NCBI GenBank assembly: GCA_029242745.1
Contig: JAQWTI010000026.1
Span: 1 to 64,000 of the forward strand
Length of the DNA: 64,000 bases
Source: Acidimicrobiales bacterium
GTDB taxonomy: Bacteria; Actinomycetota; Acidimicrobiia; Acidimicrobiales; MedAcidi-G1
Direction of reading: 5' to 3'
Part shown: in pieces, positions 1-64,000 of the stretch
How positions within the stretch are numbered: position 1 is the first letter of the stretch
Layout of the letters: every line of letters begins with the position of its first letter
Notes under the pieces: generated by a model
What the model saw: the letters and a program-made list of their open reading frames with translations, nothing else
Told to the model about the DNA's origin: nothing
Databases searched by the model: none
Translations under genes and position numbers: made by a program

Positions 1-188
1 TGGGAATACGGGTTGATGACCCTGAGGAGGTTGACGGGGCGATCGTGAAGGCCAACGAGGTCGATGACCGACCGGTGGTAATTGACTTTCGGGTGGCGGC
101 TGCTGAAAAGGTTTTCCCGATGGTTCCGTCGGGTGCTACCAATTCTGAGTTGATAGTTCCCGAGTTTCAGCGAGGGCAATCCCGGTGA
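1..188 (+). CDS. ilvB: acetolactate synthase large subunit, 3' end (partial)
   Basis: The window opens inside a gene whose last 61 codons (from base 3) end in TGA at 186-188. The tail runs from GIRVDDPEEV through RPVVIDFRV to SELIVPEFQ, which fits the C-terminus of the ThDP-dependent catalytic subunit of acetolactate synthase (pyruvate to 2-acetolactate, first common step to valine, leucine and isoleucine). The stop overlaps the GTG start of the small-subunit gene, as usual for ilvB-ilvN. The assignment rests mainly on this neighbour, because the catalytic domain lies upstream of the window. Confidence 0.8.
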   Translation, partial: GIRVDDPEEVDGAIVKANEVDDRPVVIDFRVAAAEKVFPMVPSGATNSELIVPEFQRGQSR

Positions 189-697
189 ACATCCATGAAC
201 CAGAACGTCGTTATCACACGCTCGTGGTCACTGTTGAGAATAAGTCGGGTGTCCTAGCCCGAGTGGCTTCGCTCTTCGCTCGTCGGGCTTTCAATATCGA
301 GTCGCTTGCCGTAGCTCCAACTGATGACGATGAGTTGAGTCGGATCACCGTGGTGGTTGATTTGGAGTCAGCTCCGCTGGATCAGATCATCAAACAGCTC
401 GACAAGTTGGTCAATGTGGTTGAGATCCGCGAACTGGCCCCTGGTCATGCGGTAGAGCGCGAGTTGATGCTGGTCACAGTGACCGCTGAACCAGATCGCC
501 GCGACGAGATTGTCGAACAGTTGGACCGAGCGGGTGGAAAGGTCCTCAGTCTGGGTACCGATCGTATGATGCTTTCCATAGTTGGACCCCCGCGTCGAAT
601 CGATGAATTCGAGGATTTACTCCGACCGTACGGAATTCTGGAGTTACAACGCACGGGTCGGGTGGCTTTAGCCAGCCTTGACGACGCTCTCGACTGA
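185..697 (+). CDS. ilvN: acetolactate synthase small (regulatory) subunit
   Basis: 170 residues, the normal length for the long-form regulatory subunit that activates the large subunit and confers valine feedback control. An N-terminal ACT domain (about residues 9-85) shows the family start HTLVVTVENKSGVLARVA and NIESLAVAP. The C-terminal ALS_ss domain follows from about residue 90 (RELMLVTV to GRVALAS). The GTG start overlaps the ilvB stop (GTGA), which implies translational coupling. ilvC follows 65 bp downstream on the same strand, so the order is ilvB-ilvN-ilvC as in many actinobacteria. Nothing unusual seen. Confidence 0.95.
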   Translation: MNIHEPERRYHTLVVTVENKSGVLARVASLFARRAFNIESLAVAPTDDDELSRITVVVDLESAPLDQIIKQLDKLVNVVEIRELAPGHAVERELMLVTVTAEPDRRDEIVEQLDRAGGKVLSLGTDRMMLSIVGPPRRIDEFEDLLRPYGILELQRTGRVALASLDDALD

Positions 698-753
698 TTT
701 GTTTTTGACTTACAAGACCGATCCGGCCGTCCGGCCGGCCGACACCAAGCTAG

Positions 754-2671
<1,918 letters not shown>

Positions 2672-2715
2672 TTGGGTAGACCAGATATTCGGGTATGAGG
2701 AGGGAGGTCTAGGCG

Positions 2716-2751
2716 TTGACAGTGCATTTATATGAATATATTCTTTAACTG
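2716..2751 (+). promoter_or_regulatory. promoter and candidate operator of the marR-kynurenine operon
   Basis: TTGACA (2716-2721), a 17-nt spacer and TATTCT (2739-2744) make a near-consensus promoter ending 7 nt before the ATG at 2752, so the transcript is probably leaderless. The perfect 10-bp palindrome GAATATATTC (2734-2743) covers the -10 box. It is a plausible site for autorepression by the MarR protein encoded next (inference). Confidence 0.6.
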
Positions 2752-3225
2752 ATGACACTGCACCGGTCACCTTTTTTGGAGCGTTATCTTCCCTACCTCC
2801 TTCGGAAGGCCGACCAGACGTTGTCGGCGCCGTTTTACGCGGTCCTCACTCGTTTAGGTGTCGCTCGATCTGATTGGCGGGTTCTCGCCGTCCTCCAAGA
2901 ACTCGGACAACTCCGAGTTGCCGAGTTGGCTACTGCCGCGCTGAGCCCCCAGCCAACGGTGACCCATGCCCTGCATCGGCTCGAGAAAAGGGGACTGGTC
3001 TTGAGGACAGTCAGTACCGAGGACCGGCGCGAGCGGGTCGTTTCTCTCACACCCGATGGCCTATCGCTGACGGCCATGCTTATTGCCGAGGCTGTGCGTC
3101 TCGAAGCAGAGGCGCTGGCAGGCGTCGGTGATCTCACCGAACTGGTCGGTTGGTTGCGGGAGGTCACGGCGTTCCTTGAGTCTGGCGCCCCCACAGTGAC
3201 GGGTGGAGAGGCCCGGGTCAGGTGA
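2752..3225 (+). CDS. MarR-family transcriptional regulator
   Basis: 157 residues with a winged helix-turn-helix. The recognition region is around residues 50-80 (LATAALSPQPTVTHALHRLE) and the wing STEDRRERVVSLTPDG follows. The family usually forms dimers that repress a neighbouring operon and release DNA when a small ligand binds. It is the first gene of the plus-strand kynurenine operon and sits head-to-head with the formamidase gene, so it most likely controls tryptophan/kynurenine catabolism (inference). A palindrome overlapping its own promoter -10 box supports local regulation. Confidence 0.85.
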   Translation: MTLHRSPFLERYLPYLLRKADQTLSAPFYAVLTRLGVARSDWRVLAVLQELGQLRVAELATAALSPQPTVTHALHRLEKRGLVLRTVSTEDRRERVVSLTPDGLSLTAMLIAEAVRLEAEALAGVGDLTELVGWLREVTAFLESGAPTVTGGEARVR

Positions 3226-3250
3226 GCCGGTCACGATGGATGAGGTTGCT

Positions 3251-3805
3251 ATGACCGATTATGACCCTGCCCCGAAGGAGCGACGACCATTCAACCTTGG
3301 GGCCTGGATTCAGGACCACTGCGAAGATCTCACCCCACCGGTTGCTAATCGACAGATTTGGCGAGAGGCCGACATGATCGTGATGATCGTCGGGGGTGGT
3401 AATGAACGCAACGATTTTCATGACGACCCGCGCGAGGAGTTCTTTTACCAGATCAAGGGTGATATGGATCTGATGATCTGGATGGAAGAGGGCACACCGC
3501 CATTTCGTATGCCTATTCGCGAGGGTGAGGTCTACCTGCTCCCTTCCGGCGTCCGACACTCTCCACAGCGTCCTGATCTCGATTCAATAGGCCTAGTTGT
3601 TGAGTACCAGCGCGATATTGGAGAATTGGATGGGTTCGAGTGGGTCTGTTTCTCATGCGCCCATCTGGTCAGGCGGGTAGAGCTCCAAGTTCAGTCCATC
3701 GATGCAGATCTTCCACCACTCTTCGCCGCCTTCAACGCCGACGACAGTATGCGAACTTGCCCCAACTGCGGGGACCTGCATCCTGGGACCAGTGCCCGAT
3801 TATGA
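3251..3805 (+). CDS. 3-hydroxyanthranilate 3,4-dioxygenase
   Basis: Opens the ring of 3-hydroxyanthranilate to 2-amino-3-carboxymuconate semialdehyde using Fe(II) and O2. 184 residues with a single cupin. Iron ligands by family comparison are His57, Glu63 and His103; substrate residues are Arg53, Arg107 and Glu118. The bacterial-type C-terminal metal site is intact (Cys133-x-x-Cys136 and Cys170-x-x-Cys173). The ATG at 3251 is preferred because GATGAGG lies 5 nt upstream; ATG at 3236 is also in frame. The stop overlaps the start of the kynureninase gene (ATGA). Confidence 0.94.
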   Translation: MTDYDPAPKERRPFNLGAWIQDHCEDLTPPVANRQIWREADMIVMIVGGGNERNDFHDDPREEFFYQIKGDMDLMIWMEEGTPPFRMPIREGEVYLLPSGVRHSPQRPDLDSIGLVVEYQRDIGELDGFEWVCFSCAHLVRRVELQVQSIDADLPPLFAAFNADDSMRTCPNCGDLHPGTSARL

Positions 3806-5064
3806 GCTTCCCGTCGCTAGTGGGCGCTGTGGAGCTTGACGCTGCCGAGTTGGATGCTGCCGATCCACTAGCAAATTTGCGCCATGAGTTTGATCTACCC
3901 AAAGGGGTCTACCTCATCGGGAATTCGCTTGGTGCACTCCCGAGGGCTGCACGGGACTATGTGGGTGAGGAGTTTGATCGGTGGGCAACACTCGGAGGCG
4001 AGGGCCACTTCAGCGGGCAGTTTGCGTGGGAGACCTACCACGAATTGCTCACTCAGCAGTTGGCCGACCTCACAGGAGCGCAGGTTGATGAGGTGGTGGC
4101 TATGAACTCGCTCACCGTCAACCTCCATCTGTTGCTGGTCAGTTTTTACCGCCCAACCACCGAACGCCATAAAGTTCTTATCGAGGACCACGCCTTTCCG
4201 TCCGACCACTTTGCGGTTGAGTCCCAGATCCGCCAGCGTGGTTTCGACCCCGAGACCTCGTTGGTAAAAGTCGCCTCGCGTCCCGGAGAAGAGACCCTGC
4301 GCACGGAAGACCTCCTTGCCGCCATAATTGAGCACGGCGAACAATTGGCGCTTGTGCTTCTGCCCGGCGTGCAGTACTACACGGGCCAGGTTCTACCGAT
4401 GGCCGAGGTGACCGCAACTGGCCACCGGGTGGGAGCATATGTTGGGTTCGATCTGGCCCATGCTGTCGGCAACATAGAACTTAATCTCCATGATTGGTGT
4501 GTCGACTTCGCCGTCTGGTGCTCGTATAAGTACCTCAACGGTGGGCCAGGCGGGGTTGGAGGGGCATTCGTCCACTGCGACTTTGTTGAGAATAGAGATC
4601 TTTCAAAGTTTCTTGGATGGTGGGGAGCGGACCCCGCGACCCGGTTCCAGATGGCGACCCAGTTTGAGCCCATCCCCACTGTTGAGTCGTGGCAATTATC
4701 GAACGCCCCAATTCTCCCTATGGCAGCGCTGCGGGCTTCACTTGATGTCATCGACCGGGCTGGTGGCATGGGTGCGTTGCGGGAAAAGTCTGAGCGTCAG
4801 ATCGAGTTCTTCGACCGACGCCTAGCGGAGACCTTCCATGATCGGATTGAGAACATCACACCGAAGGCCATTGGCCAACGCGGCTGCCAGCAGGCGCTAA
4901 GAATTGTTGACGGTGTCGGCCCACAAGTGTTTGAGGCTCTCCGGGAAGAACGGGTGTTCTGCGATTGGCGCGAGCCTGATGTCATCCGTGTCGCCCCCGT
5001 ACCCCTCTACAACTCGTTTGCCGACATTGACCGTTTCGTTGACGTGCTTGACGAGATCATGTGA
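3802..5064 (+). CDS. kynU: kynureninase
   Basis: PLP enzyme that cleaves kynurenine or 3-hydroxykynurenine to (3-hydroxy)anthranilate and alanine. 420 residues, the normal size. Fold-type I features include YLIGNSLGALPR near the N-terminus, DLAHAVGN and the Schiff-base lysine in CSYKYLNGGPGG (Lys243). The ATG at 3802 overlaps the upstream stop; the frame is open back to 3640 but that part lies inside the dioxygenase gene. It is overlapped in turn by the monooxygenase gene, so this is a tightly coupled operon. Confidence 0.95.
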   Translation: MSFPSLVGAVELDAAELDAADPLANLRHEFDLPKGVYLIGNSLGALPRAARDYVGEEFDRWATLGGEGHFSGQFAWETYHELLTQQLADLTGAQVDEVVAMNSLTVNLHLLLVSFYRPTTERHKVLIEDHAFPSDHFAVESQIRQRGFDPETSLVKVASRPGEETLRTEDLLAAIIEHGEQLALVLLPGVQYYTGQVLPMAEVTATGHRVGAYVGFDLAHAVGNIELNLHDWCVDFAVWCSYKYLNGGPGGVGGAFVHCDFVENRDLSKFLGWWGADPATRFQMATQFEPIPTVESWQLSNAPILPMAALRASLDVIDRAGGMGALREKSERQIEFFDRRLAETFHDRIENITPKAIGQRGCQQALRIVDGVGPQVFEALREERVFCDWREPDVIRVAPVPLYNSFADIDRFVDVLDEIM

Positions 5065-6413
5065 TGAATGGCCCTTTAATCGTGGTCGGTGCTGGTCAGG
5101 CGGGCGCACTACTAGCGATCTACCTTGCCCGACAGGGCTATCAGGTGACCGTTTACGACAGTCGGCCCGACCTCCGCAGGACTGATATCGGGGCCGGCCG
5201 TTCGATTAACCTCGCATTGGCCACTCGGGGCATTGTTCCGCTCATTGACGTGGGTTTGATCGGGCAGATCGATGACATCACGATTCCAATGCGCGGCCGT
5301 ATGGTCCACGAGCGCGACAGCCTGACGCCAGTGCTGCAGCCCTACGGCAGCCGGTCCCACGAGGTCATTCACTCCATCTCACGCACTGATTTAAACGCCG
5401 TTCTTCTCGATGCTGCCGAGGAAACGGGACGCGTCAGAATTGAGTTCCAAGCTGAACTGGAGTCGGTCGACTTCGACAATTCTGTCCTCCGGTTCGCTGA
5501 CCGCCGGGTTGAGCCATTCGGAGTCGTGTTCGGTGCCGACGGCGCTGGCTCTCGGGTGCGAAGTTCGATTGCTGCCCGGGGGGCTTGTCAGTTTGAAACC
5601 GACTGGCTCGATCATGGATACAAGGAACTAACCCTGCCTCCAGAGTGCGATGGCAGTCACCGGTTGGATCCCAACGCTCTGCACATCTGGCCTCGTGGCG
5701 AATTTATGCTAATTGCCCTGGCGAATCCGACAGGTGACTTCACCGTCACTTTGTTCGCTCCGACGGCCACGTTTGAGGCGCTGGTCTCGGTCGACACTGT
5801 CTTGGATTTCTTCGCTTCAGAATTCGGCGACTTTGCCGACATGGTTCCAAATCTTGCAGAGCAGTTCATGGCCCATCCAATGGGCCCATTGGGCACCATG
5901 AGGGCTAACGGCTGGAGCTATGGGGATCGAGCGGTACTTGTTGGCGACGCAGCTCACGCCATCGTCCCGTTCCATGGCCAGGGAATGAACCTGGCGATGG
6001 AGTCAGTCCGGGTGCTCGACCGGCATCTACGCGAGTCGCCCAGAGACATAGCCGGTGCATTTCGTCGCTACGAGTGTGAGCGCAAGCCGGATGCAGATGC
6101 TATTGCTGAAATGGCATTGGATAATTATGACGAGATGCGAGCTGGTGTCATTGACCCTGATCACGTGGCCAGACGTTCACTGGCTCTTGAGTTGGAACGC
6201 CGCCACCCCAACCATTTAAGCCCCCGTTACAACATGGTGATGTTCACGACGATGCCGTATGCGGAGGCTTTGGATCGTGCGACTCGACAGGCTGCCGTCA
6301 TAAGCGCGGCTATGAGAGATCCTGAGATTGACATCGACGCTCTAGTTGCCGCCTTGCCCCAACTACCGGCGCTCGATCCGTTGGCCGACCCCAATGCCCT
6401 TTCGATCTCATGA
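5064..6413 (+). CDS. kmo: kynurenine 3-monooxygenase
   Basis: FAD- and NADPH-dependent aromatic hydroxylase making 3-hydroxykynurenine. About 449 residues, matching bacterial KMO. The N-terminal FAD fingerprint is VVGAGQAGALLAIYLARQG, followed by the GRSINLALATRG segment typical of KMO. The second FAD motif is GDAAHAIVPFHGQGMN near residue 295. The C-terminus (SPRYNMVMFTTMPYAEAL) carries the KMO-specific region. The start is ATG at 5064 (TGATG with the kynU stop) or GTG at 5061. It shares an ATGA overlap with the next gene. Confidence 0.94.
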   Translation: MNGPLIVVGAGQAGALLAIYLARQGYQVTVYDSRPDLRRTDIGAGRSINLALATRGIVPLIDVGLIGQIDDITIPMRGRMVHERDSLTPVLQPYGSRSHEVIHSISRTDLNAVLLDAAEETGRVRIEFQAELESVDFDNSVLRFADRRVEPFGVVFGADGAGSRVRSSIAARGACQFETDWLDHGYKELTLPPECDGSHRLDPNALHIWPRGEFMLIALANPTGDFTVTLFAPTATFEALVSVDTVLDFFASEFGDFADMVPNLAEQFMAHPMGPLGTMRANGWSYGDRAVLVGDAAHAIVPFHGQGMNLAMESVRVLDRHLRESPRDIAGAFRRYECERKPDADAIAEMALDNYDEMRAGVIDPDHVARRSLALELERRHPNHLSPRYNMVMFTTMPYAEALDRATRQAAVISAAMRDPEIDIDALVAALPQLPALDPLADPNALSIS

Positions 6414-7222
6414 CACTCCCCACAGAGAATCACGATGGCTTTACCTACGGCAGTTACTTGATGGTGCCTGAGTTGCTTTCGCTGCAGCGTTGCGTGTCGC
6501 GTGACCCGGAGACTGGAAGGCCGGAACATGACGAGACCCTCTTCATTGTCATCCACCAGATCTATGAACTGTGGTTCAAGCAATTGCTGCATGAACTTGA
6601 CTACATCGTGACATTGCTTGATGGAGAGAATGTCAATGGTGCAAGGCACCGCCTTAAGCGAGTCCTGAAGATTCTCAAGACACTGGTCGGTCAGGTTGAC
6701 GTCCTAGAGACTATGACTCCGGCTGAGTTCTCCAGCTTTCGCTCGTTCTTGGCTAATGCCAGTGGATTCCAGTCGACTCAGTTTCGTGAACTTGAATTCC
6801 TTCTAGGGGTCAAAGACCGGGTCCAGGCAGGAGGAGTCCGTGGCGCCGAGGGCGATCGATTGAGGATCCGTTACGAAGCACCCACCCTCTGGGATGCCTT
6901 CCTCCACCTCCTGAATCGCGCTGGTTATGACCTGCCGAGCTCTGCCCTCGAACGAGATGTGCGGGGGGGTATAACTGAGGACGAAGATGTCCAGGCCGCC
7001 ATCGTTGAGTGCTACAAGGATCCCGGCTTCGCTGGCTTATGTGAGACTCTCACTGACCTTGACGAGGGTGTCCAAGAGTGGCGCTATCGACACGTCATGA
7101 TGGTCCGCCGGACCATTGGGACGAATATGGGCACTGGAGGCTCTGATGGCGCCGCCTATCTTGCTACGACACTCTTCCGCCCGGCTTTCCCAGATCTATG
7201 GGCCATCCGTGCCAGTTTCTGA
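6410..7222 (+). CDS. kynA: tryptophan 2,3-dioxygenase
   Basis: Heme dioxygenase that opens the indole ring of L-tryptophan to N-formylkynurenine, the entry step of the pathway. 270 residues, the usual bacterial length. The YGSYLMVPELLSLQ start, the substrate-contacting His49 in VIHQIYELWFKQLLHEL, the proximal heme ligand His228 in YRHVMMVRRTIG and the C-terminal GTGGSDGAAYL signature are all present. With the dioxygenase, kynU and kmo upstream and the formamidase on the other strand, the route from tryptophan to aminocarboxymuconate semialdehyde is complete in this locus. Confidence 0.96.
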   Translation: MTLPTENHDGFTYGSYLMVPELLSLQRCVSRDPETGRPEHDETLFIVIHQIYELWFKQLLHELDYIVTLLDGENVNGARHRLKRVLKILKTLVGQVDVLETMTPAEFSSFRSFLANASGFQSTQFRELEFLLGVKDRVQAGGVRGAEGDRLRIRYEAPTLWDAFLHLLNRAGYDLPSSALERDVRGGITEDEDVQAAIVECYKDPGFAGLCETLTDLDEGVQEWRYRHVMMVRRTIGTNMGTGGSDGAAYLATTLFRPAFPDLWAIRASF

Positions 7223-7260
7223 TCAATAATCCACCAAACTTGAGAGGCGAAACGCCACCC

Positions 7261-8697
7261 ATGACGACCTATCTGGAGCCTGGGCTCTACATCAACGGTG
7301 CCTGGAGGACAACTGGAGCAGACCTGCCGGTTGTTGATCCGGCGACTGAAGCCGTTATCGGACGGGTCCCAATAGCGGGTCCCGTTGACCTCGACGATGC
7401 ACTGGCTGCAGCGGCATCGGGCTTCGAAGTGTGGCGTCGGACGCCCCCGCGTGATCGGGCCGACCTAATCTGTTCTGCTGCGGCGCTGCTTCGCTCCCGC
7501 CGAGACGAGATCGCCCGCTCAATCACACTTGAGCATGGCAAGCCGTTCACTCAGGCACAGGATGAGGTGATCAGGGGCGCCGAATTCTTCGAATGGGATG
7601 CCGGTGAGGCGATGCGAACCTACGGCCGAGTGATCCCCAGCGGTCCAGGTGTTAGGCATGTGGTCCATCACCAACCGATTGGCCCAGTAGCCGCATTCTC
7701 ACCTTGGAACTTTCCGCTGAGTCAGCCTGCCCGCAAGGTAGCTGGCGCACTTGCCTCTGGGTGTTCAATCATCCTCAAGGCCGCCGAGGAAACCCCCGCA
7801 GGGGCTGTTCACATCGTCCGAGCATTCCACGATGCCGGGCTGCCGCCAGGTGTGCTTAATCTCATCTTCGGTATTCCGGCCGACATCTCTGAGCATCTCA
7901 TCGCCAGTGAGGTAATCCGGTTGGTGGCTTTTACCGGCTCGACGTCGGTCGGGCGACATCTCACTGGCCTGGCGTCTGATCACATGACGCCAGTGCTGAT
8001 GGAGTTGGGTGGGCATGCACCAGTGATTGTTTGCGAGGACACCGATGTTGAGGCGGCGGCAGCTAGTTCGGCGATCCGGTCCATGCGCAACGCCGGCCAG
8101 GTGTGCACGTCACCGACCCGCTTCTTCGTCCACCAGGCTGTCTATGAGCAGTTCCTCGATGGCATCACGCGGGGGAGTGCAGCGACCGTGGTGGGAGTCG
8201 GCATGGAGCCCGGTGTCGAGATGGGGCCGCTGGCCAACGACCGCCGATTGGCATCGGTGGCCGAGTTGGTAGCTGACGCTTGTGACGCGGGGGGCGTCCT
8301 TACTACCGGTGGCCACCGGATTGGTGAAGCGGGTTACTTCTACGAACCTACTGTTCTGGCCGACGTGGGTGACCATGCCCGAATCATGCGAGAGGAACCC
8401 TTTGGACCCGTGGCGATAGTAAACCCGGTCGATTCACTCGACACGGCGATAGAACGCGCCAATGCAGTTCCATTCGGCCTCGCCGCTTTTGGTTTCACGA
8501 ACCGAGCCGACTACGTGGATCGGATGATCGACCGGGTGGAAGCTGGCAACCTTTCGATCAACACGCTTGAGGCGTCTCTCCCTGAGACACCGTTCGGTGG
8601 CATGAAATCCAGCGGTTACGGCAGGGAGGGTGGGACGGAGGGTCTTCACCATTATCTCTCGGTGAAGAATGTCTCTCACAGTATCCCCATTGTCTGA
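7261..8697 (+). CDS. NAD(P)-dependent aldehyde/semialdehyde dehydrogenase
   Basis: 478-residue ALDH-superfamily protein with the general base Glu248 (MELGGH) and catalytic Cys282 (GQVCTSP), correctly 34 residues apart. It also has SPWNFPL and the ETPFGGMKSSGYGREGG ending typical of succinate-semialdehyde dehydrogenase relatives. It follows the tryptophan dioxygenase gene after 38 bp, so it probably acts on a semialdehyde from ring cleavage such as 2-aminomuconate semialdehyde (inference). No aminocarboxymuconate-semialdehyde decarboxylase gene accompanies it. The frame is open back to 7198, but ATG at 7261 fits the family. Confidence 0.85.
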   Translation: MTTYLEPGLYINGAWRTTGADLPVVDPATEAVIGRVPIAGPVDLDDALAAAASGFEVWRRTPPRDRADLICSAAALLRSRRDEIARSITLEHGKPFTQAQDEVIRGAEFFEWDAGEAMRTYGRVIPSGPGVRHVVHHQPIGPVAAFSPWNFPLSQPARKVAGALASGCSIILKAAEETPAGAVHIVRAFHDAGLPPGVLNLIFGIPADISEHLIASEVIRLVAFTGSTSVGRHLTGLASDHMTPVLMELGGHAPVIVCEDTDVEAAAASSAIRSMRNAGQVCTSPTRFFVHQAVYEQFLDGITRGSAATVVGVGMEPGVEMGPLANDRRLASVAELVADACDAGGVLTTGGHRIGEAGYFYEPTVLADVGDHARIMREEPFGPVAIVNPVDSLDTAIERANAVPFGLAAFGFTNRADYVDRMIDRVEAGNLSINTLEASLPETPFGGMKSSGYGREGGTEGLHHYLSVKNVSHSIPIV

Positions 8698-8717
8698 AGA
8701 GGGCTGGAGCACCAGAA

Positions 8718-9671
8718 ATGGACTACAACAGGAGTGGGGCCAAGGCTTACGCCCGCGAGCACATGAAGGGAATCTGGGCCGCCGCACTGATGCCGTTCAC
8801 GGTGGACCTGCGGATGGACGAGGACGGCTTTCGCGAGAATGTCAGACATTGGACTGAGGACCTCGGCATTGAGGGCGTGTTCGTTGCTGGAAAGCAGGGT
8901 GAGTTCTTTTCCATGACAGTTGGGGAACGCAAGCGGTCGTTCGAACTGGCTGTCCAAGCGACCAAGGGGCGGGGGCACACGATCATGTCCTGCTCGGATC
9001 AGAATATGGATGTGGTCCTCGAACTGGCCCGTCATGCCGTCGACGTTGGAGCTGATTACATCGTCGTCCACGCGCCAACGCTCCACTTCCACGCCGCCCA
9101 AGACGAGACGCTTCTGGGTTACTACCAGAAGATCGCCAAGCATGTTGACATTGGTATTGCCCTGTGGAGTCACCCCGACAGCGGGTATCTCATGTCGCCG
9201 ACACTATGTAACCGCCTTGCTGATATCGAGACCGTGGTGGCCATCAAGTACAGCGTGCCTCGTCCGATGTATTCGGAGTTGTCTGCTCTTGCATCAGACC
9301 GTATTCACGTGAGTACAGCGTCCGAGGAGGATTGGCTCGAAAATATCCTCGAATTGAATTGGCAGCTCTACCTGTGCTCCTCTCCTCCGTTTCTCCTGCA
9401 GACGGCAACTGATCGTCGGATGCATGATTACACCCAGGCGGCGTTCGAGGGCCAGGTTGAGAAGTCTCGGTCTATCAGTGCCAGCCTCGACCCGGTACGG
9501 GCCGCCCTGCGGGATACCCGACCACTGGAGAAGCCCCACGCCCACCAGAAATACTGGCAGGAATTGCTTGGTCAGGTTGGCGGTCGCGTGCGAGCGCCGC
9601 TTCTCGAGTTGACTGAGGACGAGAAAAGGCTCACCCGAGAGGCGTTTGAGCAATGTGGACTGAAGGTTTGA
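8718..9671 (+). CDS. dihydrodipicolinate-synthase/N-acetylneuraminate-lyase family aldolase, divergent
   Basis: 317-residue TIM barrel of the Schiff-base aldolase family. The candidate catalytic lysine is Lys177 in VVAIKYS and the substrate-loop motif appears as GKQGEFFSMT. The tyrosine found in most members (Y-N in DapA) is replaced by Trp150 in ALWSHPDSG, so this is unlikely to be a true DapA. The natural substrate is unknown. Its position between an aldehyde dehydrogenase and an aspartate-dehydrogenase-like gene suggests a lyase or aldolase in a branch of tryptophan/3-hydroxyanthranilate metabolism (inference). GGAG lies 8 nt before the ATG at 8718; ATG at 8763 is an alternative start. Confidence 0.75.
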   Translation: MDYNRSGAKAYAREHMKGIWAAALMPFTVDLRMDEDGFRENVRHWTEDLGIEGVFVAGKQGEFFSMTVGERKRSFELAVQATKGRGHTIMSCSDQNMDVVLELARHAVDVGADYIVVHAPTLHFHAAQDETLLGYYQKIAKHVDIGIALWSHPDSGYLMSPTLCNRLADIETVVAIKYSVPRPMYSELSALASDRIHVSTASEEDWLENILELNWQLYLCSSPPFLLQTATDRRMHDYTQAAFEGQVEKSRSISASLDPVRAALRDTRPLEKPHAHQKYWQELLGQVGGRVRAPLLELTEDEKRLTREAFEQCGLKV

Positions 9672-9682
9672 GGCGAGCACCA

Positions 9683-10489
9683 ATGTCGACGGGTGTAGCC
9701 CTTCGCGTGGCTTTCGTGGGTTGGGGTGCAATGGCCCGGGAGACATTTCGGCTCATTGATGATGCTTTGATTGAGGTCGTGGCCGTCGCCATCCGGCCCG
9801 GCTCGGAGTGGCCTCGAGGCTTGCCCTCAGAGGCCTGTGTCATCACCGAGCCGCATGAGCTTGCATTGACGATGCCGGACGTCGTAGCCGAGACAGCCAG
9901 TCATGAGAGCGTTGGTCCATGGGGGCGCGCCGCCCTCGGTGCGGGTGCTGATTTTGTCGTATCGTCTGTGGCCGCCTTCGCTGACAAAGCACTACTCGAG
10001 GAGTTGCAGGTCATGGCTGCCCATCACCGGGCCCAAATCCAGATCCAGCCTGGGGCTCTGGGCGGTGTCGAGGCACTCGCCGCCGCAAGTGCCATGGGCA
10101 TTGAGGAAGTCGAGCACCGAATTACCAAGCCACCCAGTGCGTGGCTCGGTACCCCGGCCGAAGAGCGTTGCGCCTTGGATTCCCTCAACGAGCCACAGAC
10201 CTTCTTTACAGGGACAGCCGCTGACGCCGCGTCACGCTTTCCCAAGAATGCCAACGTGGCAATGACTACGGCCCTGGCTGGTATCGGTCCGGAGCGCACC
10301 CGGGTCACGCTCGTCGCCGATCCTAAGGCCACCGGGAACCGGCACGAGATTACGGCTCTAGGTGATTTCGGTAAACTTGACGTCCTAGTCAGCAGCCACC
10401 CGCTGTCGGAGAACCCGAAGACCTCGGCAATGGCGGCGCTCAACTTGGCCCGTTGCCTCCGCAACCGAGCTCGGCCATTGATTGTGTGA
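9683..10489 (+). CDS. L-aspartate dehydrogenase family protein (NadX-like)
   Basis: 268 residues. It has an N-terminal Rossmann motif VGWGAMAR, the family segments GALGGVEAL, ITKPPSAWLGTP and FPKNANVA, a candidate catalytic His221 in NRHEI and a SSHPLSENPKTS/ARPLIV C-terminus. Known members oxidise L-aspartate to iminoaspartate, which can feed quinolinate/NAD synthesis, or run the reverse amination. Since the kynurenine route also leads to quinolinate, a role near NAD metabolism or in nitrogen release from the cleaved ring is plausible but unproven. It is the last gene of the plus-strand cluster and converges with a thiolase gene. Confidence 0.82.
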   Translation: MSTGVALRVAFVGWGAMARETFRLIDDALIEVVAVAIRPGSEWPRGLPSEACVITEPHELALTMPDVVAETASHESVGPWGRAALGAGADFVVSSVAAFADKALLEELQVMAAHHRAQIQIQPGALGGVEALAAASAMGIEEVEHRITKPPSAWLGTPAEERCALDSLNEPQTFFTGTAADAASRFPKNANVAMTTALAGIGPERTRVTLVADPKATGNRHEITALGDFGKLDVLVSSHPLSENPKTSAMAALNLARCLRNRARPLIV

Positions 10490-10507
10490 CGGCGGCCCAC
10501 CTGTGGT

Positions 10508-11710
10508 TTAGTTGAGGCGCTGAACGACCATCGCCATTCCTTGGCCGCCACCAACGCACATGGACTCGACACCGAATTCTTTGTCGGTGTCTTCAAGGCT
10601 ATTGAGCATTGTGGTCATAATGCGGGCGCCGGTCATGCCAAACGGATGTCCTAGGGCTATGGCTCCGCCATTCACGTTCAGTTTGTCTAAATCGATGCCG
10701 ACCTCTTCAGCGGACGGCAGTACCTGGGCGGCGAAAGCCTCGTTGATCTCGAATAGATCAATGTCGTTAGCAGACATGCTGGCGCGGCCCAGAGCTTGGC
10801 GTATGGCTTCTATCGGGCCGAGCCCCATGATCTCAGGGCTCAGTGCCGATACACCGGTTGACACGATGCGGGCTAGTGGCTTGATTCCAAGTTCGGCGGC
10901 CCGGGTGTCGCTCATGACTACCACGGCTGCTGCACCATCGTTGAGTGGGCAGGCGTTGCCAGCAGTCACAGTGCCGTCGGAACGGAAAACTGGTGACAAC
11001 TGGGATACTTTTTCATATGTGGTACCAGCACGGATGCCTTCGTCGGCACTAAACACTGATCCGTCAGGCAGCGTGTAGGGCGTAATCTCACGCTCGAAGA
11101 ATCCACGATTTTGAGCTGCTTCGGCGCGGTTCTGAGAGCGTACGGCCCACTCGTCCTGAGCCTGACGGGACACACCCTTGTAATCTGCCACGTTCTCGGC
11201 GGTCTGGCCCATAGCGATGTAGATGTCGGGAAGGCCCACGGGTTCACCCCAAGCGCTCGTGTCCTCACCGCTACGACGAGCAGTCCGGGCCTCAGCGTCT
11301 GCAAAACGAGGGTTGTGGGGGCCGGTGTCGGCAGCACCGAACTGGAAGCGACTCACGCATTCCACGCCACCAGAGACGAAGGCTTCGCCCTCGTCGGCCC
11401 GGATCGCATGGGCGGCCATGCGAATGGTCTGCAGCGAAGAGGAGCAATACCGGTTGACGGTGGTGCCTGGGGCGTCCAGACCGGCAAGCAGGCCAGCCAC
11501 CCGACCTAGGTTGTAGCCCTGTTCACCACCTGGTTGAGCGGTGCCCCAGATCACGTCCTCAATATGGTTGCGGGGTAGATCGGGCACTTTGCTCAGGACG
11601 TCGTCAATAATGAAGGCGGACAGATCATCGGGGCGGGCCTCAACGAGACCTCCCTTTCCAGCTCGCCCGATGGCGGTTCGGCTAGTGGCGACAATGACTG
11701 CTTCAGCCAT
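10508..11710 (-). CDS. acetyl-CoA acyltransferase (thiolase)
   Basis: 400 residues, thiolase family. It catalyses CoA-dependent cleavage of 3-ketoacyl-CoA or its reversal. The nucleophile is Cys89 in NRYCSSSLQT; NEAFAAQ, GGAIALGHPFGMTGAR and the second catalytic cysteine in CVGGGQG are all present. The start at 11710 has CAGGAG about 10 nt upstream; the open frame continues to 11785 without resemblance to thiolases. A catabolic role is likely given the acyl-CoA enzymes further along the window, but no direct partner is adjacent. Confidence 0.93.
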   Translation of the reverse strand: MAEAVIVATSRTAIGRAGKGGLVEARPDDLSAFIIDDVLSKVPDLPRNHIEDVIWGTAQPGGEQGYNLGRVAGLLAGLDAPGTTVNRYCSSSLQTIRMAAHAIRADEGEAFVSGGVECVSRFQFGAADTGPHNPRFADAEARTARRSGEDTSAWGEPVGLPDIYIAMGQTAENVADYKGVSRQAQDEWAVRSQNRAEAAQNRGFFEREITPYTLPDGSVFSADEGIRAGTTYEKVSQLSPVFRSDGTVTAGNACPLNDGAAAVVVMSDTRAAELGIKPLARIVSTGVSALSPEIMGLGPIEAIRQALGRASMSANDIDLFEINEAFAAQVLPSAEEVGIDLDKLNVNGGAIALGHPFGMTGARIMTTMLNSLEDTDKEFGVESMCVGGGQGMAMVVQRLN

Positions 11711-11837
11711 GAGAGTGGGCTCCTGCTCAATGGGGATTGGGTTCTGGCGTTTGCCGGCCAGTGGCTCGATTCTACCGAAGTGCATCCGACCGGCCTCTGT
11801 TCGGTTCGCCTACCGGAACGTCAGCGCAAACAGCGCC

Positions 11838-12497
11838 TCAGATTCGACGAACCAGTGTGAGACCGTCGCCTATCGACAGCATGACCACTTCGACGCGTTC
11901 GTCGGCGACGACCCGGTCATTGAGGGTCCGAAGGGCAATGGTGTCATGGTCATCTGCCGTGGGGTCGAGCACTTTCCCGCTCCAGAGAACGTTGTCGATG
12001 GCTAATAGGCCGTGGGGCGACAGGCGGGGGACTAACTCTTCGTAGTAGGCGAGGTAGCCGGTTTTGTCGGCATCAATGAACGCGAAGTCGACTGCAGTGT
12101 GATCTGGGAGCGAACGCAGGGTATTGATGGCAGGTCCAATGACGAGGTCTATGCGGTCGTCGACGCCGGCATCTTCCCAGTGCTGACGGGCTATGGCCGT
12201 CCACTCATCTGACACGTCACAGCACAGTAAGCGACCACCGGTTGGTAGGGCCCGAGCGATAGCCAACGAGGACGATCCCGTGAATGTCCCGATCTCGATG
12301 GCTAGTTCAGGTCGGACGGCCGATACGAGCGCCGACAGTAAGGCGGCCTGATCGTCAGCCACCTGCATTCGGGCTTGCGCTCCGAGTGCCGCCGTAGCTC
12401 GAGTGAGTGACCGCCGGACTGCATCAGCTGGAGTGGTGTGGGCGAGTACGTATTCGTGGAGGCTTTCGTCGAGGAAGAAAGATCGGTGGTCGGCCAT
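11838..12497 (-). CDS. class I SAM-dependent O-methyltransferase (caffeoyl-CoA/catechol type)
   Basis: 219 residues. It shows the Rossmann-like SAM motif EIGTFTGSSSLAIARALP, the acidic strand LLCCDVSDEW and the metal-binding FIDADKTGYLAYYEEL segment, followed by AIDNVLWSGKV. These are diagnostic of the divalent-metal-dependent family that methylates catechol-like hydroxyls on small molecules. The specific substrate is not visible. The ATG at 12497 follows a TACGGT -10-like box by 8 nt, so the transcript may be leaderless. The aldehyde dehydrogenase gene diverges from it. Confidence 0.88.
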   Translation of the reverse strand: MADHRSFFLDESLHEYVLAHTTPADAVRRSLTRATAALGAQARMQVADDQAALLSALVSAVRPELAIEIGTFTGSSSLAIARALPTGGRLLCCDVSDEWTAIARQHWEDAGVDDRIDLVIGPAINTLRSLPDHTAVDFAFIDADKTGYLAYYEELVPRLSPHGLLAIDNVLWSGKVLDPTADDHDTIALRTLNDRVVADERVEVVMLSIGDGLTLVRRI

Positions 12498-12646
12498 GCA
12501 ACTTGACCGTAGTAAGGAATCGACCTCTGGCCTCATTCCGGCTGCCAGTGCGGAACGTGGTGGGGCCCGTCGGTACGATCACCAACGAAAAGGTGGTCTG
12601 ACGAAGTATCAGATCTTCTGTAAGCGGCACCGGGAGGCAATGATCT

Positions 12647-14119
12647 ATGGGCGAGGTCAGAGGTATCGATCCCCAAGAAGAATGGCGCCTTCTAATCGGT
12701 GGTGAGTGGGTGACGCCCGCGTCGACCTACGAAATCATTGATCCCAATAGCACTGCCGTGGTCGGTTACGCACCCAATGCCACGGTGGTCGATGCCGAGG
12801 CGGCTATCGCAGCGGCAAAGGCGGCGCTTCCTCTGTGGGCGGCAACCTCGCCAGCTGAGCGAGGAGTGATGCTCCAGCGTCTCGCTGACGTTTTGCGGTA
12901 TCAGGCTCCGACTTGGTCGACGCTGGTTCAAGCTGAAACTGGGGCCACAATTAACGTGACTGAGACCATCCAGGTTGGAGCGAACCTCGCCGATCGCTAT
13001 GCCCAGTACGCGATCCCCCGAAACATGGACCGGGCTGAAATGCCTGTACCCCAGGCTGCCTCAGCCCTTGGCCCAGCGGGACTAGTTGGTGCTGCGGTCT
13101 ATCGTCGACCGGTTGGTGTGGTGGCCTGCATCACCTCGTACAACTTCCCGCTGGTCAATGTGGCTGGCAAGTTGGCACCTGCTCTGGCCATGGGGAACAC
13201 CTGCATCATCAAGCCGGCTCCCCAGGATCCTTTAGGTGTCCTGCGTCTTGGTGAGGCCATTGTGGAAGCTGGGTTTCCACCTGGTGTGGTCAACATCTTG
13301 ACATCGGCGGGCACCGAGGCTCCAGCGGCTCTCATCACCTCGCCCGACGTGCACATGGTGAGCTTTACCGGTTCGTCTGCCGTTGGTGCGCGAATTATGG
13401 CCGATGGATCCCGATCCATGACCCGGGTTCTGATGGAGCTGGGTGGCAAAGGAGCGCTCGTGATGACCGACGATGCTGACGTAGGCAAAGCAGTAGGAGC
13501 CATTGCGAGCGTATGGGGCTTTCACAGTGGACAGATCTGCACCGCACCAACCCGGGTCATTTGCCACCGCAGCAAAGTCGACGAACTGGTCTCCACACTG
13601 GGTGCTGTAGCCGGAATGCTGAAGGTCGGTGACGCGACCGAGCGCGATACTCTCGTGGGCCCGCTGGTCAGTGGAGCGCAGCGTGACAGCGTTGAAGCGT
13701 TCATCCGTGGTGGCGTTGACGCCGGCGCGACATTGGTCTGTGGCGGCGAGCGTCCCGACCTGCCGGGTTACTTTGTTGCCCCCACTTTGCTGGCCGACTG
13801 CACGGCTGACATGCACGCAGTAAGGGAAGAGGCCTTTGGTCCTGTAGTGGTGGTACTGGCCCACGACGACGATGACGAGGCGGTGGCGCTGGCAAATGAT
13901 TCCGACTATGGGCTCTACAGCTACGTATACAGCGGTGACAACGCTCGGGCCTTAGAGATCGCCCAGCGGATCGAGACAGGCAATGTCGCTCTAAACAGTT
14001 TGGCCCCCCACCCTGACGCCCCATTTGGTGGCTTTAAGCGGTCAGGTATTGGTCGAGATCGCGGTATCGCCGGCCTTGAGGCCTACAGCGAGGTGCAAGC
14101 CATTTCATGGATGGCCTGA
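12647..14119 (+). CDS. aldehyde dehydrogenase family protein
   Basis: 490 residues with the SYNFPLVNVAGKLAPALA nucleotide-binding region, general base Glu264 (MELGGKG), catalytic Cys298 (GQICTAP) and the C-terminal HPDAPFGGFKRSGIGRDRG. It oxidises an aldehyde to the acid with NAD(P)+. The family includes benzaldehyde- and betaine-aldehyde-type enzymes and the sequence alone does not fix the substrate. GGGAGG lies 9 nt before the ATG. A CTGA-N7-TCAG element at 12598-12612 in the upstream region weakly resembles the palindromes in front of the steroid genes. Confidence 0.85.
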   Translation: MGEVRGIDPQEEWRLLIGGEWVTPASTYEIIDPNSTAVVGYAPNATVVDAEAAIAAAKAALPLWAATSPAERGVMLQRLADVLRYQAPTWSTLVQAETGATINVTETIQVGANLADRYAQYAIPRNMDRAEMPVPQAASALGPAGLVGAAVYRRPVGVVACITSYNFPLVNVAGKLAPALAMGNTCIIKPAPQDPLGVLRLGEAIVEAGFPPGVVNILTSAGTEAPAALITSPDVHMVSFTGSSAVGARIMADGSRSMTRVLMELGGKGALVMTDDADVGKAVGAIASVWGFHSGQICTAPTRVICHRSKVDELVSTLGAVAGMLKVGDATERDTLVGPLVSGAQRDSVEAFIRGGVDAGATLVCGGERPDLPGYFVAPTLLADCTADMHAVREEAFGPVVVVLAHDDDDEAVALANDSDYGLYSYVYSGDNARALEIAQRIETGNVALNSLAPHPDAPFGGFKRSGIGRDRGIAGLEAYSEVQAISWMA

Positions 14120-14206
14120 GACTTCAAGGGGGCTTTAACGCGCTAGTGCCGCGATCTACACCCATCGACAGTCCATAATCTTCAAATAGTCGTCAGAGGA
14201 GTACAT

Positions 14207-14659
14207 ATGCTCGAAGTAGGAACAAAGGCCCCTGATTTCTCGGTGCCTGATCAAGACGGTGAGTTGGTCACGCTTGACGGCCTTCGCGGCCACTGGGTGG
14301 CCTTGTGGTGGTATCCGATGGCTTCAACCCCCGGTTGAACGATTGAGGGAGGGGGGTTCCGTGATCGAACCCCAGAGTACGACGAGGCTGGAGCCATCAT
14401 TTTGGGAGCCAGTTTTGATACAGCGGAGGCGCAGAAGCACTTTGCTGACGACCAAGGTTTTCCCTACCGGCTCTTAGCCGATACGGATAAGACGATGGGG
14501 GAGGCCTACGACGTGGTGATGCCTGAGCACGGCCTACCTCTGCGGGTCACTTATCTAATCGACCCCGAGGGGACCATCGTGCGCTCTTACGACCTGACTG
14601 GCCAAGATAAAGAGGCTCACGCCGAGGCGGTGCTGGACGACATCCGGTTGCTCTCCTGA
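14207..14659 (+). CDS. selenocysteine-containing peroxiredoxin (PrxQ/BCP type), UGA at codon 44
   Basis: One reading frame of 151 codons with an in-frame TGA at 14336-14338. Reading TGA as selenocysteine gives 150 residues of thiol peroxidase: APDFSVPDQDG, WWYPMASTPG-Sec44-TIE, FRD at 51-53, ILGASFD and YLIDPEG. In ordinary BCP/PrxQ the motif is TPGCT, so UGA sits exactly at the peroxidatic cysteine. The usual second cysteine five residues later is Gly, so this would be a 1-Sec enzyme reducing peroxides with outside thiols. A SECIS-like hairpin starts 15 nt after the UGA. AGAGGAG lies 5 nt before the ATG. Selenoprotein peroxiredoxins are known in bacteria; a stop mutation is the alternative. 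Confidence 0.85.
14339..14373 (+). promoter_or_regulatory. bacterial SECIS-like element of the peroxiredoxin gene
   Basis: Directly after the UGA comes a 14-nt linker, then a perfect 7-bp stem (GGGGTTC 14353-14359 with GAACCCC 14367-14373) closing the 7-nt loop CGTGATC. The loop begins 21 nt after the UGA and has G in its second position. Both fit the general bacterial SECIS rules (loop roughly 16-37 nt downstream, G among the first two loop bases), so it could bind SelB. Confidence 0.75.
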
Positions 14660-14687
14660 TAACGCAGGATCGAAGACAGACCCAGCC

Positions 14688-15917
14688 ATGCTGACGGCGA
14701 GGCCACTCTCTGGTCTGCGGGTCATCGAGGGAACGGCTTTTGTGGCAGCCCCTTCGGGGGGTATGGCGCTGGCTCAATTAGGTGCTGACGTCATCCGGTT
14801 CGATCAGATTGGGGGTGGTATTGACTACAAGCGATGGCCTCTGACCAGAGAGGGTGTCAGTCTCTACTGGAACGGTTTGAATAAGGGGAAACGGTCGTTG
14901 GCTGTGGACCTCCGGGACCAAGAGGTAGTCGAGTTGCTCACTGCCTTAATTGCTGCGGCGGGCAACTTCCTGACCAACTTCCCAGCTCGGGGTTGGATGG
15001 ATCCTGATCACTTACGGAACCGGTGTCGAGAGTTGGGCCGGGGAGACTTGGTGATGGTGGTGGTCACGGGAAGCCATGATGGGACAACTGCTCTCGATTA
15101 CACAGTTAACTGCTCGGTCGGGTATCCGGCGATCACTGGCCACGTCGATGATCCTCGTCCAGTCAATAATGTGGTCCCGGCTTGGGATCTATTGTGCGGT
15201 CAGATGGCAGCCATGGGGCTTTTGGCCGCTGATCGGCGGCGCCTGATTGAAGGGGGAGGCGATTTGGTCACCATTGCTCTGTCTGACGTGGCGCTGTCCA
15301 CCGTTGGTGCTCTCGGCAACCTCGCTGAGGTACAGGTAAATGGTGATGAACGTGGCCGAGTGGGTAATGCCATCTACGGTGCCTTCGGACGAGACTTCGT
15401 AACAAGTGAAGGTCGTCGGGCCATGGTTGTAGCCATCACTGCCAAGCAGTGGATGGCTCTACAGGTCGCTACCGGTTTAACGGAAGTGGTGGCAGAATTA
15501 GCCGAGGACCTCGGTGTTGACCTGGCCGACGAGGGCGAGCGCTATCTGGCCTCTGACCGTTTGTGTGCTTTGTTCGAGCCGTGGTTTGCCAGCCGAACAT
15601 TGGACGAGGTAACTGCAGTACTCAACGAGCACGGAGTCTGTTGGGGTCCGTATCGGACGGTCGCCCAACTAGTGGCTGAGGACCCGCGCGCATCGACGTC
15701 TAACCCGTTATTTGCTGAGTTGGACCAGCTGGGCGTAGGAACCCACTTGGTTCCCGGCTCCCCGCTGGCCTTCGGGGGAGAGGGTGCTTTGGATCGTGGT
15801 GCGATGGTGGCGCCTCAACTCGGCCAGCACACCGAGGAGATTCTGACTGGTGAACTTGGCCTGACTTCTGCTGAACTGGGCGCCCTGGTGGACCGGGGTG
15901 CAGTAGCCCTGAGTTGA
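14688..15917 (+). CDS. mct: mesaconyl-CoA C1-C4 CoA transferase (2-methylfumaryl-CoA isomerase), class III CoA-transferase
   Basis: 409 residues, CaiB/BaiF fold, with candidate catalytic Asp167 (PAWDLLCGQM). Segments such as GLRVIEGTAFVAAPSGGM, ADVIRFDQIGGGIDYKRWP, LNKGKRSLAVDLR, LTNFPARGW and YGAFGRDF agree closely with my memory of Chloroflexus Mct. That enzyme moves CoA intramolecularly from C1 to C4 of mesaconate in the second (glyoxylate-assimilating) loop of the 3-hydroxypropionate bicycle. The next gene, in convergent orientation, is a mesaconyl-CoA hydratase candidate, which strengthens the call. Whether it works in that cycle or in mesaconate/glyoxylate salvage cannot be told here. 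Confidence 0.85.
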   Translation: MLTARPLSGLRVIEGTAFVAAPSGGMALAQLGADVIRFDQIGGGIDYKRWPLTREGVSLYWNGLNKGKRSLAVDLRDQEVVELLTALIAAAGNFLTNFPARGWMDPDHLRNRCRELGRGDLVMVVVTGSHDGTTALDYTVNCSVGYPAITGHVDDPRPVNNVVPAWDLLCGQMAAMGLLAADRRRLIEGGGDLVTIALSDVALSTVGALGNLAEVQVNGDERGRVGNAIYGAFGRDFVTSEGRRAMVVAITAKQWMALQVATGLTEVVAELAEDLGVDLADEGERYLASDRLCALFEPWFASRTLDEVTAVLNEHGVCWGPYRTVAQLVAEDPRASTSNPLFAELDQLGVGTHLVPGSPLAFGGEGALDRGAMVAPQLGQHTEEILTGELGLTSAELGALVDRGAVALS

Positions 15918-15943
15918 TTTCGGTGCCAAACGAGTTCTGTGGC

Positions 15944-16963
15944 TCACGCCCCCCAGGTGACAATGCGCAGGTCCAGCACATGCTCCGTCGCTTGGTTCGC
16001 CCGTTCGGCATCCACTTCTACTCGAATGGCTCGGAGTCGACCGCCCGAGGAAGGCTGTTCACTCAGAAGGGTGTGGTGGAACGAAAGAATGTCATGTTCG
16101 AACACTGGGGCTGCATGACTGCATGACTGCCATCCGAGAACAGTGGCGGTGTCTGGTAGCAGTCTGACCAGCGACGCTTGGGCCAGTCCGATGGTATGGC
16201 CTCCGTAGACCAATCGGCGCCCTTCAAGTCCTAGCAGTGGGTCCCGATGAACCGGAGCCAGGTTTTGGGTGAGGCGGGCCAACTCTGGTGCACTGGTGAC
16301 TGTGTCTCGCAGAGGATCAGTTTTCTGGGTGCCTACTGTCCAGACAGGCAGAGTTGTCGCCGCTCTTCGGAGAGGTTGGGTATCCCAGTCGGTGGGAATG
16401 AATTTGGTCCAAGCGTTTAAGTCGATATCGGTGACAGCCTGGCCGAGATCGTCGTTGTGGCCGGTGCGGCGTTCTGGATTGCGGAATCGAAGCATGGCAC
16501 ACCGTTCATAGTCAACCACGATGGTGTTGTCGTCCACGCATTCAGTTTGTATGCCGAGCAAGGCTAAGCCGCGCGCTGGACGGTCATCGCGTCGCGACAA
16601 CTCTCGAAGTCCCAAGATAGTTACTGTGCTCCGTAGGGTTTCACCGAGACGGATCGACCGATGTAGTGCCACTCCACGGTAGAAGAGATTGGCAATTACA
16701 TTCCGAGTGGCCACCGTACTTTGACCGATAGATACGTGGAGGACAAGCGCCGGGTTGACCAGAGCACCTGTTCGCCCGGTGACAGCCTCGGCTAGTGGTT
16801 GGCTTAGAGAGGTGGCGAGTGGGTCACCGCAAATGGACTGGTACACGGCGGCTTCGCCCGGTCCGATGGTGATGTTAGGTCCGGGCTCCATGACCTGGTT
16901 GACGGCCAAGTCATCGAAATACGGTCCGTCATGGTGTTGGATGTCAGCCTGTTGCTTTTGCAC
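15944..16963 (-). CDS. mch: MaoC-family double hotdog hydratase, probable mesaconyl-C1-CoA hydratase
   Basis: 339 residues, long enough for two hotdog folds. It starts GPYFDDLAVNQVMEPGPNITI, close to the FDDF-x-VGQ opening of mesaconyl-CoA (beta-methylmalyl-CoA) hydratases, and carries ANLFYRGVALHRSIRLGETL in the first fold and FEHDILSFHHTLL in the second. Such enzymes interconvert mesaconyl-C1-CoA and beta-methylmalyl-CoA. It converges with mct, leaving only 26 bp between them, so the two probably share a pathway though not a transcript. The GTG at 16963 is the likely start, with GAGTGGG just upstream. The call depends partly on the mct neighbour. Confidence 0.75.
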   Translation of the reverse strand: MQKQQADIQHHDGPYFDDLAVNQVMEPGPNITIGPGEAAVYQSICGDPLATSLSQPLAEAVTGRTGALVNPALVLHVSIGQSTVATRNVIANLFYRGVALHRSIRLGETLRSTVTILGLRELSRRDDRPARGLALLGIQTECVDDNTIVVDYERCAMLRFRNPERRTGHNDDLGQAVTDIDLNAWTKFIPTDWDTQPLRRAATTLPVWTVGTQKTDPLRDTVTSAPELARLTQNLAPVHRDPLLGLEGRRLVYGGHTIGLAQASLVRLLPDTATVLGWQSCSHAAPVFEHDILSFHHTLLSEQPSSGGRLRAIRVEVDAERANQATEHVLDLRIVTWGA

Positions 16964-17299
16964 TTGCCCACTCTGCCAGTCGGTTGGCCTTCACAGGGGA
17001 TCGGCTGTTAGGTCGTGGCCGTTATCTTTCCATTTGCTACCCGCTGGTCATCGTGGGAAGGTATCCAAATACTCGAAATCTATCTTTATTAACGATAGAT
17101 AGGTTCTCTAACAATCATTGAGAACTACTGGAGCGCGGTGATTTCCGTTCCTACCATCGGGGGGCGGTTAGTTGAGGTGCCGCAGCACAATCAGCAGTCA
17201 AATTTACCGGGACCCACAGGGGTGATTTGGTCAATAGGAGGGGCAAATGTCTCCATCCTTGGCACCAAGCCTTCGAGTGGATTTCAGAGGGAGCACATC
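16964..17299. other. 336-bp intergenic region between mch and whiB with an inverted repeat
   Basis: No convincing gene seen. It holds an AT-rich perfect inverted repeat, ATCTATC (17078-17084), a 9-nt loop and GATAGAT (17094-17100), unlike the GC-rich surroundings. It may be an operator or promoter element for whiB (long leader) or for mch on the minus strand. The whiB frame stays open upstream to 17138, but that part has no WhiB features. Confidence 0.5.
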
Positions 17300-17638
17300 A
17301 TGTCAGATGCAGCGGCGAACCTGTACGTCGACTCACTGGAGATGCGGTGGGTCAACGACGTCCTCTGTCGAGGTAAGAGTGATCTGTTCTTTGCTCCGTT
17401 CGCTGAGCGTCCGGAGGCCCGTGTCCGACGTGAAGCTCGGGCTTCTGATCTTTGCGCCGTTTGCCCAGTGGCGATTTCTTGTAAGCAGCACGCCCGGGAC
17501 CAGCGTGAACTCGGTTTTTGGGGCGGTGAGTCAGAGGCTGAGCGGGCTACTGCCGGATTCGCTCCCACCACACCGATAATTGGTCGCCGGCAGGTCGCGG
17601 CCCGTAGGGCTGCTGCAGCATTGGCTGAGGCTGGCTAA
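17300..17638 (+). CDS. WhiB-family iron-sulfur transcriptional regulator
   Basis: 112 residues. The four cluster cysteines are Cys23, Cys52, Cys55 and Cys61 (C...CxxC...C, with LCAVCPVAISC), followed by the turn GFWGG at 72-76 and a basic C-terminus (GRRQVAARRAA) for DNA contact. WhiB proteins are restricted to actinobacteria and their phages. They bind a redox-sensitive [4Fe-4S] cluster and usually act with the primary sigma factor. GAGGGAG lies 8 nt before the ATG at 17300. The regulon cannot be inferred; the gene converges with a small metallopeptidase gene. Confidence 0.93.
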   Translation: MSDAAANLYVDSLEMRWVNDVLCRGKSDLFFAPFAERPEARVRREARASDLCAVCPVAISCKQHARDQRELGFWGGESEAERATAGFAPTTPIIGRRQVAARRAAAALAEAG

Positions 17639-17639
17639 T

Positions 17640-18200
17640 TTAGTGTGTTGCTGATCGTGTGGCGACCGAGCGCTCTCGCAGTACTTGTCTCTGATTTTCC
17701 GCAACGGGGAGTTTCTTGCGGGGTGAAGTGAACTTAACTCTGTTCTCCTCGAACGAGGCTTTGAGTTTTCTGTGGGCGTTGGGTCCGAGTACATCGCCGA
17801 CGATCTTGAGGTAGGTCTGGGAGAATTGCCAGCCGTGCAGAGCGATTTCCTTATGTGGGAACTCATGGTGAACCACTAGGTGGCAGAGTTCGTGGATCAT
17901 TACGGGCTCGTTACGAGCCCAGCGAGGCAGCGTGACGGCAAAGGGGCTCGATGCGAATGCATGGCGGGCGCCTCTCCCGGGACGGACCTCCAGCCCCACA
18001 GAGAGGGTAGATGCTGCTCTCGGGAACCAATCTTGGAACGTCTTGCGCTCGATAACCGACATCATGAATTCGTGACAGTCGGTGACGGTCTTGTACCGGT
18101 TGCCTAGCGTGTGTGGGCCAAGGACGTGCTCGGCCCTGTAGATCTTCGATCGTTGCGTGTCACGCAGGTGGCCATACTGGGTGCGCTGGGTAGTAGCCAT
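17640..18200 (-). CDS. putative zinc metallohydrolase with HELCH motif (TIGR04338-like)
   Basis: 186 residues. A zincin-type helix PVMIHELCHLVVHH supplies HExxH, with further histidines downstream (EIALHGWQFSQTYLKIV). The overall pattern (RAEHVLGP, TVTDCHEFM) resembles the actinobacterial family annotated as putative metallohydrolase TIGR04338. No signal peptide is visible, so it should be cytoplasmic. Substrate unknown. GAGGAGG about 7 nt upstream supports the ATG at 18200. It sits tail-to-tail with whiB, with a single base between the two stop codons. Confidence 0.75.
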   Translation of the reverse strand: MATTQRTQYGHLRDTQRSKIYRAEHVLGPHTLGNRYKTVTDCHEFMMSVIERKTFQDWFPRAASTLSVGLEVRPGRGARHAFASSPFAVTLPRWARNEPVMIHELCHLVVHHEFPHKEIALHGWQFSQTYLKIVGDVLGPNAHRKLKASFEENRVKFTSPRKKLPVAENQRQVLRERSVATRSATH

Positions 18201-18359
18201 TAACCGTCCTCCTCGGTTGTGTCTTTGTGACCTGCCGGAGACTCTGGCCAGAGGCGCCCTATGAGATCTCTCATTTGTTGATATGGATTCTGATGCTGTC
18301 GTTCTTCCTCAGAGCCCAACTGCTAAATGCCGACTTTGGAGCACAGTGGGTTTCGTGAG

Positions 18360-19154
18360 TCAGAGGCCTCGGAACCCTCCACCGTCGACAACCAGCGTCT
18401 GACCGGTTACGTGTCTGGAGAGGTCAGATGCTAGGAACACCGCCACGGGGCCGATGTCTTCCACTGGGTCGCCGATGCGCCCTAGCGGCGTGCTGGCCTC
18501 CAGACGTTTGATAAGAGACGGGTCAGCGGCGATGGCGGTGTCGAAGGCCGGTGTGAGGGCTAGTGGAGCCACGCTGTTAACCCGTATCCCATCGGGGCCC
18601 CATTCGGCGGCTAGCCCCTTGCCTAAGGTTCTTTGGGCCGCTTTAACCACTCCGTATAGGGGTATCGCCGCGCTGCCTTCCATTCCGGCTGCAGATGTCA
18701 GAAGGACCAGGGATCCTTTGGCTTTCCGAAGGGCGGCATGTCCAGCCCGGGCGCAGTCAAACGATGCCCGGAGTGATGAAGCCACCAACATTCGCCAGCC
18801 ATCCAAGGAAGCCCCAGTGAGTGGTCCGGCTCCCGTGAAGGTCCCAGCGACCGCATTGTGGATCAGACAGTCAAGTCGTCCGAATTCCTCTACCGTGGTG
18901 GCTATGACGTTAAATACGTCGTCGGTCACGGTGACGTCGCACCGGATGCAGCGCACGTCTAGCCCAGCCTCCCGAAGAGTGGCTGCAGCTGGTTCACCTG
19001 TCTCGGTCCGTAAGCAGGCCAGTACTACCGATGCGCCGTAACGGGCCATCGCTGTAGCCATGCCCAGTCCGACGCCGGAGGCCCCACCTGTCACGAGCGC
19101 AACTCGTCCCTCCAAGAGTGGACCCGTCGGCAGGAGGGAGAAGTTGCTCGTCAT
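18360..19154 (-). CDS. SDR-family NAD(P)-dependent oxidoreductase
   Basis: 264 residues, classical short-chain dehydrogenase/reductase. It has TGGASGVGLGMA (cofactor motif), a degenerate N-[NA]-A-G at IHNAVAG, catalytic Ser in LTSAAG, YGVVK as YxxxK, and the Pro-Gly region replaced by SVAPLAL. The C-terminal SRHVTGQTLVVDGGG is typical. Third and last gene of a minus-strand operon behind glutamate dehydrogenase and a degenerate SDR, coupled to the latter by an ATGA overlap. Substrate unknown. Confidence 0.88.
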   Translation of the reverse strand: MTSNFSLLPTGPLLEGRVALVTGGASGVGLGMATAMARYGASVVLACLRTETGEPAAATLREAGLDVRCIRCDVTVTDDVFNVIATTVEEFGRLDCLIHNAVAGTFTGAGPLTGASLDGWRMLVASSLRASFDCARAGHAALRKAKGSLVLLTSAAGMEGSAAIPLYGVVKAAQRTLGKGLAAEWGPDGIRVNSVAPLALTPAFDTAIAADPSLIKRLEASTPLGRIGDPVEDIGPVAVFLASDLSRHVTGQTLVVDGGGFRGL

Positions 19155-19849
19155 AGTGCCATCCAGGTACCGCCATCTGCGACGATCGTCCCACCAGTGG
19201 TGAAGGCTGCTCTCGGGTCGGATAGTAGGTCGAGCAATGGTGCTAGATCGGAAACTGGGTCGCCCACCCTCCCTAGTGATGCCAGCGCGGGGTCTCGCAT
19301 CCCTTCGGTTAGTGGAGCTTCACAACCAGCGAAAAATACCCCAGGATCCACCACTAGAACCGATGTGGTCGCTCCATCGGCACCCCACTGTTTGGCGGTG
19401 CCCTTCGCTAGGGCCCGGATTCCCTCACAGGCTGCCCCTGTTGCGACGAAGCCAGCACTGCCACTGAGTGCTGTCGTAGGCAGTACCCACACAAGTCGTC
19501 CGCCCATTGCGGGCGATCGGCCGGCTAGCAGTGGTTGGACAGATCGGACTACTGCCACGGCTTCATCTAGGGGTGCCTCGCAGGCAGCGATCCAGTCCTC
19601 GACCGTTTGGTTGATCACAGCTGTTGGACCCGCGGGGACTGCCGGTACATGAATAACTAGGTTGGGGTAGCCCAATAGTTCTGCGGCAACGTTCAAACCA
19701 GTCGCTGGTGTGTCCAGATCGTATGGTGTCACCTCCGCACTCGGCTTTCGTGAGGGCACAACGACGGCCACCACATGTCCCTGGGCCTCAAGGCCCTCGC
19801 AAAGCGCATCGACAAATGCCCCAGCTCCGACTAGCAATGTGCGAATCAA
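19151..19849 (-). CDS. degenerate SDR-like protein lacking the catalytic Tyr and Lys
   Basis: 232 residues with an SDR outline: a short beta strand and glycines at the start (LLVGAGAF), LVWVLPTTALSGSAG in the serine region and a C-terminus TTGGTIVADGG. The YxxxK motif reads FVATG and the cofactor glycine motif is weak, so it probably lacks dehydrogenase activity. It lies between gdhA and a complete SDR, overlapping both by 4 bp. A regulatory or pairing role with the following SDR is possible (inference); such catalytic-dead/active SDR pairs are known from fatty-acid modules. Confidence 0.65.
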   Translation of the reverse strand: MIRTLLVGAGAFVDALCEGLEAQGHVVAVVVPSRKPSAEVTPYDLDTPATGLNVAAELLGYPNLVIHVPAVPAGPTAVINQTVEDWIAACEAPLDEAVAVVRSVQPLLAGRSPAMGGRLVWVLPTTALSGSAGFVATGAACEGIRALAKGTAKQWGADGATTSVLVVDPGVFFAGCEAPLTEGMRDPALASLGRVGDPVSDLAPLLDLLSDPRAAFTTGGTIVADGGTWMAL

Positions 19850-21114
19850 GGGAAAATGCCCCGCTGCTCGTAGACCACCTGCAGTCGGCGGAGAGCCACT
19901 GCGTAAGCAGCATCCCGGCGGGAATCCACATCAAGGTCTGTACGGAGATCAACCACGGCGTCACAGGCTCGCCACAATGTTTCCCGCAGTCTGTAATCGA
20001 CATCGTCGAGGTCCCATCGTTCGGCGGACCGGTTCTGTAGCCACTCGAAATACGAAACAATCAGGCCCCCGGCATTTACGAGGATGTCGGGCAGCACTTC
20101 GATGCCTCGCTCAGTAAGAATTTTCTCAGCCTCTAACGTGGTAGGGCCGTTGGCTGCCTCCACTATCACCTGCGCTTGAATTTGGCCTGCGTTTTCCGCT
20201 GTGACCTGGTTCTCGAGCGCAGCTGGCACGAGGATGTCGGCCGGGACTCTCCAGTAATCGTCCGGGTCGATCCACATTGCGCCTGGGAAGCCTGCCACTG
20301 TGCCGTGTTCTCGCACCCAGTCGGTGAGGTCGAAAGCATCAATCCCGTCCTCGTCGCTGATGGCGCCGCCGTGGTCCGCCACTGCCACAAGGCGCGCGCC
20401 ATGGACTTGGAGAATGCGGCCAGTAGCGCCACCCACATTGCCAAAACCCTGAATGCTTACCGAGGCACCAGCGAGGTCGAAACCCACTTCGTCAGCCCAG
20501 TGTTGTAGGCAGAATACAACGCCTTGACCGGTGGCTTTATCGCGACCAGGGCTGCCGCCGGTCTCCATGGTCTTGCCCGTCACGATGCGTTTGACATTCT
20601 GGCGTTCAGCAGCACCGGCCGAGTTGGCGTAGGTGTCCATCATCCAGACCATTGACTGGGCGTTACTCCCTAGGTCGGGTGCTGGGATGTCGTGGTCTGG
20701 GCCGATGTTCGAACCCAGGGCGTGGGTGAAGCGGCGGACAACTCGCTCCAACTCGTCGACCTCGAGGGCGTTGGGGTCGAATGAGATCCCGCCCTTGGCG
20801 CCACCGAATGGGATATCACACAGTGCTGACTTCCAGGTCATCCATGAAGCCAGTGCTTTGACCTCATCAAGGTTGACCATCGGGTGGAAGCGCACGCCCC
20901 CCTTGTAGGGGCCCAGGAGGTTGGAGTGCTGGATGCGGTAACCCCTGAAAACTTGGTATTTCCCATTGTTGAGACGAACAGGGAAGTTAACGATAATTTC
21001 ATTTTTAGGCTGGGAGAGGATCGACCGTAGGTCAGACGACAGGTCGATCAGGTTGGCCCCGCGATGGAACTGATCCAGTGCCGTGGCAAAGAGGCTTGTG
21101 GCCGAATCGGACAT
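19846..21114 (-). CDS. gdhA: glutamate dehydrogenase
   Basis: 422 residues, hexameric Glu/Leu/Phe/Val dehydrogenase family. It interconverts glutamate with 2-oxoglutarate and ammonium. Visible motifs are GPYKGGVRFHP, the catalytic-lysine loop FGGAKGGI, PAPDLGS with the catalytic Asp, and the Rossmann motif IQGFGNVGGATGR. The length suits the NAD-type enzymes of archaea and actinobacteria rather than the 450-residue NADP type. AAAGGG lies about 5 nt before the ATG. It is first in a three-gene operon with two SDR-type genes. Confidence 0.93.
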   Translation of the reverse strand: MSDSATSLFATALDQFHRGANLIDLSSDLRSILSQPKNEIIVNFPVRLNNGKYQVFRGYRIQHSNLLGPYKGGVRFHPMVNLDEVKALASWMTWKSALCDIPFGGAKGGISFDPNALEVDELERVVRRFTHALGSNIGPDHDIPAPDLGSNAQSMVWMMDTYANSAGAAERQNVKRIVTGKTMETGGSPGRDKATGQGVVFCLQHWADEVGFDLAGASVSIQGFGNVGGATGRILQVHGARLVAVADHGGAISDEDGIDAFDLTDWVREHGTVAGFPGAMWIDPDDYWRVPADILVPAALENQVTAENAGQIQAQVIVEAANGPTTLEAEKILTERGIEVLPDILVNAGGLIVSYFEWLQNRSAERWDLDDVDYRLRETLWRACDAVVDLRTDLDVDSRRDAAYAVALRRLQVVYEQRGIFP

Positions 21115-21171
21115 GGGGGACCCTTTGGGTCGAGTGAAGATCCTGTTGGAACTTCGTTACTTCTGTTAACG

Positions 21172-23523
21172 CTAGCGGTCCCGATACCGAGTAATCCACG
21201 GCACGATGCCGATTAACAGACTGCCAATGGCTGTGCAAAATGCTGCAGAGGTCCAAGCCGATGCCGGTGGAACCACCAGTTCAAAAGTGTTGCGAACAAA
21301 TGGCCAGGCCATCGCTATCGCGTAGAGGCCTCCCATAGCTCCAGCTAGGCCGATCTTCCAAGGACGAAGTGGCCGGCTGATCACAAGCAGAATGGTTAGA
21401 CCCACACCTAGGAGAGTGAGGGTGGCTGCCGTTCGGGCCTCAGCCAACGAGGCATCTGAGCGCCTGACTATTTCGTAGCAGGCGAAGGTGGCTGCTGCTG
21501 CCGCAGTCCCAGCAGGTAGCGACCAACGGATAACCCGCGTAAGGAATCCTGGCCGGACCAAGGAGTCGTCAGGAGCCAGAGCTAGGAAGAAGCCCGGCAA
21601 ACCGATTGAAACCGTACCAATCAGAGTGAGTTGCTTGGGTAGGAAAGGGAAAGGCACCCCGAATAGGCCGACTAGAGCGGTAAGCAGCAAGGCGTAGGTG
21701 GCCTTGGTTAGGAACAATTTAGCAACCCGCTCAATGTTGTTTATGACTTTTCGACCTTCGGCCAAGACTCGAGGCAGTGTCGAGAAGCGGTCGTCGAGCA
21801 GCACTAGTTGTGCAACAGCCCTTGATGCAGAGCTTCCGGAACCCATCGCAATTCCCATGTCGGCGTCCTTGAGAGCCAGCACGTCGTTGACTCCATCTCC
21901 GGTCATGGCCACCGTGCGCCCGGAGCCTTGCAGGGCGCGCACCATGGCTCGCTTCTGATGAGGAGTGACCCGACCAAACACAGAGTGTTCGGCTAACTCG
22001 CCGCTAAGAGCGTCGGCTAACTCCTTCGGATCATCGGGCAGAGTCCGAGCGTCGATACCACTAGTTGCGCCGGGTATGCCTGCCCGGCGCGCCACGGATG
22101 CCACCGTGGCTGGGTGGTCGCCAGAGATGACCTTCAGGTCAAGGCCTTGATCGATAAACCAGGCCAAGACTTCGGGTGCCTCTGACTTAACTGTGTCCTC
22201 CAGTAGCACTAGGGACATTGGTAGCCGCGCAGGTGGGAGTTGATCACTGGGGGCGTCGGGATTGTGTGCTGAGCGGGTTAGGACAAGAATTCGTTGACCA
22301 TCGTTGGCCAATTCGGCTACTCGGTCACGGGCCACAGACCATTCGCCGGTGGGTAGCAACACGTCGGGAGCTCCAAGGTGGTAAACGACGCGGTCGGTTC
22401 CGTCTAGGCCATGTGGAGCAAATGTGGCGGCGGCCCATTTTCGGGCCGACGAGAACGGCACGGTGTCGACCACTGTCCAGTCCGGTGCGGGCAGAGCGCT
22501 CGCCAAGGCTGACAATGTTGGGTTGGGTGATGGATCGGCCGCCGCCATAGCACCGACGGCAGTTCTGGCGTCACTGTTGGTAGTCGCACCTATGACTTCC
22601 AGGTCAGCGAACGCAATCTCCCCAGTAGTTATGGTGCCCGTCTTGTCGAGACAAAGAGTGTCGACCCGGGCTAAGAGCTCCACCGAGGCCAATTCACGAG
22701 CTAGTGCGTGACGGCGGGCCAGTGTGATGACACCAACAATGAATGAAAGACTGGTTAGCAGCACCAGACCATCGGGAACCATTGCTACAGCTGCGGCTAC
22801 TGTTCCCCTCAGCGCTTCTTGCCAAAGGTCTTCTGTGTTTAGAAGACGTAACAGCAATAGCGCGGCAGCCGGGGGGATGACCATGGTCAACCAGCGGAGG
22901 ACCTGGTTAACCCCGGAACGGAGTTCACTGTCCACCAAGGTAAAACGGCGAGCCTCCTCAGCGAGAGTCACTGCGTAAGAGCCGGCTCCGATTCGAGTGG
23001 CCCGGAAGTAGCCCGTGCCGGCAGATACGAAGCTCCCGGAAAGCACCTCGTCTCCGGTGAACTTGTCAACCGGGTCAGCTTCACCGGTGAGGAGTGACTC
23101 GTCGACTTCTAGACCAGCGCCGTCTAGCACTGTGCCATCGACTACGACCTGATCACCTGGGATCAGTGCCAAAAGGTCGTCGGCTACGACGTCGGAGACT
23201 TCCACCTCAATGGTGCCAACACTTCGAACTACCCGAGCCTTCGGGGCTGAGAGGATGGCCAGCTGGGTAAGAGTGCGTCGGGCTCGAAGCTCCTGGATGG
23301 TGCCAATCACGCTGTTGGAGATGATGACCCCTGCGAAGAGAGCATCTCCAGGAAATCCAGCCACCAGTATCAGGACGAGTAAAGCCCCCATGATTGCATT
23401 GACTGGAGTAAGGACATTGGCGCGCAGGATTTCCCCAGTAGTCCGGACTGGAGCAGCAGGTACATCGTTTACCCGACCATCAGCTATCCGCTCGGCAACC
23501 TCGGCATCAGTCAGACCTTCCAT
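21172..23523 (-). CDS. ctpE: P-type ATPase, CtpE-like (probable calcium transporter)
   Basis: About 783 residues with the full P-type layout. The actuator domain has LTGEADP, the phosphorylation site is CLDKTGTIT (aspartate about residue 293), the hinge is MTGDGVNDVLALKDADMGIAMG, and about ten membrane helices are likely. The N-terminus (LTDAEVAERIADGR, VRTTGEILRANV) resembles mycobacterial CtpE, reported as a Ca2+ importer. The M4 motif reads VPDGL where related pumps have VPEGL. The start at 23523 is preceded by GGAGG; ATG at 23541 overlaps the upstream stop. No heavy-metal-binding domain is present. Confidence 0.85.
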   Translation of the reverse strand: MEGLTDAEVAERIADGRVNDVPAAPVRTTGEILRANVLTPVNAIMGALLVLILVAGFPGDALFAGVIISNSVIGTIQELRARRTLTQLAILSAPKARVVRSVGTIEVEVSDVVADDLLALIPGDQVVVDGTVLDGAGLEVDESLLTGEADPVDKFTGDEVLSGSFVSAGTGYFRATRIGAGSYAVTLAEEARRFTLVDSELRSGVNQVLRWLTMVIPPAAALLLLRLLNTEDLWQEALRGTVAAAVAMVPDGLVLLTSLSFIVGVITLARRHALARELASVELLARVDTLCLDKTGTITTGEIAFADLEVIGATTNSDARTAVGAMAAADPSPNPTLSALASALPAPDWTVVDTVPFSSARKWAAATFAPHGLDGTDRVVYHLGAPDVLLPTGEWSVARDRVAELANDGQRILVLTRSAHNPDAPSDQLPPARLPMSLVLLEDTVKSEAPEVLAWFIDQGLDLKVISGDHPATVASVARRAGIPGATSGIDARTLPDDPKELADALSGELAEHSVFGRVTPHQKRAMVRALQGSGRTVAMTGDGVNDVLALKDADMGIAMGSGSSASRAVAQLVLLDDRFSTLPRVLAEGRKVINNIERVAKLFLTKATYALLLTALVGLFGVPFPFLPKQLTLIGTVSIGLPGFFLALAPDDSLVRPGFLTRVIRWSLPAGTAAAAATFACYEIVRRSDASLAEARTAATLTLLGVGLTILLVISRPLRPWKIGLAGAMGGLYAIAMAWPFVRNTFELVVPPASAWTSAAFCTAIGSLLIGIVPWITRYRDR

Positions 23524-23537
23524 GATTCCTCCGGTAC

Positions 23538-24332
23538 TCATTGGTGTGGACTCACTGCACGCGTATCGGTGAATACGTAGCCGTCCTCAAAGAGGGTAAG
23601 GCGGTGGCGGGTTCCTACGGCAGAGGCGTCGTTGGATTCGTAACCGGCGTCGCCAGGCCACATGGCTACCGGTCCATCGTCAGTACGGGCCATATGGGTC
23701 TCGTAGAACACGGGTTCCTCGGCGTCAAGTATCCGTAGGGCTTCGGATACGGCCTCAAACGGCTGCAGGCGCTTCAGCGTCATCCAAGTTGGTGGAGCCA
23801 GTTCAATCTCACCGTTGTCGCGTCGGACTATGGCATCGATTGGACGCATCCACTCGTGTTCAGTTATCTCACCATCATCGATTGTGATATCTGAGACGAC
23901 TCCTTCGTAGCGGGCTGCAAAAAAGAAGGTTGAGAACCGTTTCGGCATAGTTGGTGGTGGTACCCAGTGGGAGAACCAAACCATGGAAGTTGGTTCTATG
24001 GCGACTGCTGCTTCCTCGGTTGCTTCACGTGCCGCGGCGGCAGCCGCTGTAGCCAACTCGTTGGTACCACCAACGTTGTCCGGTACAACGTCGATGGCGT
24101 CGACCCTTCCTCCGGGGAAGACCCACATCCCTCCGAACGCGATGCTGGAGTTCTTTCGAAGCATCAGAGTTTCGACGCCCTTTTCGCCATCGCGCAGAAC
24201 TACCACGGTGGCTGCAGGTATCAATTCGGATCCACCGTGTTCGGCGTGATGGCGGGCGTAGGCGTCGTACCGTCGATGGTCTCGGTGTTCGGTTGCGCCA
24301 TCCTGGTCTGGTGCGGGGTAGTTCAAGTTCAC
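23538..24332 (-). CDS. NUDIX hydrolase, long NUDT7/NUDT19-like form
   Basis: 264 residues. The NUDIX box is present but split by an insertion: FPGGRVDAIDVVP, a loop, then AAAREATEEAAV (REATEE). This arrangement is typical of the larger CoA- or acyl-CoA-type pyrophosphohydrolases. The N-terminus (IPAATVVVLRDG, LMLRKNSSIAFGG) also fits. The GTG start overlaps the stop of the CoA-transferase gene and its own stop overlaps the ATPase gene region, so the three genes form one operon. Association with a CoA-transferase suggests a CoA-linked substrate (inference). Confidence 0.85.
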   Translation of the reverse strand: MNLNYPAPDQDGATEHRDHRRYDAYARHHAEHGGSELIPAATVVVLRDGEKGVETLMLRKNSSIAFGGMWVFPGGRVDAIDVVPDNVGGTNELATAAAAAAREATEEAAVAIEPTSMVWFSHWVPPPTMPKRFSTFFFAARYEGVVSDITIDDGEITEHEWMRPIDAIVRRDNGEIELAPPTWMTLKRLQPFEAVSEALRILDAEEPVFYETHMARTDDGPVAMWPGDAGYESNDASAVGTRHRLTLFEDGYVFTDTRAVSPHQ

Positions 24333-25516
24333 CGGATCACCTTTTTAGCCCGGAGCTCACCAAGTTTGGCACCACGGCCTATTTCGGTAATCACCTCGTC
24401 AGAATGTTGGCCCAGTATCGGCGCAGCAGGTTCACGGAACGAGGTCGGTGAACCATGGAAGTGTGTTGGTACGCGGTGGTGGCGGATCCATCCGGCCACC
24501 GGATGTTGAAACTTGGCAAACAGATTGTTGGCCACCACCTGAGGGTCGCTGGCGATCTCCTCGACAGACCGGATAATCCCGAATGGGACCTGGTTGCTGT
24601 CCAAGCGGGCTTCGGCTTCAGCGATATCCATGTGCACAGCTTTGTTGCGAACCTCACGGTGAACAGCCTTTGACTTGTCTGGGTTGGCCGTTCGATCACG
24701 GACCGTTGCTAGATCGGAATCTGAGCTATCAACATTTAACGCTTGAGCTAGGCCATGGAACTCGTCGTCGGTGGGGACAACTACGGCTGCGAATCCACCA
24801 TCGAAGGCTAGGGGTGTGTTGTTAGCCGCTATCGCCTGGGGACCTGAATGGTCCCCATCCAGCATGATCTCATGATCTGCGCCGTCAACGAAGAGGAAGG
24901 CGATGCAGGCGTCCAACATCGATAGTTCGATGTGCTGACCGCCGCATCCTCGTTCACGGGCAAAAAGAGCGGCGGTGATTGCTTGACAGGCCGTGTATGC
25001 AGTGACCTTGTCACAGATCAACTGTTTGAGGAATTTAGGCTGATTGTCGTTCAACCCTGTCTGGCTTGCCGCCAGGCCTGATTGAGCCTGAATCACTGTG
25101 TCGTATACACGCCGGTGGCTGTAAGGGCCTATGGGCCCGAAACCGGTCAGGTCAGCGTAGATGATGTCTGGATTGGTAGTCGCCACATCTTCGTAAGTGA
25201 CCCCTATTCGTTCAGCGACACCGGGCCTGAAATTTTGGACTAGAACGTCCGTCTCAGCGATCAGGTCTTGCAGGATGGCGACACCTTCGTCTTGTTTGAG
25301 ATCCAACACGACGGAACGTTTGCCTCTATTCGCTATCTGGAACATGGCGGAGATACCACCAACTGATGATCCGAGCCATCGAACAATGTCGCCGACGGGG
25401 GCCTGCTCTACTTTTATGCATTCAGCACCTTGATCAACGAGCATGCCGGCGGCCAAGGGGCCGGTTAGCGCCACAGATAGGTCGAGGATGCGGATTCCCT
25501 CCATCGGGCCAGACAT
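24329..25516 (-). CDS. class III (CaiB/BaiF) acyl-CoA CoA-transferase
   Basis: 395 residues. It starts with the family pattern GIRILDLSVALTGPLAAGMLVDQGAE. It also has NRGKRSVVLDLKQ, VLVQNFRPG and the central YDTVIQAQSGLAA region. The family moves CoA between carboxylic acids through an aspartyl-CoA intermediate; the expected catalytic Asp position here reads ICDKVTAYTACQAI. The substrate is not evident. First gene of the minus-strand unit with the NUDIX hydrolase and P-type ATPase. Unlike mct it has no specific signature I can tie to a known reaction. Confidence 0.88.
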   Translation of the reverse strand: MSGPMEGIRILDLSVALTGPLAAGMLVDQGAECIKVEQAPVGDIVRWLGSSVGGISAMFQIANRGKRSVVLDLKQDEGVAILQDLIAETDVLVQNFRPGVAERIGVTYEDVATTNPDIIYADLTGFGPIGPYSHRRVYDTVIQAQSGLAASQTGLNDNQPKFLKQLICDKVTAYTACQAITAALFARERGCGGQHIELSMLDACIAFLFVDGADHEIMLDGDHSGPQAIAANNTPLAFDGGFAAVVVPTDDEFHGLAQALNVDSSDSDLATVRDRTANPDKSKAVHREVRNKAVHMDIAEAEARLDSNQVPFGIIRSVEEIASDPQVVANNLFAKFQHPVAGWIRHHRVPTHFHGSPTSFREPAAPILGQHSDEVITEIGRGAKLGELRAKKVIR

Positions 25517-25625
25517 GGGCTGACGGTAGCCGCGCTACTTATTTTGGTAGCAGTCGGACAACGAATGGCTGTACTGCGGCCTCTACGGTCTCAGGTGTGC
25601 TCAGTTGGCTGAACCGGAGGACTTA

Positions 25626-26450
25626 ATGATCGAGGATCTCAACGGACGAGTGGCCGTGGTGACGGGCGGGGCCTCAGGGATTGGACTGGCGATGGCCGAG
25701 GCCTTTCTGGTTGAGGGAATGTCGGTGGTGTTGTCTGACGTCGATCAGGTATCGCTAGTTGCCCAGGTAGATCGCCTCTCGGCTGACGCCGGCGGCCGTG
25801 TCTCGGGTGTGGTCTGTGATGTCGTCGACCCTGACGCCGTTGCCGCTCTGGCTGATAAAGCGAGAGATCGCTATGGGGTGGTGCACGTGCTCTGCAACAA
25901 CGCTGGTGTGGGTCCGGCGGGAGCGATGCTGGCAACCACCGCTTCAGAGTGGCGTTGGACCTTCGATGTAAACGTGCTGGGGGTGGCACATGGTGTGTTG
26001 AACTTCGCCCCCCAAATGGTCGAAGCCGGCGTTGGCCACATTGTCAATGTGGCCTCACAGGCTGGTCTAATGACCAATGTTCTCCTCGGGATGTATTCAG
26101 CTAGCAAGCACGCTGTAGTGGGCTTGTCGGAAGCGCTCTACCGAGAGTTGGAGCTGACTTCGGTGGGGGTGTCCTGCTTGTGTCCGGAGTTGGTTGCCAC
26201 GGAGATCTTTGACGTGGCCCGCCTCCGGCCAAAGTGGGTTGACTCAGGCGAGACCAGTGACACAACGCAGAGATCGTTGGCCGAGATATTGGCTCAACGC
26301 GGTGTTGGCGCTGACTTAGTGGCCAACAGGGTGGTCGAGGCAATTCAAACGGGACGCTTCTGGGTATTCACGCATGACGTCACGGTTCCGGCAGCGATGC
26401 AGCGTTGCAGAGACATAGAGGTTGGGCAGAACCCGTCGGCCTTAGCCTGA
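25626..26450 (+). CDS. SDR-family oxidoreductase
   Basis: 274 residues. Complete classical SDR: TGGASGIGLAMA, NNAGVG, catalytic Ser in NVASQAG, YSASK as YxxxK, and CPELVATEIFD after it. The C-terminal part (AEILAQRGVGADLVANRV, QTGRFWVFTHD) resembles SDRs with a substrate-shielding tail. GGAGG lies 6 nt before the ATG at 25626; the frame is open upstream to 25605. Substrate unknown. The steroid-type genes further along make an alcohol or ketosteroid intermediate possible but unproven. Confidence 0.87.
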   Translation: MIEDLNGRVAVVTGGASGIGLAMAEAFLVEGMSVVLSDVDQVSLVAQVDRLSADAGGRVSGVVCDVVDPDAVAALADKARDRYGVVHVLCNNAGVGPAGAMLATTASEWRWTFDVNVLGVAHGVLNFAPQMVEAGVGHIVNVASQAGLMTNVLLGMYSASKHAVVGLSEALYRELELTSVGVSCLCPELVATEIFDVARLRPKWVDSGETSDTTQRSLAEILAQRGVGADLVANRVVEAIQTGRFWVFTHDVTVPAAMQRCRDIEVGQNPSALA

Positions 26451-26569
26451 CGAGTCAAGATCTAGGTTTTCACCCATTGAACTAGCTGAACGTGGTCGAA
26501 CGGGCCGGTGTGCGCGACAGTCGCAACTAAATCCAAATTTACTTATTGAAAAAATCAACGCAGTGCTTG

Positions 26570-26986
26570 CTAGAAGGGGGCTCGGTCGAACCAGGCACTT
26601 TCCTCACGTAGCCGGCGACTAAGCCAACCGTCGGTCGTCCGGACCAGATCGTGGTGGTACCAGCCGCCGGTAAACCAGGTCTCACCATCAATCAAGCGCA
26701 ACGGGTTGTTAAACACGGCAGAGACGGTGGCTGAATCGCCGACTACTTCTAAGTCGATATTGGTAATCGAGTGCTGGGTCATTTCAAATAGGGGAAGAGA
26801 TTTGGAAAGGAATTCTATGACCTCTTCTAGGTTGCCGGAGATTCCACCGGCTGATGTGTAGTCAATTTCGGCATCATGGGTGAAGACGCTGCGGTAGCGG
26901 GCCCAGTCTCGGCGGTCCACAGCGGTGGCGTACCGGGTAAGGAGATCCTCCACAGCAATCCGGTCTGAAACTTCCTGTATGTCCAT
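26570..26986 (-). CDS. SnoaL-like/NTF2-fold protein
   Basis: 138 residues with the SnoaL_4-type start IQEVSDRIAVEDLLTRYATAVDRRDWARYRSVF and a later IDGETWFTGGWYHHDLVRTTDGW. This cone-shaped fold occurs in ketosteroid isomerases, dehydratases and aromatic dioxygenase small subunits; catalytic identity cannot be assigned. The ATG at 26986 follows TAGGTT (26993-26998 on the minus strand) by 6 nt, consistent with a leaderless transcript. It is divergent from the P450 gene and may act on a related substrate (inference). Confidence 0.8.
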   Translation of the reverse strand: MDIQEVSDRIAVEDLLTRYATAVDRRDWARYRSVFTHDAEIDYTSAGGISGNLEEVIEFLSKSLPLFEMTQHSITNIDLEVVGDSATVSAVFNNPLRLIDGETWFTGGWYHHDLVRTTDGWLSRRLREESAWFDRAPF

Positions 26987-27049
26987 GTCGGCAACCTAGG
27001 TCTCAGAATGAGAGTGGGCTGGATCGGGCTTCACTCCCGATGGGTGCCT

Positions 27050-28333
27050 ATGGTTTCGCTCATGAAGAACGCATCGGAGCCTGCAGATCTGTATCCGGAC
27101 TTGGACCTTTCGGGTGTTGACCCGTTCTGGTCTGGGCCAATGGAAGGCCGTCTGGCTGGGTTTGCGGCGTTACGCCGACATGACCCGATCCGCTTTTTCC
27201 CCGAGGAGGATTCGGAATACTTGTCCGCAGGTCCGGGCTACTGGGCGGTCACGCGTCATGCCGACGTGGTTGAGGTGAGCCGTCGACCGGATTCGTTCTG
27301 CTCAGGTGAGGGAACCAACATCCCTGACCTTCCCGCGGAGTTTCGGGAGTTTTTTGGGTCCATGATCAACATGGACGATCCTCGACACGCCCGGTTTCGC
27401 AAAATTGTCTCGGCTGGTTTCACTCCCCGGATGATGAGGTCATTGGATGAGGGTGTGGAGCGGACAGCTACGAACGTCGTGGACCAGATAGTCGGTCTCG
27501 GATCTTGTGATTTCGTGACAGAGGTTGCGGCTCGACTCCCGCTGGTTGTGATCTGCGAGATGATGGGTATCGCTCCAGAGTTCCACGATGAGGTGTTTCG
27601 TCTGTCTAATATCGTGCTGAGCCAGGGTGACTTGGAGTACATCCCGGAGGGGGTTAACCCACTCGAGGCGTTTCTGTCCGCTGGGGCAGGCCTGTCAGCC
27701 ATCATGCAGGAGACGGCAGAGGTCCGCCGAGGGGGCGATGGTGATGACCTCACTTCAATACTGGTAAACGCTGAGGTGGACGGCGAGCGACTAACTGCCG
27801 AAGAGTTGGCATCATTTTTTGTTCTGCTTTGTGTCGCTGGTAACGAGACGACCCGAAATGCCATCTCGTGGGGCCTCCACTACCTCACAGCCAATCCGGA
27901 CCAGCGGGACTGCTGGTTGGCTGACCTCAACGGGGTGACGTCAACGGCTGTAGAGGAGATCGTTCGGATGGCTAGTCCGGTGATTTACTTTCGACGCACA
28001 GCGACCACTAACGGGGTGCGGCTTGGCGACCGCGAGTTCAATGCGGGAGACAAGCTGGTGCTTTGGTATGCCTCAGCCAACCGAGACGAGGCGGTGTTTG
28101 AAGATCCCGACCGCTTCGATGTAACTCGTGATCCGAACCCTCACCTTGGCTTTGGTGGCCCTGGTCCTCACTTCTGCCTAGGGGCACACTTGGCCCGCCG
28201 TGAGGTAGGCGTAATGTTTCGTGAGTTGCTAACTCGTGTACCAGATATCCACGCAACCAGTGAGCCGGATCGTTTGCGATCCAACTTCGTTAATGGCATA
28301 AAGCACCTCCCCTGCGCCTATACGCCGGTGTAG
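27050..28333 (+). CDS. cytochrome P450, CYP125/CYP142-like
   Basis: About 427 residues. It has the oxygen-activation helix AGNETTRN, the ExxR motif EEIVR, the PERF-region equivalent EDPDRFDV and the heme loop FGGPGPHFCLGAHLARRE with the axial cysteine. The ends NPNPHLGFGG and RLRSNFVNGIKHLP closely recall mycobacterial CYP125, which oxidises the terminal side-chain carbon of cholesterol. With the ipd genes 10 kb downstream, a sterol or long-chain side-chain hydroxylase is likely (inference). The frame opens at 27008; ATG at 27050 or 27062 fits the family better and no strong ribosome site decides. Confidence 0.85.
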   Translation: MVSLMKNASEPADLYPDLDLSGVDPFWSGPMEGRLAGFAALRRHDPIRFFPEEDSEYLSAGPGYWAVTRHADVVEVSRRPDSFCSGEGTNIPDLPAEFREFFGSMINMDDPRHARFRKIVSAGFTPRMMRSLDEGVERTATNVVDQIVGLGSCDFVTEVAARLPLVVICEMMGIAPEFHDEVFRLSNIVLSQGDLEYIPEGVNPLEAFLSAGAGLSAIMQETAEVRRGGDGDDLTSILVNAEVDGERLTAEELASFFVLLCVAGNETTRNAISWGLHYLTANPDQRDCWLADLNGVTSTAVEEIVRMASPVIYFRRTATTNGVRLGDREFNAGDKLVLWYASANRDEAVFEDPDRFDVTRDPNPHLGFGGPGPHFCLGAHLARREVGVMFRELLTRVPDIHATSEPDRLRSNFVNGIKHLPCAYTPV

Positions 28334-28358
28334 GGAGCTAGTTGCTAGGTCGCAGTCC

Positions 28359-28371
28359 TACGATTCCCAGT
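28359..28371 (+). promoter_or_regulatory. -10 box of a leaderless promoter (methyltransferase gene)
   Basis: TACGAT (28359-28364) followed by exactly 7 nt and the ATG at 28372. No ribosome binding site precedes this ATG. The same spacing recurs at several other starts in the window. Confidence 0.5.
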
Positions 28372-29268
28372 ATGAGACCTTCTGTAAACCCGGTCCAGCT
28401 TCCCATTCCACACCGGGTTGCTCGACGATTAGCCGCCTCCGGGTTAAGGGGTGCATCTTGCTATTGGCGACTCGCGCGATTCATGGCGGCTGATCCGACT
28501 CCTGGGGTAGTACTAGTTGAAGATGGGATCCCAATTATTCATGAACCTTCAGACTGGACGTGTCGAGGCTCCTATGAAGGGACCTACGAGCGCGAGGTTC
28601 TCCGGCTGCTACCGGATCTGCTTCACAATGGAGATGTTTGTATCGACGTGGGGGCAAACATCGGAATTTTTTCAGCTCGGGCATCCCGTCTAGTTGGGAG
28701 CACAGGATCTGTAGTTGCCGTTGAGCCGTCCCCGCGGTGTCAGGTGGATCTTGCCCTCGTGCTGGGGGATGCGGAGAACGTCACGGTGGTGGAAGCAGCC
28801 TTGGGTTCATCAACCGACACAGTTGAGTTGAGCGGATGGGACAACCCTGACCATCGTGGTCTTGGGACGGCAGTTGTCGGACATCGCGCAGGACTCAAGG
28901 AGAACTGGTTCGAAGGCCAGACCATCGAGGTTCCGCAGTTGAGATTGGCGGACCTGATTGCCGAATACGTGGGTGACCGAGAAATTGGTTTGTTAAAAGT
29001 TGACGTCGAGGGCTACGAGCCTGAAGTGCTCGCCGGGGCACCTGAACTCTTCGTCGAGCGGAGGGTACGGGCGGCAATATTGGAAGTGACACCAGAGGTC
29101 GGTTCGTCTTGGGCCGCTGATCTGATCTCACAACTTGAGGGGTACGAAGCTTTCGCTATTGACGAGGTTGGCACCTTGATTCGACACACCGACCTTCGTG
29201 AGGTGGGTGCCCATGAGGTATCGCAGAGTATTGACCAGTGGAACCTGCTCCTTAGACGCCAGCACTGA
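28372..29268 (+). CDS. FkbM-family SAM-dependent methyltransferase
   Basis: 298 residues. The central Rossmann motif DVCIDVGANIGIFSARASRLVG, then VVAVEPSPRCQ, and LLKVDVEGYEPEVLAGA are diagnostic of FkbM-type methyltransferases, which methylate hydroxyls on sugars, glycans or polyketides. The gene starts the glycan-type stretch that holds a CDP-glucose dehydratase, a sugar-epimerase-like cupin, epimerases and a glycosyltransferase, so O-methylation of a surface sugar is likely (inference). The ATG at 28372 is chosen because a -10-like box lies 7 nt upstream; the frame is open to 28342. It converges with the cupin gene. Confidence 0.88.
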   Translation: MRPSVNPVQLPIPHRVARRLAASGLRGASCYWRLARFMAADPTPGVVLVEDGIPIIHEPSDWTCRGSYEGTYEREVLRLLPDLLHNGDVCIDVGANIGIFSARASRLVGSTGSVVAVEPSPRCQVDLALVLGDAENVTVVEAALGSSTDTVELSGWDNPDHRGLGTAVVGHRAGLKENWFEGQTIEVPQLRLADLIAEYVGDREIGLLKVDVEGYEPEVLAGAPELFVERRVRAAILEVTPEVGSSWAADLISQLEGYEAFAIDEVGTLIRHTDLREVGAHEVSQSIDQWNLLLRRQH

Positions 29269-29280
29269 TTGGCTGGGACC

Positions 29281-29730
29281 TCACCAGCGGTAAGGAATCC
29301 GGTCATCATTTTGGTCTAAGAGTTCCACATCGTTGAGATTGTGTGGAATATCGGCAACGTTTGCAATTAATGCCGAACTGTCGCTGATGCAATGGAAGCC
29401 GTACCAGAGTCCGAATGGGATGGTTAACCGTTTGTAGTTGTCCGGTCGCCCAAGTTCTATGACATCTACTGCCCCACAGGTCGGTGAATCGCTCCGGTCA
29501 TCATGGATAGCGAAACGAACGCGCCCAATTGGGACGGCCAGATTCTGTCCCTGAGTCCGGTGGCGTTTCCATGCTTTGATAGCGCCAGGAATGATTTCAG
29601 AGAAGTAGGCCTCTCCGAAGGAGTGAAAGTCGACAGCGTCGTTTCGGAGATGGTGAAGGACGGCACCACGTTCATCGATGATCTGACGGAGGTCGGTGAG
29701 GAGAACGTCGTGGATGGAGGTGGTCGTCAT
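29281..29730 (-). CDS. dTDP-4-dehydrorhamnose 3,5-epimerase-like cupin (sugar epimerase)
   Basis: 149 residues of RmlC-like cupin: DERGAVLHHLRND, FGEAYFSEIIPGAIKAWKRHRTQ, VPIGRVRFAIHD and IPFGLWYGFHC. The sequence is shorter than RmlC (about 180) and resembles epimerase relatives found beside CDP-hexose genes. It probably epimerises or isomerises the 4-keto sugar made by the adjacent CDP-glucose 4,6-dehydratase (inference). Start at 29730 overlaps that gene's stop (ATGA). The expected catalytic His appears to be in WKRHRTQ. Last gene of a three-gene minus-strand operon. Confidence 0.8.
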   Translation of the reverse strand: MTTTSIHDVLLTDLRQIIDERGAVLHHLRNDAVDFHSFGEAYFSEIIPGAIKAWKRHRTQGQNLAVPIGRVRFAIHDDRSDSPTCGAVDVIELGRPDNYKRLTIPFGLWYGFHCISDSSALIANVADIPHNLNDVELLDQNDDRIPYRW

Positions 29731-30824
29731 TGTTGGGCCCACGCAACCCCTGCATCTTCAGCAACCGTCGTGTAACGGTTGATCTGGTCAATCGTGAGAT
29801 CACCAATATCGGCATTGGCTTGGTGCCAAGATCGATACCAGTCGACGGTCATCGCGACTGTTTCACTAAAGGGGAGCACGGCCTGCCACTCAAGCATCCG
29901 AAGGGCTTTGTCGCAGGACAACTTAAGGAGCGAGGCCTCTCGGTTCGCCAATGTCGAATTCGGTGAGATGTCCCATCGGGCGCCATCCCACCTTTGGGTC
30001 ATGGATTCCAACAGATCAGCGACAGTCTTGTTTTGGGTATTCCCAGGGCCAAAGTTGAAGGCTTCTCCGTCCAAGTTCGCATCAGAGAGGAGCCGACTGC
30101 CCAGCCAGAGGTAGCCGCTAAGCGGTTCGAGCACGTGCTGCCACGGGCGGGTGGCTTGCGGGCTCCGGACGGTGACTGATTGTCCGGTAGACCACGCGCG
30201 AATGCTGTCTGGCACGATCCGGTCAGTTGCCCAGTCGCCACCCCCGATTACGTTCCCAGCGCGAGTGGTCGCCGTTCTGGTTGGTGCGTTCTGAAGAAAG
30301 GAGTGGTGGTACGAGTGTGCCATCAATTCAGCACAACTCTTGGAACTGCTGTAAGGGTCATGTCCACCAAGATGATCGGTCTCCCGGTAACCCCAGTCCC
30401 ATTCCTCATTTCGGTAGGCCTTATCACTTGTAACCAAAACAGCGGCTTGGATGTTGGGCCGTTCTCGTATGCACTCCAAAATATTGACCATGCCCATGGC
30501 ATTGACCTCGAACGTCTCCACCGGATCGGCGAGTGATCGGAGCACCAGTGGTTGGGCCGCAAGGTGGAACACCATTTCAGGCTGGACTTCATCAATAACT
30601 GAAGAAAGGCGGCCCCGGTCCCGAATGTCGCCGAGATGGTGACTGAGGTGACCTTCAAGGCCCAGCAGTTCAAAAGCTGACGGGTCGGTCGGAACGCAGT
30701 CAGAGTAGCCAGACACTTGGGCACCTAGATGGTTAAGCCACTGGCTTAGCCAAGCACCTTTGAACCCAGTGTGTCCGGTAACAAGGACACGACGGTCTTT
30801 GTAGACCTCAGTTAGACGGCTCAT
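29727..30824 (-). CDS. rfbG: CDP-glucose 4,6-dehydratase
   Basis: 365 residues, extended SDR. The start VLVTGHTGFKGAWLSQWLNHLGA is the RfbG signature. VFHLAAQPLVLRS, catalytic Thr/Ser in LVTSDKAYRNEEWDWGYRE, DPYSSSK as YxxxK, and the TRAGNVIGGGDWATDRIVPD segment follow. It converts CDP-D-glucose to CDP-4-keto-6-deoxyglucose, the entry to 3,6-dideoxyhexoses and related sugars. The genes for CDP-glucose synthesis (rfbF) and the C3 dehydratase (rfbH) are not in the window. ATGA overlaps on both sides. Confidence 0.94.
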   Translation of the reverse strand: MSRLTEVYKDRRVLVTGHTGFKGAWLSQWLNHLGAQVSGYSDCVPTDPSAFELLGLEGHLSHHLGDIRDRGRLSSVIDEVQPEMVFHLAAQPLVLRSLADPVETFEVNAMGMVNILECIRERPNIQAAVLVTSDKAYRNEEWDWGYRETDHLGGHDPYSSSKSCAELMAHSYHHSFLQNAPTRTATTRAGNVIGGGDWATDRIVPDSIRAWSTGQSVTVRSPQATRPWQHVLEPLSGYLWLGSRLLSDANLDGEAFNFGPGNTQNKTVADLLESMTQRWDGARWDISPNSTLANREASLLKLSCDKALRMLEWQAVLPFSETVAMTVDWYRSWHQANADIGDLTIDQINRYTTVAEDAGVAWAQQ

Positions 30825-31768
30825 TGTTCACCTGTAATGGTCGATAGGACGTCGTCAAACACCATCGAGATCTCCCGATCGAGGTCATTTGGGTATGGCC
30901 CAGCAAGCGAACGGACTTTCTCTGATTCGAGCACGAAGTCGACCTTGTCTTCCTGGTCTTCGGGATGCTCGATGGGTATGGCATGACCATGGTACTCGGT
31001 GGCCGCATTGGCTATCCGGCGCGCAAAAGCTCCTACTGTTGTGGTCTGATCTCCTCCGGCATTCAGAATCTCGATCCGTCCAGGGCTCTCGACGCGGTGG
31101 AGTATTGCATCGATGTCGTGGTGGAGGCGGCTTCTTGCAAGCAGGTTCCGCGGGGTTGATGGTGCTGACCGAAGGACAATTCGACAGTCCTGAATGGCCA
31201 TTGCTGCCATCTCGTGAGTAAAGGAGACCTTGAGTCGCTCGGAATAGAGGGGATCGGCCCCGACCAGATTTGACATCCGGAGCAATGTGATGTCAAGGCC
31301 CAGACGGCTTCCCTCGGCTGCTAGCACCTGTTCGTTGGCTCGGTGGCCGATGCCGTAGGCATCGGCCGGTCGAGCCTCCATCAGTTCACTTATGTTCCCT
31401 CTCAGTGGTTTGCCATACACCCACATGCTCGAAAAATAGATCACTGATCGCATTCGGAGGTCGGCCATATGGTTTATCAGTTCGGTCACCCAGTTGCTGG
31501 AAGTGGCCCCAGTGGCAACCCATGGACTGAGAATCACCGTGTCCTGAGGGCCAATTCCCTTGTCAAGGTCGGGCTGCGCGAGATCTAGTAGAACCGTTCG
31601 TATTCGTGGGTCGCTGAGCAGAACGGGACGGCGACCAGTCACCGTGACCTGATGACCGCGCTCAGCAAGGTGAAGGCTTAGGGCCGCACCGACATGACCA
31701 GTTCCACCGATGATCAAGATGCGCTGTCGATCTTGAGGGTCAACCTCGATTAAGACATCACCGTTCAT
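30821..31768 (-). CDS. NAD-dependent epimerase/dehydratase (extended SDR)
   Basis: 315 residues. It has the Rossmann motif LIIGGTGHVGAALSLHLAERG and a serine region YFSSMWVYGKP. The YxxxK lysine is not clear: the segment reads ADAYGIGHRANEQ, with Tyr but His/Arg in place of Lys. NLVGADPLYSERLK and the C-terminal NAGGDQTTTVGAFAR fit NDP-sugar enzymes. It probably modifies the deoxy sugar made by the downstream RfbG. Start at 31768 is supported by TAGCGT (31776-31781, minus strand) exactly 7 nt upstream; the open frame extends uselessly to 31930 across the divergent promoter. Confidence 0.78.
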   Translation of the reverse strand: MNGDVLIEVDPQDRQRILIIGGTGHVGAALSLHLAERGHQVTVTGRRPVLLSDPRIRTVLLDLAQPDLDKGIGPQDTVILSPWVATGATSSNWVTELINHMADLRMRSVIYFSSMWVYGKPLRGNISELMEARPADAYGIGHRANEQVLAAEGSRLGLDITLLRMSNLVGADPLYSERLKVSFTHEMAAMAIQDCRIVLRSAPSTPRNLLARSRLHHDIDAILHRVESPGRIEILNAGGDQTTTVGAFARRIANAATEYHGHAIPIEHPEDQEDKVDFVLESEKVRSLAGPYPNDLDREISMVFDDVLSTITGEQ

Positions 31769-31837
31769 TGACGCGACGCTAGCAATTGGTCGACATGGGA
31801 AACCGGTAGGGGTGAGACGCTGGCTAGGGTCGTAGCC
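31769..31837. promoter_or_regulatory. divergent leaderless promoters between the epimerase and glycosyltransferase genes
   Basis: On the minus strand TAGCGT (31776-31781) is 7 nt from the epimerase ATG. On the plus strand TAGGGT (31825-31830) is 7 nt from the glycosyltransferase GTG at 31838. Neither start has a ribosome binding site. The whole divergent region is only 69 bp. Confidence 0.55.
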
Positions 31838-32770
31838 GTGACGGTCCGCCGACCTTTCCTCACGGTGGTAGTGCCCACCTTCAATCGGGAGGCCCATATC
31901 GGGCGATGTCTCGAATCGGTGGTGTCCCAAGGATTCGAAGACCTTCAGGTTGTCGTGGTGGACAACGCCTCCACAGACCGGACCGTGGAGGTTGCTAGTT
32001 CATTTGAGGATCGTCTGGATCTAACGGTGGTAGTCAACGTGGAGAATCAAGAACGGGCGTTTTCTCGCAACAGGGGAGCCGCCGCCGCCGCCGGTTCGTT
32101 CATACTATTTCTTGATTCTGACGATGTGTTGAGCCGTGGAGCGTTGGACCGGGGCGTGGAGTTCATACGCAGTGACAGCAGTTACCGGTTTGTCTTCCAG
32201 CTGCCGCGGGTGGTTAACGAAGCTGGCACACTCGTCTATGAGCCCACCGTCGGTCGTGGGCCGATGAACCGGGTATTGGCAGAGGGGAACCCGCTTTCAT
32301 GCTCGGGTGTGTATATCGAACGCGACTTATTCCTTGAGCATCGTTTTGATGAGTCTCCAAAGCTGGTAGCTAGTGAAGACTGGCATTGTTGGATCCGGAT
32401 TGCAGCTGACTGTCTACCTGTACTCTGCCCGGGAGACGGTGCCGTGGTGGTCGACCATGCTGGCCGAACCATGGCAGCTGATCGGTGGAATGTTGCTGAG
32501 CATCGGTTCGCGTTCCTGACAGAGGACCTACTCGCCCATCCGGAGGTCGTCGAGTTTCTTCGACCAAACCTTGCCCTGTTCTTGGCTACCCAGGACCACT
32601 ACGTGGCCGTGAAGGCTGCAGGTGAAAGAGCATTTCGTGTCTCCGTCGTTCGATTTCTCCGGGCAGTCCGCCGGTACCCACCATTAATTTCCACGAGACG
32701 GACAGTGCATCTGATTCGTCTTTGGTGTCAACTTCCTTTCAATCGCGTACGGAGGGTGAACACCGACTAA
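31838..32770 (+). CDS. family 2 glycosyltransferase
   Basis: 310 residues, GT-A fold. The start LTVVVPTFNREAHIGRCLESVVSQ, VVDNASTDRTVEV and the DxD-type FLDSDDVLSRG are classic for family 2. SEDWHCWIRI serves as the ED acceptor motif. It probably transfers a sugar from a nucleotide sugar in cell-surface glycan assembly. No transmembrane helix is obvious. GTG start at 31838 sits 7 nt after a -10 box. The last four bases overlap the convergent epimerase gene. Donor and acceptor cannot be inferred. Confidence 0.9.
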   Translation: MTVRRPFLTVVVPTFNREAHIGRCLESVVSQGFEDLQVVVVDNASTDRTVEVASSFEDRLDLTVVVNVENQERAFSRNRGAAAAAGSFILFLDSDDVLSRGALDRGVEFIRSDSSYRFVFQLPRVVNEAGTLVYEPTVGRGPMNRVLAEGNPLSCSGVYIERDLFLEHRFDESPKLVASEDWHCWIRIAADCLPVLCPGDGAVVVDHAGRTMAADRWNVAEHRFAFLTEDLLAHPEVVEFLRPNLALFLATQDHYVAVKAAGERAFRVSVVRFLRAVRRYPPLISTRRTVHLIRLWCQLPFNRVRRVNTD

Positions 32771-33681
32771 GGCGCCGACCGACGGGCATCGACGGTTGTC
32801 GTCATGCCGGTTCGCCAGTCGACAGTGCACGGACCGGTCAGGGAGGCTCGTTTGGTTGGGTCCCCGGCGCTTCCTGGTTGTCCTCCGGGGAGGTCGTAGT
32901 AGACAATCGCGGGATCCACGCCGAGGTGTGTGCCGAATAGAGCCGTCCACTCCTCTGCGCTTACCACGTCATCACCGCACCAGTTCACAATGGTGGCTGG
33001 CGTCGACGCGGCGTCTAGGAGAGCGGCCACCTGGCGAGACAGGTCATCCTCGTGGATGGGGCTGTAGGCATTGGGTCCTGGGTTTCTCAGCCAGACAGTT
33101 TGACCGGCTGCTATCCAATCTCCGTGGTACGCAGGCAGGCCTCCGTTGGGTCCGTAACTGGCGTTTATACGAGCGATTGTTGTGGGCAGGTCAATTACCC
33201 GGGCCATGGTCCGGGCCACTGCCTCTTGGGAGACTTTTGAGATGCCGTAAGTTGGGCTGTGGGGGGCAGTGGGGTCACCTAGCGGATCGGTTTCGGTGTA
33301 GCGGTGGAGTGGGTCGTGGTTGGCCCGGTAAACCGAGTTGGTTGAAGCGATGAGGGCGGCTTCAGCCCGACGGCAATGAAACATAAGTAGGCCGGTTGCT
33401 TCAGCGTTGGCACGGATGGCAAGGTCATGGTCGTCGGCCTTGCCCTGCCAAGCAGCAAAGTGCACGAGGTGGGTAAAGTCGCTGGGTAAATCTCCAAGTT
33501 CGCCTGTGGCGAGGTCAGCCGTGTGGGTTCGGACTCCAATACCTTCGGCACGTTCTCGGCTTCCCTCCTCAGTGAAGCGGGCTAAACCCCATACCTCGTT
33601 CTCGGCCGCAAGGAACCTAGCGACTGGATGTCCTATTTGGCCCGTGAGACCAGTGACTAAGATTTTTTGGTCACTAAGCAC
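32767..33681 (-). CDS. NAD-dependent epimerase/dehydratase
   Basis: 304 residues, extended SDR. It has the cofactor motif ILVTGLTGQIGHPVARFLA, LVHFAAWQG, catalytic Ser in ASTNSVYR, YGISK as YxxxK and RINASYGPNGG. The C-terminal domain (SPIHEDDLSRQVAALLD) suits nucleotide-sugar or related substrates. It lies at the edge of the glycan stretch but opposite to the glycosyltransferase. The GTG at 33681 is preferred because TAGGTT (33689-33694, minus strand) lies 7 nt upstream. Reaction unknown. Confidence 0.85.
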   Translation of the reverse strand: MLSDQKILVTGLTGQIGHPVARFLAAENEVWGLARFTEEGSRERAEGIGVRTHTADLATGELGDLPSDFTHLVHFAAWQGKADDHDLAIRANAEATGLLMFHCRRAEAALIASTNSVYRANHDPLHRYTETDPLGDPTAPHSPTYGISKVSQEAVARTMARVIDLPTTIARINASYGPNGGLPAYHGDWIAAGQTVWLRNPGPNAYSPIHEDDLSRQVAALLDAASTPATIVNWCGDDVVSAEEWTALFGTHLGVDPAIVYYDLPGGQPGSAGDPTKRASLTGPCTVDWRTGMTTTVDARRSAP

Positions 33682-33830
33682 AAGGGTGAACCTAAGGCAA
33701 ATTCGCTTCTGGGTGTCGGGATGCCAGATTTTGTTTGGACATCGGGTGCTCTCTGGGAGGTATCTATGGGGCAGGCTGTTAGCAGATAACCAACGTACGG
33801 CTGGTCGTCAGCAGAGGGGAAGTCGAGGTC

Positions 33831-34607
33831 ATGTTGGATCGAGTTGAGGTCGAAGCGTTGCACGATCTTACGGGTCGGGTAGCTCTAGTGACGGGGGGGA
33901 GCAGGGGTATTGGTCTCGCCGTGGCATGTGCATTTGCCGCCCAGGGAGCTCGAGTGGTGGTGTCTAGTCGGAGGTCTGAGGCATGTGATGAGGCCGTGGC
34001 ATCAATCCGGTCTAGTGGTGGTGAGGCGACAGCCGTGCCCGCCCACATCGGCAGACTTGAAGATCTGGAGCGTCTCGTAGCCGCAACAGTTGGTGCTTAC
34101 GGAGGTATTGACATACTGGTCAACAACGCGGCCAATCCTTTGGCCTTGCCGATCGGATCGATCACTGAGGACGCCTATTTGAAGTCCTTTGATGTGAACG
34201 TCCGGGGGCCGCTTTTCCTGTTCCAGTCTTGTTTGGAACATCTTTTGGTATCGGACCATGCTGCGGTAGTGAATGTGATCTCGGCGGCTGCCTTCCTGAG
34301 CACCCCGGGAGCAGCGTTGTATGGGGCTGCCAAGGCAGCTTTACTTCACTTCACCCGTTCAATGGCAGCCGAGTACGCCACGGCAGGCATCCGGGTTAAC
34401 GCCTTAGCGCCAGGCCCGACCGACACAACTATGGTTCGCAACATTGGGGAGGCAGGGGCGATGTCGATGGCCCAGTCGACTCGACTGGGCCGCCTGGCTG
34501 ATGCAGATGAGATGGTGGGAGCTGTACTTTATATGGCTTCTGATGCGTCCAGTTTCATGACTGGTCAGTGCATTACCGTTGATGGAGGGCTTGTGCCTGC
34601 CCGATGA
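33831..34607 (+). CDS. SDR-family oxidoreductase
   Basis: 258 residues. Classical SDR motifs: TGGSRGIGLAVA, NNAANP in the NNAG position, catalytic Ser in NVISAAAFLS, YGAAK as YxxxK, and LAPGPTDT. The C-terminal ASSFMTGQCITVDGG is standard. It begins a plus-strand run of three SDR genes that precede the steroid-type CoA enzymes. A 3-hydroxyacyl or hydroxysteroid substrate is plausible (inference). ATG at 33831 has GAGG just upstream. Confidence 0.88.
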   Translation: MLDRVEVEALHDLTGRVALVTGGSRGIGLAVACAFAAQGARVVVSSRRSEACDEAVASIRSSGGEATAVPAHIGRLEDLERLVAATVGAYGGIDILVNNAANPLALPIGSITEDAYLKSFDVNVRGPLFLFQSCLEHLLVSDHAAVVNVISAAAFLSTPGAALYGAAKAALLHFTRSMAAEYATAGIRVNALAPGPTDTTMVRNIGEAGAMSMAQSTRLGRLADADEMVGAVLYMASDASSFMTGQCITVDGGLVPAR

Positions 34608-34659
34608 AGGCAGTGCAGTACGGCCGTGCAGCCAGCCATCGGTAGGGTGAATCCATAAT

Positions 34660-34674
34660 CTGATGAACCGTCAG
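34660..34674 (+). promoter_or_regulatory. candidate TetR-type operator, site 1
   Basis: CTGATGAACCGTCAG, an imperfect palindrome with CTGA/TCAG ends, 55 bp before the SDR start at 34730 and just after an AT-rich CATAAT. The flanks (AAT before, G after) and core match the better palindrome at 38945-38959, suggesting one shared regulator. Confidence 0.45.
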
Positions 34675-34729
34675 GAGTCGGATCGAGATGATCTGCTCGA
34701 GGCGTTCACAAACCGTTTCGGAGAAGTAA

Positions 34730-35656
34730 ATGGGCTATCTCGCAGGAAAGAATATTGCCGTCACCGGTGCAGGTAACGGGATTGGTCGGGCCATTGCATT
34801 GGCGTGCGCAGACGAGGGCGCCAACGTGGTGGTTGCTGATTACGGAGTCTCCATGGAAGGTAGCAATCCATCTAGCAAGGTTGCTGACGCAGTAGTGGCT
34901 GAAATTGAGATGGCCGGCGGAACGGCTGTAGCGGTGGCTGGCGACGTTTCTGATATGGAGGTTGGTCAGTACATCGTCGACACTGCGGTTGATGCCTGGG
35001 GAACGATCGACGGCGTGGTCTGTGTGGCTGGAATCGTGCGTGAGCGAATGCTGTTTAACATGACCGAAGAGGAGTTCGACCACGTTGTTGGGGTTCACCT
35101 CAAAGGCCATTTCACGCTTTTCAAAGCTGCATCAGCCGTCATGCGTAAGCAAAAGAGTGGTGGGAGCCTGGTCGGTTTCACCTCGGGGGCTTTCGTAGCG
35201 TCGACTGCTCAGGCGAATTATTCAGCGGCCAAGGGTGGCATTGTTTCGCTAACTCGGAGTGCAGCTTTCGCCCTTCGCAAGTACGGCATCAACGCTAATT
35301 GCATCGCCCCAGCAGCCATGACTCGCATGTCGGAGAATGTTCCGTTTGAGATCGAGGCAGGCGGCCCAGAGGCTATTGCCCCACTAGCTGTCTGGCTCAT
35401 GTCCGATTCGGCCCGTGGTGTAACTGCACAGATCTACACCTGTACTGGCAAGCGCATTGCTGTTTGGAACCAGCCCGTCGAACTTCGTCACATGTGGGCT
35501 GATGATGGAGTGGCATTCAGTGTTGACGAGATCGCTGAGAAGCTTCCGACAACTATTGGAGATGAAGAAATGCCCATGTTCGCAGACCTGGATCGGCGGA
35601 TGAAGGAAATGGCGGAAAATAAGAATGCGGCTGAAGGGGAGGCTTCGGCCTCCTAG
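34730..35656 (+). CDS. MFE-2/17beta-HSD4-type SDR oxidoreductase
   Basis: 308 residues, longer than a plain SDR. It has TGAGNGIGRAIALACADEG, VADYGVSMEGS (the insertion typical of multifunctional-enzyme-type 3-hydroxyacyl-CoA dehydrogenases), CVAGIVRERMLFNMTEEEFD, catalytic Ser in GFTSGAFVAS, and YSAAK. The tail contains a charged segment (ADLDRRMKEMAENKNAAEG). Mycobacterial steroid-regulon SDRs have the same architecture, so a 3-hydroxyacyl-CoA dehydrogenase in steroid side-chain or ring degradation is likely (inference). GGAGAAG lies 4 nt before the ATG. Confidence 0.86.
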   Translation: MGYLAGKNIAVTGAGNGIGRAIALACADEGANVVVADYGVSMEGSNPSSKVADAVVAEIEMAGGTAVAVAGDVSDMEVGQYIVDTAVDAWGTIDGVVCVAGIVRERMLFNMTEEEFDHVVGVHLKGHFTLFKAASAVMRKQKSGGSLVGFTSGAFVASTAQANYSAAKGGIVSLTRSAAFALRKYGINANCIAPAAMTRMSENVPFEIEAGGPEAIAPLAVWLMSDSARGVTAQIYTCTGKRIAVWNQPVELRHMWADDGVAFSVDEIAEKLPTTIGDEEMPMFADLDRRMKEMAENKNAAEGEASAS

Positions 35657-35693
35657 GTCCGACAGCCTCGGATAGCCGGTCTACTCTCCTCTC

Positions 35694-36470
35694 ATGGACA
35701 CTCCTGAGTACGTGCCCGGGCACGGGCTCCTAGAAAACCGAATTGTCGTAGTTACCGCAGCTGCTGGCGCTGGGATTGGTTTTGCAGTGGCGAAGAGGGC
35801 TGTTGAGGAGGGAGCGACGGTAGTGATCTCAGATATCCACGAGCGTCGTCTTGATGAAGCAGCTGACGAGCTGGCTGATCTAGCAGGTGATCGACCGATT
35901 TGCGAAGTATGCGACGTTCGTGATGAAGCCCAGGTCCAGGGCCTATTGCGCTCAGCTTTAGATGCCCACGGCCGCATTGATGTAATGGTTAACAACGCTG
36001 GCCTTGGTGGTGATACCTCTCTCATCGATATGACCGACGAAGAGTGGGACCGGGTGTTAGACGTCACTCTCACTGGTTCGATGCGCTGCACGAGGGCCGC
36101 CATGCGAATCATGGGTAGTCAAGGCCGTGGTGTGATCGTTAACAACGCCTCGGTTCTTGGGTGGCGGGCCCAGGCAGGCCAAAGTCACTACGCAGCGGCG
36201 AAGGCTGGGGTCATGGCCCTCACCCGTTGTGCCGCTATTGAAGGTGTGGATTTGGGCGTTCGAATCAATTGCGTGGCCCCTAGTTTCGCCACCCACCCGT
36301 TTCTTGCGAAGACCAGCAGTAAGGAACTCTTGGCCGAGTTGGCGGCTGGTGAGGCCTTTGGGCGGGGTGCTGAACCATGGGAAGTAGCCAATGTGGTCGT
36401 CTTCTTGGCTAGTGATTATTCGTCTTATATGACTGGCGAGGTCGTTTCGGTTTCCAGCCAACGCTCCTAG
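35694..36470 (+). CDS. IpdF-like SDR of steroid ring C/D degradation
   Basis: 258 residues. It begins PGHGLLENRIVVVTAAAGAGIG, and has CDVRDEAQVQG, NNAGLGGDTSLIDMTDEEWD, NNASVLGWRAQAGQSHYAAAK (Ser and YxxxK) and FGRGAEPWEVAN near the end. This wording is very close to my recollection of KstR2-regulon SDRs of M. tuberculosis (IpdF type), which oxidise a hydroxyl of the HIP-CoA intermediate. Proximity to ipdA/B/C supports it. TACTCT (35682-35687) lies 6 nt before the ATG, suggesting leaderless transcription. I could not separate IpdF from its paralogue. Confidence 0.8.
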   Translation: MDTPEYVPGHGLLENRIVVVTAAAGAGIGFAVAKRAVEEGATVVISDIHERRLDEAADELADLAGDRPICEVCDVRDEAQVQGLLRSALDAHGRIDVMVNNAGLGGDTSLIDMTDEEWDRVLDVTLTGSMRCTRAAMRIMGSQGRGVIVNNASVLGWRAQAGQSHYAAAKAGVMALTRCAAIEGVDLGVRINCVAPSFATHPFLAKTSSKELLAELAAGEAFGRGAEPWEVANVVVFLASDYSSYMTGEVVSVSSQRS

Positions 36471-36482
36471 TTCGAGGTTGGT

Positions 36483-37466
36483 TTAGATCAGTCGCCAGTT
36501 GGCCTTCCAATGCGAGTCTTCGTCGTCACTCCAGTTCCCGTCTCCTTCGTCTTGGGCAACTGCCCGTCCGGCGCGAGACAGTGCCAGTAAATGAGCGTAA
36601 ACAACGGCGGCGGCGGCTTTGTGAAGTTTCTCATCAACATCGGCATATAACTCGGCCACCAGGGATGGGATGTTGCGCTGGCCGTCGGCTATGGCTTCGA
36701 CAATCTGGCGCTCACGCATTTCCCGATGTTCGATCAGTCCCCTTACGTAGACGGTGGGATCGGTGATCGCTGGGCCATGAGTGGGTCGATAGATGACCTC
36801 AGGGCGCTTGAGGAGCCGCCGGAGGTTCGTCAGGTAGTCATTTAGGTCGCCGTCCGGAGCCGGAACAACTGTGGTCGACCAGCCCATGACATGGTCACCA
36901 GTAAATAAGGTCGACTCCTCTCGGAGAGAAAAGCACAGATGGTTAGATATGTGGCCGGGAGTGTGAAGGGCCTCGAAAGTAAACGCAGTGCCGGCAATGA
37001 TGTCGCCGTCCCTCGTTGCTACATCAGGCACAAATTCCCGGTCTCCCGAGCCCTCTCCATCTTCGGGCTCAGGGTCCTCGCCAGCCTCGATTGCTTTACG
37101 AACGCGCTCGTCGTGGGCCCTGATGGCTGCTGGTGGATGAGGTCCAAAACCGTAGGATGCGGCGCCAGTGGCGGCCTGGACAGCTGCAGTAGCTGGAGAG
37201 TGGTCAGGGTGGGTATGCGTAATTAGCAGGTGAGTAACCCGTTGGCCTTGTACTGCTTTGAGAAGAGCCGCCACATGGTCCTGGTCGGCCGGTCCAGGAT
37301 CGATGATGGCCACCTCACCACCCTCTGGCGGTCCAACAATGAACGTGCCTGACCCGTGGTAGGTGAACCTTGATGGATTCTGTGCCACCACGCGACGTAC
37401 CAGCGGTGAGAGCTGCTCCACCTCGCCGTAGGGCGGGGTGGCCTCGTGCAAGAACTCAGGGGGCAT
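36483..37466 (-). CDS. MBL-fold metallo-hydrolase (LACTB2/glyoxalase-II-like)
   Basis: 327 residues. The metal site THTHPDHSPA (HxHxDH) near residue 80, the later HTPGHISNH and FTGDHVMGW give the two-metal metallo-beta-lactamase fold. The C-terminal part (PEVIYRPTHGP, LIEHREMRERQIVEAI, LVAELYADVDEKLH) has the winged-helix extension of LACTB2-like hydrolases. A short Asp/Glu-rich insert (GEDPEPEDGEGSGDREF) is unusual. A thioester or RNA substrate are both possible in this family. It converges with the IpdF-like SDR gene (12 bp gap). Confidence 0.86.
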   Translation of the reverse strand: MPPEFLHEATPPYGEVEQLSPLVRRVVAQNPSRFTYHGSGTFIVGPPEGGEVAIIDPGPADQDHVAALLKAVQGQRVTHLLITHTHPDHSPATAAVQAATGAASYGFGPHPPAAIRAHDERVRKAIEAGEDPEPEDGEGSGDREFVPDVATRDGDIIAGTAFTFEALHTPGHISNHLCFSLREESTLFTGDHVMGWSTTVVPAPDGDLNDYLTNLRRLLKRPEVIYRPTHGPAITDPTVYVRGLIEHREMRERQIVEAIADGQRNIPSLVAELYADVDEKLHKAAAAVVYAHLLALSRAGRAVAQDEGDGNWSDDEDSHWKANWRLI

Positions 37467-37549
37467 AGTGGCATCCTGCCCGATTTATCGCTCGCCAGAC
37501 CCATCAGAGAACGAGGAGGACCAATCAGATCCCATTGACTGAGGAGAAC

Positions 37550-38071
37550 TCAGGTGGCGTTGGTGTATTCACTGCGGATCTTGTGAGCCACGTATTCAAG
37601 AAAGAAGCCGTCATAACGGACTTGTAGTTCGGGAAGGCGCCAATCGTCACCGGTTACCGTGCCACGGCACCTCGCCGTTCCGCAGTCGCATTCCAAGCGG
37701 TAGTCGTCAGTTCGGTCCATGGCATAGTCATGGCAGAGTTCCTCGTTAGTAGGAATCTCTCGCATGGCTATATAGATCACTTGACCGTGGAATCCGACGT
37801 TGGGGTCGCATGAGTGGTTAATTCGGATGGCCGTCTCTTCTACTTCAGCGACCGTTCGGGGTGAAAGGTAAAGGTTGTCCTCAATCTGGAGGCTCTGGTC
37901 GCCAATTTCGGCTGTTAAGTGCATTACCTCAGAACGGTGGACAATATGTCCAGCCTTGACGGCCACGATCTCTCCAGTGGCAATTGGTTCGATCGCAAAG
38001 ACCCCTAGTCCAGCCAAGGTACTTTCACGGACTTCAATCTTTGGTGAACGCCAACTGCGTATGGAGGGCAT
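37550..38071 (-). CDS. SET-domain protein with post-SET zinc motif (putative protein-lysine methyltransferase)
   Basis: 173 residues. The SET domain begins ESTLAGLGVFAIEPIATGEIVAVKAG. It contains the pseudoknot motif RINHSCDPNVGF, EELCHDYAMD, and a post-SET CxCxxxxC (LECDCGTARCRG) that should bind zinc with a further cysteine. This is the eukaryote-like layout of SAM-dependent protein-lysine methyltransferases; bacterial copies exist but targets are mostly unknown. It is complete despite its small size. It follows an SDR gene by 26 bp on the minus strand. No role in the surrounding steroid genes is evident. Confidence 0.85.
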   Translation of the reverse strand: MPSIRSWRSPKIEVRESTLAGLGVFAIEPIATGEIVAVKAGHIVHRSEVMHLTAEIGDQSLQIEDNLYLSPRTVAEVEETAIRINHSCDPNVGFHGQVIYIAMREIPTNEELCHDYAMDRTDDYRLECDCGTARCRGTVTGDDWRLPELQVRYDGFFLEYVAHKIRSEYTNAT

Positions 38072-38097
38072 AGGTCGACAAATGGATGAACTGGCGC

Positions 38098-38901
38098 TCA
38101 GGCGCCGTCAACGCCCACTGTTTTTAAGTACGCCGGTCCCTCGCCCCCACCGTGAACTTCCACGCAGGTCCCGGTGACCCATTTGGCTAGAGGCGAGGCC
38201 AAAACAAGACACATGTCAGAGACGTCCGCTGGCTGTCCAAGCCGGCCTGCAGGCAAGTTGGCAGCGACGCGTGCCTGTCTGTCCCTATCGCCATAGAAGT
38301 CATGGGCCACGTCCGTGATGATCATGCCAACAGTTACAGCGACCACCCGGATGTCCGGGCCCCACTCGTGGGCCAGTGTCCGAGTCATATTCTCGAGGCC
38401 GGCCTTAGCCGCTCCGTAGGCCACGCCGCGCGGGTTGGGGCGGGTTCCGCTGACAGAAGAGATGTTTATGATTACCCCACCGCCATCTTGGGCGGACATC
38501 GTGGGATACACGCCTTGGCAGAATGTCAGAGGGGCTGTGAGGTTAAGGGCGATGATCTTCTCGTTGAAGCGGGGCGAAACGTCGGCGGAGTCTGCCAGTG
38601 GGGCCCCTCCTGCGTTGTTGACCAAAACGTCAATCCGCCCATATTGATCGATGGCCATGTTCACCACGGTGCGCACCTGCTCAGGGTCACGGACATCAGC
38701 TGCAACGAAGCCGGCCTCGTTGGACCCGTCAGTTGAAGTAACGGGCTTGTCGGGAAAATTGCGCGCACATGTGATTACCTCGGCACCCGCATCCAGAAAC
38801 CTGGTAGCCAGAACTCGTCCAAGCCCACGGGATCCACCGGTCACGACGACTGATCGTCCAGTGAAGTCGAGGGGGTTGGCGAGTGGAGGTTGAGCGCTCA
38901 C
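38098..38901 (-). CDS. SDR-family oxidoreductase
   Basis: 267 residues from the GTG at 38901. It has VVVTGGSRGLGRVLATRFLDAG, NNAGGAPLADS, catalytic Ser in NISSVSG, YGAAK, and the C-terminal AKWVTGTCVEVHGGG. The GTG is preferred because TAGCGT lies exactly 7 nt upstream; the frame is open to 38943, which would run into a palindrome. It is divergent from ipdA across a 96-bp region carrying that palindrome, so both are likely co-regulated. Mycobacterial steroid loci also have SDRs next to ipdAB. Exact substrate unknown. Confidence 0.85.
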   Translation of the reverse strand: MSAQPPLANPLDFTGRSVVVTGGSRGLGRVLATRFLDAGAEVITCARNFPDKPVTSTDGSNEAGFVAADVRDPEQVRTVVNMAIDQYGRIDVLVNNAGGAPLADSADVSPRFNEKIIALNLTAPLTFCQGVYPTMSAQDGGGVIINISSVSGTRPNPRGVAYGAAKAGLENMTRTLAHEWGPDIRVVAVTVGMIITDVAHDFYGDRDRQARVAANLPAGRLGQPADVSDMCLVLASPLAKWVTGTCVEVHGGGEGPAYLKTVGVDGA

Positions 38902-38997
38902 GTAGCGCACGCTAACCCACCGCTGAGGTGACCGATCACACAATCTGACGGTCCGTCAGGGTTTCCCCAGCGGTCTGCCTCGTCTACCGTTGAAGGG
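38902..38997. promoter_or_regulatory. divergent promoter region with perfect palindrome (SDR / ipdA)
   Basis: It contains CTGACGGTCCGTCAG (38945-38959), two 7-bp arms around a central T, of the kind bound by TetR-family repressors. On the minus side TAGCGT (38909-38914) is 7 nt from the SDR GTG. On the plus side TACCGT (38985-38990) is 7 nt from the ipdA GTG. A related box occurs at 34660-34674. Confidence 0.6.
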
Positions 38998-39921
38998 GTG
39001 ACCTCCTCATACGGCTCTTCGACGCTTGCGACACCTGATGGTCGTCCGGACAAGCGGATGACTGAGGACGATGTCATTGCCCGGTTGTCCAGTGGCATGA
39101 CTATCGGAATCGGAGGTTGGGGTTCGCGTCGTAAGCCAATGTCTCTCGTGCGGGCAATCGCTCGCAGCAATCTGACTGACCTGACCATTGTCTGCTACGG
39201 CGGCCCTGAGGTTGGAATCCTCTCAGCTCTCGGCAAGGTCCGCCGAGCGATATATGGCTTCGTCTCGCTGGACTCCATCCCACTGGAGCCACACTTCCGG
39301 CAGGCCCGCCAACTAGGGACCATCGAAGTCACCGAGTTGGACGAGGGGGCCTTCTATCTAGGTCTACTGGCTGGTGCCCATCGGGTGCCCTTCTACCCGA
39401 CACGGGCGGGCCTAGGTAGCGACATGATGCTCATGAATCCCGGTCTAGCGACCGTTACTTCACCGTATGTCGATGCTGATGGGTCCTACGAGGAGTTGGT
39501 GGCTATCCCAGCCTTTCAATTAGACGCTTCTCTGGTTCACATGAACCGAGCTGATCCAGCCGGCAATGGCCAGTTTTTGGGCCCTGATCTCTATTTCGAC
39601 GACCTGTTCGCTAAAGCGGCGTCAGCCACTTACCTTTCGTGCGAGAAGGTAGTCGAGACCGGCGAGTTGCTTGATGAAGGTTCGCTTCACACCATCAAGA
39701 TTCCCCGGATCTTTGTGGATGGGGTGGTGGAGTCACCTCGGGGAGCCCATTTTACGGAGTGTCCGCCCGACTACGGACGCGACGAAGCTTTCCAACGAAC
39801 CTACGCTGCCACTGCGAAAGATCCTGATGCTTGGCAGGCATTCGTTGATCGTTGGTTAGAGGCCCCTAGCCATACTGAGTATCTAGCGCGACTTGATTCT
39901 GAAGTGGGGAAGAGTGCCTGA
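38998..39921 (+). CDS. ipdA: steroid ring-opening CoA hydrolase, alpha subunit (IpdA)
   Basis: 307 residues, class I CoA-transferase fold. IpdA/IpdB together hydrolytically open the last steroid ring of COCHEA-CoA in actinobacterial cholesterol and bile-acid catabolism. The stretch SGMTIGIGGWGSRRKPMSLVRAI, then YGFVSLDSIPLEPHFRQAR, IEVTELDEGAFYLGL, RAGLGSD and the late RGAHFTECPPDYGRDEAFQR, agree closely with mycobacterial IpdA. The GTG at 38998 lies 7 nt after a -10 box; ATG at 39058 is an alternative. IpdB follows after 4 bp. Confidence 0.9.
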   Translation: MTSSYGSSTLATPDGRPDKRMTEDDVIARLSSGMTIGIGGWGSRRKPMSLVRAIARSNLTDLTIVCYGGPEVGILSALGKVRRAIYGFVSLDSIPLEPHFRQARQLGTIEVTELDEGAFYLGLLAGAHRVPFYPTRAGLGSDMMLMNPGLATVTSPYVDADGSYEELVAIPAFQLDASLVHMNRADPAGNGQFLGPDLYFDDLFAKAASATYLSCEKVVETGELLDEGSLHTIKIPRIFVDGVVESPRGAHFTECPPDYGRDEAFQRTYAATAKDPDAWQAFVDRWLEAPSHTEYLARLDSEVGKSA

Positions 39922-39925
39922 GGCA

Positions 39926-40717
39926 ATGAACCATCCAACGGAGTTTCCGGCGAGCAGAGACGAAGTTTGTGTGGTGGCTATTGCTGAAGCATTTCGGGGT
40001 GATGGCGAGATTCTCTGCAATCCGATTGGCACCACACCAATAATCGGCGGGCGCTTAGCTCGGGCTACCTTCGAACCGGCAATGGTTATGACCGACGCTG
40101 TTGCGGTGCTGGCTGCAAACATCCTGCCAGTGGGTGACGACGACGCAGAGCGCCTGGTTGAGGCTTGGATGCCCTACCGAGACGTGTTTGATGTGGTCTG
40201 GTCGGGCCGTCGCCACATCGTCATGGGGGCTAGCCAGATAGATGCCCACGGCAACCAAAACTTCGCAGCCATCGGCGATTGGCACCGCCCGAAGGCCCAA
40301 TTGTTGGGTCTTCGTGGGGCACCTGGCAATTTGACAAACCACGCCACGACCTATTGGATACCGCACCACTCGACCCGGTCTTTTGTGCCTACCGTCGACT
40401 TGGTCTCTGGTCCTGGTTACGACCGGGTAGCCCCATTGTCAGCCTTCATTCGGGCTAACCATGAGATCCGGCGGGTCGTGTCGAATCTCGCCGTGATGGA
40501 CTTCGATAATCCCGGTAAACCCGATGCTCCCCGAAGAATGCGCCTCCGTTCTGTGCATCCTGGGGTGACCGTTGACGAGGTAATTGAGGCAACTGGCTTC
40601 GCATTAGACCTACCTGATGACGTGCCCGAAAGCCGACTGCCAACGTCGGAAGAGCTTCATCTCATTCGCGAAGTGCTTGACCCTCGGGGCCTGCGCAAGG
40701 CCGAGTTTGGCGGTTGA
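39926..40717 (+). CDS. ipdB: steroid ring-opening CoA hydrolase, beta subunit (IpdB)
   Basis: 263 residues. Partner of IpdA. Family features: RDEVCVVAIAEAFRGDGEIL, VEAWMPYRDVFDVVWSGRRHIVMGASQID, GNQNFAAIG, LRGAPGN, NHATTYWIPHHS, VDLVSGPGYDRV and RVVSNLAVMDF, ending in LPTSEELHLIREVLDPRGLR. These match IpdB of M. tuberculosis as I remember it. ATG at 39926 gives the family N-terminus; the frame is open upstream to 39893 inside ipdA, and GTG at 39914 would overlap the ipdA stop. Confidence 0.9.
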   Translation: MNHPTEFPASRDEVCVVAIAEAFRGDGEILCNPIGTTPIIGGRLARATFEPAMVMTDAVAVLAANILPVGDDDAERLVEAWMPYRDVFDVVWSGRRHIVMGASQIDAHGNQNFAAIGDWHRPKAQLLGLRGAPGNLTNHATTYWIPHHSTRSFVPTVDLVSGPGYDRVAPLSAFIRANHEIRRVVSNLAVMDFDNPGKPDAPRRMRLRSVHPGVTVDEVIEATGFALDLPDDVPESRLPTSEELHLIREVLDPRGLRKAEFGG

Positions 40718-40720
40718 ATA

Positions 40721-41821
40721 GTGGCCCCAATGTCCGATGACCCGCGCCTTCAGACCGAGTTCTGTGGTCTGGTTGGGATTCGATATCCGATTGTCCAGAC
40801 AGGCATGGGCTGGGTAGCTGGTTCTCGACTGACTGCTGCCACAGCGGCAGCCGGTGGCCTGGGAATCATTGCTGCGGCTCCGATGACCTTCGACGAGATG
40901 GTGGCCGCTATCGCTGAGGTTCAAGCAGCGACCGATGCCTCGTTTGGAGTGAATCTCCGAACCGATAGTGCCGATGTGGACCGCCGGGTCGATCACTTAA
41001 TTGCTGCAGGCGTGCGGGTCGCCTCGTTTGCCCAAGCACCGAGTCAGGCCATCGTGGTGCGCCTGAAGGAAGCTGGGGTGGTCGTTATTCCAACTATCGG
41101 AGCGGCTCGACACGCGGAAAAGGTCGCTGAGTGGGGTGTGGATGCTGTTATCGCCCAAGGTGCCGAAGGTGGAGGCCATACCGGACTGGTTCCGACTTCA
41201 ATTCTCGTTCCTCAAGTTCTGGATGCTCTATCAGGAAGTGGGGTAGCTGTCGTAGCTGCTGGGGGCTTTACTGATGGGCGTGGATTAGCCGCTGCTCTTG
41301 CTTGGGGGGCCGATGCGGTGGCCATGGGTACCCGGTTTTTGCTGACAGCTGATAGTGATGTCCCTCATGACATCAAGTCGGTATACCTAGCCACGCCGGT
41401 AACCGGAACAGTGGTTACCCGGGCTGTCGACGGTGCCCCACAACGGGTGGTGGCGACCAATGTGGTGACCCGACTAGAAGACTCTCGGTTGCTTCGGTTT
41501 CCCCGGGCAGTTGCTAACGCTCTGCGGTTCCGCAGCCTGACGTCAACGCCACTGACTGAACTTGTGGCAGAGGGTTTTCGGATGAAGCGCTCTTCGGAGA
41601 TGAGTTGGAGTCAAGTAGCCATGGCAGCCAACGCGCCGATGCTGACTCGAGCAACCATGGTTGAGGGGCGTTCTAAGGTGGGGATTCTCCCGACGGGTCA
41701 AGGCGTCGGAGTTATCGCTGAGCTCCCGACATGTGCCGAACTAATTGCCCGGACGATGACCGAGGCCTCCGCCGCCCTGGATCGCGTCTGCGGCCCGGTG
41801 GTTCCTCTCTCAGGAGATTGA
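40721..41821 (+). CDS. ipdC: IpdC-like flavin-dependent reductase (nitronate monooxygenase family)
   Basis: 366 residues, FMN TIM barrel. It has YPIVQTGMGWVAGSRL, TAAAGGLGIIAAA, FGVNLR, AQGAEGGGHTG, AAGGFTDGRGLAAALAWGADAVAMGTRF and a C-terminal MSWSQVAMAANAPML. Mycobacterial IpdC, also encoded directly after ipdB, acts on the 5-hydroxy HIP-CoA intermediate of ring C/D degradation. The order ipdA-ipdB-ipdC is conserved here, which supports the name over generic nitronate monooxygenase. GTG at 40721 or ATG at 40730 are possible starts. Confidence 0.87.
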   Translation: MAPMSDDPRLQTEFCGLVGIRYPIVQTGMGWVAGSRLTAATAAAGGLGIIAAAPMTFDEMVAAIAEVQAATDASFGVNLRTDSADVDRRVDHLIAAGVRVASFAQAPSQAIVVRLKEAGVVVIPTIGAARHAEKVAEWGVDAVIAQGAEGGGHTGLVPTSILVPQVLDALSGSGVAVVAAGGFTDGRGLAAALAWGADAVAMGTRFLLTADSDVPHDIKSVYLATPVTGTVVTRAVDGAPQRVVATNVVTRLEDSRLLRFPRAVANALRFRSLTSTPLTELVAEGFRMKRSSEMSWSQVAMAANAPMLTRATMVEGRSKVGILPTGQGVGVIAELPTCAELIARTMTEASAALDRVCGPVVPLSGD

Positions 41822-41826
41822 CCACA

Positions 41827-42981
41827 ATGAACCTCGAGTTCACCAATGAGCAACTGGCCTTCCGAGACGAGGCCAAGAGTTGGTTGGCAGACAACGTCCC
41901 AGCCGATTCGTTGCCACCCATGGATACACCTGAGGGCTTTGAACGCCACCGGGAGTGGGAGGGAGTGTTGCATGATGCCCGGTGGTCAGTGGTGGCCTGG
42001 CCTGAGGAATACGGTGGCCGTTCCGTTGGTCTCGTGGAATGGTTGCTCTTTGAGGAGGAGTACTACCAATCGGGCGCTCCGGGACGGGTAAATACCAACG
42101 GCATTAGTCTGCTTGGGCCCACCCTCTACGCCTTCGGGACAGAAAGTCAGCAGGAACGCTTCTTACCTCGGATGGCCTCTGGTGAGGAGATATGGGCCCA
42201 AGGTTGGTCTGAGCCAGACTCCGGTAGCGACCTGGCGTCCATTTCAACCAAGGCCAGACGTCAGGGCAAGTGGTTCATACTTGATGGTCAGAAGACCTGG
42301 TGTTCACGGGGAGCATGGGCTGACTGGATCTTCTGCATTGTCCGGACTGACCCTGATTCCCAGCGCCACCGGGGCCTCTCGTATCTGTTGGTGCCTGCTG
42401 ATGTGGAGGGGCTTGAGAGACGTCCAGTTGGCCGTCTCGATGGTGAGCCAGCGTTTGCTGAATTATTCTTTGACGGTTGTCGGGTGCATGAGTCAAACCT
42501 TTTAGGAGCAGAGGGTGACGGTTGGAATGTCGCTATGGCAACAGCATCAAGCGAGCGGGGCCTGAACCTACGGGCACCTGGCCGTTTCTTGGCCGCAGCA
42601 GACCGCCTAGCGGACCTCTACCGAGAACTCGTCAATGTGGGTTCCGCTGACAGTGAGTTGCTCGATGAAGTGGTTCGAGCATGGACAGGCGCACAGGCTT
42701 ATCGCTGGCAGACCTATCAGAGCGCTGCTCGCCTTTCGGCTGGCGGTGAGTTGGGTGCAGCCTCGTCGATGGGCAAAGTCTTCTGGTCTGAACTCGATGT
42801 TGAGTTGCACGCTACGGCACTCCGTCTACTAGGTGAAGATGCAGAACTGGTTGACGCGCCGCTTGGCTCAAATTGGATGGCGGGGTACCTATTCAGCCTT
42901 GCAGGACCCATTTACGCAGGTACCAACGAGATCCAGCGCAACATCATCGCTGAGCGGGTGCTCGGACTCCCGAGAAAATAG
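41827..42981 (+). CDS. ipdE1: acyl-CoA dehydrogenase, IpdE1-like
   Basis: 384 residues. It starts EFTNEQLAFRDEAKSWLADNVP. The substrate/flavin region is WAQGWSEPDSGSDLASISTKA and the end AGPIYAGTNEIQRNIIAERVLGLPRK. These are the standard acyl-CoA dehydrogenase motifs. It is followed 16 bp later by a second, more divergent ACAD. In mycobacteria FadE30 (IpdE1) and FadE33 (IpdE2) form a heterotetramer on a steroid-derived CoA ester, and the same pairing behind ipdABC suggests the same complex (inference). The ATG at 41827 gives the family N-terminus; the frame is open earlier within ipdC. Confidence 0.88.
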   Translation: MNLEFTNEQLAFRDEAKSWLADNVPADSLPPMDTPEGFERHREWEGVLHDARWSVVAWPEEYGGRSVGLVEWLLFEEEYYQSGAPGRVNTNGISLLGPTLYAFGTESQQERFLPRMASGEEIWAQGWSEPDSGSDLASISTKARRQGKWFILDGQKTWCSRGAWADWIFCIVRTDPDSQRHRGLSYLLVPADVEGLERRPVGRLDGEPAFAELFFDGCRVHESNLLGAEGDGWNVAMATASSERGLNLRAPGRFLAAADRLADLYRELVNVGSADSELLDEVVRAWTGAQAYRWQTYQSAARLSAGGELGAASSMGKVFWSELDVELHATALRLLGEDAELVDAPLGSNWMAGYLFSLAGPIYAGTNEIQRNIIAERVLGLPRK

Positions 42982-42997
42982 AGGGAGGAATTAGAAG

Positions 42998-44062
42998 ATG
43001 AACTTTGCACTGGATGAGGACAGTGTTCTCTTTGCTGAGACGTTTCGAGAAATCCTCGAACGGTTTTGTACACCAGATGCCGTCCGTGCCTCGTGGGACG
43101 ATGCATCTGGTGCGGTGAACGGACTCTGGGAGAAACTTGCCGATACCGGAGTGCTGGGTCTTGTTGTGCCACAGGACTATGGAGGCCTCGGATTGGGTCA
43201 GCTCGACCAAGTCCTGATGCTCGAGGAACTTGGTCGGACCGCCTGCCCTGAACCGATTGCTGAACACTCAGCGGTAGCGGTGCCGTTACTCCGGGATAGG
43301 GCTTCCACTGCTGTCCAAGAGGAATGGTTGAGCCGAGCTGCTGATGGATCAGCGTTGCTGACCGCAGGGTCACCAGCTGGTAATCCCTCTCAGCCACTGG
43401 TCTTGGCTGCTGAGCGAGCGGATCTAGTGGTGTTAGCTATAGACAATGCTCTGCACGTTGTTCCAGCGGCGGCGCTATCAACCGTTGCCCAGGTCAGTGT
43501 CGACGGGTCACGTCGTTTGGCTCGGGTTGAGGCGACCACCTCTTCAGAAACGTTAGTGTCGAAGGATCCTTTAGCAGTCGTCGCCTTGTGGGACCACGGG
43601 GCGTGGGCTGCGGCTGCCCAAGCCATTGGGGTGGCCCAGCAACTCCTCGACCTTACGGTGGCTTACGTGTCGGAGCGCGAGCAGTTTGGTCAGCCTGTTG
43701 GGGTAAATCAGGCAGTAAAGCACCACTGCTCCAATCTGGCTATCGCCATAGAGTTTGCCCGCCCCATGGTGCATGCAGCAGCCTGGTCGTTGACCACTGG
43801 CCGGGCGCCAGAGGGCACAGTGCCACCGGAAGCGATTGATTCAGGTCCGTCGGTCGTGGTGTCGATGGCCAAGGCCCTAGCATCGGATGCTGTGGACTTG
43901 GCATGCCGCTCGGCGTTGCAGTGCCACGGCGCCATTGGCTACACGATTGAGCATGACCTGCAGCTCTGGCTGAAGCGAGGTTGGGCCCTTTCAGCGTCTT
44001 GGGGTGATGCCCGCCATCACCGACGCCGTGTGGCTAACGGTCTGGGTCTTGTTCAAGCATGA
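42998..44062 (+). CDS. ipdE2: acyl-CoA dehydrogenase, IpdE2-like
   Basis: 354 residues, divergent ACAD. It has LFAETFREILERFC, LVVPQDYGGLGLGQLDQVLMLEELGRTA, a short middle domain, VSEREQFGQPVGVNQAVKHHCSNLAIAIE (flavin contact region), and CHGAIGYTIEHDLQLWLKRGW, the FadE33-type ending. The middle beta domain is poorly conserved, as usual for the partner subunit of an alpha2beta2 steroid ACAD. AGGGAGGA about 12 nt upstream serves the ATG. Overlaps the next gene by ATGA. Confidence 0.87.
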   Translation: MNFALDEDSVLFAETFREILERFCTPDAVRASWDDASGAVNGLWEKLADTGVLGLVVPQDYGGLGLGQLDQVLMLEELGRTACPEPIAEHSAVAVPLLRDRASTAVQEEWLSRAADGSALLTAGSPAGNPSQPLVLAAERADLVVLAIDNALHVVPAAALSTVAQVSVDGSRRLARVEATTSSETLVSKDPLAVVALWDHGAWAAAAQAIGVAQQLLDLTVAYVSEREQFGQPVGVNQAVKHHCSNLAIAIEFARPMVHAAAWSLTTGRAPEGTVPPEAIDSGPSVVVSMAKALASDAVDLACRSALQCHGAIGYTIEHDLQLWLKRGWALSASWGDARHHRRRVANGLGLVQA

Positions 44063-44742
44063 CGGACCAACAAGCAGATGATTCGCTTCGATCAGCTGGC
44101 ATTGAGTTAGCTGACGAAGTTCGGGCCCTTATGGCCGACATGAACCAGTTGGTTACGGGCGCTGAGGGCTTGGCTGCAGCTCGCCAACGAGTAACCGAGG
44201 CCCGCCAGGCGCTAGAGGGAACAATGCGTCGCCGTTGGTATGAAGTTCCTTTTGACGACATTGATGACGGCATGGAGCGCCAGTTGCGAACAGAGGCTAC
44301 AGATCACAGTCTTTTCCGCGGTCGCCGCAACCCGCTGGCACCCCCCCTCGTAGTGACCACAGAGTCTGACGCCGACGGTCCGTTTGTAGTTGGCGTGATC
44401 CGATCCGACCGGTTGCGCGAGGGCCCACCAGAACGTCTTCACGGTGGCTATCTGGCGGGCCTGTTCGACGACGTTCTTAGTGGCGTGCCGTCCTTGGTGG
44501 ATGCTGGGCCGGCAGTCACGGCTCGACTTTCGATTCGTTATCGAGCGGCCACCCCCCTCGACGTCAACCTCCGGTTCGAGGCCCGGATCGTGAGCCGTTC
44601 GGGCCGACGGCTAGTGGCCCGGGCTCGTTGCCTCGCTCCTTCCGATGGCGATGCGACCAAGGAGGTAGGAGTCCCGGTAGTGACCGCTGAGGCTGAAGCT
44701 CTCTTTGTTGTTGTTCCTCGGCGAGTGCAGGAAAACCGATGA
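44059..44742 (+). CDS. PaaI-like hotdog thioesterase
   Basis: 227 residues. The C-terminal hotdog domain carries the active-site type motif RLHGGYLAGLFDDVLSG (HGG...D), followed by ARLSIRYRAATPLDVNLRFEARIVSRSGRRLVARA. An alpha-helical N-terminal extension of about 90 residues (DEVRALMADMNQLV, LAAARQRVTEARQ) is longer than in PaaI and may be coiled coil. Coupled by ATGA to ipdE2, it may release free acids from steroid CoA intermediates (inference). No special regulation seen. Confidence 0.82.
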   Translation: MTDQQADDSLRSAGIELADEVRALMADMNQLVTGAEGLAAARQRVTEARQALEGTMRRRWYEVPFDDIDDGMERQLRTEATDHSLFRGRRNPLAPPLVVTTESDADGPFVVGVIRSDRLREGPPERLHGGYLAGLFDDVLSGVPSLVDAGPAVTARLSIRYRAATPLDVNLRFEARIVSRSGRRLVARARCLAPSDGDATKEVGVPVVTAEAEALFVVVPRRVQENR

Positions 44743-45257
44743 CTCAGCCCACAGTGTGCTTCCTGTGTACTGGCAATGCGGCGCGTTCAGTCATGGCCAG
44801 AGCCATGTTTGCCGATCGAGCACCAGACTGGGGGGCTGTCGGCGCTGGAACCCTAGTTATAGAGGGACTACCTATGAGCCAGCGCACCCGTAACGCGCTG
44901 GCTGGCCATGGGCTCAGTGATCCCGACCACCGCAGTCGCCAATTTGGTGCCTCTCACGAGAAGGTGGACTTAGTGGTGGCCATGGAGCCGTCTCACGTGG
45001 GATGGATCCGCCGGAACCACCCGGTGCTGGCTGGACGGACAGCTTCGCTGGTCCGTTTGGTCCGGGACCTCCCTACGGGTGACGCCAAGGACCTAAAGGA
45101 CCGGATCACTGAACTGTGTTTGGCTGAAGTGGAGGTAACTGAGTGGGAGGAGGTGGTAGACCCGGCTTCGGGTAATCAATCTGATTTCGATGCCTGTGCG
45201 GCGACGCTGGACCACCTAGTCGGCATCCTGGTGGAACGGCTCGGTCCCGTGCGGTGA
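44739..45257 (+). CDS. low-molecular-weight protein-tyrosine phosphatase family protein
   Basis: 172 residues. The P-loop VCFLCTGNAARSVMA matches CX4CxR-S only partly: the nucleophile should be the Cys in CTGNAARS with the invariant Arg. The general acid region is EEVVDPASG near residue 140, as D-P in this family. Related proteins include arsenate reductases, which use further cysteines. Coupled by ATGA to the thioesterase gene and by GTGA to azlC. Whether it acts on phosphotyrosine, arginine phosphate or arsenate is unknown. Confidence 0.8.
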   Translation: MTQPTVCFLCTGNAARSVMARAMFADRAPDWGAVGAGTLVIEGLPMSQRTRNALAGHGLSDPDHRSRQFGASHEKVDLVVAMEPSHVGWIRRNHPVLAGRTASLVRLVRDLPTGDAKDLKDRITELCLAEVEVTEWEEVVDPASGNQSDFDACAATLDHLVGILVERLGPVR

Positions 45258-45943
45258 ACAGAGCGCATATCTTGCCATGGAGAATGCCGGCTCACCGGCG
45301 AGACGGCTTTCTCTTGGCTGGAACCTGCTTCCTGATCGGCATAACCTTTGGTGTTTTTGCTGACTCGTCCGGCCTGGGAGTCATTCAGGCATCTGCTCTT
45401 TCGATCCTCACATTCACCGGGGCCTCTCAGTTCGCTCTGGTTTCGGTGGTGGCTGGTGGAGGCACATCAATTGCCGCAGTGGGAGGTGCGCTGCTGATCG
45501 GCACCCGTAACGGACTCTACGGCCCCTCAGTTGCCCCACTCTTACAGGGGGGACCTCTCCGTCGAGCGTTATCGGCCCAGTTCGTAATCGATGAGACGGC
45601 AGCTATGGCTGCTGCTCAGGACGACCCAGTTATGGCCCGTGAGGCCTTCTGGACTACCGGACTGTGGTTGTTTGTCTTCTGGAATGTTGGAACAGTCCTA
45701 GGAGTGTTGACAGGCAGTGCCCTAGACAACCCGGGTGCTTTAGGCCTCGACGCAGCCTTTCCGGCCGCTTTCGTCGCTCTGCTTGTTCCACACTTGCGGA
45801 CTCGAGCTGGTCAAGTCACTGCACTACTAGGTGGCGCCATAGCGTTGGTCTCCGTGCCTCTCACCGTCGCAGGTGTACCGATGTTGTTGGCTGCGCTTGC
45901 GGTACCGGTTGGATTGGTGATCCGGAGGCGAGAAGCCTCATGA
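45254..45943 (+). CDS. azlC: AzlC-family branched-chain amino acid exporter, large subunit
   Basis: 229 residues, highly hydrophobic with about six to seven membrane segments. AzlC motifs are visible: GFLLAGTCFLIGITFGVFA, ALSILTFTGASQFALVSVV and LLIGTRNGLYGPSV, then SAQFVIDETAAMAA. With AzlD it exports branched-chain amino acids or analogues from the cytoplasm. The GTG start overlaps the phosphatase stop and the azlD start overlaps its own stop (ATGA), so these belong to the operon that begins further upstream. Its link to nearby ilv/leu genes is functional, not positional. Confidence 0.9.
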   Translation: MNRAHILPWRMPAHRRDGFLLAGTCFLIGITFGVFADSSGLGVIQASALSILTFTGASQFALVSVVAGGGTSIAAVGGALLIGTRNGLYGPSVAPLLQGGPLRRALSAQFVIDETAAMAAAQDDPVMAREAFWTTGLWLFVFWNVGTVLGVLTGSALDNPGALGLDAAFPAAFVALLVPHLRTRAGQVTALLGGAIALVSVPLTVAGVPMLLAALAVPVGLVIRRREAS

Positions 45944-46236
45944 GTTGGATGGCCATATTGGTTCTGTCTGCAGGGTGCTACCTGGCCAAGTTGTTGGGAG
46001 TACTTGCTGGTCACCGGTTCGCGACGCGACTTGAACCCGTAACCCTTCTGCTTCCAGCAGCTCTTTTTGCAGGAATTGTCGTACTCATGACCCTGGCGGA
46101 CGGCACGAATTTGGTAGTTGATGCACGTTTGGCTGGCGTAGTGGTGGCTGCTGTGGCGGTCTCTTGTCGGGCACCGTTCGTGCTCGTGGTTGGCCTAGCG
46201 ATGCTCGTCACCGGCGGCATACGCCTGTTGACCTAA
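45940..46236 (+). CDS. azlD: AzlD-family branched-chain amino acid transport subunit
   Basis: 98 residues with three to four predicted membrane segments: MAILVLSAGCYLAKLLGVLAG, VTLLLPAALFAGIVVLMTLA and the VVVAAVAVSCRAPFVLVVGLA region, a typical AzlD pattern (R-A-P-F and G-I-R-L). It is the small partner of AzlC. Start ATG at 45940 overlaps the azlC stop; the reading frame extends far upstream inside azlC but is a shadow there. Confidence 0.87.
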   Translation: MSWMAILVLSAGCYLAKLLGVLAGHRFATRLEPVTLLLPAALFAGIVVLMTLADGTNLVVDARLAGVVVAAVAVSCRAPFVLVVGLAMLVTGGIRLLT

Positions 46237-46290
46237 CTCTCCTGTAGTTCTGGCGCTTCATTGAGGTCAGAATCAGTCTATTTTTGAAGC

Positions 46291-46307
46291 ATGTAAGATC
46301 ATTACAT
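46291..46307. promoter_or_regulatory. inverted repeat upstream of the TrhA-like gene
   Basis: ATGTAA (46291-46296), a 5-nt spacer and TTACAT (46302-46307) form a perfect 6-bp inverted repeat in the AT-rich gap after azlD. It may be an operator; no terminator tract follows it. Confidence 0.35.
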
Positions 46308-46356
46308 CAATAAGTCTGAGTTAGACCCGGCTTACCTTTCCGGTGTTTCAGCCTCG

Positions 46357-47004
46357 GTGCAGCGGTCGCTCCTGCTTCCCCGGCCGCGGTGGCGGGGTGT
46401 CATGCACCGGCTGGCTGTTCCTATTGCGCTTATGGCTGGCGTCGTGTTGGTGGCTGTCGCTCCAGCAGGAAAAGACCGGGTGGGTGCTGCGGTGTTCGTT
46501 GCGGGTGCTGTACTCATGTTCTCGGCGAGCAGCCTGGTCCACCTCCGCCGTTGGTCAGTTCCAACTTGGGAGTTGCTATTCCGCATTGACCATGCGGCAA
46601 TTTTTATTCTGATTGCATCCAGTACTACGCCAATCGGCTTGAGCGTCTTGGACGGACGATCAGCCACGTTGTTGCTATGGGCGGTCTGGGTCGGTGCAGC
46701 GATTGGTATTGGTGTTCGACTGCTGCCTTTCCATCCCCCTAGAGGTCTTATGAACACGTTGTTCATCACGCTGGGGTGGGTGCCTATCGTGGTCGCCCCT
46801 GATTTGTTCCGTTCACTGGGTGCTGGCGAATTGGCATTGGTGGTGGTTGAGGGACTCCTCTACAGCGGTGGGGCTCTGATGCTCAGTGCCCGCTGGCCCG
46901 ATCCATCACCCGAGGTGTTCGGTTACCACGAGGTCTGGCACTCTCTAGTGACTGCCGCCGTAGCTGTTCATTTCGTCCTGGTGGGTCTGATTGTTACTGG
47001 TTGA
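46357..47004 (+). CDS. hemolysin III / TrhA (PAQR-like) membrane protein
   Basis: 215 residues, about seven transmembrane segments. Family signatures are RWRGVMHRLAVP at the first helix, the SSLVHLRRW-type metal-site region in helix 2, FRIDHAAIFILIASSTTPIGL, and FGYHEVWHSLV near the end, whose histidines should bind zinc. Bacterial members regulate membrane energetics or lipid fluidity. GTG at 46357 or an internal ATG at 46402 could start it. No ribosome site is clear. Confidence 0.87.
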   Translation: MQRSLLLPRPRWRGVMHRLAVPIALMAGVVLVAVAPAGKDRVGAAVFVAGAVLMFSASSLVHLRRWSVPTWELLFRIDHAAIFILIASSTTPIGLSVLDGRSATLLLWAVWVGAAIGIGVRLLPFHPPRGLMNTLFITLGWVPIVVAPDLFRSLGAGELALVVVEGLLYSGGALMLSARWPDPSPEVFGYHEVWHSLVTAAVAVHFVLVGLIVTG

Positions 47005-47018
47005 TCTGGCATATAGAG

Positions 47019-47432
47019 ATGGTTCAAATTTGCTTGCCGGGCATCCGAAGGGTTACGCCTCTGCTGGTCTTGGTTGTTGGTCTGGTGGTCACCTTGACGG
47101 CTGCCTGTGGAGACGACCTGGTCTCTGACCCTCGGCGAGCTACCACTTGTGCTGAACTTGTTGAAGCTGGCAGGGCAACAGCCGCTACGGCGTTAGACCT
47201 TCTTGGTGAACGCACACAGAGTGATGTGGAAGGTACTGACTCGGAGTGGTCCTTTGTCGAGTTTGATCGAATTGTGCAGTCCGAAGCATTTGCCGACCAA
47301 GCTGATGCGCTTGGTTGTACTTCCGTAGAACTCATTCGCCGGGCCTGCACCGCTTATCAGGGTCTGTCGACACAAGCCCGAGGTGAGGCAGGCCGCAAGT
47401 TCCTCCAGCCCTACTTTGTGGCCTGCGACTGA
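47019..47432 (+). CDS. small lipoprotein of unknown function
   Basis: 137 residues. A basic N-terminus (GIRR) and a hydrophobic stretch VTPLLVLVVGLVVTLTAAC end in a lipobox (TAAC), so the mature protein should be lipid-anchored outside the membrane. The remainder is soluble and acidic, with three further cysteines (TTCAEL, LGCTSV, RRACTAY), and ends YFVACD, allowing disulfides. I do not recognise a family. It follows the TrhA-like gene almost directly, and the frame is also open from 47001. Confidence 0.65.
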   Translation: MVQICLPGIRRVTPLLVLVVGLVVTLTAACGDDLVSDPRRATTCAELVEAGRATAATALDLLGERTQSDVEGTDSEWSFVEFDRIVQSEAFADQADALGCTSVELIRRACTAYQGLSTQARGEAGRKFLQPYFVACD

Positions 47433-47660
47433 CCTGAATGAGGCGGAGTTCCGACGAAGTGGCTGCCCCAGTGAATTATGTAACTTCAGTCCGGGTTAGT
47501 TGTCAGACGGGCTGTCATCTCAGCATTTAGCCGCTGAGAACGTCACTAGTGCGACAATAAACGTCCGATGGTTCACCACCGGCTTAGTTGATAATCTTGC
47601 GTGCATTGGTTGTCTGTGCTGGCAGGCTAGGCCTTTGGATACCACCTCTCTCTTCTCAGG
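47433..47660. other. 228-bp intergenic region before the aminotransferase gene
   Basis: No gene seen. It presumably holds the promoter of the aminotransferase gene; an AT-rich TTGATAATCT sits near 47588-47597. I found no strong hairpin or known riboswitch. Confidence 0.3.
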
Positions 47661-47666
47661 ATGACC

Positions 47667-48866
47667 ATGAGCACCGAGCGTCTCTCCCACCGGATTACCG
47701 CCATCGCTGAATCGGCCACGATGGCGGTGGACTCCAAGGCCAAGGCCATGAAAGCGGCCGGCGAACCAGTAATCGGTTTTGGCGCTGGCGAACCGGATTT
47801 CGCCACTCCAGCTCACATCGTTGAGGCTGCTGTTGCCGCCTGTCAGAATCCTTCTAACCACAAGTACACGCCCGCAGGTGGCCTTCCGAAACTCAGAGAG
47901 GCGTTGGTCGAAAAGACCGAACGGGATTCGGGCTGGCGTCCCGAGACGTCCCAAATTTTAGTGACCAACGGTGGAAAGCACGCCGTGTACAACACTTGCG
48001 CTGCAGTTCTGAACCCTGGCGATGAGGTCCTGCTTCCAGCCCCCTATTGGACCACTTATCCGGAGTCCATTGCTCTGGCTGGGGGAACACCTATCCCACT
48101 GCCTACCGATACAACCTCTGGCTTCAGGGTTACCGTCGAACAGTTAGAAGCAGCTCGAGGGCCGCAAACCAAGGCACTGTTTTTCGTTTCGCCTTCCAAT
48201 CCAACGGGCGCCGTCTACCCCGCCGCCGAGATCGAAGCGATTGGCCAGTGGGCTGTCGAGCATGGCATCTGGGTTTTTGCTGACGAAATCTATGAACATT
48301 TGACATATGACAACCATGTACACCACTCGATGCGGGCGCTTGTGCCGGAGATAAACAACCACTTTGTAGCTATCAACGGGGTGGCTAAGACTTACGCCAT
48401 GACCGGCTGGCGGGTCGGATGGATGATTGGCCCCTCGGATCTTGTCAAGGCAGCTGGCAACCTCCAATCGCACGCCACGAGCAACGTGTCTAACGTGCCC
48501 CAGCAGGCCGCATTGGCGGCGGTATCTGGCGACTTAACTGCCGTGGCAGAGATGCGCGCCTCGTTTGATAGACGTCGACGAACGATGACTGAGATGTTGC
48601 TGGCTATCGACGGTGTGGAATTGCTGACACCTCAGGGAGCTTTCTACGCCTTTCCGAATCTTGCGGCCTTTATAGGTAAAGAGATTGCCGGCCGAGAGGC
48701 CAGTACCACAGCGGAGTTGGCGGCCATAATCCTTGATGAGGCCAAGGTGGCCATCGTTCCTGGTGAAGCGTTCGGGGCCCCCGGTTACGCCCGACTGTCG
48801 TTTGCTCTAGGTGACGATGACCTTGTTGAAGGTCTCACACGCGTGGGTCAGCTGCTGGCTGGTTGA
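47667..48866 (+). CDS. class I/II aminotransferase, aspartate-aminotransferase-like
   Basis: 399 residues, fold-type I PLP enzyme. It has [71 protein letters not shown] and the Schiff-base lysine in [16 protein letters not shown], with the C-terminal Arg in YARLSFAL. This is the type Ib aspartate aminotransferase pattern found in actinobacteria and thermophiles. AGGA lies 6 nt before ATG 47667; ATG 47661 is also possible. Probably monocistronic. Confidence 0.92.
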
Positions 48867-48907
48867 ACAGACTTCAGTAGAGGCTCCAGAACAGAACAGG
48901 ATTACTA

Positions 48908-50884
48908 ATGGCCCTGTCCTATGGCTCGTGGCCGTCGCCCATCACAGCGGAGTTGCTGGTCGCTGGTGCTGCAAGCCTCGGTGAGGTGTTAGTAGATGGC
49001 GAAGAGATTTGGTGGGCTGAGTCGCGTCCAGAAGAGGGCGGTAGGACCGTGGTAGTCCGTCGAGACGTAGACGGTACGGTGACCGACGCAGTGCCGACTG
49101 GAATAGATGTGCGAACCGGCGTCCATGAGTATGGCGGTGGTGCATGGTGGGTAGCCGATGGCGTGCTGTACCACTCCGACCGGTCAGATGAGCGCCTAGT
49201 CCGGCGGGAACCTAGCCAGCCCACTGTGGAGCCACTTGCTCTTACTCCTATGCCTGAAGTTCCCCGAGGATTGCGATACGCCGATGGTCGGACCACCCCG
49301 GACGGCCACTGGTTCGTTTGCGTCCGTGAGACCCATGCTGCCGATGGTTTGGAATCTGCCAATGAGTTAGTGGCCGTGGCAACAGACGGCTCCCATCGGG
49401 TCCAGGTACTGGTTTCAGGCCCAGACTTCGTGTCGTCACCTCGTGTGTCGCCCGACGGACGCCGTCTGGCCTGGATCCAGTGGAATCATCCTGAACTGCC
49501 TTGGGATGACACCGAACTCTGGGTGGGCGAACTGGAACGTAACGGCCGATTGAGTGGAGCCCGACAGATCACCCCTTGCCGCAAATCCAGTTCTACCGAA
49601 ACAGGTGGTCACGATACTGGGGAGTCGTTTGCCCAGCCAGAGTGGCGGGCAGACGGTGTGTTGCACGTGGTCACCGATCGGGACGGATGGTGGCATCTCT
49701 ATCGGGTAGACCCAGAGACCGAAACCCTTGACCGCTTGACCGCGGGAACCTTCGAGGTGGCTACCGCCCAGTGGGTGTTCGGACTATCCCGATACGCACT
49801 AGTTGGAGATGAAATCTGGTTTGCTCGACGGGAAGAAGGTGTCGACCGTTTGGCGGTGCTGGGGTCCGACGGCACCATTACCGCTGTCGAGCCTTTGACA
49901 ACTGACGCCCCAGCCACGTCAGTCGGATCGGTGGCGGCTTATGGCACTGGCGTAGTGCTGCTAGCGGCGTCGTGGACCACTGAGCCGACTCTGGTGGCAG
50001 TTACAGCAAATGGTGCCGAAGTGCTTCAGAGGGCGCGTGATCTCAAACTGAATTCTCGGTGGCTGCCAGTGCCTAAGCACGTCACGTTTCCGACCTCTGG
50101 TGGTGAACAGGCTCACGCCTTTGTCTACTCACCGACGAATCCTGATTGTGAAGCACCGCCTGATGAGCAACCCCCGTTGATGGTGCTGGTCCACGGTGGG
50201 CCTACCAGCTCAGTGCGTCCACAGATGCAACTAGCAGTCGCCTTTTGGACCAGCCGAGGTTTCGCAGTTGCGGACGTCGATTACCGCGGCTCTACTGGCT
50301 ACGGTCGGCCCTACAGGCATCGACTGCGCGGCGGCTGGGGAGTGCTGGATGTAGACGACTGCTTGGCCGCAGCCAGGTACCTTTCCTCAGGAGATTGTCC
50401 CGTCAGCGGGCAGGTGGACGCCGACCGTCTCGCCATTCGCGGTGGGAGTGCTGGAGGCTTTACAGTCCTGGCCGCTCTCACCTTTCATGACGTGTTTGCT
50501 GCTGGAGCCAGCCGTTACGGCATAGCCGATCTCGCTGCCTTGACCGCTGACACGCACAAGTTCGAGGCCAGATATCTGGATCGTCTTGTTGGTAGATGGC
50601 CTGAAGATGAGGCCGTATACAGAGAGCGATCCCCCATCCACCATGTTGACCAACTGGCTACACCTCTGCTGTTGCTCCAAGGTACTGAGGACCGGGTTGT
50701 TCCTCCTTCCCAAGCTCATGCAATGGCTAGTGCTCTGCGGCACAGGGATGTTCCCTTCAAACTCATCGAATTTCCAGATGAAGGCCACGGGTTCCGCAAG
50801 GCCGCCAATGTGGTTCAAGCGCTGGAGGCAGAACTTGCGTTTTTCGCCGATCGGTTTGGATTTAAAGCAGCTGACTGCGATTGA
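48908..50884 (+). CDS. S9-family prolyl oligopeptidase-like serine peptidase
   Basis: 658 residues. The N-terminal two thirds form a beta-propeller with WD/PD40-like repeats (SPRVSPDGRRLAWIQWNHPELPWDD is characteristic). The C-terminal hydrolase has LMVLVHGGPTSSV, nucleophile motif GGSAGGFT, aspartate in GTEDRVVPP and histidine in DEGHGFRK, a complete Ser-Asp-His triad. These resemble acylaminoacyl-peptidase/dipeptidyl-peptidase relatives. No signal peptide is visible, so cytoplasmic peptide turnover is likely. AGGA precedes the ATG. Confidence 0.9.
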   Translation: MALSYGSWPSPITAELLVAGAASLGEVLVDGEEIWWAESRPEEGGRTVVVRRDVDGTVTDAVPTGIDVRTGVHEYGGGAWWVADGVLYHSDRSDERLVRREPSQPTVEPLALTPMPEVPRGLRYADGRTTPDGHWFVCVRETHAADGLESANELVAVATDGSHRVQVLVSGPDFVSSPRVSPDGRRLAWIQWNHPELPWDDTELWVGELERNGRLSGARQITPCRKSSSTETGGHDTGESFAQPEWRADGVLHVVTDRDGWWHLYRVDPETETLDRLTAGTFEVATAQWVFGLSRYALVGDEIWFARREEGVDRLAVLGSDGTITAVEPLTTDAPATSVGSVAAYGTGVVLLAASWTTEPTLVAVTANGAEVLQRARDLKLNSRWLPVPKHVTFPTSGGEQAHAFVYSPTNPDCEAPPDEQPPLMVLVHGGPTSSVRPQMQLAVAFWTSRGFAVADVDYRGSTGYGRPYRHRLRGGWGVLDVDDCLAAARYLSSGDCPVSGQVDADRLAIRGGSAGGFTVLAALTFHDVFAAGASRYGIADLAALTADTHKFEARYLDRLVGRWPEDEAVYRERSPIHHVDQLATPLLLLQGTEDRVVPPSQAHAMASALRHRDVPFKLIEFPDEGHGFRKAANVVQALEAELAFFADRFGFKAADCD

Positions 50885-51145
50885 CTGAAGGCTATGTGAC
50901 TTAAAGAACGCCAATAGGTGGGTCGAGCTAATCGTGAAAGTGCAACCGCCAAGTTCAGGTATTTCTGCTGTTGTGAACTGTTGAGCCGGAATCAGTTTGA
51001 GCACTCGGTGCCCTCCGGGACTGGGATGGCACGGTCCTGTTTCAGGCAGCGAATCAACGGTGATTTGTATACAAAGCGAGGTTGTGCGTATTGGTGGACG
51101 TAATGGGTTGTGTTCAGTGGCCGTCGTCCGTCTACACTTAGCAAG
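50885..51145. other. intergenic region with palindrome and promoter before the leucine leader
   Basis: It holds the perfect 12-bp palindrome TTTGTATACAAA (51064-51075), which has the GT...AC form of GntR-type operators. Further downstream is TTGTGT (51108-51113), a 19-nt spacer and TACACT (51133-51138), which ends 7 nt before the leader GTG. A 61-codon frame at 50918-51103 has Cys- and Trp-rich composition unlike a real gene. Confidence 0.5.
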
Positions 51146-51181
51146 GTGAAACTGATCTACAACCTCCTACTGCTGACTTAG
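51146..51181 (+). CDS. leucine leader peptide of the leuA attenuator
   Basis: An 11-codon frame starting GTG and ending TAG: M-K-L-I-Y-N-L-L-L-L-T. It has five leucines, four in a row encoded CTC CTA CTG CTG. It is followed at once by a hairpin and then a strong terminator, 201 bp before leuA. Ribosome stalling on the leucine run when Leu-tRNA is scarce should favour read-through into leuA. Leucine leader peptides before leuA are described in actinobacteria. It probably starts without a 5' leader, as TACACT is 7 nt upstream. Confidence 0.8.
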   Translation: MKLIYNLLLLT

Positions 51182-51207
51182 GGCGAACGCAACATACGCG
51201 TCCGCCC
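51181..51207 (+). promoter_or_regulatory. leader hairpin overlapping the leader stop codon
   Basis: GGGCG (51181-51185) pairs with CGCCC (51203-51207), and ACGC (51187-51190) with GCGT (51198-51201), leaving one A/C mismatch. It begins in the leader stop codon, where a classic pause or alternative hairpin would be. The CCTCCT within the leucine codons (51163-51168) can also pair with AGGAGG of the terminator 3' arm, giving a competing fold. Confidence 0.5.
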
Positions 51208-51210
51208 GCA

Positions 51211-51248
51211 CCTCCTGAACCAAAAGGTTCAGGAGGTTCTTTGGTTTT
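51211..51248 (+). terminator. attenuator terminator upstream of leuA
   Basis: A perfect 11-bp stem, CCTCCTGAACC (51211-51221) and GGTTCAGGAGG (51226-51236), closes an AAAA loop and is followed by the T-rich tract TTCTTTGGTTTT. It lies 29 nt after the leader peptide stop and has leuA as the only downstream gene on this strand. Confidence 0.85.
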
Positions 51249-51381
51249 CAGGGGTGAGTCCAGCCAGAGAGGCAAACGGGGGAGTAACGATCGGTCCATG
51301 TACAGGCATAAGAATAAGTTTTTTACCACGAACACATCGATGGTGGTGCGTTTCAGCGCCACCCGGAAGTGAGTACCAGTC

Positions 51382-52956
51382 ATGAGTGAACAGACGAAGA
51401 CCGATCAGGTGGTCATCTTCGATACGACCCTTCGTGACGGCGAGCAGTCGCCGGGGATCTCCCTCGATGTGGGTGAGAAGTTGGAGATTGCTGAGCAGCT
51501 AGCTCGCCTAGGAGTGGATTACATCGAGGCAGGTTTCCCTATTGCTAGCCAGGGTGACTTTGAGGCTGTGCACGCTATTGCTTCAGCAATTGAAGGACCG
51601 ACGATCTGTGGCCTTTCTCGAACTGCTCACAAGGACATCGACCGTTGTTGGGAGGCCATTGAGCCCGCAGCGAATCGGCGCATTCATACCTTCATCGCTA
51701 CGAGCCCCACCCATATGGAGCACAAGCTCAAGATGAGTCCAGCTCAGGTGCTGGCTGAGGCTGCTTCAGCAGTTGGTCGGGCCCGGGAGTACACAGACGA
51801 TGTCGAATTTAGTCCGGAGGATGCCTCTCGATCGGACTTCGACTTCATGTGCGACGTTCTCCAAGCGGCGGTCGACGCCGGTGCTGGAACTCTCAATATT
51901 CCTGACACCGTTGGTTTCGCGACCCCGGGGGAGTGGGCGTCACGTATCCGCGCCATCCGTGAGCAGGTCAGCGGCGACTATGTAATTTCCACTCACTGCC
52001 ATAATGACCTAGGGCTTGCAGTAGCAAATACTCTTGCTGCGGTTCAGGCTGGTGCTCGCCAAGTCGAGTGCACAATTAACGGTATTGGTGAGCGTGCAGG
52101 CAACGCAGCCATGGAAGAGATCGTTATGGCCCTTCGGACCCGTCCAGACTCGTATCCGAACCTCCAAGTAGACATCCGTACTGAGGAATTGGCGAAGTCG
52201 AGTCGGATCGTCAGCCGACTCACCGGCTACCCAGTGCAGTACAACAAGGCTGTGGTGGGTCGTAACGCTTTCGCCCACGAGGCTGGGATCCACCAGCATG
52301 GTGTGCTGAATGAGCGCACTACCTATGAGATCATGGACCCAGCAGCCGTGGGTCAGGGTGAGAGTCAGTTGGTGTTGGGTAAGCACTCTGGGCGGGCGGC
52401 GTTCCGTGATGCGCTCCAGAAGCTGGGCCACGATATTCAAGGTGATGCACTCAACGCTGCCTTTACCCGATTTAAGGAGTTGGCTGATCGAAAGGTACAG
52501 CTCAGCGACGCCGACCTTGAGGCCTTGGCTATCGAGGAGGTGGGCGGCAGCATCGACCACACCTACGAGTTCTTGAGCCTCGAGGTGCGCGGCGGTAGCG
52601 TCGGTATCCCGACAGCGGACCTGGTCATGCGTGTAGACGGTGAGGAGGTCTCAGCATCTTGCGATGGTGACGGAATGGTCGATGCCTCGTGTTCAGCCAT
52701 CAAGAAGGCCACCGGGGCCGAAGGTCGGATGACCGACTACAACGTCACCTCGGTGACCGGCGGCGTGGACGCCCTGGCTGACGTAGCTCTCACCTTCGAG
52801 AGCAGCGATGGCGTGAAGGTCTCGGGACGTGGCTTGTCGACGGATGTCGTGGAAGCTTCGGCTCGGGCGTTCATCGGTGCTCTCAACAAGATTGCCCGGA
52901 TCCAAAAGTCTGGAGAGGACCCCAACGCGGTCGACCGCCCCGGCCGGATCAACTGA
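51382..52956 (+). CDS. leuA: 2-isopropylmalate synthase
   Basis: 524 residues, the length of the classic enzyme. It condenses acetyl-CoA with 2-oxoisovalerate, the first leucine-specific step. The N-terminal TIM barrel has DTTLRDGEQSPGISL and the metal ligands in STHCHNDLGLAVANTLAAV, plus NGIGERAGNAAMEE. The LeuA allosteric domain for leucine feedback follows from about residue 400 (EFLSLEVRGGSVGIP, DVALTFESSDGVKVSG). It is preceded by the attenuator and 133 bp of untranslated leader. leuC and leuD are on the opposite strand 2.3 kb away. Confidence 0.96.
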   Translation: MSEQTKTDQVVIFDTTLRDGEQSPGISLDVGEKLEIAEQLARLGVDYIEAGFPIASQGDFEAVHAIASAIEGPTICGLSRTAHKDIDRCWEAIEPAANRRIHTFIATSPTHMEHKLKMSPAQVLAEAASAVGRAREYTDDVEFSPEDASRSDFDFMCDVLQAAVDAGAGTLNIPDTVGFATPGEWASRIRAIREQVSGDYVISTHCHNDLGLAVANTLAAVQAGARQVECTINGIGERAGNAAMEEIVMALRTRPDSYPNLQVDIRTEELAKSSRIVSRLTGYPVQYNKAVVGRNAFAHEAGIHQHGVLNERTTYEIMDPAAVGQGESQLVLGKHSGRAAFRDALQKLGHDIQGDALNAAFTRFKELADRKVQLSDADLEALAIEEVGGSIDHTYEFLSLEVRGGSVGIPTADLVMRVDGEEVSASCDGDGMVDASCSAIKKATGAEGRMTDYNVTSVTGGVDALADVALTFESSDGVKVSGRGLSTDVVEASARAFIGALNKIARIQKSGEDPNAVDRPGRIN

Positions 52957-53062
52957 GGCGCATAAGTGAACTCAACAAGGACTGTCCGCTTCGGCCCTTC
53001 CTCGATTTGCTTATTGACGACGGGGTGCTTGGGTCGGTGGCGGCCACCCCGGGGTCAGATCT

Positions 53063-55282
53063 TCATCGGAGCCTGATTACCTGGCGGCTGGCCAGACCGT
53101 CCAGAGCGTTCTCCTGGATCCGATGTCTCGAGTACGACCAGAGCCCGTCGCCAATGACGAGAGTTCGCTGGATGGGCTGGATGTAGCCGCCGTCTGGCCA
53201 GCACACCACGAGATCGCTATCTACAGGAAGGGTCTCCGGGTCGAACCCGAATTCCTCAGGCCACCACTTGGTGTCCTGGCGGGGCATCGGCTCACACCAG
53301 TGTCCTGACATCAATGTGGGCGCATCCAGATCACAGACCATGACCACTGATGCATCGCCGTCGGGCCTCGACACCACGGGGCAGGGGGGCACCGGTTCGA
53401 TCTTCTCGGCGTCGCGGTGGTTGATGCGACCCTCTTCGGTGATGCCAGTATCGGACACCCTCAGTACGACTGCGCCGTGGTCGTCGGCCTGCCAGTCGTC
53501 GAATGGAAGGACGGCCCGATCGTTCCACCACAGAAAGGCGTGGTGGTCCCATTCCGCACCGCTGTGTCCACCGCCAGGTGACCAAGTGGCCAATTCAACG
53601 GGTGCATCGAGGTCCGAGACGTCGAACAGAGTGACCTTGGTTCCGGTGGCGCGACCTTCGCCGGTGGCCTCCTGGCCGATGCCAAGGATCCGATCCGACC
53701 TCACCGGGTGGAGGTAGCCGGAGTAGCCGGTGATTTTCAGTTCTCCACGGACCCGTGGAGCGGTCGGGTCAGATAGATCCACGGTGTAGAAGGGATCGGT
53801 CTGGCGGAACGTGACCACGTAGGCCACGTCCCCTGTGTACCGGACGGCAAAGATGCGTTCGCCCCGGCCCATGTCACCCACCTGGCCGACAACTTCCAAC
53901 TCAGCGTCGCGCCGAGTAAGCACCGAGACTATGGATTCGGCGTCATCGTCGAAGCGCCACGGTCCACCGGTGGTCGACGCCACTCGGAGGTACCCGTCGT
54001 GCTCGGACATGGAAAACTGATTCAGGAGGTGGCCGGGTACCTGGCCTGAAGCGGTGTAAGCGGTCTGGGACGGATCAGTCACGTCGAACTGGTGGATAGC
54101 CGTGTCCCAGTTGCGGTCCCACCAAGATCGCCGTTGGTCGTCGGCCAGCACGTCGGGATCCACCCATGCGTTGGTTGACACGTAGAGGTGCTCGTTACCG
54201 GCGTAGACGGTCGAGCCGTCGGCAAGGACAGCGGTTGTGGAGGGTTGGGACAGCGATTCGGTGAGCGGAACCGTGAGCACCGAAAGAGTCGAGAAGCCAG
54301 CGAACGTGGTAGGGCGGGACACGTCAGCACATGTGTGTAGCAGCCCATCGACCACCGAGCCGTCGGCTGACTCCAGAACGAACCCGGGCATCCAATCGGC
54401 GAGTGTGGTTTCGGTTACCACTTCGCGGTTGAACCTCCGGGCCCGCTCCTCACCGTTGCTGTTCTGCGGGTACACGAAGGGGAGTTCGTCGGGCGGTGTG
54501 GTGATCACCACGCGGGCTGAGCCGCCGACCACCCGGGTGGACACGTGGTGCCCCTCGACAGTAAGGACATTGGCGATCCGTAGGTCGGTCGGATCCGACA
54601 GATCGACCTCAATGAGACTTGTCAACTCCCGCCAGCCTCCTGTGGGTATGAGACTTGAGAAGGCTGGCGGGAATAGGGGGTCTCCGTCGAGGTACGTGTC
54701 TGCGACGAGCAGTACCCGATTGCCGGTTAACAGCATTTGCCGACTCCAGTGGCCCTCGATACGCAGGGTGTCGGTCAGCGTTGCTTCGCCTTCAATCAGC
54801 GACACGTGATGGAGCCGGTCATCCTCGATGACCAAGATTCGTTGGCCATCAGTTTTGAGTAGGTCAGGCTCGTCGATACCTAGCTCCTGGACGTTGGTGC
54901 CCGAGTAGTCCTGCCCCTCGACGAGCCTTTCGTTTGATGTCCGGGCGATAGGTCCGGACGTTGCTATCGAGTCCTCGGCCACAGCGGTGGCTTCCAGCAT
55001 CACCGGACCGCCGTACCAGTTGCCGCTGAGGCCGTAGGGGCCGACCCTCTCGACGGCCTCTACCTGTAGATGAAGCAGGAGTTCTTCGCACGCCGTGAAG
55101 GCGACGAGGCCGGCTGTTAACTCGGTATCCGAGACGTCGACAGCGCCGGTAGTTGTGGTGCGTCCTCCAGGCAGACCGTGCTCCTCAGGGTCCTTGGCAC
55201 ATGCACTGGTCACCAACGTCACTACCAAGAAGAGGCCCAAGATGGCGGAGCGAATTCGCCAGTAGTTACGCCAACGTGTCAT
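53063..55282 (-). CDS. secreted beta-propeller lipoprotein
   Basis: 739 residues. The N-terminal signal IRSAILGLFLVVTLVTSAC ends in a lipobox, so the protein should be exported and lipid-anchored. The rest reads as the beta-propeller-domain family: NVQELGIDEPDLLKTDGQRILVIEDDRL, LLTGNRVLLVADTY, VDLSDPTDLRI, HQFDVTDPSQTAYTASG, YTVDLSDPTAPRVRGELKITGYSGYLHPV and WSPGGGHSGAEWDHHAFLWW. Repeats of V-D-(L/V)-S-D-P recur. No catalytic residues are recognised; a calcium-stabilised scaffold or binding role is possible. It is coupled by ATGA to leuD, an odd partner. Confidence 0.8.
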   Translation of the reverse strand: MTRWRNYWRIRSAILGLFLVVTLVTSACAKDPEEHGLPGGRTTTTGAVDVSDTELTAGLVAFTACEELLLHLQVEAVERVGPYGLSGNWYGGPVMLEATAVAEDSIATSGPIARTSNERLVEGQDYSGTNVQELGIDEPDLLKTDGQRILVIEDDRLHHVSLIEGEATLTDTLRIEGHWSRQMLLTGNRVLLVADTYLDGDPLFPPAFSSLIPTGGWRELTSLIEVDLSDPTDLRIANVLTVEGHHVSTRVVGGSARVVITTPPDELPFVYPQNSNGEERARRFNREVVTETTLADWMPGFVLESADGSVVDGLLHTCADVSRPTTFAGFSTLSVLTVPLTESLSQPSTTAVLADGSTVYAGNEHLYVSTNAWVDPDVLADDQRRSWWDRNWDTAIHQFDVTDPSQTAYTASGQVPGHLLNQFSMSEHDGYLRVASTTGGPWRFDDDAESIVSVLTRRDAELEVVGQVGDMGRGERIFAVRYTGDVAYVVTFRQTDPFYTVDLSDPTAPRVRGELKITGYSGYLHPVRSDRILGIGQEATGEGRATGTKVTLFDVSDLDAPVELATWSPGGGHSGAEWDHHAFLWWNDRAVLPFDDWQADDHGAVVLRVSDTGITEEGRINHRDAEKIEPVPPCPVVSRPDGDASVVMVCDLDAPTLMSGHWCEPMPRQDTKWWPEEFGFDPETLPVDSDLVVCWPDGGYIQPIQRTLVIGDGLWSYSRHRIQENALDGLASRQVIRLR

Positions 55283-55872
55283 GCCGAGGTGGGCAACCAG
55301 CCTGGGCGGTTCGCCTCGTAGTCGTCGATCTCAGCGGTATGACGCAACGAGATGTCGATGTCGTCTAGCCCCTCGAGGAACCGTTCCTGGGTAGAGGACT
55401 CCAGTGGGAAGGAACACGAGATGTTGGCCTCGGGTGCCTCGAGGGTAAGGGTGGCCACGTCGACGGTAATAACTAGGTCGGGGTTGGCCTCCACGGCGTC
55501 TAGCAGAGCAGCCCCTATCTCATCAGATACCTGCACCGGCACCAGACCGTTTTTGGTGCAAGTGTTGCGGAAGATGTCGGCGAACTGGGGGGAGACTACG
55601 GCGCCGAACCCGTACTGCTGGATGGCCCACACGGCGTGCTCACGAGACGAGCCCGTTCCGAAGTTGGGGCCCGCCACCAGTACGACGGCTTCGGAGTAGC
55701 GCTCATCATTGAGCACGAAATCACGGGCGTCGCGCCACTCGGAGAACAGGCCCTTGTCGAAACCGGTGCGTTCCACACGCTTGAGCCAGTCACTCGGGAT
55801 GATCTGATCGGTATCGACATCAGAGCGACGGAGCGGCACAGCGGTTCCCGACACGATCTGGATGGCGTCCAT
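55279..55872 (-). CDS. leuD: 3-isopropylmalate dehydratase small subunit
   Basis: 197 residues, the usual size. It contains the swivelling domain of isopropylmalate isomerase: GTAVPLRRSDVDTDQIIPS, and the substrate loop VAGPNFGTGSSREHAVWAIQ with QFADIFRNTCTKNGL. It forms the heterodimer with LeuC that isomerises 2- to 3-isopropylmalate. GAGAGGA lies 6 nt before the ATG. leuC is 38 bp upstream in the same direction, and the beta-propeller lipoprotein gene overlaps its stop. Confidence 0.96.
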   Translation of the reverse strand: MDAIQIVSGTAVPLRRSDVDTDQIIPSDWLKRVERTGFDKGLFSEWRDARDFVLNDERYSEAVVLVAGPNFGTGSSREHAVWAIQQYGFGAVVSPQFADIFRNTCTKNGLVPVQVSDEIGAALLDAVEANPDLVITVDVATLTLEAPEANISCSFPLESSTQERFLEGLDDIDISLRHTAEIDDYEANRPGWLPTSA

Positions 55873-55910
55873 GGTCGTTCCTCTCTCGTTTCTGGTCTGG
55901 TGGTGGTGGA

Positions 55911-57326
55911 TTAGGTCAGGTCGTCCGGCGTGGCGAACGTGCCGGTGATGGCGGTGGCCGCTGCGACGGCCGGTGAGACTAGATGAGTGCGTCCGCCGCG
56001 TCCCTGCCGGCCCTCGAAGTTGCGGTTGCTGGTACTGGCGCAGCGCTCACCGGCAGTGAGTTTGTCGGGGTTCATGGCTAGACACATTGAACAGCCTGGT
56101 TCTCGCCAGTCGAAGCCAGCCTCAATGAACACCTCGGGCAGGCCCTCGTTCTCAGCCTGGGCCTTGACGACCCACGAGCCGGGCACTACGAGGGTGCGTA
56201 TGCCGTCCTTCACCTTTCGACCCTTGGCTACCGCTGCGGCCGCCCGGAGGTCCTCAATCCGGCTATTGGTGCATGAGCCGATGAACACGGTGTCTACGGC
56301 TACATCGCGCATTGGGGTGCCGGCTGTCAGACCCATGTACTTAAGCGCTCGCGCTGCAGATTCCCGCTGGCTGGGCTCTTCAAAGGAGGCTGGGTCCGGG
56401 ATCTTTCCGTCCATTCGCATGACCTGGCCGGGGTTAGTTCCCCACGAGACGTGTGGGGTGATCTCTGCGCCATCGATCACGATCTCGTGGTCGAAGGTCG
56501 CGCCCTGGTCGGTGGCCAGCGTCCGCCAGTCCGCTACAGCTGCGGCCCAGTCGGCTCCCGAAGGGGCGCGCGGCCGACCAGCCAGATAATCGAAGGTGGT
56601 TTGATCAGGGGCGATCAGCCCGGCCTTGGCGCCCGCCTCAATGGACATGTTGCACACGGTCATCCGGCCCTCCATCGAGAGTTGGCGGATGACCTCACCT
56701 CGGTACTCGATGATTGAGCCGATACCACCGCCAGTGCCAAGGCGACCGATGATGGCCAAAATTACATCCTTTGCGGTCGAGCCCTCAGGAAGAGTGCCGT
56801 TGACGGTGACAGCTAGTGTGCCAGGACGCTGCTGTGGGAGTGTTTGTGTGGCCAGAACGTGTTCAACCTCGCTGGTTCCGATACCGAAGGCCAAAGCACC
56901 AAACGCCCCGTGGGTGCTGGTATGGCTATCTCCACAGACAATGGTCATTCCGGGAAGCGTCAATCCCTTTTCGGGGCCGATGACGTGGACGATGCCCTGG
57001 CCGGGATCACCCATGGGGTAGTTGGTAACACCGAACTCGTGGCAGTTAGATCTGAGAGTTTCTATTTGGATACGGCTGACCGGATCCGCAATGGGCAACT
57101 CAATTTCGGCAGTTGGAACGTTGTGGTCCTCTGTGGCTACCGTCAACTCGGGGTGACGTACCTTGCGGCCGGCCATTCGGAGCCCATCGAAGGCCTGTGG
57201 AGATGTGACTTCATGGATCAAATGCAGATCAATGAAGAGAAGGTCAGGTTCGCCATCCACATGGCGAACGATGTGGCGGTCCCATACCTTCTGGCTGAGG
57301 GTTCTGGGGCTATGGGAACCGGTCAT
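55911..57326 (-). CDS. leuC: 3-isopropylmalate dehydratase large subunit
   Basis: About 471 residues, aconitase superfamily. Fe-S cysteines are seen in [12 protein letters not shown] and GCSMCLAMN, with [42 protein letters not shown] and the C-terminal [21 protein letters not shown]. The ATG at 57326 is preferred because AGGAG lies 5 nt upstream; GTG at 57332 is in frame. It lies 101 bp downstream of the UGA-containing thioredoxin-like gene on the same strand. No separate attenuator was found ahead of it. Confidence 0.95.
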
Positions 57327-57427
57327 AGTCACTCCTGGACAAAGTGCCCGGCTGGGATTGGTCGGACAAGATCGCGCTCAGTCAGGATACGGCACAGGTC
57401 CGCTGTCGGCCCGATTAATCCCAGCAA

Positions 57428-58069
57428 TCACGTGTCTTCAGCCTTGGCCTCATCAATCAGGTCAAAGGCGCCTTTAGTGTCGATCTGACCAGTTGCCATG
57501 GCTAGCGAGCCGCCAGCGCTGACGGCGACAGCGGTCGGATGATCGAACACGCCAAACCGGATGTGCACCGGACCGTCGTCGACAATGTTGGGGAACCCAT
57601 TGATACCCCATTCCTCCGCAATCGTTATGGCGTAGTCCATCTGGTCGGAAGGAATCGTTGAGACTCCAATTACTGTGATTCCTGGAAGAGCGCTCAATTC
57701 GGCGACCGCCGAACTTTCTCTGCGGCATGTTGCTCAAGTAGGTGTCCAGAACCAGAACAGAACGTCTTTGCTGGCCAAAATCGTGCCATCGAACTGCTCG
57801 CCACCGATCAATGTGGCAGTGAATGCCAACTCATCTGGAATTTTATATGACGTTGAATTGGCCGCTTCTGCAGAGGTTTGGTCCGAAAACGAGTTCAGTG
57901 AAGGCTGGTTCATTTGGTCAGAAGTACCACCAGGTGACGCGAGTACCGGGGCAACTGTTGTGCCAACAGGTTTGACTAGCGGGGATTCAGGGCCCCCTGG
58001 CGAGCAGGCTGTGACTAGGAGGGCCAGACACAGCGTTGCGACTTTGATATCGACAGTGGGTCGGTTCAC
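57428..58069 (-). CDS. selenocysteine-containing thioredoxin-like (TlpA-type) lipoprotein, UGA at codon 112
   Basis: One frame of 214 codons with an internal TGA at 57734-57736, read here as Sec112. A signal ending in the lipobox LLVTAC (Cys22) is followed by a Ser/Pro/Thr-rich linker and a thioredoxin-like fold: VLFWFWTPT-Sec-ATC, i.e. Sec112-x-x-Cys115 where relatives have CxxC. Then come RRESSAVAELSALPGITVIGVST, the cis-Pro region FDHPTAVAVSAGG and DLIDEA. It should act outside the membrane in thiol-disulfide or peroxide chemistry. A SECIS-like hairpin follows the UGA. TAGGGT lies 6 nt before the GTG start. Alternative: a disrupted gene, which I consider less likely. Confidence 0.87.
57696..57715 (-). 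promoter_or_regulatory. bacterial SECIS-like element of the thioredoxin-like gene
   Basis: On the minus strand, AGTTCGGC pairs with GCCGAATT (8 bp, one G-U pair), closing the 4-nt loop GGTC. The loop begins 26 nt after the UGA and starts with G, within the spacing and loop rules for bacterial SECIS elements. Confidence 0.75.
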
Positions 58070-58101
58070 GTATTGACCCTAGGCGGGGTACCGTCGAAGG
58101 T

Positions 58102-58191
58102 GTGAGCACGAGAATGCTAATTGTCTCGGCGCTGGTTTGTGGGGTGGCTCTTCTTGTGGCCTTCACCATTCAGGTGGTGGTCGCCTCGTGA
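58102..58191 (+). CDS. small membrane peptide; in-frame coding-like extension past its TGA
   Basis: A 29-residue frame from GTG at 58102 with one hydrophobic segment (MLIVSALVCGVALLVAFTIQ). TACCGT ends 7 nt upstream, matching the leaderless pattern. Past the TGA (58189-58191) the same frame runs a further 45 codons to TGA at 58327-58329, with GC-rich third positions and a protein-like sequence including RVAYRCTAEVIREVEPAA and two cysteines. It may be a longer protein with a recoded or recently mutated codon, but I find no convincing SECIS hairpin. It diverges from the selenoprotein gene. Not recognised. Confidence 0.45.
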   Translation: MSTRMLIVSALVCGVALLVAFTIQVVVAS

Positions 58192-58329
58192 CCTCACCTG
58201 CGAGTGGCCTACCGGTGCACGGCAGAGGTCATCCGGGAGGTGGAGCCGGCGGCGACTGTCGAGTTCCAACCCCCCGCCTGCCGTGGTGATGTCGAAACGT
58301 TGTTGATGATCTTCGATAACTGGACCTGA

Positions 58330-58801
58330 CATGCTGGATCACAACGTGGAGCCTGTGGTGTGGATGAAGTGCTGACCCGGCCGAGAGTTTCTTACGCCCA
58401 GAGCCTCGCAGTGTTAGTTGCCAGTAAGGCGACTGGACTGATCTATCAAGTCGTTGATCATGGTTGGTATCAGGCATATTGGCCAAGGGGTGGATGACTT
58501 CCTGGCTGACTACGTAAAGGTGGGAAACCAACACCGTGACTATCGGTCAGAAATAGCGACCAATTATCGATCACCTACCGATTACCTAATGGCTTGAAAC
58601 TGATGCCTTCGCCTGATGGTGCCCGGTGGGGATCTTTATGGTCATGGGATGCGTGGGCCCTGTCGCTGTCCATTTACCAGACCCAACAGTTTGCCTAATC
58701 GTTAAGTCACAGCGAGTCTCATTAGATCTCAGGGCGCCCTTAGAGCGTTCTATCTGCCACTGAGTGACGGTGACTGTGGCACGGGGTACTCCCCGTAACC
58801 T
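58330..58801. other. 472-bp region with no convincing gene
   Basis: I see no known RNA or gene here. A 45-codon frame at 58460-58597 (starting MVGIRHIGQG) is weakly protein-like, and longer minus-strand frames overlap the peptidase gene and lack features. Near its right end TAACCT (58796-58801) lies 6 nt before the in-frame GTG at 58808, a possible leaderless promoter for the M24 peptidase. Confidence 0.35.
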
Positions 58802-58807
58802 GTGGTT

Positions 58808-59914
58808 GTGTTCGAACACCGCCTCGCCCAGGCTCGGGCCTCCATGGTCGACCGCAAAGTCGACTTTCTCCTCCTTTCGGTTGGTGCTGACCTGCCCTAC
58901 TTCTGCGGGTACGAGGCCATGCCGCTTGAGCGACTCACGATGCTGGTTGTGCCCCGTGACGGCGACGCCACCCTCGTGGTTCCCCATTTGGAGGCGCCAC
59001 GCGTCGTTGAGCGGCCTGATGTATTCGATGTCGTGACTTGGCGTGACGGCGAGGATCCCATTGACCTAGTGGCTAAATGCTTATCCGGTGCGGCGACCGC
59101 CGCGTTGGGTGATCAAACCTGGGCCGGATTCGCTTTAGATCTATTGTCCGCATGCCCCAACCTTCAGTTGGCCAGAGCATCAGAGGTGACGGCACCGATT
59201 CGTATGGTAAAAGATGCCGCCGAGATTGAGGCCCTCCGCCACGCTGCTGCAGCGGTGGATCGAATCCTCGCTGATGTGCAGATTGGTGCGATGCCTCTGA
59301 TCGGGCGGACCGAGGTCGACGTAGCCGGCCAGATCGCCCGTCGAATCATCGACGAGGGTCACCAGCGGGTGAACTTCACGATCGTGGCATCCGGCCCTAA
59401 TGCTGCGAGCCCTCACCATGAAGCTGGAGATCGGGTCATCCGGCAGGGTGAGTCGGTGTTGTTTGACATCGGCGGCACGATGGCCGGAGTCGACGGGGTG
59501 GGCTACTGCTCTGACATAACCCGTTGCGTTCATATCGGACCGCCGCCCGACGGGTTCGCTGAGCTTTACGAAGTGTTGTATGCCTCACAGGCTGCTGGGG
59601 TAGCAGCAGCCACCGTGGGTACTCCATGTGCCGAGGTTGACCAAGCGGCTCGCCAAGTTATCAACGCTGCGGGATACGGAGAGTTCTTTATTCACCGCAC
59701 AGGTCACGGCATTGGTATCGAGGCCCACGAGCATCCCAACATGGTCTCGGGCAATGAACTCCCGTTGGCTGCCGGTCACACGTTTTCTGTCGAGCCGGGT
59801 ATTTATGTACCTGGGATGTGGGGTGCACGTCTTGAAGACATCGTGGTGGCAACAACCGATGGTCCGGAACCTCTTAACCGCATAGACCATGGATTAGCCG
59901 TGGTCGACTGTTGA
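58808..59914 (+). CDS. M24-family metallopeptidase (Xaa-Pro aminopeptidase-like)
   Basis: About 368 residues with two domains: an N-terminal creatinase-type domain (ADLPYFCGYEAMPLERLTMLVVP) and a pita-bread catalytic domain. Metal ligands are visible as the aspartates of LFDIGG and CSDITR, His in RTGHGIGIEAHEHPN, and glutamates in SVEPGIY and RLEDIV. It removes residues preceding proline from peptides. GTG at 58808 is preferred from the -10 spacing; GTG at 58802 is in frame. No signal peptide, so cytoplasmic. Confidence 0.9.
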   Translation: MFEHRLAQARASMVDRKVDFLLLSVGADLPYFCGYEAMPLERLTMLVVPRDGDATLVVPHLEAPRVVERPDVFDVVTWRDGEDPIDLVAKCLSGAATAALGDQTWAGFALDLLSACPNLQLARASEVTAPIRMVKDAAEIEALRHAAAAVDRILADVQIGAMPLIGRTEVDVAGQIARRIIDEGHQRVNFTIVASGPNAASPHHEAGDRVIRQGESVLFDIGGTMAGVDGVGYCSDITRCVHIGPPPDGFAELYEVLYASQAAGVAAATVGTPCAEVDQAARQVINAAGYGEFFIHRTGHGIGIEAHEHPNMVSGNELPLAAGHTFSVEPGIYVPGMWGARLEDIVVATTDGPEPLNRIDHGLAVVDC

Positions 59915-59930
59915 GGCGCTAGGCCCTCTG

Positions 59931-60779
59931 GTGATCGAACTCAACGCAGCGAGTGTGTTGTTGCAGTGGGCCACAGGGGGCTTGTTTTTCTTGTGGGTTA
60001 CCGGTCGGTGGCGCGAGGTAGGTATTGGTTATGGCTGGACAATGCGGATCACTTTTGGACTCATGGCGACTGGGGCGGTGGTCGTGGGCCTGTTGGTCGA
60101 CTCAAATCCGGTACGAGAGGTGGCCGGTGTTGGCGTAGTAGCAGCCACAACGGTTGCCATGGTGGTTTCTGTGTTACGTCGTCGCGCCGGTGTTTCTGGT
60201 CAGCGTGGTGTAGAGGAGCGCAGGACCGCTCGAGTGGCTGCCATGACTGGCATTGACCGCAGTGCCCAACCTTCTGACAATGGCTTGGAGTTCCCGCCGC
60301 ACCTTGACGCCATGGCGCCGCTGTTCGGCATGGTGGGCTTGGTGGCAGCGGGACTTGCTGATGGCGAGCCGGCTGCTCTGTCGGTGGCTCGGCTGCTCGT
60401 GGGTGCAGCTTTCCTCGGTGCAGTCAGCGATGCGATGCTGCTTGGCCACTGGTATCTGGTACAGCCAGGACTGGCTCGCGGCCCACTTATCGAACTGGTT
60501 TGGTGGACTGGCCTGATATGGCCGTTCGAATTGGCCGTCCTACTCTGGCCGACCGGCATGGTTTCGGTACTGAACGGTTCCATCGACGATGGGTACAACG
60601 GCTTGTTGGGGTGGTTCTGGGCTGCCTCGACAATAGGAACATTGATTCTCGTGTTGGCTACCAGAGCAGCACTACGCGAGCGCCAGTACGCGGCAGTGAT
60701 GGCGGCTACCGGGCTGCTGTACCTAGCAATCCTCATGGCCTTCAGCATGGACCTAGTGGCTCGTGCCGCCCTTTCCTGA
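59931..60779 (+). CDS. multi-spanning membrane protein of unknown function
   Basis: 282 residues with seven or eight predicted membrane helices (for example AASVLLQWATGGLFFLWV, ITFGLMATGAVVVGLLV and the late AAVMAATGLLYLAILMAFS). A soluble loop lies around residues 85-125. Conserved-looking residues include LLGHWYLVQPGLARGPLIEL with His, Trp and Tyr in a membrane segment, which could hold heme or a metal, but I do not recognise the family. The GTG at 59931 lies 16 bp after the peptidase gene, so they are probably co-transcribed. Confidence 0.65.
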   Translation: MIELNAASVLLQWATGGLFFLWVTGRWREVGIGYGWTMRITFGLMATGAVVVGLLVDSNPVREVAGVGVVAATTVAMVVSVLRRRAGVSGQRGVEERRTARVAAMTGIDRSAQPSDNGLEFPPHLDAMAPLFGMVGLVAAGLADGEPAALSVARLLVGAAFLGAVSDAMLLGHWYLVQPGLARGPLIELVWWTGLIWPFELAVLLWPTGMVSVLNGSIDDGYNGLLGWFWAASTIGTLILVLATRAALRERQYAAVMAATGLLYLAILMAFSMDLVARAALS

Positions 60780-60830
60780 GACTTAAATTCCTAGGGCCAC
60801 GTCTTGACAGTCGATAGGATTTGCTCCCTG

Positions 60831-61391
60831 ATGACCGAGGTGCGCGTTTACACCCGTCGCGGTGACGATGGAACGACCGGGCTGCTCTACGGAAGCAGGG
60901 TCGCTAAAGATGCAGCTCAACCAAGGGCCTATGGGGACGTAGATGAAACGCAGGCTGCCATCGGTCTGGCCAGAGCAGCTGCCGGACCGGAGTTGGGCGC
61001 CATCCTTGTTGGCCTTGAGCGTGACCTTTGGATGGTGATGGCCGAGTTGGCATGCAATCCTGAGAAGGTCGACCAGTTGCACGAGAGTGGGTCACGACCT
61101 ACTCCAGAAATGGTCACAGCGTTAGAGTCCCTTATCGACGATGTCTCAGATCAGTTCGAATCTCCAACCGAGTTCGTTGTACCTGGCGAGGACGAGGTGT
61201 CAGCCCGTCTCGATGTGGCTCGCACAGTTTGCCGTCGAGCCGAGCGTTCGGCCCTTTCGGCAGCCGCTGAGGGATCCTCAGTCCTGCCTTATCTAAACCG
61301 CCTATCCGATCTACTTTGGACGCTGGCTCGATGGCAGGAGGGTGGGTCGCTTGCCACCCGCTCGGTGCCACGTAGCGCCGCATTCGACTGA
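60831..61391 (+). CDS. ATP:cob(I)alamin adenosyltransferase, PduO type
   Basis: 186 residues. The ATP-binding N-terminus VYTRRGDDGTTGLLYGSRV, the VDETQAAIGLARA helix and the signature PGEDEVSARLDVARTVCRRAERSALSA are diagnostic, with PYLNRLSDLLWTLARW at the end. It makes adenosylcobalamin for B12-dependent mutases or for cobalamin salvage. In the signature a His found in most relatives (ALLHLARTV) is Asp here. ATG 60831 matches the family; the frame is open to 60804. No cobalamin riboswitch seen upstream. Confidence 0.93.
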   Translation: MTEVRVYTRRGDDGTTGLLYGSRVAKDAAQPRAYGDVDETQAAIGLARAAAGPELGAILVGLERDLWMVMAELACNPEKVDQLHESGSRPTPEMVTALESLIDDVSDQFESPTEFVVPGEDEVSARLDVARTVCRRAERSALSAAAEGSSVLPYLNRLSDLLWTLARWQEGGSLATRSVPRSAAFD

Positions 61392-61427
61392 CCTGAGTGG
61401 CTTCGGCCTGATTTCCTAGGGAGCACA

Positions 61428-62909
61428 ATGACAACCACGTTTTCCGTACCAAAGTTCTCGACAGCCCGCCGGTTTCCGGCGCGATCCGAGGTGGTGGCAC
61501 ACGGGATAACCACTGCATGGCTAGACGGAGACAGTGCCCTTCCGTCAGGCCTTGATCGGGCTGACTTGCTACGTCTTGGGTTTACCGCCAAAGCCGGACA
61601 GATCCAGATCGTTCCTGTGGATGGTCGGTTATTGGCCGCGGTCGGTCTGGGTGATTTGGAGAGCCTGTCTAATGACAGTCTTCGACAGACTGCAGCGGCA
61701 CTCAGTCGCGCTGTTCGGGGCCAACGCTCTTTAGCCACTGATCTGGCCTCAGTCGTGGCCGCTGCCGCTGGACCGGCTGAGGTCGAAGGTGTGGCGGCAG
61801 TTGTTGAGGGCCTATCTCTGGCCCTGTACCGGTTTGGTTATCAGTCGACTGAGAGTTCCGTACATAGCGACAAACTGACTCGGATTGTTCTTGTCGGGAG
61901 CACCTCGGCCAATACACGTGCCGCAGTCGAGCGGGCCGTGGCGGTGACGCGTGGTGTCACGTTGGCCAGAGATCTAGTCAATGAACCGGGGGGCAGCCTG
62001 ACACCACCAAAGTTCGCCAACCGGGTCCGACGCATGGCTCGGGACCGAGGACTGACATTTAAAGTGATGGACGAGGCGGCCATCCGGCGTGCTCGTATGG
62101 GGGGCCTTCTGGGTGTAAACCGCGGTTCCACTCAGCCGCCTCGTTTTGTGGAACTCACGTACACGCCTGAGGGCCGTTCAAAGGGCACCCTGGCCCTCGT
62201 AGGTAAGGGATTGACTTTCGATGCTGGTGGATTGTCCATCAAGTCCGGCCAGGGAATGATGGATATGAAGATGGATATGGGAGGTGCAGCCGCCGTTGTC
62301 GGAGCGATGTCTGTGCTGCCGTCTGTTGCACCGCAGTGCAAGGTCCGGGCGTACCTACCTATGACTGACAACATGCTGGGTGGTGACGCCACTCGGCCCG
62401 GTGATGTTCTGACGATTCGAAATGGCAAGACCATCGAAGTCCTCAACACTGACGCAGAGGGTCGCCTGATTCTAGCGGACGCGCTCTCGGTGGCTTCCGA
62501 GGCGAAGCCCGACGCAGTCGTTGATCTGGCTACCCTGACCGGCGCCTGCATGGTGGCTCTCGGCCCTAGTATCGCTGGGCTTATGGGTCGCGGCGATGGG
62601 TTTCTCCAGCAGGTGGAAGCCTCCTCATCAAGGACTGGTGAGCGGGTGTGGCGTCTGCCGCTCCCTGACGATTATCGATGCATGATTGAGTCACCGGTAG
62701 CCGATATGAAGAATATCGGAGGCTCGTACGGTGGGGCGATTACTGCTGGGTTGCTCCTTGGTGAGTTCGTGGCTGAAGGCATCGACTGGGCTCATCTAGA
62801 TATTGCTGGTCCGGCTTTTACTGACTCCGACGAGGCTGAAGTCGTTCGGGGCGGTACTGGCTTTGGCGTTCGTCTATTGGTCGACTTAGCGACGTCTTTC
62901 GCCGTTTGA
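61428..62909 (+). CDS. pepA: leucyl aminopeptidase (M17)
   Basis: 493 residues. The two-zinc catalytic domain is complete: LVGKGLTFDAGGLSIKSGQGM, MKMDMGGAAAVVGAM, LPMTDNMLGGDATRPGDVL, NTDAEGRLILADAL (the M17 signature) and GSYGGAITAGLLLGEFV. The N-terminal macro-like domain is less conserved, as usual. It cleaves N-terminal residues from peptides in the cytoplasm, and in some bacteria also binds DNA. GGGAGC lies about 4 nt before the ATG. A hairpin terminator follows immediately. Confidence 0.95.
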   Translation: MTTTFSVPKFSTARRFPARSEVVAHGITTAWLDGDSALPSGLDRADLLRLGFTAKAGQIQIVPVDGRLLAAVGLGDLESLSNDSLRQTAAALSRAVRGQRSLATDLASVVAAAAGPAEVEGVAAVVEGLSLALYRFGYQSTESSVHSDKLTRIVLVGSTSANTRAAVERAVAVTRGVTLARDLVNEPGGSLTPPKFANRVRRMARDRGLTFKVMDEAAIRRARMGGLLGVNRGSTQPPRFVELTYTPEGRSKGTLALVGKGLTFDAGGLSIKSGQGMMDMKMDMGGAAAVVGAMSVLPSVAPQCKVRAYLPMTDNMLGGDATRPGDVLTIRNGKTIEVLNTDAEGRLILADALSVASEAKPDAVVDLATLTGACMVALGPSIAGLMGRGDGFLQQVEASSSRTGERVWRLPLPDDYRCMIESPVADMKNIGGSYGGAITAGLLLGEFVAEGIDWAHLDIAGPAFTDSDEAEVVRGGTGFGVRLLVDLATSFAV

Positions 62910-62911
62910 TC

Positions 62912-62946
62912 ACCACCCAGAAGATAGAAAGGCCTTCTTGGGTGGT
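62912..62946 (+). terminator. hairpin terminator after pepA
   Basis: ACCACCCAGAAG (62912-62923) pairs with CTTC-T-TGGGTGGT (62934-62946) with one bulged T, around a 10-nt loop. It lies 3 nt after the pepA stop. The following tract (TTGCGG) is poor in T, so it may act as a weak or factor-assisted terminator. Confidence 0.6.
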
Positions 62947-63070
62947 TTGCGGACAAATGGACAAGCTCTGGGACCACAGAACAACTAACTCGGCATCGTC
63001 AAGCCTGTTGTGACACTCGTTCCATCAAGCTTTCGTTTATGGCAACTGCCCAATCTGGGAAAATCAATAA

Positions 63071-63892
63071 ATGGTGGAAACAGCCAAAGAAGAGCAAATA
63101 GCGCAACAGGTTAAAGCCGCGACAGCGCTGATTTCAGCTGCGAAGACGGTGGCTGTTCTTACAGGGGCAGGAATCTCGACTGATAGCGGTATCCCAGACT
63201 TCCGTGGTCCAGCCGGAGTCTGGACGCTGAATCCGAAAGCCGAACGGGCGTCCAACATTGATGTGTATCTGACTGAGCCCGAGGTTCGGCGAGCCAACTG
63301 GCGGGTTATGGCCAGCGGGCTTTGGAATAGTGTCGAACCCAACGTTGGCCACCATGCACTGACCGATTTAGATAAGCGGGGTTGCCTCCATACCTTGGTG
63401 ACTCAGAACGTGGATGGCCTCCACTTGCTGTCAGGGACCGCTTCTGAGCGCGTTGTAGAGATTCACGGGACGGTCTGGCGGTCAATGTGCCTGCGGTGCG
63501 GAGTGCAGGATGACATAGAGGGTGTCCTGGAGCGGGTTCGGGCCGGAGACGAAGACCCGCATTGCACCCTTGGGTCATGTGGAGGCCTACTGAAGCGAGC
63601 CACGGTGAGCTTCGGGCAAGCACTTTTTGATGGCGACCTTGATCGAGCTTTAGCGGCGGCTGGAGAGGCAGATCTGCTACTTGTCGTGGGTACAACCTTG
63701 GCCGTCGGCCCTGTCAATCTGATGGTTCCCACAGCGGTAGAGGCTGCTCGGGTGGTTGTGATCGTGAATGGTTCGCCAACTGATATGGACGATCTGGCTG
63801 ACGTGGCGCTTCGAGGTTCGATTGGCAGCATCTTGCCGAAGATCCTCCGTTGTGCCGATCAACAGGACTCATCGTGGTCTAATCCTGACTAG
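63071..63892 (+). CDS. Sir2-family NAD-dependent protein deacylase
   Basis: 273 residues. The NAD-binding GAGISTDSGIPDFRG, TQNVDGLH with the catalytic-adjacent region, VEIHGT holding the catalytic His, and the zinc cysteines (MCLRCG and a second pair in HCTLGSCGG) are present. VSFGQALF and LVVGTTLAVGPVN complete the fold. It removes acyl groups from lysines, producing nicotinamide. AATCAATAA precedes the ATG with no clear ribosome site. It is followed by the start of a rhodanese-like gene. Confidence 0.94.
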   Translation: MVETAKEEQIAQQVKAATALISAAKTVAVLTGAGISTDSGIPDFRGPAGVWTLNPKAERASNIDVYLTEPEVRRANWRVMASGLWNSVEPNVGHHALTDLDKRGCLHTLVTQNVDGLHLLSGTASERVVEIHGTVWRSMCLRCGVQDDIEGVLERVRAGDEDPHCTLGSCGGLLKRATVSFGQALFDGDLDRALAAAGEADLLLVVGTTLAVGPVNLMVPTAVEAARVVVIVNGSPTDMDDLADVALRGSIGSILPKILRCADQQDSSWSNPD

Positions 63893-63909
63893 ATCAATAA
63901 GATTTATAA

Positions 63910-64000
63910 ATGGTTACCTTCCGAGACCTATTGCGGGACGCCAAGTCCCGGATTGATGAGACAGACCCTGCGGGTGCAGAAGCACTCCTATCCAAGGGAT
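63910..64000 (+). CDS. rhodanese-like protein, 5' end (partial)
   Basis: ATG at 63910 opens a frame that runs off the window end: MVTFRDLLRDAKSRIDETDPAGAEALL and on. Starts of this kind (short helix plus ID-x-x-E...A) precede a rhodanese domain in actinobacterial sulfurtransferases and MoeB-rhodanese proteins, but the catalytic loop lies outside the window. The identity is therefore tentative. Confidence 0.45.
   Translation, partial: MVTFRDLLRDAKSRIDETDPAGAEALLSKG

Follow-up and report, generated by a model that had tools for sequence, protein, structure and literature searches.

The 64,000-nucleotide window analysed here, part of an Acidimicrobiales genome, almost certainly carries a selenoprotein gene: an in-frame UGA at codon 112 of a functional TlpA/DsbF-like gene is predicted to be decoded as selenocysteine (Sec) by SelB and a SECIS element. 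This reading follows from sequence comparison (the UGA, the SECIS and their conservation) together with a complete Sec machinery in the genome. The gene occupies 57428-58069 on the minus strand, where a single frame of 213 residues runs from a GTG start at 58069 to a TGA stop at 57430-57428 once the internal TGA is read as Sec. The predicted protein, MNRPTVDIKVATLCLALLVTAC-SPGG...LFWFWTPT-U-ATCRRESS..., comprises from N- to C-terminus a signal peptide with a lipobox, a linker that is unstructured in the model and a thioredoxin-like domain. Translation places the internal TGA (57736-57734, minus strand) exactly where the CxxC motif has its first Cys (WTPT-U-ATC), as the preliminary description of this DNA had claimed; the coordinates given there were correct, but the minus strand of the gene was absent from it. 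The presumed resolving cysteine of the UxxC motif, Cys115, is encoded at 57727-57725. In a plain list of open reading frames the gene is cut into pieces of 111 residues (57734-58069) and 89 residues (57428-57697), and it is thus an example of standard gene calling breaking a Sec gene into two frames. The terminal TGA must be a true stop, as TGA also is in most homologues, so that the reading of UGA in this gene would depend on context.

The host genome (G000; 2.44 Mb, 95% complete, a draft assembly of 55 contigs) encodes a tRNA-Sec (67.5 bits, above the Rfam cut-off, anticodon tca), SelA (E 3.6e-98), SelB on the same contig (265 bits, above the cut-off) and SelD (E 7.7e-103). This search bears out the earlier proposal that the organism uses Sec. 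The selD gene (L018:1501-2445; G000 C11:14443-15387) has an in-frame TGA of its own at HGAG-U-GCK, which we take to be the usual Sec site of that protein.

Homologues of the window protein are present in 92 of 149 related genomes, and the named records belong to Acidimicrobiales, Acidimicrobiaceae and 'Microthrix' metagenome-assembled genomes, several of them apparently marine to judge from isolate names. Each best match from the genus and the family has exactly one in-frame TGA. All of the 30 best genus and family loci that were extracted have the UGA at L[FL]WFWxPx-U-x-x-C; among 40 further loci, nearly all from the order level, 28 share this position of the UGA and the other 12 have Cys, and wherever a UGA occurs it lies at UxxC. 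The alignment across the UGA in relatives, suggested earlier as a check, therefore supports the Sec reading, and the homologues retain the thioredoxin half beyond the UGA. The half downstream of the UGA is translated and under purifying selection: for most of the closest pairs, dN/dS 3' of the UGA lies in the range 0.14-0.28, and it is below 1 in all pairs listed.

A hairpin with the features of a SECIS follows the UGA at 57715-57696 (minus strand). Its 8-bp stem (AGUUCGGC/GCCGAAUU) closes a GGUC loop (57707-57704) that starts 27 nt past the UGA, and the structure reported previously at this distance is real. As described in PMC1088965, a bacterial SECIS is a hairpin shortly 3' of the UGA whose small apical loop contains a guanosine, and the present hairpin fits these features. 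Among 25 distinct sequences from the genus and family, pairing in the stem amounts to 86.5% and 23 double-sided changes occur, a level reached by none of 500 shuffles. Across 50 sequences from the whole order, the stem has a covariation score of 0.429, whereas shuffles average 0.171 (0/500 as high), with 61 double-sided cells against 23 in shuffles, and sliding the partner strand by 1-3 columns yields at most 0.135. At one covarying pair, GC occurs 17 times, UA 17, CG 9 and AU 4.

The loop is also tied to the presence of Sec. GGTC is found in 51 of 58 Sec genes but in only 2 of 11 Cys genes, and the latter never form more than one stem pair at the hairpin position. The Val codon of the loop is GTC in 29/29 genes, whereas GTC makes up 41% of the other Val codons of the same genes, and the preceding codon ends in G in 28/29 against 26% elsewhere; the p-values of these codon comparisons are nominal, the related genes not being independent. 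Folding energy is unremarkable relative to shuffles (z -0.06) and uninformative, so the case for the hairpin rests on covariation and codon constraint. An Rfam scan of the window returned nothing, which does not count against a SECIS because bacterial SECIS elements are too variable. On this comparative evidence a SECIS role of the hairpin is well supported, the loop being kept in Sec genes and the stem pairs covarying. In seven of the 58 Sec genes, all from distant homologues, the loop differs from GGTC, and most of the seven lack this stem; their SECIS may be differently shaped or lie in another register. Six distant Sec homologues (L094, L095, L107, L108, L114 and L115) have no GGTC at +27 and at most one stem pair.

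These data bear on two readings in which the UGA does not specify Sec. That a Cys codon was turned into TGA in this one assembly, by pseudogene formation or by a sequencing or assembly error, could be entertained for a draft of 55 contigs; however, dozens of independent assemblies have the identical TGA at this residue, and the half after the TGA is under purifying selection, so this reading is scarcely credible and was rejected. The earlier argument that a chance stop is unlikely holds for this gene, given the 30/30 conservation of the UGA and the conserved, covarying hairpin. UGA reassignment is a known phenomenon in other bacterial lineages, and a genuine gene might have its UGA read as Trp or Gly, or simply read through. 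This second reading was likewise rejected as very improbable, because UGA-free homologues have Cys at the aligned position, a TGA also terminates this gene and most of its homologues, tRNA-Sec, SelA, SelB and SelD are all present, and Cys forms have lost the hairpin that Sec forms retain.

The predicted selenoprotein appears to be an exported lipoprotein with a thioredoxin fold. The sequence V-T-A-C at residues 19-22 (58015-58004, minus strand) fits the lipobox pattern [LVI][ASTVI][GAS]C by pattern match, with Cys22 as the predicted lipidation site. An equivalent is found in nearly all homologues: in most by pattern and in nearly all remaining Sec forms by eye, the N-terminus of L046 being cut off by a contig end. 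The lipobox noted in the preliminary description is thus conserved, and export and lipidation at Cys22 are probable. AlphaFold2 models a confident domain from residue ~80 (block mean pLDDT mostly 89-98), preceded by a low-confidence N-terminal part; together with Foldseek and phmmer this defines a TlpA/DsbE/DsbF-like thioredoxin-fold domain at residues ~79-210 (57835-57440, minus strand). The top Foldseek match is Mycobacterium tuberculosis DsbF (3ios; E 2e-13, TM 0.86 on target), followed by DsbE/MPT53 (1lu4; E 5.8e-13) and then by ResA and others; TlpA-like relatives among the matches include CcmG, ResA and TlpA-ScoI complexes. The same two mycobacterial proteins are recovered by phmmer (1.9e-14 and 2.2e-13). 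Positions W106, F107, W108, U/C112, C115 and P178 are invariant in the homologue alignment (A1), and P178 is likely the cis-Pro of the thioredoxin fold. In the model, a helix (113-126) begins directly after U112 and places the redox motif at its start, so that fold, motif and conserved proline are all those of a TlpA/DsbE/DsbF-like protein.

Pfam returns thioredoxin-family matches only below threshold, and the window protein stays under the NCBIfam cut-offs for DsbE (TIGR00385; 27 bits vs 123.15) and ResA (NF002854; 15.5 bits vs 170). No NCBIfam model is passed by the window protein or by four distant relatives. The best sequence and fold matches, M. tuberculosis DsbF (Rv1677) and DsbE/MPT53 (Rv2878c), share with it a single thioredoxin domain, an N-terminal extension, export (here predicted) and a W-x-P-x-C-x-x-C-type site, but have Cys in place of Sec and only ~29% and 28% identity.

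TlpA-like proteins with Sec in a UxxC motif have been described before, as has one family of thioredoxin-like (seleno)lipoproteins. The available text of a 2026 inventory of prokaryotic selenoproteins includes a thiol-disulfide isomerase-like protein (cd02966, UxxC), a UGC-containing TlpA and the DsbG-like NF041057 (UxxC) (PMC13188914), and that of a study of the GOS metagenomes includes Trx-like 1 selenoproteins (COG0526, UxxC) (PMC2398784). The cd02966 and GOS proteins resemble the window protein in having Sec first in UxxC, a TlpA-like thioredoxin fold and an occurrence in marine metagenomes (as far as the available text of PMC1088965, PMC2398784 and PMC13188914 describes them). They are set apart by these descriptions, which in the same portions of text are at family level and do not give an Acidimicrobiales distribution, a lipobox, leuCD linkage or this SECIS. 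NF041057, the family of Rcas_1661, is likewise a thioredoxin-like (seleno)lipoprotein, according to its NCBIfam name, with Sec or Cys, but the window protein does not match it at E<=1 and one relative scores 21.7 bits against a cut-off of 190. NF041054, a Sec-containing ResA-like WAxxUGC protein, differs in its Sec-Gly-Cys motif, and relatives of the window protein score 20-32 bits against its cut-off of 300. The present protein is accordingly filed as a new, unnamed, Acidimicrobiales-wide and putatively Sec-containing DsbF-like lipoprotein, set apart from the described examples by NCBIfam scores and descriptions. In the literature searched, nothing was found on DsbF together with selenocysteine or on selenoproteins in Microtrichales, and little on selenoproteins under Acidimicrobi- names. 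With this family, Sec would be found across a marine order of actinobacteria in a disulfide oxidoreductase that probably lies outside the cytoplasm, and the family yields a candidate SECIS with clear covariation from Acidimicrobiales lipoprotein genes.

The subfamily is well bounded, and since related genomes carry either a Sec or a Cys form, it is suited to studying the timing and causes of Sec-to-Cys replacement. At the order level, SelA is present in all 25 genomes in which a UGA copy was confirmed and missing from four of the six that have an LWFWAPxC Cys form as closest homologue (L096, L097, L098, L100, L101 and L106), an association with a Fisher p of ~5e-4, computed by hand. Three UGA-bearing genomes of the family have no SelA match; their assemblies are incomplete (69-88%). 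In a tree of 70 domains, a Cys clade (L096, L097 and L101, from G049, G091 and G052) is nested among Sec forms, and no SelA match was found in these three genomes; the clade likely reflects a change from Sec to Cys tied to the loss of Sec decoding. The well-supported branches of this tree, which is built from few columns and has some long branches, force at least four changes between Sec and Cys labels, and the two forms appear to have been exchanged repeatedly. A disulfide relay based on selenium outside the cytoplasmic membrane could, as a tentative generalization, be an old and widespread Acidimicrobiales trait, with the lipoprotein shifting between Sec and Cys as lineages lose the Sec machinery, and overlooked because gene callers halt at UGA.

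The gene is followed immediately downstream by leuC (55911-57332, minus strand) and then by leuD on the same strand, in every locus of the genus that was examined and also in near-family group g6. Co-transcription with leuCD was set aside as a hint to function, having no redox link. The genus members G004, G009 and G010 (L117, L118 and L116) lack the selenoprotein gene upstream of leuC yet keep SelA; the gene is therefore dispensable and not the sole reason for keeping Sec. The genome contains one gene for a CcdA/DsbD-type membrane protein (G000 C27:110329-111257), which adjoins a different, Cys-containing TlpA-like gene; the two are likely a cytochrome c maturation pair. No match to VKOR was found in this genome.

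The product would then be a disulfide oxidoreductase with a thioredoxin fold, akin to actinobacterial DsbF/DsbE (TlpA-like type), that is exported, anchored by a lipid and equipped with Sec as its attacking residue. SelB with Sec-tRNA would read UGA codon 112 by means of the GGUC-loop hairpin 27 nt downstream, and lipidation at Cys22 after export would leave the domain outside the cytoplasmic membrane. There, Sec112 would attack substrate disulfides and Cys115 would resolve the intermediate as a selenylsulfide. As for the direction of this chemistry, the presence of a CcdA-type protein and the lack of a VKOR match in the genome lead us to favour, with modest confidence, a reductase or isomerase recharged by the CcdA-type membrane protein over an oxidant, although the position of the only CcdA-type gene beside another, Cys-containing TlpA-like gene counts against such a supply. 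That the selenoprotein instead forms disulfides is suggested by its closest solved relatives, Mt-DsbE and Mt-DsbF, which act as oxidants in vitro in hirudin folding (PMC3853704). We consider this unlikely, though to be kept in mind, since the genome has the CcdA-type protein and no VKOR match. Selenylsulfides are, moreover, in general more reducing than disulfides, which again argues against an oxidant. A reductase or isomerase acting on general disulfides also has to be weighed against an enzyme devoted to a special substrate, for instance a copper chaperone, a peroxide or one of cytochrome c maturation. The range of TlpA-like relatives (CcmG, ResA, TlpA-ScoI complexes) and the dispensability of the gene speak for such specialization; but the expected cytochrome c maturation reductase is the Cys-containing TlpA-like protein encoded beside CcdA, and the conserved leuCD neighbours give no redox hint, so that we regard a special substrate as rather improbable.

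When the whole window was scanned by motif for frames with UGA read-through, many chance hits were returned, and the gene described here was the only one to combine a plausible motif with long halves and a hairpin that has a GG loop. The window also contains an AhpC/TSA-family peroxiredoxin gene (14216-14581, plus strand; 112 bits) with one in-frame TGA at 14336, and the earlier report of a second TGA-containing gene thus corresponds to a real match to the AhpC-TSA family. The thioredoxin-like gene, the peroxiredoxin gene and selD are independent Sec genes in one genome. The context of the peroxiredoxin UGA is TxxU (PMASTPG-U), and the bases 3' of this TGA are able to pair as a GGGGTTC/GAACCCC stem.
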